Shown in pieces: positions 1 to 33,530 of a stretch of DNA of 33,530 bases. The stretch's first letter is position 1, and each line of letters starts with the position of its first letter. The translations under genes were made by a program, and so were the position numbers. The notes beneath the pieces were generated by a model. That model ran no database searches and was not told the origin of the DNA. It worked only from the letters and a program-made list of their open reading frames with translations. Source of the stretch: a virus; IMG/VR virus record IMGVR_UViG_3300048834_000377, positions 1 to 33,530 of that record. One strand, 5' to 3'.

Positions 1-26
1 CCCTCCTCATGTGAGCCAGCGACAAG

Positions 27-137
27 ATGACCGACACGATCGATCAGCAAACCCACGCGACTCTGGACCCGTCACTTCTGGGCCAGCTCCTCCATGAGCA
101 CACAGCCGTGAATGAGCCACGCCTGCGACGGTTGTAG
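27..137 (+). CDS. Short ORF, possible 5' fragment of a flanking gene cut by phage insertion
   Basis: A 36-residue ORF beginning MTDTIDQQTH and ending NEPRLRRL. It lies outside the phage transcription units and points toward them. Its stop codon (TAG, 135-137) falls within the first bases of the segment that looks like a transposable-phage end (TG at 133-134), so the reading frame may have been cut by insertion, with the stop supplied by phage DNA. The peptide has ordinary composition but is too short for a family call; the ending 'NEPRLRRL' faintly recalls the N-terminus of some phage portal proteins. It may equally be a chance ORF. Confidence 0.3.
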   Translation: MTDTIDQQTHATLDPSLLGQLLHEHTAVNEPRLRRL

Positions 138-200
138 AAGTGCGATCGAAATGGGATTTTGGTGCGCGATATGGGACGGGCTATAGGCGCATAGGATAAG
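133..200. other. Candidate transposable-phage end with 20-bp tandem repeats
   Basis: Starting with 5'-TG at 133, the segment carries three degenerate direct repeats in register every 20 bp: ATGGGA at 151-156, ATGGGA at 171-176 and ATAGGA at 191-196. The first two are preceded by GTGCG-type words at 140 and 162. Mu-family elements begin with TG and carry tandem transposase-binding sites of about 22 bp at each end, and the end beyond the late genes is distal to the transposase, as here. The position just past the last late gene fits. The exact boundary is inferred; no second end or target duplication is visible in the window. Confidence 0.42.
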
Positions 201-219
201 CGTGGCCGTCACCACGCTT
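198..219 (-). terminator. Hairpin near phage end, possible terminator
   Basis: Perfect 8-bp inverted repeat AAGCGTGG/CCACGCTT with a 6-nt loop, directly inside the candidate phage end. It could insulate the leftward late operon from flanking DNA. There is no long T-run on either side, so intrinsic termination is uncertain. Confidence 0.3.
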
Positions 220-338
220 CTAAGGAACTCACCCGGCCCTGTGGCCTGCCGGCGGGGATTGACGGGTCGGCTTGTGCCTGGTTGGGCTCGTGCCGCCGCC
301 GGATTGGGGTGGGAAGTATTCGGTTTTCAAAGATGCAT

Positions 339-382
339 CGAACGGGGATCGCAGCCCGTTCGAGCGGCCCTTGAGGGCGCTC
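339..382 (-). terminator. Two adjacent hairpins downstream of the late operon
   Basis: CGAACGGG (339-346) pairs with CCCGTTCG (355-362). It is followed immediately by GAGCGGCCC (362-370) pairing with GGGCGCTC (375-382) across a TTGA loop with one bulge. They lie about 55 nt past the stop of the last leftward gene, the expected place for an operon terminator. A short T-rich stretch (TCTTTG on the minus strand) follows the outer hairpin. Confidence 0.4.
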
Positions 383-437
383 CCGACCTGATCCGCCCTG
401 CCAGGGGCGACGGTCGCTTAAAGTCCGGTCGATGGCG

Positions 438-758
438 TCAGCCGGCGTCGGGATCGGTGGCGTTGGTCTCCTTGGCGACGTGCTTATACGGCACAAGTTT
501 GTTGAGCAAAGCCTGCCGGCCCGCACAGCCGCACGGCTTGCCGGACAATCGCTCATACGTCTTCACGGCCTTTGTCAGGCCGGTCGCATCGGCGACCTTC
601 GCGACGGTGTCCCCGAGGCCTCGGCTGACAGTTACGAGCTCGGCTTTGTGATCACACCCGCCACATACACCGTGGCTCGGACGCCCGCCGTGAAGATTAA
701 GCGCACAGCAGCCACCCCGCTTGATCCCGCAATCCGTCCAGTGTTTGCAATCGATCAT
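438..758 (-). CDS. Cys/His-rich small protein, last gene of late operon
   Basis: A 106-residue protein with a dense metal-binding pattern at the N-terminus (C4, H6, C10, C17, C18, H23, H29, C32, C35) and a second Cys cluster (GKPCGC) near residue 75, followed by an 'NKLVPY' segment. Both patterns look like structural zinc sites. The ATG lies 2 nt after the stop of the polyproline gene, so the two are translationally linked, and it is the last gene before the hairpin terminators. A role at the tail tip or in virion assembly is inferred only from position. Confidence 0.72.
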   Translation of the reverse strand: MIDCKHWTDCGIKRGGCCALNLHGGRPSHGVCGGCDHKAELVTVSRGLGDTVAKVADATGLTKAVKTYERLSGKPCGCAGRQALLNKLVPYKHVAKETNATDPDAG

Positions 759-760
759 GA

Positions 761-2680
761 TCAGCTCACCGTGGCCGTGTCGCCGAAGGTCCCGTGGCCC
801 TCCGAAAGTTTTTGATAGACACCCGTGATGTCCTCACATTCCCTGATATAAACCGCGTCGTTGTCACCACCCGGCACGCCGCACACAAACGCCGCCTCCC
901 AACGGTTTTGGATCGTGTTCAGCTTCAGTGTGGCACTTGAGTTGCCATTGGCGTTAGAGTCAATGCCGGACCACAAAGTCCCGTCCCATGTAACCGTGAC
1001 CGTGCAAGGCGTGTTGCAATCGGCGCAACCCGGGATCGTCAGGGTGTAGCTTGATGCGTAACCCGCCGGCGGATCGCCCGCGGGCAAGCCTGACGGCGGT
1101 ATACCGGGGCACTCACATTCATCACAGTCCTCGAATTCTTCACCCACCGCCGGGTGGTCTTCCTGCGGGCAGTTCTCGTGCTCATGCACCGTGTAGCATT
1201 GGCCGCCTATATCAACCGTCTTCCCAACCACGGCCGACAGGTCGTCGCGAGTGAACAGGTTCTCCTCACCGTCGCACCGCTCCAGCCGGTAACACGCGGC
1301 GCACTCCGAGCAACCGCGCGCACCGAAGTTAGAAACGACGCCTGTGAGCATCGGGCCTGGCGGCGCTTCAGCGATCACCACGTCGCCCGATATGACGACG
1401 CAGATCAGCGTGCCCACCGAATTGGTCACCAGCAGCACGGTGCCTGGCGGATACGACCCGTAATCCACCCACTGGCCGTAGCGCCCACCGCTGCATTTGT
1501 TCACCGGCCGATACCTGCGTTTAGGCGGCGGAGGCGGTGGTGGAGGTGGTGGCGGCGGCGGTGGCGGAGGTGGTGGTGGTGGCGGTGGCGGTGGTGGCGG
1601 CGGTGGCGGAGGCGGGTCGGGGTCCCACGGCGGTGGATCGCCGCCCGATCCGTCGCAGTCAGTAAACGACCCGGTCGACACGGCGGCGTTGCCGATAGCG
1701 TCCTGCCAGCCCGAAGCGTGCGGCGCGGTGAGTTTTACGGTGCCGCCGCCTGCGCCAACAATCACACGACCCATCGGCCGCGTGTAACCGGTCGGCGTCG
1801 AGCCCGCCTCCAGCACCGTGCCGATGTCGGAAGTTGACCAGTCGTTGTTGATCGTGATCGTCGACGTCGCCTCGCCGTATTCATCGATCCACCCGCCGGG
1901 TATCGACGCCGTCCCTCGGAACAGCTCCATCCCGACCGACATCCAAAGCGTCGGGTGCTTGCACGGCACATCGACACCCACAACAGGAGTGTACGCGCCG
2001 TTCGCACCGGACGAGTACGGGAACAGCCCGCCGAAGATGACCACCTCGACCTCGGTGGGTGAGAAAGCCACTTGGATCGTGAAGGTGGATGTGTAGGAAT
2101 CGGTATAGACAATGGGCGTGGCGGGCGAGAACGGGATCGCGGTGATCTCGGTATAAACGGCCGCGTCACAATCGCAGTTGTGCTGCCACCAACAACCCTG
2201 CCCCACGCCGCCGCCGTAGAGGTATAGAAGCCCGTTGGCGTAACCGCCCTCACCGGACGCGGGCTTGCGCTGGCGAAGCAGCCATTTATCGTTGAGCTGG
2301 ATCGCGTATGGATTCAGCCGCACCCGTGCGCCGGTGGAGGTTTCGTCCTCGCCTTCTTCGATGCCGATCAGCGGCATGCAGCCCTTGAAGCCGATGTTGT
2401 CGATCTCGATGTAAAGACACTTCATCGCACGATCGGCGGTGGTCCAGTGCGTCGCGTTGGGCGGGTCGTTGCCCGTCACCGGCGGCGTGGTGGTGGTTGC
2501 GACCGACGTATGCGCGGTCTTGCTGACATAGAAAAGCGGCGGCGACCCGTGCCACACCAGGTCATCGGCCACGTAATCTTCGCCGGGCGCCCACTGCCCG
2601 CGGTCGATCTTCCAGCCGGTGAACGACGGCTTGCCCATGCCCAAGCAGGGCAGACAGCAACAGGGGGTGCTCGGCGGCAT
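761..2680 (-). CDS. Large Cys-rich tail-tip-like protein with polyproline hinge
   Basis: A 639-residue protein in the tail-tip position after the tape measure. The N-terminal half contains a Cys-rich start (CCCLPC) and beta-rich sequence with Gly/Ser/Thr loops. A run of 31 consecutive prolines follows a DPDP lead-in, then a basic KRRYRP segment and a second Cys-rich half with many CxxC-like pairs. This is the architecture of two globular modules joined by a rigid PPII rod. The start codon overlaps the previous stop (ATGA). No recognised enzyme domain is visible. Its site in the operon suggests a tail fibre or receptor-contact protein, which is inference; the many cysteines suggest metal binding or disulfides in the free virion. 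Confidence 0.75.
   Translation of the reverse strand: MPPSTPCCCLPCLGMGKPSFTGWKIDRGQWAPGEDYVADDLVWHGSPPLFYVSKTAHTSVATTTTPPVTGNDPPNATHWTTADRAMKCLYIEIDNIGFKGCMPLIGIEEGEDETSTGARVRLNPYAIQLNDKWLLRQRKPASGEGGYANGLLYLYGGGVGQGCWWQHNCDCDAAVYTEITAIPFSPATPIVYTDSYTSTFTIQVAFSPTEVEVVIFGGLFPYSSGANGAYTPVVGVDVPCKHPTLWMSVGMELFRGTASIPGGWIDEYGEATSTITINNDWSTSDIGTVLEAGSTPTGYTRPMGRVIVGAGGGTVKLTAPHASGWQDAIGNAAVSTGSFTDCDGSGGDPPPWDPDPPPPPPPPPPPPPPPPPPPPPPPPPPPPPPPKRRYRPVNKCSGGRYGQWVDYGSYPPGTVLLVTNSVGTLICVVISGDVVIAEAPPGPMLTGVVSNFGARGCSECAACYRLERCDGEENLFTRDDLSAVVGKTVDIGGQCYTVHEHENCPQEDHPAVGEEFEDCDECECPGIPPSGLPAGDPPAGYASSYTLTIPGCADCNTPCTVTVTWDGTLWSGIDSNANGNSSATLKLNTIQNRWEAAFVCGVPGGDNDAVYIRECEDITGVYQKLSEGHGTFGDTATVS
1523..1615 (-). 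repeat. 93-bp polyproline-coding tract (31 Pro codons)
   Basis: The minus strand reads 31 successive CCN codons, between Asp-Pro-Asp and Lys-Arg-Arg. Codon third positions vary (CCA, CCG, CCT, CCC), so it is not a homonucleotide slippage run. The same DNA gives polyglycine or poly-Arg/Trp shadows on the plus strand. Confidence 0.95.
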
Positions 2681-3138
2681 CAGACGGGCACCCCGTCAAG
2701 CGCGTTGTCGTAGTCGAACACGGCGCGGTACGGCGGGTCCTGGTCGTGGACGTACTCGTACCACATCTCCACGATCTTGCCATCGGGCGCGGGCTGGAAG
2801 TCGATGCCCTCGCACACGGTGTCTGCGTCGACGCCGTTCATCTGAAGGCCCGTGCCGGTGTTGCCGATCTCGGCCAGGTTCCACGCGGCGTTGGGGCCGA
2901 CCGCCGCGCCGGAGTAGCCGTTGGGCACGAAGGTAACGGTGCGGTCGGCGTTGAGCCGCACCTGGTTGAAGCCGTAGTCCCAGATGAGGCCGCTCTGATC
3001 GGCCGCGCCGTTGAGTTTCGCCAGGAACTTCTCACGCCCACGGCGGCGGCGCTTGCCCTGGCCCGCGCGCGTGGACCGGGGTATCTCCCGCACGCGGCGG
3101 GCAAGGGCCTGGATGGTCTCGACGGATACTTTGGGCAT
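2680..3138 (-). CDS. Hypothetical tail-region protein
   Basis: A 152-residue protein of unrecognised family. The N-terminus is strongly basic (runs of Arg/Lys around residues 12-38) and the remainder is acidic and beta-rich (WDYGFNQVRL, VTFVPNGYSG). The stop overlaps the start of the polyproline gene by the TGA/ATG overlap. Gene order after the tape measure suggests a distal tail or tail-tip component; nothing in the sequence proves this. Confidence 0.7.
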   Translation of the reverse strand: MPKVSVETIQALARRVREIPRSTRAGQGKRRRRGREKFLAKLNGAADQSGLIWDYGFNQVRLNADRTVTFVPNGYSGAAVGPNAAWNLAEIGNTGTGLQMNGVDADTVCEGIDFQPAPDGKIVEMWYEYVHDQDPPYRAVFDYDNALDGVPV

Positions 3139-3158
3139 GGTGTGATTCGCCGTTGGTC

Positions 3159-3989
3159 CTAACTAAAATCGATGCCCCAGTTCGCGGAACGGTAAGGCAC
3201 AAAGGCCAGTACTTCAGGCACCGCGTCGATCGACGCTTTCGCGCCGCCCTCGCCGTCCAACGGCCAGGGGTCCTCGGTCGGCCCGTTGACGCCGTCGCGG
3301 ATCGGGACAGGCCCCTCGTCGCCGATCTCGCGGTAGCCGCGATCCGCAACGTATTGCCGATGCTTTCCAACATCCGACGCGAGACGGAACGTGGTGCTGA
3401 AAAAGTGCTCCGACGACGAGCCGTTGTTTTCGTTGACCTCCTGCGCCGTCGGCGGCAGGAACAGCAGTACGTCGGCGGCATACGTCGTGCCCTTGATCGT
3501 CACGGGTGAGGCGTTGGTGGTGAACTTGATCGCGTCATAAAACGCCGCGTCGAAGCCGGCAAAGTTCTTGGTGATCTGGATCACGAGCGATCCGTTTTTG
3601 CGCTGCGGGTACGCCTGGAACGGGTCCCCGGCCGAGTTGGTGACGGGTTTGACGGGATCGCTGTAGTCAACGTCGTAGGGCTCGGTCCACTCCTCGAAGC
3701 TAGCGCTTAAGATACTCGGCCGAGCCAGCGGGTCGTCGGCGCCGACGCCGCCGCTGGCGGTCGATTGCCTGTAGGTGACGCGCACCTCGAACCACAGTGG
3801 GTTGCGGTTTATGTGCGAAGCGTTCAGGCTGTCGATGACGTAGCCGTCCGGCACGGGCCGCGCCTCGACGGCGGCCTTGGCGCTTTCCTCGTCGTTGGCC
3901 GCGTCGACGTTGACCTGGTACGTATCCTCGATCGTCTTCGAGGTCTTGTCGTATCCGTCTGATCGGTTGATGAAGATCGCTGTGGGCAT
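3159..3989 (-). CDS. Hypothetical protein immediately after tape measure, possible distal tail protein
   Basis: A 276-residue soluble, beta-rich protein starting MPTAIFINRSDGYDK. It carries no signal peptide, transmembrane segment or catalytic motif that I recognise. It starts 4 nt after the tape-measure stop with no clear Shine-Dalgarno, so it is probably translated by coupling. In siphoviruses the next gene after the tape measure usually encodes the distal tail protein. Length and position would fit, but homology was not recognised, so the role is inference. Confidence 0.7.
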   Translation of the reverse strand: MPTAIFINRSDGYDKTSKTIEDTYQVNVDAANDEESAKAAVEARPVPDGYVIDSLNASHINRNPLWFEVRVTYRQSTASGGVGADDPLARPSILSASFEEWTEPYDVDYSDPVKPVTNSAGDPFQAYPQRKNGSLVIQITKNFAGFDAAFYDAIKFTTNASPVTIKGTTYAADVLLFLPPTAQEVNENNGSSSEHFFSTTFRLASDVGKHRQYVADRGYREIGDEGPVPIRDGVNGPTEDPWPLDGEGGAKASIDAVPEVLAFVPYRSANWGIDFS

Positions 3990-3993
3990 CGGG

Positions 3994-5754
3994 TTACAAG
4001 CCGGGTATGGTGATCGCCTGGTCGTTGCTCACCAGTTGGCGCAGCAACGACGCGACGGTGTCGAGTTTTTTGTTGGTGTCTTTCTGCTCGAATAGCGACT
4101 TACGCGGAACGTCCGCATCACGAGCCGCGCCGGGCGCCCCGGCCCCGGACGCCGCCAGGCTCTGCCTGGCACGGAGTTGCAGCTCCTCGTTGCTGCCGAC
4201 GAGGTTCAGCCCGGCGAGCTTCTGCTCGCCGAAGATGTCGTCGCGGAGCTTGGCTTGAAGTTTGTCGAACTGGCCCTGGTCGATCAGGCCCTGATCGAAG
4301 AAGCCCCGGATCTCGCCCAGCTCACGGTTGAACCGCTCAATCGGGGTCTCGATCGACTCAAGCAGACGGTCCACCTGTGACTGCACGCTCTTGGATACGC
4401 CCCCGGTGATGTCGGCCGCGATCTCGATCTCGCCGACGCCGTCGCCGATGCTGGCGGTGGCCGCCGCCGCCGCCTCGGCCGCGTTACGGATGCCGTCGAA
4501 GAATGCCATGACGCGATCACCGCTCGACGGCGCAACCAGGCCGTCGTTGATCGCGTCCTTAAGGTCTTTGATCTCCGCTTCGAGGTTCGCAGCGAACAGG
4601 TCGGCGAAGTCGGCCACGTCGGTGGCGACACCGCCGCCGAGCCACTCGGGAAGGCCGGATGCAAGCTCGGCCAGTTGGGCGATACCACCGGCGGCGACGC
4701 TCATGAACTTCAGGGCGCCCAGTCGCAGCAGGTCGTAACCAAAGACGGCCGCGTCGATGCTGTCCGCGACGAACGCGACGCCCATCGCGCCCACTTCCAT
4801 CGCCGCGACGATCTTATTGCCGGCGACGCCCGCGGAGTCACCCGCGAAACCCAGCCAGCGTGCAAGCTCGCCCAGGCCGTTAATTGAAAGATCGATCACG
4901 CCCTCAAGTACACCTTTAATCACCGGGATAGCCTCGGTGAAGTCCGCGATCAGGCCCTTGAGGTCGATGCGGTCGAACAGGTCGGCCGTGAGGTCACGCG
5001 CCAGCAGGCCGACGTTGTCACGCAGCGTGGAGACCAGGCCGGAAAGCGTTACGCTTTGCGCCGCCATCAGCCCGGCGAACTGCCCGCCCTCGGCGGTCAT
5101 ATCCACAAACGCCTGCTGCAGGTTGCTGAAGCCCACGCGGCCCTCGGACACCAGGCCCTTGACCTCGCTTTCCGCGACGCCGAACTGTTTGGCCAGCTCG
5201 GCGATTATCGGGATGCCCCGGCCGGTGAGCTGGTTGATGTCCTCGGCCATCAGCCGGCCCTGCACACGGGCCTTGCCGTACAGCTCGGCGATCTCGCTGA
5301 TCGGGGCACCGATGCCCGCGCTGATGTCACCAATCGCCCGCAGCTCGGGGATGACCTGGCCGGCGTCGGAACCGAAAGCGAGCAGCTTACGCGACGCCTC
5401 GGTAAGGCCCGGCATCTCAAACGGTGTGGAGGCGGCAAACTGGTTGAGCTCACCCAGCAGGTCCTTTGCCGCCTCCGTCGAGCCGAGCATCACGCCGAAC
5501 GCGACCTCGGCCTGCTCGGCCTCCGCCGCGAGCTTGCCGCCGAAGCCGATCGATGCGGTGATCGCGGCCAGGCCGATACCGATGCCGGCGATCGCGAGCG
5601 TGAACGGGTTGACGATCCGTCGCATGCGAGAGAAGACGCCGGAGCTGGCGCTTTCAAGCCCGCCCAGTTCACCGCGCACGTGACGGGTCGCGCTGTCAAG
5701 CGGCGCGGTGTCAAGCCCGATCGATCCCGTGATGGCGCCCGCGTTAAAACTCAT
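3994..5754 (-). CDS. Tail tape measure protein
   Basis: A 586-residue protein (start MSFNAGAITG chosen because its ATG overlaps the TGA of the chaperone gene and GAAAGAAG precedes it; a longer in-frame extension has no support). After a short lead there is a hydrophobic Gly/Ala/Ile segment (about 51-75) typical of tape measures. The conserved tape-measure N-terminal domain follows (about 80-270: VMLGSTEAAKDLL, ASTPFEMPGL, DINQLTGRGIPII, VSEGRVGFSNL), then a helical C-terminal half ending in a coiled-coil-like tail. This protein sets tail length and is threaded inside the tube. With roughly 0.15 nm per residue known for the family, a tail near 90 nm is expected. Confidence 0.93.
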   Translation of the reverse strand: MSFNAGAITGSIGLDTAPLDSATRHVRGELGGLESASSGVFSRMRRIVNPFTLAIAGIGIGLAAITASIGFGGKLAAEAEQAEVAFGVMLGSTEAAKDLLGELNQFAASTPFEMPGLTEASRKLLAFGSDAGQVIPELRAIGDISAGIGAPISEIAELYGKARVQGRLMAEDINQLTGRGIPIIAELAKQFGVAESEVKGLVSEGRVGFSNLQQAFVDMTAEGGQFAGLMAAQSVTLSGLVSTLRDNVGLLARDLTADLFDRIDLKGLIADFTEAIPVIKGVLEGVIDLSINGLGELARWLGFAGDSAGVAGNKIVAAMEVGAMGVAFVADSIDAAVFGYDLLRLGALKFMSVAAGGIAQLAELASGLPEWLGGGVATDVADFADLFAANLEAEIKDLKDAINDGLVAPSSGDRVMAFFDGIRNAAEAAAAATASIGDGVGEIEIAADITGGVSKSVQSQVDRLLESIETPIERFNRELGEIRGFFDQGLIDQGQFDKLQAKLRDDIFGEQKLAGLNLVGSNEELQLRARQSLAASGAGAPGAARDADVPRKSLFEQKDTNKKLDTVASLLRQLVSNDQAITIPGL

Positions 5755-6074
5755 GGCTTCTTTCGTTCCGTCCTGACTTCGCCGCCGGCGTTGGCACACC
5801 AGGCGATCATGGCTTTCTCGATATCCTGCTCATCCCGCTTTGGTGCTTTGCGTTTCAGCGACGGCATGAAGTCCTCCGCCTGCCAGCCGCCCTTGCTGCC
5901 CAGGGCCGCGTTGGCGACCGTCTGTGCGATCGTGCCGGCCCTTAAATCGTCACGCAGCGAGGGGTCGTAATCCTCGAACCACGCCGCCCACAGGCAAAGC
6001 TCATCGAGGCTCATCTCGCCGATCCCGCCGGGTCCGCTTAGCGTCTTGCCCAGGGCGTGGGCCAACGCCATCAC
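5751..6074 (-). CDS. Tail assembly chaperone, T portion (minor tail protein T-like)
   Basis: A 107-residue reading frame containing 'MSLDELCLWAAWFEDYDPSLRDDLRAG' features and 'DFMPSLKRK', the pattern of lambda gpT/DUF4035-like proteins, in which SxxEL..W..F and DFMP-type motifs recur. It lies in the -1 frame relative to the upstream gene, and that frame is open up to and through the slippery site at 6101-6107. The normal product is therefore expected to be a G-T fusion of about 224 residues made by -1 frameshifting; the GTG at 6074 may not be used. It acts with G to coat the tape measure during tail assembly. Confidence 0.8.
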   Translation of the reverse strand: MMALAHALGKTLSGPGGIGEMSLDELCLWAAWFEDYDPSLRDDLRAGTIAQTVANAALGSKGGWQAEDFMPSLKRKAPKRDEQDIEKAMIAWCANAGGEVRTERKKP

Positions 6075-6097
6075 GAAACGCAGGATCGGCGAGCGTT

Positions 6098-6424
6098 TCA
6101 GTTTCCCGAAGCGGCGTCGATCTTGCCCTTGATCCCGTTGACCTTGTAGCAGGCCGTCAGGAGCTGCTGGAACAATTCGTAGTCCTCTTCACCAACGGCG
6201 TCGGCGTTGGCGTAGATGGGTTTACCCTCTTCGTCCACCACACACCTGGCGACCATGGCACGGTTCTGAAGCTTGATCGGCAGATTGCCCAACTCGATCA
6301 TTGCGTCGACGTCGAGCTTGAGGATCGGAACCTCTCCAAGGTCCCGGACCTCCTCATTGACGATGCCGCGATTGCGGGCCTTGATCCTGTCGCGGATGCT
6401 TGTGGTTTGTGACTTTCTAGCCAT
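6098..6424 (-). CDS. Tail assembly chaperone, G portion
   Basis: A 108-residue protein between tube and tape measure, the standard position of lambda G. It is mostly helical and acidic in the second half (EEDYELFQQLLTACYKVNG). A GGAGA Shine-Dalgarno lies upstream. Its last three codons are read TCG GGA AAC before TGA, placing a perfect slippery heptamer at the end. Family assignment rests mainly on position and the frameshift arrangement rather than on sequence identity. Confidence 0.78.
   Translation of the reverse strand: MARKSQTTSIRDRIKARNRGIVNEEVRDLGEVPILKLDVDAMIELGNLPIKLQNRAMVARCVVDEEGKPIYANADAVGEEDYELFQQLLTACYKVNGIKGKIDAASGN
6101..6107 (-). promoter_or_regulatory. Programmed -1 ribosomal frameshift site GGGAAAC
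   Basis: The minus strand reads G GGA AAC immediately before the TGA of the G gene (6098-6100), a canonical X XXY YYZ heptamer in the zero frame. The -1 frame is open from here through the T frame to 5751. Lambda uses GGGAAAG at the equivalent point. Confidence 0.9.
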
Positions 6425-6483
6425 CTCGATTCTCCGTATGGTGTGTGTGCTGCGCGGTGAGAATGAACGTTTTTGTGTCCGGC

Positions 6484-6921
6484 TTAAGCCGCCTTCGTGA
6501 AGACCGGCTTGCCGGTGAACTGAATCTTGACAGGCACAACAACCTCATCGCCCTTCGGGGCCTCCTGGCCCACTTCGATGATGAAGGCGTTGCACACCAG
6601 CTTGCCCCCCGAGCTGAATGAGATGCCGTATGCTTTGATTTGTCTCTGTAGTGTGTAGAAGGTTTCGAGCTGCGTCTCGTTCATGGCGAATTTGAACTCG
6701 CCCTGCCCGGGGTCTGTGTGTCCCGGCGCGAACTGCTTGAACCAGTCGATCTGGCCGCCGTCCTCCTGGTCCACGCGCGTGGTTTCGATCACATCGGTGA
6801 TCCTCTTGGGCAAACTGACGATGTCGTCGATGCCGGCGAGCTGTGTGCCCGAGGCGACGGGGTCGGTCCCGATGTTGGCGTAGTAGATTTTGATGCCCGT
6901 GGTGGTGCCGTATCCGTTCAT
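6484..6921 (-). CDS. Major tail (tube) protein
   Basis: A 145-residue beta-rich protein with the size and features of siphovirus tube proteins: an N-terminal Gly/Thr stretch, the 'IVSLPKRITDVIETTRVDQ' segment, a central 'PGHTDPGQGEFKF' region and a C-terminal 'VPVKIQFTGKPVF' strand. This is the pattern of TIGR/lambda-V-like tube proteins, in which the C-terminal strand closes the barrel. An AAAGGC ribosome site precedes the ATG. It sits between the tail terminator and the chaperones, as expected. It would polymerise as hexameric rings around the tape measure. No sheath gene is nearby, so the tail is non-contractile. Confidence 0.88.
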   Translation of the reverse strand: MNGYGTTTGIKIYYANIGTDPVASGTQLAGIDDIVSLPKRITDVIETTRVDQEDGGQIDWFKQFAPGHTDPGQGEFKFAMNETQLETFYTLQRQIKAYGISFSSGGKLVCNAFIIEVGQEAPKGDEVVVPVKIQFTGKPVFTKAA

Positions 6922-6953
6922 AATCCAATGCCTTTCGATGTTGGGTTAATGTG

Positions 6954-7475
6954 CTATTGAGGGGGCGTTAAACGCACGTCGAAGTTGAAGGCGATCTCGT
7001 GCCGCCCGCCGCTGTCCGCGTCGCCGCGACCGATGATCCCCGGTGGCCCGGAGTTGAGTACGATCAGGCGCACGTCCCAACCCGAGGGCATGGCGTCGTC
7101 GTCGACGACGTCGCGGTTGGCGTCGAGCGTCTTGGCTGCGACCGTCCAGGACTGTCGCGGGCGCCCTTCGTTGTCGGGATCGTGTAGCGCGTCGTGCAGC
7201 CGCTGCGCGAACAGGAGCCCCGCGCCAGGGTCATCGCCGGGGGCATACGTCATGCACTGCACACTGACCATCGGCACGGGGCGCATATCATTTTCGACCG
7301 GCCCGCCGTACAACCGCAACACCGCGCTCACGCCGTTGGATGCGTTAGCAGGCAGGTCATGCACGAACAGGTTGCCGCCGAGCGTGACGCTAACACCCCC
7401 GGGGGTAGATGCCGTGGCGATCTGCGCCAGAGCGTGGGCCAGTGACAAAAGCAGGTTGGTGGGGTTAAGGATCAC
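6954..7475 (-). CDS. Tail terminator/tail-completion-like protein
   Basis: A 173-residue protein beginning at GTG, which overlaps the previous stop (GTGA). An N-terminal helix (NLLLSLAHALAQIA) is followed by beta strands (VSVQCMTYAPGD; AFNFDVRLTPP at the C-terminus). This resembles minor-capsid/DUF3168-type tail terminators, which hexamerise on top of the tube. The position directly before the tube gene supports this. Family recognition is moderate; the alternative is another neck protein. Confidence 0.68.
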   Translation of the reverse strand: MILNPTNLLLSLAHALAQIATASTPGGVSVTLGGNLFVHDLPANASNGVSAVLRLYGGPVENDMRPVPMVSVQCMTYAPGDDPGAGLLFAQRLHDALHDPDNEGRPRQSWTVAAKTLDANRDVVDDDAMPSGWDVRLIVLNSGPPGIIGRGDADSGGRHEIAFNFDVRLTPPQ

Positions 7476-7849
7476 GACAGCACCCTCCGCACGAACAGCT
7501 CAAGGTGCGACAAACCACCCGCGCCGGGGGCGACACGGTCGCCGGTGGTGACGATGGCGACCGTGTGCGTCTCGGCTGCGCCGTCTGCGAGCAGGACGAG
7601 CCGATATCCGGGGGCGGGTAGTGGCGACGCCTGACCGGCCGCGACCAGGGCGCCCCGCTCGATGTAGACCACCTGCGTGGCGTCCTCCAGTACCGCGCCG
7701 AGGATGTACCGCTGCCGGCTGCCGATCATGTCCAGCGCGCAGCGGATCGATACCGCATTGCCGGCGACAATCCGAGGGCGGCCGATCGCGTCCGCCGCGC
7801 CCCCGGGGGCGGCACGATCGATCCTCGTGATGGTGGCATTCGTCAGCAT
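7472..7849 (-). CDS. Head-tail joining (head closure)-like protein
   Basis: A 125-residue beta-rich protein. The start is ATG with AGGAAAGCC upstream, 7 nt after the connector gene. Position between the DnaT-like connector and the tail terminator is that of the head-closure protein (stopper). The sequence (RYILGAVLEDATQVVYIERGALV) has no catalytic motif and is consistent with a small beta-barrel joining protein, but the function is inferred from synteny. Confidence 0.65.
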   Translation of the reverse strand: MLTNATITRIDRAAPGGAADAIGRPRIVAGNAVSIRCALDMIGSRQRYILGAVLEDATQVVYIERGALVAAGQASPLPAPGYRLVLLADGAAETHTVAIVTTGDRVAPGAGGLSHLELFVRRVLS

Positions 7850-7856
7850 GGCTTTC

Positions 7857-8423
7857 CTACAGCAGCGGCGCCGAGCGCAGCCGGTACTTGTCCATCAAAC
7901 GCTGTGCGCGGTCGCACAGTCCGCTCCCGGATACGCCGCCGGTAAGGTCAGAAGGTTTAAGGTATGACTCGCTCATCGAGCCGATGCTCTGGCTCGCCAG
8001 GCCGGCTCTGATGGCTTCTAGCCGCTTGCCGAACTGCGAATCACACAGCGCGTTGGCCTGGTAGAGGCACGCGATCTTGACCTGCTTCGGCACAACGGCC
8101 GCGTTGGTCGCCGAGTCCCAATCCCAAACGCCGACGCCGGCGTTAGACGTGCTGCCCGTCACGCGCTGATAGCGTGGGAACTCACGCACCTGCCCCCCGC
8201 CCCCGGTGGTCGTGTAGTACTTCACGCCCTGGTACGGCATCGCCGCGTCGATCTCCAGCGACGCCATGAACAGCAGGATGCCCATATCGTCATCCGACTT
8301 CGCCAAGAGCACATCGAGGCCAGACAGCGAAGCTGCCAGCTCACGCGCCGCTGCGACGGTGGCGAAGTAGCAGCCGTCGTCAAGCGGATCGGCACCCGAG
8401 ATAGGTTCCATCTCAACGGGCAT
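7857..8423 (-). CDS. Head-tail connector (DnaT-like/gp6-like adaptor)
   Basis: A 188-residue protein that resembles the putative DnaT-like connector family. It shows an early helical region with 'YFATVAAARELAASL', the motif 'LFMASLEIDAAMPYQGVKY', a later 'REFPRYQRV' and 'VPKQVKIACLYQANALCD', matching the family order of W/A-rich helix, ID..G.ky, fPR and iP..v..A...lA. A CGGAGATA Shine-Dalgarno is present. These adaptors form a ring below the portal. A Cys-containing helical tail (LCDRAQRLMDKYRL) ends the protein. Confidence 0.78.
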   Translation of the reverse strand: MPVEMEPISGADPLDDGCYFATVAAARELAASLSGLDVLLAKSDDDMGILLFMASLEIDAAMPYQGVKYYTTTGGGGQVREFPRYQRVTGSTSNAGVGVWDWDSATNAAVVPKQVKIACLYQANALCDSQFGKRLEAIRAGLASQSIGSMSESYLKPSDLTGGVSGSGLCDRAQRLMDKYRLRSAPLL

Positions 8424-8468
8424 GCTTATCTCCGAGTTTGCTTAATCCGGGGGCGGATATTCCGGGGG

Positions 8469-11036
8469 TCATGGGATGGTTACTTCCTTGGTGATGGTCT
8501 TGAGGTCGGTGCGGCTGTAGACCAGCGTGTAGGCAAGGCCGCTGTCGAGCATCAGGGGCGTGACCCAGCGGCCGTCGGCGCTGGTGACCGCCGTGCCCCG
8601 GAGTGTTGCGGTGAGCGGGTTACTGTCGTACTCGCTCTTGAGGTACGCGCGGATCGTCACGTTATCCAGGCCCACGCCCCCGGAAGTAGCGCGGAGGTTG
8701 TCGGTTGTGGGGGTGTTGTGATTGACGAGTGTGTCGCCGCTACCAGCGCCGCCTCCGGGTGCGATGTCGTCGGTCTTGGCCTTGATCGCCGCGAGCTGTG
8801 TTGAGTTTGCATCAATCTCCGCACGGACCTCGGCTGCGCTTAGGTCGTTAAGGGCCGCGAACTGTGCGGGCAGTGTGGTGCCCGTGTCGGTCAGGACCGC
8901 GTCGACGTTCGCGCCGACCGTGCCCAGCGCGTTGGTGATCGCCTCCAGGCTGTCGGTGCCGGCGTCGAAGCCCGCGCCCGCGATCGAGTTGAGGCTGGTC
9001 TGCAGGTTCGACAGATTGCCCGTGATCGTCGTCGCGCTCGCCTCCAGGGTGTCCACGTTCTGATTCACCGTGTTTAGCGAGTCGGCGTTCGTGACGACGC
9101 CGGTATTGATGGTGTTCAGGAGGGTCTTCATGTCCGCCCCGTCCAGGTTGATCGTGTCAAGCCCGGTATTGAAGATGATGCCGCTGCCCATCGCGTCGGT
9201 GGCGTTGATGACGATGCCGGCACTCGCCGCGCCGTTGGCCGTGATGACGACCGCGTTGTCTCCCGGCGTGGTCTGCGTGATGACGACCTTTGAACCGGTG
9301 AGTGTGTTGAACTTGATATTCGCGCCCGTGCCGTCGAGGACGGCTTCGAGGTTGTCGGCGGCGGTCGCGTCGCCACTGACCTGCGTGACGTTCGCGGTGA
9401 CTAGATCGGTGGTGTCGTCGAACGTCGAGCGGCTCGACACGGCCGCGTCGAGGTTGGTGGTAACCTGCACACCGATCGACCCGCTGTCGGTGATCTGCGC
9501 TGTCGGCCTGGCCCACACCGCGGCGGCCAGATCGTCAAGCGTGAAGCTGTCGCGTGACGCGGCGGCGATAAGCAGCGTCCAGATGTCCGCTGCGAGCGCA
9601 TCCGCCGACGCCTCGTCGTCCGGGTGTGTGCCGTCCGCGTCGATATGTGCCGGGACCGCCTGGCCGTAGTAATCAAACAGGTTGATGTAACCGGCGTTGC
9701 TGCGGCTCCGACACGCGGCGATGATGCCGTTACTCCACGCGCTCATCTCCGCGACCGATCGGGCCGAGGTCTTGGGCCAGATGACAAACAGCACGATCGG
9801 CGTGGGGTTGCCGATCATGTGGTCGGCGGCGGTGACCTTGTCGACCAGCGCTTCAGCGTAGGCCTGAACGGTATCGACCGGGAGCGATTCGGGATCGACG
9901 ATCACCACGAACGTGCCGGGCAGCGTCGGGTCAAGCGTGGTTACGTCACGGAAGGTGAGCCAGTCTCCGTTATCGAATTGCTTCTGGAGCGTGGCGTCGC
10001 TGGGGTTATTCAGTCCAACCCCGCCCAGGCTCCAACTCGACGCACCCACAACCTCGAACTGCACGCCGCCGATCCACAGCGGGCTGCCCGAAGGAGCGCA
10101 GCGGAAGCCGAAGTTGGCGATCACATTGGTACTGCCGTCGGCGGCGATCGCGCCGCTGGCGCCAAGCGCCTCGACGTCCGCCCAGTACGACGTGGTGCCG
10201 CCGCCGATCGCCGCGGTCGCCCGCGTGTCGGGCCAGAGTGCGTTGACCGCGCCTCGCCTGTAACCGCCCGTGCGCGGTGAAGCCGCGGTGTCGGGCTTAT
10301 CTCCCTCGCTGTAGTACGGCCGGGCGTCGATGGTCAGGTCGAAGTCACCCAGTGTGCTCGGGCCGCTGCCGTTATAGAAGCGCTGATTGTCGCCGGAGCG
10401 GATGTTCGCGGCACCGTAATAGATGTGCCTGAACACCATCGGGTTGTTGCCGAAGATGCCGAAAGTGTTAACGCTGCCGCTGATCGGATTGCTTGCACGG
10501 CAGAGCGTCCTACCCAGGCAGCCCAGCGCGCCCGATGGCGGCGGCGAACCGGAGGCGAAGGCCTTCAGCGTGCCGTCCCAATACCAGTTGTACCCCTCGA
10601 CCGGCACGCCGAAATACTCGGCGGGCGTCGGGTTCGTGAACGCGCCCCAACGCATGTAGGAGTTGGTGCCGTCAACGAGGTTGGTCTGGTTGCCGGAATT
10701 ATTGGTGTCACTGGCCTCGTACAGCGAGTGATCCAGCAGCGTCCTGCCCGTTGAAGAACCGGTCGTCGTGGCCTTGGGTTCTAGCACGGCGGTAATGTCA
10801 CCGCCGAACGCCCAGCCTTTGAGGATGGCGTGCGCCATGCGATTCGTCTGCACCGGCATGTTGGTGAGCGAATCGCCGACCAGGGTAAAACGCGACTGTG
10901 CGGCCTGGATGTTTTCGCGTGCCTGGTAAGCGGCGCCGCCGACCAGCAGCTGCGCGACCCCGGCCCCTGGAAGCGGCGAGAGTGCCGCCGCGATCAAAAG
11001 CAGCGTGACGAGGAGTGTGCGGTGCAATCGTTTCAT
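8469..11036 (-). CDS. Exported SGNH/GDSL-type hydrolase with fibre-like C-terminus
   Basis: An 855-residue protein. Residues 1-29 form a textbook Sec signal (MKRLHR then a Leu/Ala-rich core, ending near GVAQ). An SGNH-type domain follows: block I 'VGDSLTN' with Ser56 nucleophile and block V 'DGTHPD' with Asp468/His471. The C-terminal 370 residues are fibre-like: 'NLDAAVSSR' motifs common in phage capsid fibres, beta-helix-like Ile/Asn/Thr repeats and helical heptad stretches, ending in a small beta domain. SGNH enzymes deacetylate or de-esterify polysaccharides. It lies between a decoration-like protein and the connector, the slot for a head fibre. AAGGAC precedes the ATG. The signal peptide is odd for a virion protein. 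Confidence 0.82.
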   Translation of the reverse strand: MKRLHRTLLVTLLLIAAALSPLPGAGVAQLLVGGAAYQARENIQAAQSRFTLVGDSLTNMPVQTNRMAHAILKGWAFGGDITAVLEPKATTTGSSTGRTLLDHSLYEASDTNNSGNQTNLVDGTNSYMRWGAFTNPTPAEYFGVPVEGYNWYWDGTLKAFASGSPPPSGALGCLGRTLCRASNPISGSVNTFGIFGNNPMVFRHIYYGAANIRSGDNQRFYNGSGPSTLGDFDLTIDARPYYSEGDKPDTAASPRTGGYRRGAVNALWPDTRATAAIGGGTTSYWADVEALGASGAIAADGSTNVIANFGFRCAPSGSPLWIGGVQFEVVGASSWSLGGVGLNNPSDATLQKQFDNGDWLTFRDVTTLDPTLPGTFVVIVDPESLPVDTVQAYAEALVDKVTAADHMIGNPTPIVLFVIWPKTSARSVAEMSAWSNGIIAACRSRSNAGYINLFDYYGQAVPAHIDADGTHPDDEASADALAADIWTLLIAAASRDSFTLDDLAAAVWARPTAQITDSGSIGVQVTTNLDAAVSSRSTFDDTTDLVTANVTQVSGDATAADNLEAVLDGTGANIKFNTLTGSKVVITQTTPGDNAVVITANGAASAGIVINATDAMGSGIIFNTGLDTINLDGADMKTLLNTINTGVVTNADSLNTVNQNVDTLEASATTITGNLSNLQTSLNSIAGAGFDAGTDSLEAITNALGTVGANVDAVLTDTGTTLPAQFAALNDLSAAEVRAEIDANSTQLAAIKAKTDDIAPGGGAGSGDTLVNHNTPTTDNLRATSGGVGLDNVTIRAYLKSEYDSNPLTATLRGTAVTSADGRWVTPLMLDSGLAYTLVYSRTDLKTITKEVTIP

Positions 11037-11107
11037 AGTGATCGTCCTTGATCCAATAAAACCCGGCCGCGTTAGCGGCCGAGCCTTGTGAAGCGGGTCG
11101 GCGTGTC

Positions 11108-11524
11108 CTACGCCAGCACCTCCAGCGTCGCGCTCGCCGCGCTGGCGTTGCCCGCCGCCGAGTTGACGGCCCTGAAGCCGATGATGCGCAGGGCGTCTGA
11201 CGGCAGCTTGAATCGCTTGGTCGCCCCCGCCGCCCCGGCGCCGCCGGCACCGGTCTGCGTGATGAGGTCCAGGTAAAGCACCGTCGAGCTGCCGTCGATG
11301 GGGTTCACCGAATCCATCAGGATGGAGTACTTCATCGTTGCGGCGTCCCCGAGCTGGCCCGTGGTCAACGCCGGCACCGTGAGCAGGAGCTCCACATCAG
11401 CCAACTGTGCGCCCTGCTGCGTAGTCTTGCCGGTATCGATCCCGGGCGTCGCGTAGACCGTCGATGCGCCGTTCGGCAGGGCGAGCGTAAGCTTCAGCCC
11501 CGCGTCCTTCATTGCATATCCCAT
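11108..11524 (-). CDS. Decoration/structural protein near capsid
   Basis: A 138-residue Gly/Ala/Thr-rich beta protein (LKLTLALPNGASTVYATPG; DALRIIGFRAVNSAAGNASAASATLEVLA), without Cys and with a good AAAGGA ribosome site. Composition and position two genes after the major capsid gene are those of head decoration proteins. The C-terminus resembles that of the 17,190-17,522 product in style. Function is inferred. Confidence 0.7.
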   Translation of the reverse strand: MGYAMKDAGLKLTLALPNGASTVYATPGIDTGKTTQQGAQLADVELLLTVPALTTGQLGDAATMKYSILMDSVNPIDGSSTVLYLDLITQTGAGGAGAAGATKRFKLPSDALRIIGFRAVNSAAGNASAASATLEVLA

Positions 11525-11585
11525 GATCCGTTCCTTTCATTTTCTGTTTGTGTAGGTGTGTTGCGTGTGTTTGGCCCGTGGCCTA

Positions 11586-11852
11586 TTACTTCTTGGGTTC
11601 CTTAAGTTCCGTAGGCTCCTTGGGTTCCTTGGGTTCCGCCGCCTCCTCGGGCAGGTGCCAGGAGTCGGCCTGCTTGCCGCTGTCATCCCGGGGCGAGCTC
11701 GTGATCACCAGCGGCTCACTTCCGCCTAAGTCGGCCTCCAGGTCGACGCGGTCTCCGCCGCGCAGCTTGATGACCTTCGCCGCCTGGTGCTTGCCGTCCG
11801 CGAGCACCAGGCGGATCTCCGTCCCCTTCTCTACTTTCGTGTTGCTTGCCAT
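11586..11852 (-). CDS. Small head-region protein with Lys-Glu-Pro repeats
   Basis: An 88-residue protein: a small beta domain (EIRLVLADGKHQAAKVIKLRGG) followed by a disordered charged tail made of short EPKEP/ELKEP repeats, encoded by a tandem GGTTCCTT-like DNA repeat at about 11,591-11,640. It lies between capsid and decoration-like genes. Possibly a second decoration protein or a capsid-associated cofactor; no family was recognised. Confidence 0.65.
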   Translation of the reverse strand: MASNTKVEKGTEIRLVLADGKHQAAKVIKLRGGDRVDLEADLGGSEPLVITSSPRDDSGKQADSWHLPEEAAEPKEPKEPTELKEPKK

Positions 11853-11913
11853 CGGTATCCGCCTTTCAGGTATCAGATGTCAGAATCAAAATGCCACGCG
11901 CCGCGTGACGGGG

Positions 11914-12858
11914 TTAGAGCGTCAACGATTCGGTGTTGCTGATCGCCTCGGTCACGTGGATCGGGATCATCGCGCCGTCCACACCCATGACCGAGTTCGG
12001 CCACGGCGCCGGTGCGCCGGTCGGGTTGGTCGCCGTCCGCGACGACTGCAGCTGCTGGTTACTCCGCAGCGACATGAAGATGTGGTTCGGACCCTTGCCG
12101 GCGGGGAACTTGGCCAGCGCCTGATTGATCAGCGCGTCGGTCAGCCCCTTGCCGGTGTCGGCGGTCAGCTTCTTGATCCGGCAGACCGTCCGAAGGCTCT
12201 GCACCTGGAAGCCCGGGTAGGCGGTGAAGCTGGTGAGGTACTTCATGAACTTCTTGGTGCCGTCGTTGGGATCGATCACCGGCAGAAGCTGCACGGGGTC
12301 GAAGCGCAGGGCGCCGTTGTTGCCGAAGCGCCAGCGGACGCCGTCGTCGGCGAGGTTGCCGGCCGGCGCGGCGCGGACAAGCCAGACCGAACTGCCGGTG
12401 CTCGCCGTCGTCCCGCCGGCGTCGACGACCATGTTGTTGGCGTCGTGTGTCTGGATCAGGCCCGGGAAGCCCGCCGCGTTGTTGCCCGCGCCGTAATACA
12501 TCTGGGCGCACCAGGCGAGCATCTCCAGGTCCAGGATGCGCCCGCTCTTGGCCTCCAGCCACGCCTGCGGACCCTTTTCGTAGCGGTCGGCGACGGCGCG
12601 GTCCTCCTCGATCCGGGGCTCCGCGGTGTAGCATTCAAACATCCGATCCTCGGAGGTCTCGGTGATGTCGGCCGTGCCGGCGTTCGCGGTGCGGAAGCTG
12701 CCCGTGGTGTTGCTGGCGCCGGTGTAGACGACGCTCTTGACGCTGATCCCGTTCAGCGGGAAGCTGGCCAGCACGTTCAGCTCGGGGTGAACGCGCGAGG
12801 CCTCGTTGATGACCTGTTCGACTTTGTTGGCTTTTGCGATGTCAAGTAGTGTGCTCAT
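11914..12858 (-). CDS. Major capsid protein
   Basis: A 314-residue protein matching a conserved group of phage major capsid proteins. Recognisable segments in order are 'RTANAGTADITETSEDRMFECY', 'DRAVAD' with a following Gly-Pro, 'YYGAGNNAAGFPGLI', 'VDAGGTTASTGSSVWLV', 'RIKKLTADTGKGLTDALI', 'KFPAGKGPNHIFMSLRS' and 'LQSSRTATN'. An HK97-like fold is expected. It follows the scaffold-like gene, and no cleavable delta domain is evident at its own N-terminus, consistent with a separate scaffold. It forms the icosahedral shell. Confidence 0.9.
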   Translation of the reverse strand: MSTLLDIAKANKVEQVINEASRVHPELNVLASFPLNGISVKSVVYTGASNTTGSFRTANAGTADITETSEDRMFECYTAEPRIEEDRAVADRYEKGPQAWLEAKSGRILDLEMLAWCAQMYYGAGNNAAGFPGLIQTHDANNMVVDAGGTTASTGSSVWLVRAAPAGNLADDGVRWRFGNNGALRFDPVQLLPVIDPNDGTKKFMKYLTSFTAYPGFQVQSLRTVCRIKKLTADTGKGLTDALINQALAKFPAGKGPNHIFMSLRSNQQLQSSRTATNPTGAPAPWPNSVMGVDGAMIPIHVTEAISNTESLTL

Positions 12859-12932
12859 CTTTGAACTATTCCCTTTCGTGGGTGTGTTGGTTTAGTGGCC
12901 TGGTCAGTGCGGCGTTTCGATGCCGCTTTGAA

Positions 12933-13706
12933 TCACGCTTGAGCCGGGGCCGGGGTCGCCGCGCCGGGCATCTTCAGGAACCCGCCGGACTCGGCGGCCG
13001 TGGTGTCGGTGGGCGTATCGCCGCCGTCGCCGCCGGCAGCGGCGCCGCCGAAGTCCGGGGCGAGCTGCTTAAACTGCGCGAGGACGGCGTCGGCCTGCGC
13101 GGTCAGCTCCTCCTCCGTGCCGCCGGTGAGCAGCTTGCCGAGGTCGGCGTTGCCGCCGAGTTTTTCCTTGACCAGCTTCTCGATCGTCGCCTTACGCGCA
13201 TCGTCCCCGCCCCCGGAATTACCCCCGGGCTTGTCCCCGGATGCGTCGCCGCCGCTTTGATCGCCGATCTTGAAGCCGCCGGACTTCAGCGTGGCGAGCA
13301 GGGTATCGGCCTGCTCCCGGAACTTGGCCGGGTCGTTGCCGATCATCGAGTGGAAGGCGTCGGGGACGCCCTTGAGGTTTTCGTTGATGAACGCCTGGCG
13401 TGCGTTGACCTGCGACTGCTGGGTCTGCTGCGCGGCCACCGCGTCGGTCACGGTCTTGGTGATCGACTCGGGCGTGGGGACGTTGGCCAGGCTCTGCTTG
13501 AGGCTGCCGAGTTCATCGCTAAGCGGCTTGATCGCCGTGTTCACGGCGGCGGTGGCCGCATCGGTGGCGGCCTTGACGATCGCCTCGATGTCGATGCCGG
13601 GGGCGGTGGGGCTTGCGGCTGTGTCGGTCATGGTCGAGTCCTTTCGTTTGTTCAGCCGGTCCCGGATGCTCCGGGTGATGGCTAAGGGGTTAAGTGAACG
13701 CTTCAC
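12933..13706 (-). CDS. Scaffold-like protein, two in-frame starts
   Basis: A 257-residue, Ala/Gln/Glu-rich, largely helical and disordered protein (no Cys) between portal and major capsid, the position of scaffolding proteins. A Gly/Asp-rich linker lies in the middle and 'FLKMPGA' near the end. Two starts look good. GTG at 13,706 overlaps the portal stop (GTGA) and has GGAGG 7 nt upstream; ATG at 13,631 has AAAGGA 7 nt upstream and would give 232 residues. The first adds a basic 25-residue head (MKRSLNPLAITRSIRDRLNKR begins it). No protease motif was seen, so scaffold rather than protease is favoured. Confidence 0.75.
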   Translation of the reverse strand: MKRSLNPLAITRSIRDRLNKRKDSTMTDTAASPTAPGIDIEAIVKAATDAATAAVNTAIKPLSDELGSLKQSLANVPTPESITKTVTDAVAAQQTQQSQVNARQAFINENLKGVPDAFHSMIGNDPAKFREQADTLLATLKSGGFKIGDQSGGDASGDKPGGNSGGGDDARKATIEKLVKEKLGGNADLGKLLTGGTEEELTAQADAVLAQFKQLAPDFGGAAAGGDGGDTPTDTTAAESGGFLKMPGAATPAPAQA

Positions 13707-15271
13707 GGCGTATCCTCCGTGTTGTCAGGTTGGGTTGTTGATCCGCCGATGAACACGCTCGGCGTGGCGGCCGACGCTTCGCCGGCGAGTTCCTCCAGCT
13801 CGTCGCGCACGGTGGCCGCATCCAGCCACTGCTCCTGAAGTGCGCGTTTGCGGCTTAGGACGCCGGCGGCCCGCCGTGTAGCGATCGAATTGGCGCGTTC
13901 GGTCTCGTCGTCGGGCAGGCCGTCGCGCATCTCCACACCGATCGATCCCGCGCCACCAGGCATCGGCCTGCGCGTCTCGGCCTCGACGGCCAGGGCGATC
14001 GCCATCTGGATCGCCTGCCGCCAGACCACCGACTTACGCTGCGCCTTGGCCAGGGCGGGCGCGGCGGCGAGGCGCATCTTCGCGGCGGTCTCCACCGAGC
14101 TGTCGTCCTTGATGCCAAGCAGCGACAGCGGCATCTCGGAAACGGTGGCCAGACCCTGCAGCGCGAAGTTGCGGTCCTCCATCGCGCTGGCGAGCTCGGC
14201 GTTCCATGTGATGTATTGAGGTATCTCGTCCTTGGTCCTGAAGAACAACACCTCGGCGCCGACGGGTATCGTGCCCGTCTCGGGGTCGACCATCGCGTTG
14301 GGCGCGGCGAGGCGCGGATCGGCGTGCTTGGCGATCACGCGGCCGATCTGTGTGTTGGCCGCGTGCAGTGAATCCTGCGCCTCGATCAGGCCGTCATAAT
14401 CGCTGCGTGCGCCGAACCCGTTGGGCACCCGGATCAGGCTCGGCCGGCTAAGCCCGGTGAGTTCACGGTCGGCCAGGGGCTGGCCGGCGGCGTCGCGTAC
14501 CGGCCACCGATCCAGCGTCAGCTTCTTGGATCGCTTCGGGCCGGATACGTTCACGTCGTCGAGGAGGTAGAGCGAACGCTCGATCAGGCCCCTGGTGTAG
14601 TGCGTTTCAAGCAGGAGTTTCGTTTCAGCTGCACCCCCGGATGCGCCCCCGGGCGCATTCTCTGGCTTGACGGTGGTGGTCGCGTAGCGGACGTATCGGT
14701 CGTGCTGCTGGTCCGGGCCGGGCACGCCCTGGGGGTAGACCTGGTCCGCGTGCGCGTGGGCGATCCGCGCCTCGGTACCTTTGAACGTTACCTCCAGGAA
14801 GGTCTCGCCGGCCCAACAACATTCACCCGCCGCGTCGAGCAGCTGCGCCATCAGCCAGGACCGCTCGGCGATCGCGTCGATGCGCAGCTGCGTCGGCTCG
14901 TCGTCGATATACAGACGCGGCGACTCACCGAAGAGAATGTCGGCCATCTTCTCGGCGATCAGGGTGAGCAGGTTGTAGCCGCGGAAGTAGGCCGGCTCAC
15001 CCTGCTTCAGCGGCGGGAAGCTGTGCGAGGACCGGCCCTCGTCAACGTAGTAGGCGCGGTGCTTACCCTCAAACAGCATACGCGCCTGGCGCAGCCGTTC
15101 GGTGCGGCAACGCTCGGCCCTGGTCATCCATCCCAGGTGCCGCGCTTCGAGCACGCCGTTCGCGCCGCCGCCCCCGGGTTCACCCGAGCGGTTCCAGACG
15201 TTGCCGTAGCTGTGCGAGGTTAAGATGCTCATGTCGTCCTTGACCCCCCGGAAGTTCCGGGGCTTGTTCAT
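13703..15271 (-). CDS. Portal protein (SPP1 gp6-like)
   Basis: A 522-residue protein with the portal pattern: an N-terminal region with 'RLRQARMLFEGKH', 'YFRGYNLLTLIAEKMADILFGESPRLY', a central 'DDVNVSG' wing, 'PNGFGARSDYDGLIEAQDSLHAANTQIGRVIAKHADPRL' and the clip/stem region followed by 'SLLGIKDDSSVETAAKMRLAAAPALAKAQRK'. This matches SPP1 gp6-type portals rather than the Mu gp29 (DUF935) portal. It begins 9 nt after TerL; an alternative ATG 13 codons later has AAGGA upstream. It forms the dodecameric DNA gate and docks the terminase. Confidence 0.88.
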   Translation of the reverse strand: MNKPRNFRGVKDDMSILTSHSYGNVWNRSGEPGGGGANGVLEARHLGWMTRAERCRTERLRQARMLFEGKHRAYYVDEGRSSHSFPPLKQGEPAYFRGYNLLTLIAEKMADILFGESPRLYIDDEPTQLRIDAIAERSWLMAQLLDAAGECCWAGETFLEVTFKGTEARIAHAHADQVYPQGVPGPDQQHDRYVRYATTTVKPENAPGGASGGAAETKLLLETHYTRGLIERSLYLLDDVNVSGPKRSKKLTLDRWPVRDAAGQPLADRELTGLSRPSLIRVPNGFGARSDYDGLIEAQDSLHAANTQIGRVIAKHADPRLAAPNAMVDPETGTIPVGAEVLFFRTKDEIPQYITWNAELASAMEDRNFALQGLATVSEMPLSLLGIKDDSSVETAAKMRLAAAPALAKAQRKSVVWRQAIQMAIALAVEAETRRPMPGGAGSIGVEMRDGLPDDETERANSIATRRAAGVLSRKRALQEQWLDAATVRDELEELAGEASAATPSVFIGGSTTQPDNTEDTP

Positions 15272-15280
15272 GTTCCGCTG

Positions 15281-16642
15281 TTACCAGCCGGCGGGTTTCC
15301 TTAGTAGCGGTGGATGCAGCGGCTGTTTGTTGTCGTCGGCGGCGTGGTACGCCAGCGCCAAAGCCCAGAACCGGTCGGCGTGACCGTCCGCGTCGTGCGA
15401 AGCGTCGAAGCGCACGTTGCCCGCGGAGGTCACCACCTTGCGCACCTTGTGCAGGTCCTCGCGCACCGCGTCATCCATCGGGACGCGGACGAGCTTGTCC
15501 TCGAACAGGCGGCGCAAGGGCATCGCCAGCTCGCTCTTCACCGGGCCGCTGAAGTTGACCGCCTCAACCCTGTAGCGGCCCCAACGCTCCTGCATCCGTT
15601 CGGCCATCTGCATGCCGATGCCCGTTGAGTCGATGCACAGCCGCTTCACAGCAGACAGCCGCATGACTTCATTAAGCGCGCCCTCCTGTGCCGTGAAGTT
15701 GACTTGGTCGAACACACGCAGCGTGCGGGTCCAGAACACGTCGCCGATGCGCTCGATCACCCACAGCACCGACAGGTCCTTCTTCCGCCCCACGTCGTAG
15801 CCCGCGTAATACTCCCGGCTACCGCTCGGGGGCGGCAGCTCGAACAGTTGCAGGTTCGCCACCTCGCACGGCCGCATCAGGTCGTAGCTCAACAGCGACG
15901 AGCCGTCCGTACTGCGGATGCACAGGTACTCCTGGTCCCACGTCTCCTTGTCCGGGCAGGTGCCGCGCAGCTCATCGAGCCAGTCCCTGCGCGCGACCGG
16001 GTCGGGTTCGGGGATGTAGTCAAGCCGATCCCGTCGCATGCGGATGCGTTCGACGATGCCCTGCTCGACGGCGTCCAGCACGGTGACCTTGTGGTAACTG
16101 GCCTTGAGCTTGCCGCTGTGGATCATCTGCACGAGCGTGTCCATGTACGTGCCCTGGCCGTTGACCGATGACCAGATGCGGAGCGGATAACCCCAGAACA
16201 TGGCCGTGGCGTGCGCGGCCTTGAACAGCTCGCGCTGCGCTTTGTGGAAGTCGTACTCGTCCATCCCGACCGCGCCGCCCTTGGACCGGAAGAACTTGGG
16301 GTTCGAGCTGCCGGCGACGATCTTGCGGCCGTTGCTGAAGGTCATCACCAGCGAGTTGATCTCGTCGTCGTCGATCACTTCTTTTTCTTCCGTGACCTTG
16401 GCGACGGCGTTGGCCATCTGCGCCCAGCCCTCGCACTCCTGGATGAACTCGACGCTGGCGGTCATGTCGGCGGACGTGTGGTAGTAGTTGGATTTACCCT
16501 CGATCCGGTCGAGCACCACGCCCAGAGCCTGCGTCCAGGTCCAGCCGATCCGGCGGGACTTCTCGCACACCGCCATCGGCGCGGGATCGCGCAGCCAGTT
16601 CACCTGGTAAGGGCAAAGCAGATTGAATAGGCCATGACTCAT
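15281..16642 (-). CDS. Terminase large subunit
   Basis: A 453-residue packaging motor. The start MSHGLF is chosen because its ATG overlaps the TerS stop; a long upstream extension is a shadow. ATPase: Walker A-like 'EKSRRIGWTW' (27-36) and Walker B 'GMDEYDF' with Asp128/Glu129. RNase H-fold nuclease: Asp283 in 'GYDVGRKKD', Asp338 in 'CIDSTGIG' and Asp423 in 'HADRFWALALA'. Arrangement and length match Mu gp28-type terminases. It cuts and translocates DNA into the procapsid with TerS and portal, its neighbours on each side. Confidence 0.94.
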   Translation of the reverse strand: MSHGLFNLLCPYQVNWLRDPAPMAVCEKSRRIGWTWTQALGVVLDRIEGKSNYYHTSADMTASVEFIQECEGWAQMANAVAKVTEEKEVIDDDEINSLVMTFSNGRKIVAGSSNPKFFRSKGGAVGMDEYDFHKAQRELFKAAHATAMFWGYPLRIWSSVNGQGTYMDTLVQMIHSGKLKASYHKVTVLDAVEQGIVERIRMRRDRLDYIPEPDPVARRDWLDELRGTCPDKETWDQEYLCIRSTDGSSLLSYDLMRPCEVANLQLFELPPPSGSREYYAGYDVGRKKDLSVLWVIERIGDVFWTRTLRVFDQVNFTAQEGALNEVMRLSAVKRLCIDSTGIGMQMAERMQERWGRYRVEAVNFSGPVKSELAMPLRRLFEDKLVRVPMDDAVREDLHKVRKVVTSAGNVRFDASHDADGHADRFWALALAYHAADDNKQPLHPPLLRKPAGW

Positions 16643-17184
16643 GATTGCTTGATACCCAGCGCCACCTTGATCGTTTCGACCACGTCCGCGCCAGATGCGC
16701 CGGACCCGACCAACTTCTCCGCCTTGGCGAGCGCCTCGGCCTGCCGCTGCTCGAAGTCGGCCTTGACCGCCTCGATGCGCTGCCGCGTGTTTGCGGCGGC
16801 GTTCATCGCGGTGGACAGCTGCAGCAGTTCCTTGGCGTCCAGCTCCTCGTCCGCGTCCATCTGCAAGAGCTTCTCGGTCATCAGCTGCTGGAAGCGGACC
16901 AGGCTCGCCTCGCCCAAAGCCTCGACGCCGCTGGTGCGTGCCACGTCGGCGAGCGCCCGGGCCATCTCGGCCGATCGGCGCACGCCGTCGAGCACACCCT
17001 GGTAGTTCTTGCGGTGCTTCCACACCGCGCCGCGACTGATGCTGAAACCCTTGCCCTCGAACCACGCAAGCAGGTCGTCGATGGTCGCCGCCGGCTGGCG
17101 CAGCAGGTCCTGGTACTCCGCGCGTTCGGCGTCGGAGACTTCGGGGTCGGCCAGCAGTTCATCGACTCGGTACTTGCGGCTCAT
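16639..17184 (-). CDS. Terminase small subunit, DUF3486 (Mu-like)
   Basis: A 181-residue helical protein. N-terminal 'IDDLLAWFEGKGFSISRGAVWKHRKNY' is the DUF3486 helix-turn-helix pattern (…L…L...G..iS..a.hry...), and the following helices 'ARALADVARTSGVEALGEASLVRFQQLMTEKLL' match the family's A/L/E-rich coiled region. In Mu-type phages this gene precedes the large terminase, as here with a 4-nt ATGA overlap. It recognises viral DNA and regulates TerL. No clear Shine-Dalgarno is present; translation is probably coupled to the gene 5 nt upstream. Confidence 0.85.
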   Translation of the reverse strand: MSRKYRVDELLADPEVSDAERAEYQDLLRQPAATIDDLLAWFEGKGFSISRGAVWKHRKNYQGVLDGVRRSAEMARALADVARTSGVEALGEASLVRFQQLMTEKLLQMDADEELDAKELLQLSTAMNAAANTRQRIEAVKADFEQRQAEALAKAEKLVGSGASGADVVETIKVALGIKQS

Positions 17185-17189
17185 GGGGC

Positions 17190-17522
17190 TTACTGCGTAA
17201 TGGGCTTGACCGTGATGTCGGTGTGCGCGGAGTAGGTGATCTGCACGCGGCCGTTGCCGTCGTTGTAGATCTGCGGCGGGAACGGCCCGAGTAGTTGCCG
17301 GGTGCCGGGGGCGATGGCGACCACCTTGTCGGCGACCGCCTCACCGTCCACAGCCTGCTGGGTGACAACGGTCAGGTTGACGGACGCGCCGCCGCCGTTG
17401 GTGTGTTCGACCAGCAGCAGTTCCTTGCCGGTGTTGGCGAACGAGTCGCCGCCGGCGTCGGCCGCGATCGTCGTGTAGGCGTTAGCGCTCCGCGATGGAC
17501 TGATGGGTGTAAGTAGTGGCAT
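17190..17522 (-). CDS. Small beta-rich structural protein
   Basis: A 110-residue protein (MPLLTPISPSR start) ending 'YNDGNGRVQITYSAHTDITVKPITQ'. The Asn-Gly-rich strand pairs with a C-terminal 'TYS..t.itV.pI' pattern seen in small phage head/decoration proteins. It sits just upstream of TerS instead of after capsid, so it is displaced from the other decoration-like genes. Assignment to a virion protein is inference from style and operon. Confidence 0.65.
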   Translation of the reverse strand: MPLLTPISPSRSANAYTTIAADAGGDSFANTGKELLLVEHTNGGGASVNLTVVTQQAVDGEAVADKVVAIAPGTRQLLGPFPPQIYNDGNGRVQITYSAHTDITVKPITQ

Positions 17523-17595
17523 GGCTTAGGTCTCGGGTATAGGGTTCAGGGATCGGGGGATCGGTTTTCCTGCTTTCTTAATTTCCTGCTTTTGC

Positions 17596-18102
17596 TTACA
17601 CCGGCGTCTCATCGACGGTCGCGGTCACGATCAGGCCCTGGGGCAGCGTGCCGGTGCCGACGGTCGCGTCGACGACCAGCAGCAGCACATCGCCATCGGT
17701 AAACGAGGTAGCGCTCAAAACGCCAACGACGGGCGTCCGAACGACCGTCGAAGAGTTGATCGCGATCGGCGCGCTAAGCACGCTGGCGAACGCGCCGCCG
17801 CCGGTGGACTTCTGCAGGTCGATCGTGACGGTCGAGTCACCGGCGGCCGCGGTGAGGATCGCGACCTCGATCGCGATGATCGTGCCCGTCGTGCCACGCG
17901 CGATGACCACCGGCACGGTGGCGTCGGCGATGGCCGCGCCGTTCGCCTGCTGGTAGTCCAGGCTGCGCCGGTGGACGATCTTGGCGGCGCCGATACCCGC
18001 GCCGTCCTTGATGATGTCGCCGTCGATCGAGTTCTTGGGCAGCGTCAGGTTGCCTGTGACGACCAGGTTGCGGACGGTCAGGTCTTGGATTTGATTGCTC
18101 AT
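17596..18102 (-). CDS. Beta-rich structural protein, possible head fibre or decoration
   Basis: A 168-residue protein. The N-terminus 'IQDLTVRNLVVTGNLTLPKNSIDG' is typical of short phage fibre/decoration proteins, where a repeated hydrophobic-Thr/Asn pattern forms a triple beta stalk. The rest is Ala/Val/Thr-rich beta sequence with no Cys. It is followed by the 110-residue gene after a 73-nt spacer. A virion surface role is likely, but attachment site (head or tail) is unknown. Confidence 0.68.
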   Translation of the reverse strand: MSNQIQDLTVRNLVVTGNLTLPKNSIDGDIIKDGAGIGAAKIVHRRSLDYQQANGAAIADATVPVVIARGTTGTIIAIEVAILTAAAGDSTVTIDLQKSTGGGAFASVLSAPIAINSSTVVRTPVVGVLSATSFTDGDVLLLVVDATVGTGTLPQGLIVTATVDETPV

Positions 18103-18129
18103 GGCTTCTTTCGGGCTGGGTGTATCGGT

Positions 18130-18465
18130 TTAGAGCCGGTCGTCGAAGACAAGCGGGCTGCGTTCCGCGCCGGCCAGCACGGCGGTGCCATTGGCGGTGA
18201 TGGCGTAGGCCGTGTTGTCGAGCGTCCTGCGTTCGCTGGTGCGGTAGCGCTGATCGGTCTCGGTGAGCAGGCCGGCGTTGACCAGATCGACGCACAGCCC
18301 GGCCAGGTGCCGATCGTCCTCCGGGCCTGCGCCGGCGGAGCGGTCCAGCACGTTCATCAGGAGGCGTCCGCGGATGCCGCCGGCGGCCTTGGCCGAATCG
18401 GCGGCACGCAGGATGTCGCGCCGGATCAGCGCGTCGCGCTCGATGTTCATGCGGTCAATTTCCAT
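18130..18465 (-). CDS. Winged-helix-like Mu-family protein
   Basis: A 111-residue protein; start MEIDRMN at 18,465 overlaps the preceding gene by 11 nt. It has the architecture of a small winged-helix protein found before the terminase in Mu-like phages: 'RRDILRAADSAKAAGG...LLMNVLDRSAG', 'LAGLCVDLVNAGLLTE' and a wing leading to 'YAITANGTAVLAGAERSPLV', the conserved 'LT..G..va.G....pGv' ending. The role in Mu relatives is not established. Being just before TerS and after the TM/coiled-coil protein is the Mu order. Confidence 0.72.
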   Translation of the reverse strand: MEIDRMNIERDALIRRDILRAADSAKAAGGIRGRLLMNVLDRSAGAGPEDDRHLAGLCVDLVNAGLLTETDQRYRTSERRTLDNTAYAITANGTAVLAGAERSPLVFDDRL

Positions 18466-18928
18466 TGTGCGCTCCGGCGTATCTGATTTTGTCGATGCGT
18501 TTGTGCAGCGCGTCGGCGTCGGCCTTGGTGGCGAAGTTGGCGTGCAGGTAATCCTTGAGCTGGTCGAACCGGAGGTTAAACCGCATCTCCAGCTCACGGT
18601 CGCGCTGGTCGAGGTCCGCGAAGTCCTTGTCACCCGTCTCCAGCCGTTCGCGGATGTTGCTGATCCGATCGTTGAACAGGTTGATGACGCCTTCCAGGTG
18701 CGTGGCGACGCCCGCCAGTTTGGCCTCAATGAGCTGCTCGGCGCGTTGTTCGAGGTTTTGCTTGAGGAGCTTGATCTGCTCCTCTCGCTGCTTTTCGCGG
18801 GACAGCAGGATCGTGACGAGGATGCCGACGACGGTGACCAGCGTGCCGACGATCAGGTTGATCACAAACATCGTGATCGTCCACGAGTCGCTAATCGCAA
18901 GCGTCATCGGTAGGTTGTCGAATGCCAT
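18455..18928 (-). CDS. Membrane-anchored coiled-coil protein (DUF2730-like, Mu gp25 position)
   Basis: A 157-residue protein; start MAFDNLPM chosen over a long Arg-rich upstream extension, which is a shadow. One transmembrane helix (about 17-43, Ile/Val/Leu-rich) is followed by a long charged coiled coil (SREKQREEQIKLLKQNLEQR...). DUF2730 proteins of Mu-like phages have exactly this TM-plus-coil form and precede the DUF3486 gene. A lysis role has been suggested for similar proteins but is not proven. Preceded by a strong terminator, it starts the terminase module. Confidence 0.75.
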   Translation of the reverse strand: MAFDNLPMTLAISDSWTITMFVINLIVGTLVTVVGILVTILLSREKQREEQIKLLKQNLEQRAEQLIEAKLAGVATHLEGVINLFNDRISNIRERLETGDKDFADLDQRDRELEMRFNLRFDQLKDYLHANFATKADADALHKRIDKIRYAGAHNGN

Positions 18929-18986
18929 CGTTTGCGTCCGTGCGTGGTGGGTGGTGATCCGTGGCTCGTGTCTGGCGGGTGGTATC

Positions 18987-19026
18987 AAAACCCCGGCAGG
19001 CCCCCGTCCTTGGGTGCCCGCCGGGG
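18987..19026 (-). terminator. Intrinsic terminator between lysis-like and packaging genes
   Basis: On the minus strand CCCCGGC (19,026-19,020) and GCCGGGG (18,997-18,991) close an extended hairpin with an inner GGGCACCC-type stem, followed at once by TTTT (18,990-18,987). It lies 15-54 nt past the stop of the 19,041 gene. It could stop or attenuate late transcription before the packaging genes. Confidence 0.7.
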
Positions 19027-19040
19027 GAGACGGTCTTTGG

Positions 19041-19820
19041 TTATGCGGCTGTCCCCGATCCGGCGGCTGCAGCCGTGACGACGCGCGGCGGGATCGAGCG
19101 GCGCACCTGGTCGACCAGCTCACGCGCCTCGGTGGACATGCTGGCACGGAGGCTGATCTTGGTGTTCGGGTCGCCGAAGTTGACGGTGTCGTTGTCGCCC
19201 TTCTCGTACTCGATCGCGGTGATGACATCGGCGGCGGCCTTGCGCGTCTGCTCGACCACCTGGGCGGCCCTTCGATTGAGCTGCTCTTGGAAACGCACCT
19301 CGTCGGCTTTCTTGGCCGCGTCCCGCTCCGCCTCGTCCTTCTTGCGTTTCTGGATCAGCGTCAGGACGAGGCCGAGCACGGTCGATCCGCCGAGGATGTA
19401 CACGTTCCAGGGCGGCGGCGTCTTGCTTGCGATGTACGGCCCCATGATCTGCACGGCCTGCGCCGCATTGCCCGCCAGCGCCGCGTCGATCGCGGCCGTG
19501 GTACGTGTGATGCCCTCTTCGAGCTGGGGGATCGCGGCTTTGGCCTGTACGATGATCGACGCGACCTTGTCGCGTGCCTCGACGGCTTCGGCTTTCTCCG
19601 GGCCGTCCTGCATCGCGTCGATCTGCGCGTTCAACTCGGCGATGAGTGATTCGGCGTCGGCGAGCTTCGCCTCGGTCAGTTCGAGCGCGGCGACCAGCTC
19701 GGCGCGGGTCGCCTGGTACGCTTCGATCTGCGCATCGGTACAGCCCCCGGAAGTGAGCAACGCAATCGCCAACAGCGGCGCGATCAGCCAGGCCATGAGT
19801 CGGTATTTAATCGGTGCCAT
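19041..19820 (-). CDS. Probable lipoprotein/membrane coiled-coil protein, spanin-like
   Basis: A 259-residue protein. The N-terminus has basic residues, a hydrophobic core (WLIAPLLAIALL) and 'TSGGC' with Cys27, close to a lipobox. A long heptad-rich coil (about 30-115) follows, then a second transmembrane helix (138-156), a basic/acidic coil and a short C-terminal beta part. An outer-membrane lipid anchor plus coil plus inner TM segment recalls unimolecular spanins, but residue spacing and the C-terminal domain are unusual. It lies upstream of packaging genes, where Mu-like phages keep lysis genes. Confidence 0.68.
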   Translation of the reverse strand: MAPIKYRLMAWLIAPLLAIALLTSGGCTDAQIEAYQATRAELVAALELTEAKLADAESLIAELNAQIDAMQDGPEKAEAVEARDKVASIIVQAKAAIPQLEEGITRTTAAIDAALAGNAAQAVQIMGPYIASKTPPPWNVYILGGSTVLGLVLTLIQKRKKDEAERDAAKKADEVRFQEQLNRRAAQVVEQTRKAAADVITAIEYEKGDNDTVNFGDPNTKISLRASMSTEARELVDQVRRSIPPRVVTAAAAGSGTAA

Positions 19821-19853
19821 GAGTGTGTCTCCGTGTTCGTGTCTCGATGCTTC

Positions 19854-19871
19854 ACGCCCGCCGCGCAGGCG
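19854..19871 (+). repeat. 18-nt intergenic repeat, copy 1
   Basis: Sequence ACGCCCGCCGCGCAGGCG, identical to 25,781-25,798 and found in 15 nt in inverse orientation at 20,746-20,760. All three copies are in gaps between genes. Confidence 0.85.
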
Positions 19872-19883
19872 TGGTGTTGGTGA

Positions 19884-20069
19884 TTACCTCACGCGCTTGA
19901 CCAGGGCATCCAGCACGGCCTGGTCGCACGAGAGCTGGTACTTCAGCGATTCGATCTCGGTTTTTGCCTCGCTCTCGATCTGCTTGATTCGTTGATTCGC
20001 CTTATCGATGCGCCGTCTGCGCGTGTTGATCTCACGCTCGATAGGCGACAGCTTGGGTTTCTTGGCCAT
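19884..20069 (-). CDS. Small coiled-coil protein
   Basis: A 61-residue highly charged protein (MAKKPKLSPIEREINTRRRR start) predicted to be one long helix. GAGGT lies 5 nt before the ATG. It forms a cluster with the 158-residue gene and the lipoprotein-like gene. No family was recognised. Confidence 0.65.
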   Translation of the reverse strand: MAKKPKLSPIEREINTRRRRIDKANQRIKQIESEAKTEIESLKYQLSCDQAVLDALVKRVR

Positions 20070-20072
20070 GCG

Positions 20073-20549
20073 TTACCTCCGCGCTCTTCGCGCCTTGGCG
20101 GTTACAGGGTTTTTCGTCGCCCGCGGCTTGAACGATTCCGGCGCGAAGCGCAGCTCAAGCCAGCGCGTGCCGTCTGTGTTTCGCAGGATGACGCGCGGCG
20201 GGTGGTCGCTGATTTTGTTCAGGTCAACGCCGAGCGCGTTAAGCTCACGGAACGCATCGACCGCGCCGTAGCCGATGACTTTGGTGATGGCGTGATCGGT
20301 CCCGTGGCGAAGGGCGATGATGCGTTCGCCGCCGTCGATCCTGATCGAGCAGCGCGCGTCCAGGTGTACGGCGTCCAGGTCCGCCCCGGCGATGGTGATG
20401 ATCCCCAGCGCGTTGACCGTCGCCGTGCCGGGTTGGGTCAAAGCGGCCCCCAGCCTGCGCGCAGACCGGGGGCCTTTCTCGGGAGTGGTGTCGAGGGTTG
20501 AACTTGTCGCCGCTTGCATCCGTGCGTCGCTCCGCGCTGTCTCGGCCAT
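20073..20549 (-). CDS. Hypothetical protein, first gene of late operon
   Basis: A 158-residue protein from ATG at 20,549. The N-terminal 40 residues are Ala/Arg/Thr-rich; the conserved-looking core is 'ALGIITIAGADLDAVHLDARCSIRIDGGERIIALRHGT' onward, ending in a basic Lys/Arg tail. A perfect GGCCCCC/GGGGGCC hairpin lies inside the N-terminal coding DNA (20,445-20,474), so the true start may be the TTG just after it with GGGGG upstream. The stop abuts the coiled-coil gene by 3 nt. It lies downstream of a TTGACA promoter. Function unknown. Confidence 0.6.
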   Translation of the reverse strand: MAETARSDARMQAATSSTLDTTPEKGPRSARRLGAALTQPGTATVNALGIITIAGADLDAVHLDARCSIRIDGGERIIALRHGTDHAITKVIGYGAVDAFRELNALGVDLNKISDHPPRVILRNTDGTRWLELRFAPESFKPRATKNPVTAKARRARR

Positions 20550-20564
20550 GAGACAGCGTTGGTT

Positions 20565-20580
20565 GCGAAACACACCTGGC
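20565..20580 (+). repeat. 16-nt repeat GCGAAACACACCTGGC, copy 1
   Basis: An exact 16-mer, also at 22,356-22,371 in the same orientation. This copy lies in the leader of the late operon, 16 nt before the first start codon as read on the minus strand. Confidence 0.9.
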
Positions 20581-20628
20581 AGGCGACGCGCGGAGGCCCC
20601 GAATGGCCGCCGAGCGGGTTTAACGTGG

Positions 20629-20639
20629 ATAACCTGGGT
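20629..20639 (-). promoter_or_regulatory. DnaA-box-like site, copy 1
   Basis: Minus strand GGTTATCCACG, 8 of 9 bases of the DnaA consensus TTATCCACA. An identical 11-mer is at 22,341-22,351. It lies in the untranslated leader of the late operon. Confidence 0.4.
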
Positions 20640-20690
20640 GCCGGCCTCTTGCATCCGGCGCGACGCTACCACACGTCGCGGAGACCGTAG

Positions 20691-20718
20691 TCTGTACCAG
20701 ACCCTATCGGCCTGTCAA
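20691..20718 (-). promoter_or_regulatory. Late-operon promoter candidate
   Basis: Perfect -35 TTGACA (20,718-20,713), 16-nt spacer and TACAGA as -10 (20,696-20,691), giving a start near 20,684 and a leader of about 135 nt before the first late gene. The -10 is weak, as expected for a regulated promoter. Confidence 0.5.
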
Positions 20719-20745
20719 GCCCACCTCCCGAATTTTTTTTATTCG

Positions 20746-20760
20746 CGCCTGCGCGGCGGG
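20746..20760 (-). repeat. Intergenic repeat, inverse copy
   Basis: The minus strand reads CCCGCCGCGCAGGCG, the last 15 nt of the 18-nt repeat at 19,854 and 25,781. It starts 2 nt past the stop of the membrane protein gene and is followed by an A-run on the same strand. Confidence 0.8.
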
Positions 20761-20762
20761 GG

Positions 20763-21257
20763 TCAATCACCGGCGGGTCGGCCCACGAACTCGACGGAAA
20801 CAAAGCCGCTTCGTCCGGTGTACGCCCCGCCTGTGATCCGGACCTCGTGGACCATGAGCCCGGCATCGATAACGCGCACGGGTGTGCCGGCCTCGACGAT
20901 CAACAACCGACCGTCCCGCTGCATTTCTGCAAGGCCCATCGCGTCGCGTGCGTTCGCAAGCTGAACCATGCGATCGTGATCCGTTTCGGATACGCCCAGC
21001 ATTGCCTTCCCTGTGATGGTGGCGGTGTCGCCAACCTTGATTGTCGCTCGGCGTTCGGCTGCGTGCCTGGCCGCCTGCCGCTCCTGCGCTTCGCGGGCTT
21101 CCGCGCGCCGCTCGGCGGACTGTGCGGCTTCCTGTTGGGCGACCCGCGCGGCACGTTCATCGCTGATCGCCCCGCCCCCAAGCTCGATCAGGCCCACCGC
21201 CAGCAGCACCGAAAGAAGCCCGACAACCATGCAGCCGATCCCCGCTTTCTTCAGCAT
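20763..21257 (-). CDS. Single-pass membrane protein with coiled coil
   Basis: A 164-residue protein from ATG 21,257 (GGGGG 6 nt upstream; an in-frame TTG four codons earlier is possible). One transmembrane helix (about 5-26) is followed by a strongly charged Ala/Arg/Glu coiled coil (33-70) and a C-terminal SH3-like beta domain with 'IVEAGTPVRVIDAG...VRITGGAYTGRSGFVSVEFV'. The 'G.y.GrsGwV' ending is characteristic of SH3-type repeats. It could be a host-envelope-modifying or superinfection-exclusion protein. It is transcribed from the switch region toward the late operon; perfect TATAAT lies on its strand at 21,312-21,307. Confidence 0.68.
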   Translation of the reverse strand: MLKKAGIGCMVVGLLSVLLAVGLIELGGGAISDERAARVAQQEAAQSAERRAEAREAQERQAARHAAERRATIKVGDTATITGKAMLGVSETDHDRMVQLANARDAMGLAEMQRDGRLLIVEAGTPVRVIDAGLMVHEVRITGGAYTGRSGFVSVEFVGRPAGD

Positions 21258-21270
21258 CGTAACCCCCAAA

Positions 21271-21288
21271 GTTCAACAGCTATTGAAC
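21271..21288. promoter_or_regulatory. 18-bp palindromic operator candidate
   Basis: GTTCAACAGCTATTGAAC matches its own reverse complement at 16 of 18 positions. It overlaps the -35 of the rightward promoter and lies just upstream of the leftward membrane gene start, so one bound protein could control both directions. Confidence 0.6.
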
Positions 21289-21311
21289 TCCGACCACCCT
21301 TACATTATATT
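21283..21311 (+). promoter_or_regulatory. Promoter of the ImmA-like gene
   Basis: TTGAAC (-35, 21,283-21,288), 17-nt spacer and TATATT (-10, 21,306-21,311), in an AT-rich gap. The predicted start near 21,318 leaves a 32-nt leader with GGAGG before ATG 21,350. Confidence 0.7.
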
Positions 21312-21349
21312 AACAAACATATCATCATCCGTCCATTCCGGAGGCTTGT

Positions 21350-21739
21350 ATGCACATCAAAGTCGGCCCCTTCTGTTACGAAATCATTGCCCGTGCCGAG
21401 CCTATCGAGCACCCCGACGGCGGGCTGTGCCACGGCGTTGCCTGGCCCGACCTGCACCGCGTCGAGTTCAGCCTGGCGGCCCCACCGCACAAGCGCGTCG
21501 CCGTCCTGTGGCACGAGTTGATGCACCTGGCCAAGGCCGACTTCGATATCCACGGGGCCGAGTTGCTCGGCGAGGAAGCCGTCTGCAATCTGCTGGGCCT
21601 GCTCATGTCGATGATCTCGCCGATGGACATGCTCCGTTTGCAAATCTACGCCTCCGAGGGCGTCGATGCGCCCGCCGCGATGTGCAACCCGTGGATGGGG
21701 CGACCCGTCCCGATCCTGCATTTTTCCCGGCAATATTAG
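21350..21739 (+). CDS. ImmA/IrrE-like zinc metallopeptidase
   Basis: A 129-residue protein with 'VLWHELMHLAKAD' (HExxH: His55, Glu56, His59) and a third-ligand candidate in 'GEEAVCNLLGLLMSMI' (Glu75/Glu76), the signature of the M78 ImmA/IrrE and related small metallopeptidases. GGAGG lies 5 nt before ATG. In phages and ICEs such proteases cleave the repressor to trigger induction; a repressor partner is expected nearby. No N-terminal HTH is attached. It ends by overlapping the convergent gene by 4 nt. The substrate is inferred, not known. Confidence 0.82.
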   Translation: MHIKVGPFCYEIIARAEPIEHPDGGLCHGVAWPDLHRVEFSLAAPPHKRVAVLWHELMHLAKADFDIHGAELLGEEAVCNLLGLLMSMISPMDMLRLQIYASEGVDAPAAMCNPWMGRPVPILHFSRQY

Positions 21740-22014
21740 TCTTTTGGCTTCTTAATCGGCGTTGATTTTGGCGGGCCGATCGGCTTGCCGTACTTCGGCC
21801 CCACGACTGGCTTGGCGGCCACGCGCAGTGGCGGCTGCTGCGTGTCCGATCCGTATCGCGTCATCATGATCTTTTCGCGAACAGCGGCATCCTGCTGCAT
21901 GAAGTAGGCAACCATCGACTCCACGACGCGCTTCTCCACAAGCCCGCGTTCGCCGCAGAACTCCTCAAACGCGGCCGCCAGATCATCCCCAAACTCAAAT
22001 ATTTTTCGTTTCAT
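21736..22014 (-). CDS. Small switch-region protein, possible DNA-binding
   Basis: A 92-residue protein. The N-terminus 'KIFEFGDDLAAAFEEFCGERGLVEKRVVESMVAYFM' resembles a strand-helix-helix unit of the ribbon-helix-helix type, followed by a basic Lys/Pro-rich tail. It diverges from the RHH gene across an AT-rich operator region, and its 3' end overlaps the ImmA-like gene. It is a candidate for the lysogenic regulator cleaved by that protease, which is inference. Confidence 0.65.
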   Translation of the reverse strand: MKRKIFEFGDDLAAAFEEFCGERGLVEKRVVESMVAYFMQQDAAVREKIMMTRYGSDTQQPPLRVAAKPVVGPKYGKPIGPPKSTPIKKPKD

Positions 22015-22049
22015 GCAAACCTATGTTACACGGCACGTTAAATCATAAA

Positions 22050-22076
22050 AACATATAAATAGCTATATTTTTTATA
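22050..22076. promoter_or_regulatory. AT-rich divergent control region with palindrome
   Basis: The perfect 8-bp palindrome ATAGCTAT (22,059-22,066) sits within A/T runs between two divergent regulator genes. It shares the AGCTAT core with the operator at 21,271-21,288. Confidence 0.5.
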
Positions 22077-22084
22077 GAGGCCTA

Positions 22085-22113
22085 TTGACTATGACGATCT
22101 TCATATTTATGGT
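22085..22113 (+). promoter_or_regulatory. Promoter of RHH gene, possibly leaderless
   Basis: TTGACT (22,085-22,090), 17-nt spacer and TATGGT (22,108-22,113). The predicted start would fall on or next to the ATG at 22,120, and no Shine-Dalgarno is present, so the mRNA may be leaderless. Confidence 0.5.
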
Positions 22114-22119
22114 GTTGTC

Positions 22120-22299
22120 ATGGCTACCGCGCTTAACGACAAAGATCTGGAAGAACGCCTGGAACAACTGGCAAAGCTTCAGTCAGTGCCAGTTTCCAGG
22201 CACGCGATGCTTCGGGAGATTGTCCGCGAAGCGACCAAAGACCTGCGCCGGCCCAATGCCTGGCGCAAAAGCAGCCAACCCAAGGGGGACGCTGCTTGA
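22120..22299 (+). CDS. Ribbon-helix-helix regulator
   Basis: A 59-residue protein, MATALNDKDLEERLEQLAKL then 'QSVPVSRHAMLREIVREATKDLR'. The pattern of a short N-terminal strand, helix 'DLEERLEQLAKLQ', a turn with 'VSRHAM' and helix 'LREIVREATKDL' is that of Arc/CopG-type ribbon-helix-helix repressors, which bind DNA as dimers. It ends in a basic tail. It faces the 21,736 gene across the palindrome-bearing AT-rich gap and is the first rightward gene, so it probably governs the early/lysogenic switch. Confidence 0.75.
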   Translation: MATALNDKDLEERLEQLAKLQSVPVSRHAMLREIVREATKDLRRPNAWRKSSQPKGDAA

Positions 22300-22340
22300 G
22301 GATTGCTACCACGTCACGCCCCCCGGTGCGTAGCCGGGGG

Positions 22341-22351
22341 CGTGGATAACC
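22341..22351 (-). promoter_or_regulatory. DnaA-box-like site, copy 2
   Basis: Minus strand GGTTATCCACG, identical to the copy at 20,629-20,639 and one base from the DnaA consensus. Confidence 0.4.
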
Positions 22352-22355
22352 GCCC

Positions 22356-22371
22356 GCGAAACACACCTGGC
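22356..22371 (+). repeat. 16-nt repeat GCGAAACACACCTGGC, copy 2
   Basis: Exact match to 20,565-20,580. Here it lies partly inside the terminator-like double hairpin. Confidence 0.9.
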
Positions 22372-22484
22372 CCAACGGCCAGGGCGGGCTTTTGAAAGAA
22401 CCCTTCCGGGGGCGATGGAGACGACGATGAAAGCAACCTTCACGGACAGCGGCAAGGATTACGACGCGGCGGCACTGCACGGAG

Positions 22485-22889
22485 TTACACACCGCTCCTC
22501 CCATCTGATTCGGCAAGCTCGATCTGCCATTGCAGCGCAGCGATCACAACGTCGCGCTCAGCTTTTGGCAAAGGTCTTTCGTACTCACCGGCCCGGCAAT
22601 CCTCTTCGAGACACCGAAGAGCGGTCAGCGTCAATGCAATCGGTCTCCAATCACGGCAGCCCAAAAGAAGCTCACGCAACGACTGTGGCTCTTTGTCGGG
22701 CTCTTCGAGGACGATCTCGAGCGTTGTGCGATACGCACCTTTCGGAATCTGATTTTGTACCCATGACTCCGCCACCGTCGCGAGTGCAGCAACCAGCCGC
22801 TGCACCGCCTCTGGTATCAGCCAGTCTCGCACAAAACTCACATAGCTTGCCGGGTCGATCGATTCGTCGAGCATTTTTTCTTCGTTCAC
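22485..22889 (-). CDS. Orphan hypothetical protein on opposite strand
   Basis: A 134-residue acidic, helical protein from GTG 22,889 (AGGAG 8 nt upstream; a second ATG follows five codons later). The sequence (DWLIPEAVQRLVAALATVAESWVQ; LRELLLGCRDWRPIALTLTALRCLEEDCRAGEY) has normal protein composition, unlike the Arg/Ser-rich plus-strand frame over the same DNA. It is the only minus-strand gene within the rightward region and is flanked on both sides by structured non-coding DNA, like a moron. No family was recognised. Confidence 0.65.
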   Translation of the reverse strand: MNEEKMLDESIDPASYVSFVRDWLIPEAVQRLVAALATVAESWVQNQIPKGAYRTTLEIVLEEPDKEPQSLRELLLGCRDWRPIALTLTALRCLEEDCRAGEYERPLPKAERDVVIAALQWQIELAESDGRSGV

Positions 22890-22982
22890 TACGCGGTCTC
22901 CTTTCGTGGTTGAGAGGTGGACCGCATTGTACGGGCCGCTCGGGCAATAAGCCCCGGCGGACCCTTGAGGGCTAACGCCCCA

Positions 22983-23335
22983 CGATCCCCGGAAAGTGTC
23001 GGGATCGGCTCCGGCCGGTCCCGGCGCTTGATCACAGCGAGGCGGTGCGTAGCCGCCTCTAACGATACGGCCGGTCGGGCGTGACTAACCCGGTCGGCCC
23101 TTGACCTGCCGAAGACGACGCGAGTCAAAGGTGCCGTCTTCATCCTCCCCACCCCGCGCCGCCCGGAAACGGCGCGACGCGGGATTCGTAGCACGGGCCA
23201 CGGAAGGCCCGCCAGATCAGGGGGGCGAGCGGCAAAGGACTGCCGCCGCCCTGGTACGGGACCCAACGGCACGCCAACGGACGGCGTGCCCAACCCCCGG
23301 AGGTTAACACCCTTCGGGAGCGCACGGAGGCGAAA
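22983..23335 (+). ncRNA. Structured leader/RNA with ANGGA-bearing hairpin loops
   Basis: There is no credible gene here. Successive hairpins are: CGATCCC/GGGATCG (22,983-23,007); GAGGCGG/CCGCCTC with a TGCGTAG loop (23,039-23,059); GGCCGGTCGGG/CCCGGTCGGCC (23,069-23,099); CGCGCCG/CGGCGCG, loop CCCGGAAA (23,155-23,176); CGGGCC/GGCCCG, loop ACGGAA (23,194-23,211); an 11-bp stem with bulged A, loop AAGGAC (23,223-23,251); GGCACGCC/GGCGTGCC, loop AACGGAC (23,268-23,290). Then comes ACGGAGG as the ribosome site of the next gene. Three loops in a row present ANGGA, the CsrA/RsmA recognition form. Confidence 0.55.
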
Positions 23336-23337
23336 TC

Positions 23338-23859
23338 TTGGACGGTGTTTGCACCCAGGTACAAGACGAGCTGACTATGAGCGCTGAGGCCCTCTGGGGT
23401 ATGAATCACGAATCGGTCTGGAGCGTCAAGCAGACCGCGAGCCTGCTGCACCTGTCGCTCACCGGCGCGTATCGGTACTACGGCAAGCGGGAGCTGACTT
23501 ACTCGCACATCCGCCAGTTCGTGCATTACGCGCCGCCCGACGTGGCGATGCGATTGCTCAACGGCATCTTTGCCGGTTCGCGGATCAAGCCCATCTATAT
23601 CAATACCAAGATGGACTTCGACGGCGATGGCGACGTGGACACCGACGACGTGCTGGGCCACGCGATCGACGCGCTGGACAAACTGACCACGTACCTGCGC
23701 ACGGTGCAGGCGTCGGGCAAGCCGGACATGGAACTGCTCGGCGGGCTGATCTCGCGCGGTATCCAGAGCCTGGTCACGAGCGAGCGGTGCGCCCAGACGA
23801 TCGCGGACATGAACGTCAAACGCGGCGGCCGCCGCAAGGCAAAGGCGGTGAGGGTATGA
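23338..23859 (+). CDS. CII-like phage regulator with EF-hand/dockerin-type loop
   Basis: A 173-residue protein from TTG (GGAGG 7 nt upstream; an ATG 13 codons on lacks a site). The N-terminal half 'VWSVKQTASLLHLSLTGAYRYYGKRELTYSHIRQFV' looks like a helix-turn-helix of the CII/Cro kind. Residues 93-104 form a perfect calcium-type loop (Asp93, 95, 97, Gly98, Asp101, Asp104), followed by helix 'DVLGHAIDALDKLTTYL'. A basic tail (VKRGGRRKAKAVRV) ends it. It is first in the early operon, overlapping the next gene by ATGA. It probably controls early transcription, which is inference. Confidence 0.68.
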   Translation: MDGVCTQVQDELTMSAEALWGMNHESVWSVKQTASLLHLSLTGAYRYYGKRELTYSHIRQFVHYAPPDVAMRLLNGIFAGSRIKPIYINTKMDFDGDGDVDTDDVLGHAIDALDKLTTYLRTVQASGKPDMELLGGLISRGIQSLVTSERCAQTIADMNVKRGGRRKAKAVRV

Positions 23860-24125
23860 GCACCAAGCCAGAACTTTGTAGGTGTCACGATTGCGGGGCC
23901 GCGCCCGGCGAGGTCCACGGGGACGGGTGCGATGTCGAACGCTGCTCGGTGTGCGGCGGCCAGCGGCTGCAATGTGATTGCCCCGAACACGACAAGGCGT
24001 TCGCACGGTGGACCGGCATCTGGCCGGGTATGGCCGAAGCGGATTACTTAGGCATCAGCCTGAATGACATGCTCCGCGACAATCTGCGGCCAATCTTTTT
24101 TGTGAAGCCGGGGGTGAAAGCATGA
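23856..24125 (+). CDS. Zinc-ribbon protein
   Basis: An 89-residue protein; the start MSTKPELCRC overlaps the previous stop. Metal-ligand pattern: Cys8, Cys10, Cys13, His21, Cys25, then Cys30xxCys33 and Cys40, Cys42, spaced as two knuckles (C.C..C, H...C, C..CGGQ, C.C). The remainder is 'WTGIWPGMAEADYLGI'. Such double zinc ribbons occur in many small phage and plasmid proteins of unknown role. Probably DNA/RNA or protein binding. Confidence 0.72.
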   Translation: MSTKPELCRCHDCGAAPGEVHGDGCDVERCSVCGGQRLQCDCPEHDKAFARWTGIWPGMAEADYLGISLNDMLRDNLRPIFFVKPGVKA

Positions 24126-24373
24126 ACCGCGAAGCCGCCATGCGCAGGGTCAACACGCTCACGCAGTGTATCGCCGCCAACGCGACGGTGACGCGCACGG
24201 AATTCAAGCCCGGCAACGCCGAGGCATTGGAGCGGAGCGTCAAGGCGCTTAAGGCGATGGTTGTCAACGTCGACGAGCTGGGCGTGCTGCTCAACGAGGC
24301 GGCGTTCGATTGCCCGGCCGAGGATGCCGGGGGTGACGCGCCGAAGCTGCACCTGGCGGGGGGTGCGTCATGA
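24122..24373 (+). CDS. Hypothetical early protein
   Basis: An 83-residue helical protein (MNREAAMRRVNTLTQCIAAN start) linked by ATGA overlaps to both neighbours. No family or motif was recognised. The tight coupling within a five-gene early cluster supports that it is real. Confidence 0.65.
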   Translation: MNREAAMRRVNTLTQCIAANATVTRTEFKPGNAEALERSVKALKAMVVNVDELGVLLNEAAFDCPAEDAGGDAPKLHLAGGAS

Positions 24374-24762
24374 GCGAGCACCTCACATGGGAACCCGACA
24401 TCGAAACCGAGGAGATCGACGGCGTCTCGCTGGCGGCGATTAATTTCACGACCGGCTGCGGCATGGTGAGGGTGGACCACTTCACACCCGACGCGCTCCG
24501 CGCGTTGGCCCAGATGCTGCACGAACACGCCCACACGATGGACGGCCGCGAGCCGAATGGCGTCGCCGACCTTAAACAACTGCTCGCCGAGGTCTACCCG
24601 CACATCGGCGGCTACCCCTACGAAGTGCCGGACGGCCTGAAGGCCGAGGTTGAACTCGCCGCCGATATCAACCGCCACGAGGCGTTCGGCGATTTTGATG
24701 ATGACGACGACGACGAAGCCACCGACGACTTTGCCAACCCGCCCGCAACACAGAAGGTGTAA
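24370..24762 (+). CDS. Hypothetical early protein with acidic tail
   Basis: A 130-residue protein with ATGA overlap. A folded-looking body (ISLAAINFTTGCGMVRVDHF; ALRALAQMLHEHAHTM) is followed by a strongly acidic Asp-rich stretch near residues 106-117. Acidic tails on small early phage proteins can mimic DNA, but no known inhibitor was recognised. Confidence 0.65.
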   Translation: MSEHLTWEPDIETEEIDGVSLAAINFTTGCGMVRVDHFTPDALRALAQMLHEHAHTMDGREPNGVADLKQLLAEVYPHIGGYPYEVPDGLKAEVELAADINRHEAFGDFDDDDDDEATDDFANPPATQKV

Positions 24763-24808
24763 CTCGGATGGATCGGATCGATCAGCAATCAGCAATCAGA
24801 GGTCAGCG

Positions 24809-25021
24809 ATGAACAGAAAACCACCCCGATCCCGGCACAAGGCACCGTACTGGCAAGCGCCCCGCGATGCCGCAGCGAAACGCCGCACGCCGCCTGAATG
24901 CACACGCTTGGTTTGGGAGCGACTGGCCTGCGGCCTCGGCTGGTTTGCCCTGAATTGCCCGATCAGCCTCAACAAGGGCCGGCTTCTTTGTGTTCAAGAG
25001 GGAACCCCGCTATGCAACTGA
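24809..25021 (+). CDS. Small basic hypothetical protein
   Basis: A 70-residue protein starting MNRKPPRSRHKAPYW, with Cys at several positions and a hydrophobic centre (RLACGLGWFALNCPISL). It ends inside the next gene's start. Short direct repeats of ATCAGCA lie just upstream. Coding status is less certain than for its neighbours. Confidence 0.45.
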   Translation: MNRKPPRSRHKAPYWQAPRDAAAKRRTPPECTRLVWERLACGLGWFALNCPISLNKGRLLCVQEGTPLCN

Positions 25022-25440
25022 CCACCACCCCAACCGTGCCCGACGCAATCATCAAGCCGACCACGCGCGGCCACAACTTCACCGCCGATCGATACCGGGG
25101 CCGGCACCGCGTCGCGCCGTTGGAGACCGTCGATCACAGCGAATCCACCGCCGACCCGACGACGCGCCGTGTCTATTGCCCAAAGTGCGAGAAGTGCTAC
25201 GCGGCGGCGGTTGACTACCAGGTCATCAAGAACCGCGTGGGCCACCCGGTGATCGTGAAGCGGGTCGCCTTCTGCGACGCCTGCCCGGTCGTGTTTTTCT
25301 GGGACCAGCACTGCGACGTGACCGGCCGCCCGTTCGGCTGCCGCCCGATCAAGGGCTCACTGGTCATGAACGACAAACAAAGCGTCATCGAGCGCGTGTT
25401 GAAGGTGTACCCACAACTGCGCGGCGTTCAGCAGATCTAG
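25012..25440 (+). CDS. Zinc-finger-like early protein
   Basis: A 142-residue protein from ATG 25,012. A disordered Thr/Pro-rich head precedes 'VYCPKCEKCY' (Cys56, 59, 62) and 'FCDACPVVFFW' (Cys88, 91), giving a treble-clef/zinc-ribbon pair. The C-terminus is 'VIERVLKVYPQLRGVQ', a possible amphipathic helix. No precise family. It follows the small basic protein with a 10-nt overlap. Confidence 0.65.
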   Translation: MQLTTTPTVPDAIIKPTTRGHNFTADRYRGRHRVAPLETVDHSESTADPTTRRVYCPKCEKCYAAAVDYQVIKNRVGHPVIVKRVAFCDACPVVFFWDQHCDVTGRPFGCRPIKGSLVMNDKQSVIERVLKVYPQLRGVQQI

Positions 25441-25455
25441 CACCCCCGCCCCCGG

Positions 25456-25498
25456 CCCGGAAGTTTTCACCACAGAGAGCCCAGAGGACGCAGAGGAG
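25456..25498 (+). repeat. Interspersed repeat, copy 1 (CCCGGAAGTTTTCACC ... AGAGGACGCAGAGG)
   Basis: Its 3' part supplies the AGAGGAG ribosome site of the next gene. Related copies are at 26,024-26,065 and 32,969-32,998. Confidence 0.8.
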
Positions 25499-25506
25499 AC
25501 ACAACG

Positions 25507-25776
25507 ATGAAATGGAAGATCGGCATGAAGCGACTCGCACTAGCCAAGAAGATCGCGGACCGCGCGACACCTTACCTGAAACACAAAGGCGTCTGCACGA
25601 TGGACCTGCTGATGGCGATCGTCGCGTGTCACGTCAACGGCTGCAAGCTGGACCTGCAAGCCTTGTCGAAGGCGGATGACGCCGCGATCGTCCATGACGT
25701 CGGCGGCATTATGACGCACATCGACCAGGACACCGGCAAGCTGCGCAACTGCTTCCGCCCAAGATTCGCGCTCTGA
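25507..25776 (+). CDS. Hypothetical early protein
   Basis: An 89-residue helical protein (MKWKIGMKRLALAKKIADRA start; 'CTMDLLMAIVACHVNGCKLDLQALSKAD' is central). GAGGAG lies 8 nt before ATG. 'DVGGIMTHIDQDTGKLRNCF' suggests a small folded domain. No family was recognised; common size and position for a Mu-like early accessory gene. Confidence 0.68.
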   Translation: MKWKIGMKRLALAKKIADRATPYLKHKGVCTMDLLMAIVACHVNGCKLDLQALSKADDAAIVHDVGGIMTHIDQDTGKLRNCFRPRFAL

Positions 25777-25780
25777 CCCA

Positions 25781-25798
25781 ACGCCCGCCGCGCAGGCG
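25781..25798 (+). repeat. 18-nt intergenic repeat, copy 2
   Basis: Identical to 19,854-19,871 (ACGCCCGCCGCGCAGGCG), directly after the preceding stop codon. Confidence 0.85.
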
Positions 25799-25839
25799 CA
25801 TTCACCCGATACCCGACACCCCACACCCGAGGCTTAACC

Positions 25840-26016
25840 ATGCTCTTCATCCTCTCAATGATCGTCGCCGTGCTGCTGCTGCTGTGTGTCGCCGCGTGCA
25901 TCATGGCCCCCGAGCTCGCCGACCACGACGCCTGCAAACCGCTGGCCGGTGAGGATGGCAAGGTGACGGGGCGACAAGCCAACCCGGCATACAAGCACAT
26001 CGACGTCAGAGCTTGA
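25840..26016 (+). CDS. Small membrane protein
   Basis: A 58-residue protein: MLFILSMIVAVLLLLCVAAC begins it, one strong hydrophobic helix with Cys at its end, followed by a hydrophilic tail (ELADHDACKPLAGEDGK). It could be a lipoprotein or a signal-anchored peptide. No Shine-Dalgarno is evident (upstream GAGGCTTAACC is weak). Confidence 0.55.
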   Translation: MLFILSMIVAVLLLLCVAACIMAPELADHDACKPLAGEDGKVTGRQANPAYKHIDVRA

Positions 26017-26023
26017 CCCCAAA

Positions 26024-26065
26024 CCCCGGAAGTTTTCACCGCCAAGACGCGAAGGACGCAGAGGC
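26024..26065 (+). repeat. Interspersed repeat, copy 2
   Basis: CCCCGGAAGTTTTCACC followed by a variable part and GGACGCAGAGG just before the ATG at 26,068. Confidence 0.8.
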
Positions 26066-26067
26066 AG

Positions 26068-26280
26068 ATGGTTTTGGTCAGCCCCACCCAACGGTACGTG
26101 TTCACGGCCTACGTCAAGTTTAGGCCGCAGAAGTTGTGGGTCGGCGTGAGCTGGTACCGGAGCTGGCACACACTTGAAGTCACCCTCTGTTTACTGCCCA
26201 CACTCCCGATCAAGATGACGCTGGTTGATCTTAAAGACCCGGACCCCGAGCCCCGAATCCCGAATTGCTACCGTCAATGA
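26068..26280 (+). CDS. Small hypothetical protein upstream of transposase
   Basis: A 70-residue aromatic-rich protein (MVLVSPTQRYVFTAYVKFRP start; WVGVSWYRSWHTLEV). The stop overlaps the transposase ATG (ATGA). AGAGG from the interspersed repeat lies 3 nt upstream. No homology was recognised. Confidence 0.5.
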   Translation: MVLVSPTQRYVFTAYVKFRPQKLWVGVSWYRSWHTLEVTLCLLPTLPIKMTLVDLKDPDPEPRIPNCYRQ

Positions 26281-28544
26281 TCGCCCTAGCCCAAACCATC
26301 CCGACCCACGCCCCCGGAACCGGACACGCCGCCGATGACGCATCGGACTGGCTGCCCGTCGCCGAGGCCGCGCGACGGATGGAAGTTACCGACCGCCACC
26401 TCCGTCGCCTTTGCGTCGACAAGTGGCATCGCGTCGGTTTGGCCAGGCAAGAGGGCGGGCAGTGGATCGTGCGTATCGACGCGGACCCGAAGCTGGACGA
26501 ATCACTGCCCAAGTCCGACCTGTTGATCCGTAGTGACTTCGCGGCGATGCCCAAGGAGCAGCAGACCGCCGCGATGCAGCGGGCCGAGTGCGTGCGCCGG
26601 TTCCGCACCCTGAAGGCCGAGCGTAAGGACGCGGTCTCCATATGGCTGCCTGCCGTGCTGGCTTTGCTCAACAAGGATTACCCCAACTTCAAAGGCAAGG
26701 TGACGCGGTCCACCCTCTACCGATGGGACAAGCGGGCGGGCCACCCGATCGACGTGGCCGAGCTGGTGGACTGGCGCGGCCACGCCAACCGCGAACGCGG
26801 CGGCATGGGCTGCGCCGAGGCGTGGGCGTTTTTCGCCGAGCAGTACCTCGACGGCAACGAGCCGGCGTTGGCCGACTGCTGGCGGCGCACGCGGATGTGG
26901 GCCGATGAGCGCGGCTTCGACTGGTGCAGCGTGCATAGCTGCAAGCGCCAGCTCGATAAACGCATCCCCAGGGAGCAGCAGGTGCGCCACCGCCAGCCCG
27001 CCGTCTGGCGCAGCAAGCTCGCCACCTTTATCGAGCAGCACGCCGAACGTCACGCCGCCGGGGATTGCTGGGTATCCGACCACCGGCCGCTGGACGTGAT
27101 CTGCGTCTATCAGGGCAAACGATACCGGCCCGTGATTACGCTGTGGCACGACTGGCGGACGCGCAAGGTGGTCGGGTGGGAGCTGTCGGTCAAGCCCAAC
27201 GGCGACACCATCCTGGCCGCATTTGCTAAAGCCGTGCGCGACCCGTCGAACCTCGGACCGCCGCTGATGGCTTGGATGGACAACGGCAAGGACTTTGACA
27301 GCACCCCGCTGCACGGCCGGTCGAAGAAGGAACGCCAGCAGGCCAAACGCTGGCGAGACAAGGCGCGCGTCGATGAGACCTGGTTCGGCGGCGTGTTCGG
27401 ATCGCTGGGCATCGAGGCGCACTTCTCGCTGGCGCACAACCCACAGGGCAAGGCGCGGTGCGAGCGGTGGTTCGCCACGATGGCCAGTCAGCACGATAAG
27501 TTGTGGGCGACCTACACCGGTAAGGACACGACGCGCAAGCCCGAGGGCCTGGCCGGCCGGATCGGTGAGAAGTCGCGCGTGATCCCCCGCTTTGAGCAGG
27601 TGCGTGACCATGTCGCCGACTTCGTTGCTCATTACAACGCCAACGCTGATCACGCGATGGAGGACCTGCGCGACCCGCAGCATCAACTGAAGCTGTCGCC
27701 GAACGAGGCGTATGCCGCCTGGACCACCCCGCGCAAGATGGCGGACCCGACGGCGCTTGACCTGTGCCTGATGCCGCACACCAAGCCCGTGAAGGTGGGC
27801 AGGCAGGGCGTGCGCGTGCAGTTGCCCGGCTGCCCCGCCCGTTATTACGGCCAGTACGAAGCGGCCCTGCGTCCCTACAAAGGCACCAAGCGCAAGGTGT
27901 ACGTGGCCTACGATCCGGCCGACACCCGGCGCGTGCAGGTGCGCGACGAGAAGATCGGTCTTATCTGTATCGCCGCGCTCAACAGTAACACGGGCGTCTA
28001 CGGATCGCCGCAGAGCCGCGACGCGCTCAAGGCGGCGATGCACGAGAAGGCGGAATACAACCGGGGCTTGAACCTGATGCGCAAGCATCAACGCACGGCC
28101 TACCTCAATAACGATTACCTGGTGGCGCAGAAGGCGGCGGAACTCGAAGCGGCGCAGAACGTCGAGTCACGGATCGGTCCCGACCCCGACCGTCCGATGC
28201 GGTTGGTTCAAACGCCGTTCGACGGGCAATCGAAAGACGTGCAGCGGCAGACATTCAAACAGGCCGCCGGCGCGGAAACCTCCGACCGATCCAGCGCGAT
28301 GGTCGACGTGACCAAGCTGCTGGCCGACCGGCCGCGCGTCGTGGTGGAGCGCAGCGATAGCGAGCGGATCGCCGACCCGCTGGAACTGATCGGCCGCGCC
28401 CGCGCCGGGCGCGACGAACCAGTGGGCCGGGACGAGCAGCCGATCGACGTGATGAGTCTGCTCGTGGGCGGGGCGGCGAAGTTGCCCGGGGGCGGGAACT
28501 CCGGGAGCGACAGTTCCGGGGGCGGGGGCGGGGGTGCATCATGA
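26277..28544 (+). CDS. Mu-type DDE transposase (MuA-like)
   Basis: A 755-residue protein; the ATG overlaps the previous stop. N-terminal helix-turn-helix 'WLPVAEAARRMEVTDRHLRRLC' (about 25-47), a second DNA-binding region with 'RSTLYRWDKRAGHP', then the RNase H core with catalytic Asp268 ('SDHRPLDV'), Asp335 ('AWMDNGKDF') and Glu396 ('GKARCERWF'). Positions nearly equal MuA Asp269, Asp336 and Glu392. A beta-barrel Mu_transpos_C domain (KPVKVGRQGVRVQLPG) follows, then a low-complexity Gly/Ser tail. It integrates and replicates the genome by strand transfer with the MuB-like partner encoded next, overlapping by ATGA. Confidence 0.95.
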   Translation: MIALAQTIPTHAPGTGHAADDASDWLPVAEAARRMEVTDRHLRRLCVDKWHRVGLARQEGGQWIVRIDADPKLDESLPKSDLLIRSDFAAMPKEQQTAAMQRAECVRRFRTLKAERKDAVSIWLPAVLALLNKDYPNFKGKVTRSTLYRWDKRAGHPIDVAELVDWRGHANRERGGMGCAEAWAFFAEQYLDGNEPALADCWRRTRMWADERGFDWCSVHSCKRQLDKRIPREQQVRHRQPAVWRSKLATFIEQHAERHAAGDCWVSDHRPLDVICVYQGKRYRPVITLWHDWRTRKVVGWELSVKPNGDTILAAFAKAVRDPSNLGPPLMAWMDNGKDFDSTPLHGRSKKERQQAKRWRDKARVDETWFGGVFGSLGIEAHFSLAHNPQGKARCERWFATMASQHDKLWATYTGKDTTRKPEGLAGRIGEKSRVIPRFEQVRDHVADFVAHYNANADHAMEDLRDPQHQLKLSPNEAYAAWTTPRKMADPTALDLCLMPHTKPVKVGRQGVRVQLPGCPARYYGQYEAALRPYKGTKRKVYVAYDPADTRRVQVRDEKIGLICIAALNSNTGVYGSPQSRDALKAAMHEKAEYNRGLNLMRKHQRTAYLNNDYLVAQKAAELEAAQNVESRIGPDPDRPMRLVQTPFDGQSKDVQRQTFKQAAGAETSDRSSAMVDVTKLLADRPRVVVERSDSERIADPLELIGRARAGRDEPVGRDEQPIDVMSLLVGGAAKLPGGGNSGSDSSGGGGGGAS

Positions 28545-29659
28545 CGGATCACGATGCCAGCAAAATCTTGAACGACTACAGCAGGGATGCACGCCAGTTG
28601 CGTGCGGCAAGGATGCTACCCGTGGGCCTACAACTATCCGACCTGGATCATCTAAAAGTACGCGAACTCTGCAACGAGCACATCGTCCGGTATGGGATAG
28701 CCCAGAAGACCATCGCCGACCAGATCGGCATGAGCCCAGGCGTCGTTTCTGAATGGTGCCGTGGCGTCTATGGCGGCGACATGGACAAGCTCACCCGGCG
28801 CATGAACGCCTGGCTTGAGAGCGACGCGCGGATGCGTCACGCGAACATTGATATTCCGTACGTTACCACCTGGCTCGCCGAAGCGATGACGAGCATGATC
28901 AACCTGGCGTGCGACCGGCAGTCGATGCTGGCGATCGTCGCCCCCTCGGGCACCGGCAAGACGATGGTCATCAAGGCATCGGCCGACCGGCGGCGCGGCT
29001 TCTGCGTCTACTGCGACGAGCACACCACCACGAAAAACTTTCTTGAGGCGCTTAGCCGGGCCGTGCTGCCAGAGCCGAAAGCCCGCAGTATCCCCGCGAT
29101 GCGTGACGAGTTGATCAACAAACTGCGCGGCACGCGCCGGCCGGTCCATGTCGACGAAGCCCACCTGCTTAGAAAGCCCGCGTTCGGTGTCGTCCGTTCG
29201 ATCTTCGACCAGACCGGGGTGCCGTTCATCTTTGTGGGCACGCAGAAGATCATCGAACGGATCGACGACAGCGCCGGCGGCGACGGCCAGTTCTACCGGC
29301 GGTGCCGGATGTGGAACGCCATCGAGCACATCATCAATCTGGACAACCCCGGTTCAACCAATGCCGGCCGGCCGTTGTTTTCGCTTCAGGAAGTGCAGGA
29401 GTTCCTCTCGCACCAGGATGTCAAGCTCACCAGCGACAGCCTGGAGATGCTCTGGGGCCTCGCCTGTATCCCGGGCAAGGGCAGCCTCGGCATCGTGCGC
29501 GAATTGGTCGGCACCTGCTACTGCACCTTCGGACCGGGCGCGGAGATCGGCATGAAACAGTTGGTCGCCATGATGCAGGCCCTGTTCGGCGGCGCGGAGA
29601 CCGTGATCATGACCGGCATGGCATCAGATTACGTACACGCGATGCAGCGCACCGCCTGA
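28541..29659 (+). CDS. MuB-like AAA+ ATPase
   Basis: A 372-residue protein. The N-terminal helix-turn-helix (about 48-75: 'IAQKTIADQIGMSPGVVSEW') matches the additional DNA-binding domain of MuB. The ATPase core has Walker A 'APSGTGKT' (134-141), Walker B 'VHVDEAH' (Asp205, Glu206) and sensor-like 'PFIFVGTQ'. The C-terminal helical part follows. It binds target DNA, delivers it to the transposase and gives target immunity. Its start overlaps the transposase stop, as in Mu. Confidence 0.93.
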   Translation: MTDHDASKILNDYSRDARQLRAARMLPVGLQLSDLDHLKVRELCNEHIVRYGIAQKTIADQIGMSPGVVSEWCRGVYGGDMDKLTRRMNAWLESDARMRHANIDIPYVTTWLAEAMTSMINLACDRQSMLAIVAPSGTGKTMVIKASADRRRGFCVYCDEHTTTKNFLEALSRAVLPEPKARSIPAMRDELINKLRGTRRPVHVDEAHLLRKPAFGVVRSIFDQTGVPFIFVGTQKIIERIDDSAGGDGQFYRRCRMWNAIEHIINLDNPGSTNAGRPLFSLQEVQEFLSHQDVKLTSDSLEMLWGLACIPGKGSLGIVRELVGTCYCTFGPGAEIGMKQLVAMMQALFGGAETVIMTGMASDYVHAMQRTA

Positions 29660-29721
29660 CCCCCGGCTAACCACCCACCCCCGGCCCCCGGACGGGCCGG
29701 CACACCCGCGTAAAGGATTAC

Positions 29722-30081
29722 ATGGGATTCGACATCACCGAATTTATGAAGGGCCTGGAAGGCGAAGGCAGACGCCGCGTGATCGGTGCCGGTGTCGCGG
29801 CGGTCGATCAGTTCGCCAACCACGTTGTCGGCAAGGCGCAGAGGCTGGCGCCCGTAGAGACCGGCGCCCTGAAGGCGTCGGGCGTTGCGGAGAAGGCTGA
29901 GTTCACAGGTAAGGACATCACCGCCGTGATCGGCTTCAACACCGATTACGCCGCCGCCGTGCATGAGCGTCTTGATGCGCATCACGACGAGGGCCAGGCC
30001 AAGTATCTGGAAACCGCGATGCGGACCGAGGCGCCCAAGCTGCACCCGTTCGCCGTGAAGGAGATGAAGAAGGCGTTATGA
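29722..30081 (+). CDS. HK97 gp10-like tail-completion protein
   Basis: A 119-residue protein with the gp10-like pattern: an N-terminal helix (ITEFMKGLEGEGRRRVIGAGVAAVDQFANHVVGKAQRLAPVETGALKAS), then 'AVIGFNTDYAAAVHE' and a C-terminal helix 'KYLETAMRTEAPKLHPFAVKEM'. The 'AP..tG.Lk.S' and 'yA..vHe' motifs are diagnostic. AAAGGA precedes the ATG. Such proteins join head and tail and normally sit with connector genes on the same strand as the capsid, yet here it is in the transposition operon. Confidence 0.85.
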   Translation: MGFDITEFMKGLEGEGRRRVIGAGVAAVDQFANHVVGKAQRLAPVETGALKASGVAEKAEFTGKDITAVIGFNTDYAAAVHERLDAHHDEGQAKYLETAMRTEAPKLHPFAVKEMKKAL

Positions 30082-31097
30082 CACGCGACCCGGACAAACC
30101 TGATCCCCGCCTCGTCGCCGAGCTGGTCGCCCGGTATGAGGCGTCGGCCGCGCGCCTGCGTGACCGCATCACCGACCCGCCCGGCAAGACGGACCGCGCC
30201 CGGGTTTGGAACCAGGCCCGTGCCTCGCAGGTGCTGGCCCAGGTCGATGCCGAGATCGCGGATCTCCGTGGCATGGCCGCTGATTGGACCGGGACGGCCC
30301 TGGAGGAATCGATGCAGCGCGGCATCGCCGCCGCCGACCGCCAGGCCGAAGAGGCCGGCGTCAGGGACGAGGGCTCGCCGCTGCGTGGTTCGTTTTCGAT
30401 CGTCGATCGCGGCGCCGTCGAAGTGCTCGCCCGCGACACGGTCAGCGACCTGGTCAAGGCCGCCGATTCGATGAAGGCCCACGCCGGCCACGTGCTGCGC
30501 CGCATGGCCGCGACCGGTGTGAGCAACGCCGAGGTCAACACGATCCTCACCGGCGGCGTGATCGAGGGCCGGCCCCGCGACACGATCCGGGAGCTGCGTG
30601 AGCTGCTGGTCAAGGTCCACGGCAAACAGGTGACGATCACCGACAAGAACGGCGATCCGATCACCTTCGACGCCGGCTATTACGCCAGGCTGGTTGCCGT
30701 CACGAAGACGCGGGAGGCGACGAGCAAGGCGCGTCACGCGCGGCTCGCCGATCGCGGTATGGACCTGGTCGTCGTTGTCGGCCGTGTCAGCGACAACTTC
30801 TGCACGGCGTACCTGGACAAGGTTTTCTCGATCTCCGGCTCACACCCCAAGTACCCGCCGCTGGCGTCGCTGCCCGGCGGCGGCCCGCCGTTCCACGTGC
30901 AGTGCAGCAAGAGCACGGCGCCGTTCATAGAGGACCTGGCCGACCCCGAGGAGATCGAGGTAGGCGAGCCGGACCCGGACACGGCGCTACTGCTGAACGT
31001 GCGTGACACCAGCGAGCTGCAGCGCCGCTTCAAGTCGCTGCAGGGCAGACAGCAGGCCGAGGGCCGGCGGCAGAAGCTGGCGGGGGGTGTGGCCTGA
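30078..31097 (+). CDS. MuF-like head morphogenesis protein
   Basis: A 339-residue protein. The N-terminal helical part is followed by 'TVSDLVKAADSMKAHAGHVLRRMAATGVS', then the MuF-type motif 'VTKTREATSKARHARLADRG...VVGRVSDNFCTAYLDKVFSISG' with Cys242, then 'PPFHVQCSKSTAPFI' with His273/Cys276. The family's 'R.s..C..l.gkv...' and 'P..H..Crs...P' order is kept. These are minor capsid proteins binding the portal vertex. The start overlaps the gp10-like stop by ATGA. Displaced from its usual portal-adjacent site. Confidence 0.82.
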   Translation: MTRDPDKPDPRLVAELVARYEASAARLRDRITDPPGKTDRARVWNQARASQVLAQVDAEIADLRGMAADWTGTALEESMQRGIAAADRQAEEAGVRDEGSPLRGSFSIVDRGAVEVLARDTVSDLVKAADSMKAHAGHVLRRMAATGVSNAEVNTILTGGVIEGRPRDTIRELRELLVKVHGKQVTITDKNGDPITFDAGYYARLVAVTKTREATSKARHARLADRGMDLVVVVGRVSDNFCTAYLDKVFSISGSHPKYPPLASLPGGGPPFHVQCSKSTAPFIEDLADPEEIEVGEPDPDTALLLNVRDTSELQRRFKSLQGRQQAEGRRQKLAGGVA

Positions 31098-31594
31098 TGC
31101 CCTGGACCAAGCCACAGATCAGAGCCGCCGCGATCGCGGCGCGGCACGCCGGCTGGAACGAGCAGCAGCGCGGCATGGCGTTGTCGTCGCTGGGCAATCG
31201 CGCCGTGCATGGCGGCCGCGCCACGAGCAAGAGCCCGCGTCTGAATCAGGATGATTACGAGCAATACATGGCGACGGCGGAGGCGTCGGCGGGCGGCACG
31301 CTGCCGGGCTTCACCCCCGGATACTGGTACGCCAAGGCCACGGACATCATCCAGCGCCAGCGGCACGCGATCAGGAAGCTCGCGGCGGATGCGGACGTTC
31401 CGAGCGAGGCGTACCTTGACGGCATGATCGACAAAGCGACCGGCGGCAAGGCCACGTCTCTGGACGATCTGGACCGGCTCAACGACCGGCGCGTCGCCGC
31501 GAAGGTGATCGATCTGCTCAAAAGCAAGAAGCGCCAGGCGGCGCGACGGACCGGACCCCACAACGCCCTGGAGGCGGACGCTATCCCGTTCTAA
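31097..31594 (+). CDS. GemA/gp16-like protein
   Basis: A 165-residue protein. The N-terminus 'KPQIRAAAIAARHAGWNEQQRGMALSSLGNRAVHGGRATSKSPRLNQDDYEQYMATAE' and C-terminal 'YLDGMIDKATGGKATSLDDLDRLNDRRVAAKVIDLLK' recall GemA/DUF1018 proteins, where a final 'L..a...KvI..L' helix is typical. GemA in Mu modulates host gene expression and DNA topology. The start overlaps the previous stop (TGATG). Match is partial, so moderate confidence. Confidence 0.55.
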   Translation: MPWTKPQIRAAAIAARHAGWNEQQRGMALSSLGNRAVHGGRATSKSPRLNQDDYEQYMATAEASAGGTLPGFTPGYWYAKATDIIQRQRHAIRKLAADADVPSEAYLDGMIDKATGGKATSLDDLDRLNDRRVAAKVIDLLKSKKRQAARRTGPHNALEADAIPF

Positions 31595-31622
31595 CCCACC
31601 ACCCACCAGCACGGAGGCTGTT

Positions 31623-32957
31623 ATGAAACGCATTCATCGATACGACATCAAAGAGCTTTTGATGAATATTCTAAACACGGGCTTGCTCACGTTGTTTCTG
31701 ATCGTGTGGGCGGTCGTCATGGGCGCGGTGTGCATCGCCCAGGCGGAGCCTGCAACCATCCCGATCACGGGCACCGCAGACGTGTCGTCGATCCAGCAGC
31801 AGATCGATGAACTGCGCGGGCAGCAGGAAGCGAACACGACGGCGATCGGCGAGCTGCAGAAGAAAGTTGAAGGCAACGCGGGCGGCGGGGGCAACTCGGA
31901 TACATCGGATGAGACGGATACCGTGGGCGACAATTCCGGGGGGAAGGAGACGGATCTCTGGATCAACGTGTCGCACCAGCGCTACACGCCGGTGATCGAA
32001 TACAGGGACGGCGCGTATGTGATCACCGACCTGCGCTTCGTCGAGCTTATGGGCAAGTGGTCGGGCATACGCTACCTGAACTGGACGGGCCAACTTTACA
32101 AAGACCGCAACTGGACCTGGTCGAACCGCGTCAGAGAAACGGACGCCGACCTTTGGGACTCTACCGGCGTGCCGCTGGAGGCGATCATCGCCGTCGCCAA
32201 CGCAACGCACACGCACGTCTGGTGGTGCGCCCCGCAGCAGGCGGACCTTGACTATATGCGGCGGGCGGGCGACCTGTTTGCGCGTACGCTCGATCCCGAC
32301 CTAAACATGGTGGTCGAGATCGGCAACGAGGTCTGGCAGTCGGATCGCGGCTGGCGGTATGACGACCTGTCGGTCGGGCCTGATGGCAAGCGGAACTTCG
32401 GCCGGCGGATGCAGCTCTACGCGCAGGACTCGGCCGCGAAGTTCAGGGCGTTCATCGAAGGTCCCCCGGAAGGTGTGGGCTTCCCGGCCGATCGGCTGAC
32501 CCGTGTGATCGGCGGGCAGCTACATAATATAGGCGTACTCAAGAGCAACGCGCTGAAGCACATCGATCCGGCCGACTACGACGCGATCAGTTGCAGCGGC
32601 TACTTCGGCAGCTCGCCCGGCGATTACGTCGATGGGTCCGGCGGGCTGAAGGCATCGCTGTCCGGCCTGCGTGCGCATGCGGCGCTGGCCGAGCAGTACG
32701 GCAAGCAACTGCTGATCTATGAGATCAACCAGCACATAGACCGCGGCACGAGCGATATGGCCTTCGTGGATACCGACCCGGTGATCGACGGCGTGAGAAC
32801 CATGCTCGCCGCCGCGCGTGACGAGGGCGCTAAGACGATCACCGTCTACTCCGGCGTCGGCCGCGCCTACCCCAACGCGCCCTTCCCGATCTACACCGAC
32901 GACTACCAGCCGCGCCGCATCGTCACCGAACTCGGCTGGCCTACCCTCGGAAATTGA
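31623..32957 (+). CDS. Exported clan GH-A-like glycoside hydrolase
   Basis: A 444-residue protein. A signal or signal-anchor (residues about 14-41, ending AQA) is followed by a short coiled coil (55-83), a Gly/Ser/Asp linker and a TIM-barrel-like domain. Candidate acid/base Glu236 lies in 'VVEIGNEVW', the Asn-Glu pair of clan GH-A, and candidate nucleophile Glu367 in 'LLIYEINQH'. Trp/Tyr-rich barrel strands ([16 protein letters not shown]) support sugar binding. GGAGG lies 5 nt before ATG. It may cut a host-surface polysaccharide or alter the lysogen's surface. Neither lysis nor entry can be assigned. Confidence 0.72.
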
Positions 32958-32968
32958 ACGGATGCCCA

Positions 32969-32998
32969 CCCCGGAACTTTCACCGTAGAGGACGCATT
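32969..32998 (+). repeat. Interspersed repeat, copy 3 (shortened)
   Basis: ACCCCGGAACTTTCACC then TAGAGGACGCA, a shorter form of the copies at 25,456 and 26,024; it again supplies AGAGGA to the next gene. Confidence 0.7.
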
Positions 32999-33001
32999 GC
33001 T

Positions 33002-33394
33002 ATGAGCACAGAGCAGATCGAAGCCAGCGTGACCGGGTTGCTCGCTAAAACGCTGGACCGCGAGACCGGCGCGTTTGACCGCACCACGCACCTGTACGAC
33101 GAGCTGCTCATGGACAGCCTGGACAGCGTCGAGCTGGTGATGGCTTTAGAGGACGAACACCGCATCACCATCCCCGACGAAGACGCCGACCGCTGGCGCA
33201 CCGTCGGCGACGTGATTGATTACATCGCCGGCGTCACGGCCGCAAACGATGACCCGCGCAGGCAGTGCATCGACTGCGGCGACCTGGCTCATCCGTGCTG
33301 GGGGCCGAACGGTGAAGGGCCTTGGTGTCCCCGGTGTTACAGCTCCGAACGGGCAAAGAACGGGCGCGACTATCGCGATGTGCCAGAAGATTGA
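33002..33394 (+). CDS. Acyl carrier protein fused to a zinc-ribbon tail
   Basis: A 130-residue protein from ATG 33,002. Residues 1-78 read as an acyl carrier protein: '[45 protein letters not shown]', with the phosphopantetheine serine in DSL (Ser39), the helix II 'ELVMALEDE' face and the final 'TVGDVIDYI' helix. Residues 89-112 add Cys89xxCys92...Cys99...Cys109xxCys112, a zinc ribbon absent from ordinary ACPs. AGAGGA lies upstream, from the interspersed repeat. No fatty-acid or polyketide enzymes are nearby. It may recruit a host acyl-ACP enzyme or carry an acyl group for virion or lipid modification. Confidence 0.85.
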
Positions 33395-33405
33395 GAGGCC
33401 AGACC

Positions 33406-33530
33406 ATGCTCCCCGACACCGAACAACTGATCCGATCACTGCGCAGCGCCACCTGCCCCGCGTGCGGCGGCAAGAAGAAGGCCGGCAAGTCGCTGTGCCC
33501 CACCGACTATTACGCGCTCAACCCGGACCA
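33406..33530 (+). CDS. Zinc-binding protein, cut by window end
   Basis: At least 41 residues: MLPDTEQLIRSLRSATCPAC begins it, then 'GGKKKAGKSLCPTDYYALNP'. A CPxC...C pattern suggests a zinc knuckle common in small phage proteins. The stop lies beyond the window. GAGAGG precedes the ATG by 7 nt. Confidence 0.6.
   Translation, partial: MLPDTEQLIRSLRSATCPACGGKKKAGKSLCPTDYYALNPD

Follow-up and report, generated by a model that had tools for sequence, protein, structure and literature searches.

IMG/VR record IMGVR_UViG_3300048834_000377, a virus contig of 33.5 kb, derives from an uncultured Mu-like phage; all of its 33,530 nucleotides were analyzed here (hereafter the window). On this contig the genes for terminase, portal and tape measure point leftward, and a rightward run of early genes contains MuA and MuB. 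A 448-nt gap separates a leftward gene (22485–22889) from the first rightward gene (23338–23859), and an array of hairpins with GGA in their loops sits inside this gap. The features of the locus are as follows.

22890 to 23154, plus strand: upstream part of the intergenic region, with dense strong hairpins and no ANGGA loop
23155 to 23176, plus strand: hairpin 1, CGCGCCG-CCCGGAAA-CGGCGCG, with GGA in an 8-nt loop that lacks the A of ANGGA
23194 to 23211, plus strand: hairpin 2, CGGGCC-ACGGAA-GGCCCG, with an exact ANGGAN hexaloop
23223 to 23251, plus strand: hairpin 3, GGGCG(A)GCGGCA-AAGGAC-TGCCGC-CGCCC, with an ANGGAN hexaloop as drawn
23268 to 23290, plus strand: hairpin 4, GGCACGCC-AACGGAC-GGCGTGCC, with a 7-nt loop containing ACGGA
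23296 to 23318, plus strand: hairpin 5, CCCGGAGG-TTAACAC-CCTTCGGG, with GGA in the stem
23324 to 23330, plus strand: ribosome-binding site ACGGAGG, which also reads as an ANGGA word, 7 nt before the TTG start at 23338
23338 to 23859, plus strand: gene that opens the rightward early operon, encoding 173 aa from a TTG start, with gene-typical codon-position GC
26265 to 28544, plus strand: MuA-type transposase, a member of the rightward early gene run
28541 to 29659, plus strand: MuB-type AAA transposition protein

The leader is ~70% GC. The first-pass annotation of this DNA had reported the loops ACGGAA, AAGGAC and AACGGAC on stems of 6–11 bp; the loops and their coordinates match ours, ACGGAA and AAGGAC are, as it had held, exact ANGGAN hexaloops, and the ribosome site ACGGAGG that it had assigned to the next gene was found at 23324–23330. 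Hairpin 1, absent from that annotation, is a fourth GGA-loop hairpin with a weaker loop. The core of hairpin 3 (GCGGCA-AAGGAC-TGCCGC) occupies 23229–23246, and its stem reaches 11 bp overall with one bulged A. Hairpin 5 competes with a rival 4-bp hairpin at 23292 that presents CCCGGA in a hexaloop. GGA stands at positions 23202, 23237, 23279 and 23326, with spacings of 37, 35 and 42 nt. Because an ANGGA word is common at the ribosome sites of this phage genome (12 of the 36 gene starts examined within the window), its presence ahead of the first early gene was left out of the evidence.

The abundance of GGA loops was compared with chance by counting hairpins with perfect stems of at least 6 bp and loops of 5–8 nt. 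Within 23150–23337, all four such hairpins carry GGA in the loop. Dinucleotide shuffles of these 188 nt gave a mean of 0.06 GGA-loop hairpins and a maximum of 2 in 5000 shuffles, against the 4 observed, and clusters in shuffles of the whole window never exceeded 2. Across the plus strand of the window, GGA occurs in 6 of 53 such loops, and 4 of those 6 lie in 23150–23337. GGA makes up 4.8% of positions locally. In a stricter permutation, the stems were held fixed and only the remaining letters, with their high local GGA content, were permuted; GGA then fell in all four loops in 10 of 50,000 draws, and three ANGGA loops arose in 2 of 50,000. When hairpins were required to have A-N-GGA in the loop, a stem of at least 6 bp and at most one G-U pair, three were found in all when both strands of the 33.5 kb were counted, every one of them in the leader. 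The earlier claim that the placement of GGA in loops goes beyond composition is borne out by both the shuffles and the fixed-stem permutation. The high-affinity CsrA/RsmE site has been described as an ANGGAX hexaloop set directly on a stem (PMC4005645), and, judged by its letters, the leader is a statistically strong match to that site.

RNAfold on the 181-nt leader gave a z-score of -4.1, and the ~450 nt of the intergenic region fold at -247 kcal/mol. Hairpins 2 and 4 are predicted with pair probabilities of at least 0.93 and about 1, respectively. Hairpin 3 adopts the perfect hexaloop in only ~12% of the predicted ensemble; its rivals are a shifted form and a form having the 7-nt loop CAAAGGA, the latter lying 0.3 kcal/mol above the optimum and still exposing GGA, and the second G of hairpin 3 is unpaired roughly half the time. 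For hairpin 1, a form with a GAAA tetraloop is preferred by 6.7 kcal/mol, so that on the folding model this hairpin probably refolds and is the weakest candidate site. On the basis of the predicted folding, our working set comprises two sites that are clean and one that is partial, together with the ribosome site. The low share of the hairpin 3 hexaloop and the refolding of hairpin 1 count against reading the region as a CsrA leader.

The upstream part of the gap (22890–23154) is a candidate for inclusion in one transcript with the GGA-loop leader. Strong hairpins without ANGGA loops are found there at 23000–23023 and 23039–23059, together with an 11-bp one near 23068–23100. The loop segment GGTGCGTAGCC is common to two hairpins with different outer stems, at 22325–22335 and 23043–23053, one of which is preceded by a small CopG-like gene. 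The leftward gene has its ribosome site, AAAGGAG on the minus strand, inside a predicted hairpin (22889–22926) and may therefore also be structure-controlled. Elsewhere in the window, a 23-nt near-repeat starting with CCCGGAAGTTTTCACC lies ahead of two early genes, at 25456–25478 and 26025–26047, and is followed by CACAGAG- or GCCAAGACG-type tracts. Two genes downstream of MuB (29722–31097), one HK97-gp10-like and the other for a minor head protein, are on the early strand, unlike the other structural genes, which run leftward; in L002, the related gene comes after the portal gene. The right end of the window holds a probable moron, a gene resembling those for acyl carrier protein (32954–33394).

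Searches of Pfam and PHROG with the protein of the first early gene returned no match, and its predicted structure, with a pLDDT of 36, was unusable. We found no DNA similarity to the leader among the phage records, and single queries with the early gene, MuA, MuB, the leftward neighbor or another early gene recovered only a 99.97% identical contig. As this sole close relative is nearly identical, no covariation is available for the leader stems. Useful relatives were reached through alignments of terminases and then of MuA, and a MuA alignment of the window with a 30% relative found the distant Mu-like phages L035 and L036. Both encode homologs of the first early gene, at 4135–4668 and 4167–4685, respectively. 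These proteins of 172–177 aa lie 2.6–2.8 kb upstream of MuA, a position like that in the window, and BLASTP of the first early protein against them gave E = 2e-12 and 1e-16 as single comparisons; the L035 protein is 21% identical to that of the window. The family shares the motif D-x-(D/N)-x-DG-x-V-D, which resembles a calcium loop (DxDGDGDVDxxD). It is an orphan family of Mu-like phages, and we tentatively regard the first early gene, with its DxDGDGDVDxxD motif, as a regulator. Since they encode this homolog, L035 and L036 provide a fair test of the leader. G003 (the 30% MuA relative) and L037 provide none, because CI- or XRE-type regulators lie upstream of their early genes and no early-gene homolog was detected in either. 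A scan of relatives for tRNA genes found none.

The L035 leader shows no evident similarity to that of the window and cannot be aligned with it. It contains two hairpins with the loop motif.

L035, 4062 to 4081: hairpin CTCTCA-GCCATGGA-TGAGAG, with an ANGGA loop, beginning 73 nt before the ATG
L035, 4088 to 4105: hairpin CCGGCG-AAGGAC-CGCTGG, with a perfect ANGGAN hexaloop, beginning 47 nt before the ATG

The word AAGGATG precedes the ATG at 4135. Two ANGGA-loop hairpins appeared in none of 20,000 shuffles of this leader, a single case that was chosen for its position before the homologous gene and not for its loops. A background scan covered 1.35 Mb of strand from phages that are related and for the most part matched in GC; ANGGA-loop hairpins occurred there at 0.04 per kb, and the L035 pair was the sole pair within 100 nt of each other. 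The AAGGAC hexaloop is predicted with a probability of 0.98–1.0; the GCCATGGA hairpin is disfavored (~0.04), and its GGA stays single-stranded. No ANGGA loop was found in the L036 leader of the homologous gene, where a 7-bp hairpin (4122–4141) has the hexaloop ACGGTC. At 4024–4077 the same leader contains a hairpin that resembles a terminator, with five consecutive T, and is a possible attenuator; no plus-strand gene was recognized directly ahead of it. The ANGGA-loop leader is thus present in two of the three family members, which supports a shared function and does not settle it. Loss of GGA from loops whose stems are kept, named in the first-pass annotation as a sign against its proposal, is partly seen, in that the L036 stem carries ACGGTC and L035 keeps its loops.

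CsrA ranks among the chief post-transcriptional regulators in bacteria. It has been reported across many phyla, including the Planctomycetes (PMC10729762, PMC4682653). For the host of this phage, a planctomycete is no more than a guess, made from composition and the style of the repeats. In leaders under CsrA control, a high-affinity site upstream is often accompanied by a second site at the ribosome site (PMC4005645). Because the leader fits this pattern of ANGGAX hexaloops and ribosome-site GGA, we favor a cis-acting function, and put at about an even chance the reading, drawn from sequence features, that 23155–23330 is a structured 5′ leader of the early operon bearing a CsrA/RsmA-type array. 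The leader would be transcribed ahead of the first early gene in a host that encodes CsrA; CsrA dimers may dock on those ANGGA loops whose GGA stands at 23202, 23237 and 23279, and bridge towards the ACGGAGG ribosome site. Docked CsrA would then repress or time translation of the first early gene, and early expression would follow the Csr state of the host. Besides the folding of hairpins 1 and 3, this reading has against it that no promoter was recognized, that the GCCATGGA hairpin of L035 is disfavored and that L036 has the same gene with no ANGGA loop. No csrA gene (PF02599) was found in the phage records examined. Extended to a family of Mu-like phages, the proposal that a leader read by host CsrA ties the early (transposition) operon to host physiology, with the lysis-lysogeny or transposition decision sensing the host carbon/Csr state and no phage-coded sensor involved, is possible but doubtful.

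The array could instead act in trans, the leader or a piece processed from it serving as an early sponge that titrates host CsrA in the manner of CsrB/RsmZ. Several GGA loops on strong stems within ~130 nt would suit such an RNA. As a control, a hairpin scan of 20 kb of E. coli around csrB picked out csrB, with seven GGA loops, as the densest cluster once 4-bp stems were allowed, indicating that the scan recognizes a true Csr RNA, and the phage cluster is of the same order. However, only three or four good sites are present, L035 has two, and the array is joined to a ribosome site and an open reading frame, with no terminator-like site between array and gene in a simple pattern scan. Rfam Csr/Rsm sRNA families gave no match to the leader, either at the gathering score or with E-values of up to 5, whereas csrB itself was detected at 380 bits. 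A 26.4-bit match to BcKCsr2 (RF02883) on the minus strand at 23235–23358 was rejected, being below the gathering score of 40 and on the strand opposite to the GGA loops. With four sites at most and no terminator, the sponge is less likely, and we consider it quite improbable. The first-pass annotation had linked the loops to CsrA either as a leader or as a sequestering RNA; that link is partly supported, having the match to the known site and the recurrence in L035 in its favor and the ACGGTC loop of L036 against it. The cis leader is favored over the sponge.

That the hairpins are generic or DNA-level structures, such as operator palindromes or insulation between the divergent operons, and the GGA in their loops meaningless, appears unlikely to us. 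Hairpins fill the whole 448-nt gap and mostly lack GGA in its upstream part, the triplet is locally frequent at the level given above, and L036 is without the loops, all of which would suit this explanation. However, the loops agree while the stems differ in sequence, which is the opposite of what an operator array would show; moreover, loop placement is significant with the stems fixed and recurs in L035. Another RNA-binding protein might also read the loops, for example the phage's own early regulator, acting by feedback, or an anti-termination complex. The orphan gene is preceded by a GGA-loop leader both in the window and in L035, and put-type anti-terminators also use tandem leader hairpins, both of which count in favor of such a protein. 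Yet the element that the two leaders have in common is exactly the CsrA word, and no RNA-binding domain was recognized in the first early gene, whose structure model was of no use here; we regard this alternative as improbable.

If the cis-acting CsrA leader is correct, a temperate phage would read the metabolic state of its host directly, through CsrA sites built into its early operon and kept in a diverged relative. Such a CsrA route into a phage early operon would be easily testable. Our searches of the open-licence literature, mostly at the level of titles and abstracts, turned up no phage leader with CsrA sites. Phages do encode CsrA homologs, such as BcepIL02 gp49 and Itty13 gp22, and CsrA is reported to affect prophage activation (PMC7366521). 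The leader described here would connect phages with the Csr system in a further way, differing in that BcepIL02 and Itty13 carry the CsrA protein, whereas the Mu-like phage has candidate binding sites and no csrA gene was found. Compared with CsrB (RF00018, clan CL00106) and RsmZ, it shares tandem GGA-loop hairpins detectable by the same scan, but has fewer sites, no terminator and no Rfam match, is continuous with a gene and, relative to csrB, has longer stems. The phage leader also resembles CsrA/RsmA-repressed mRNA leaders such as hcnA of Pseudomonas: its hairpin loops hold several GGA sites at intervals of 35–42 nt, two of these loops are ANGGAX hexaloops on a stem, and an ANGGA word stands at the ribosome site. 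The glgC and pgaA leaders of E. coli are likewise CsrA-repressed and contain several GGA sites. Unlike these leaders, the array belongs to a phage early operon and offers candidate sites, on stems of 6–11 bp in a leader of ~70% GC.
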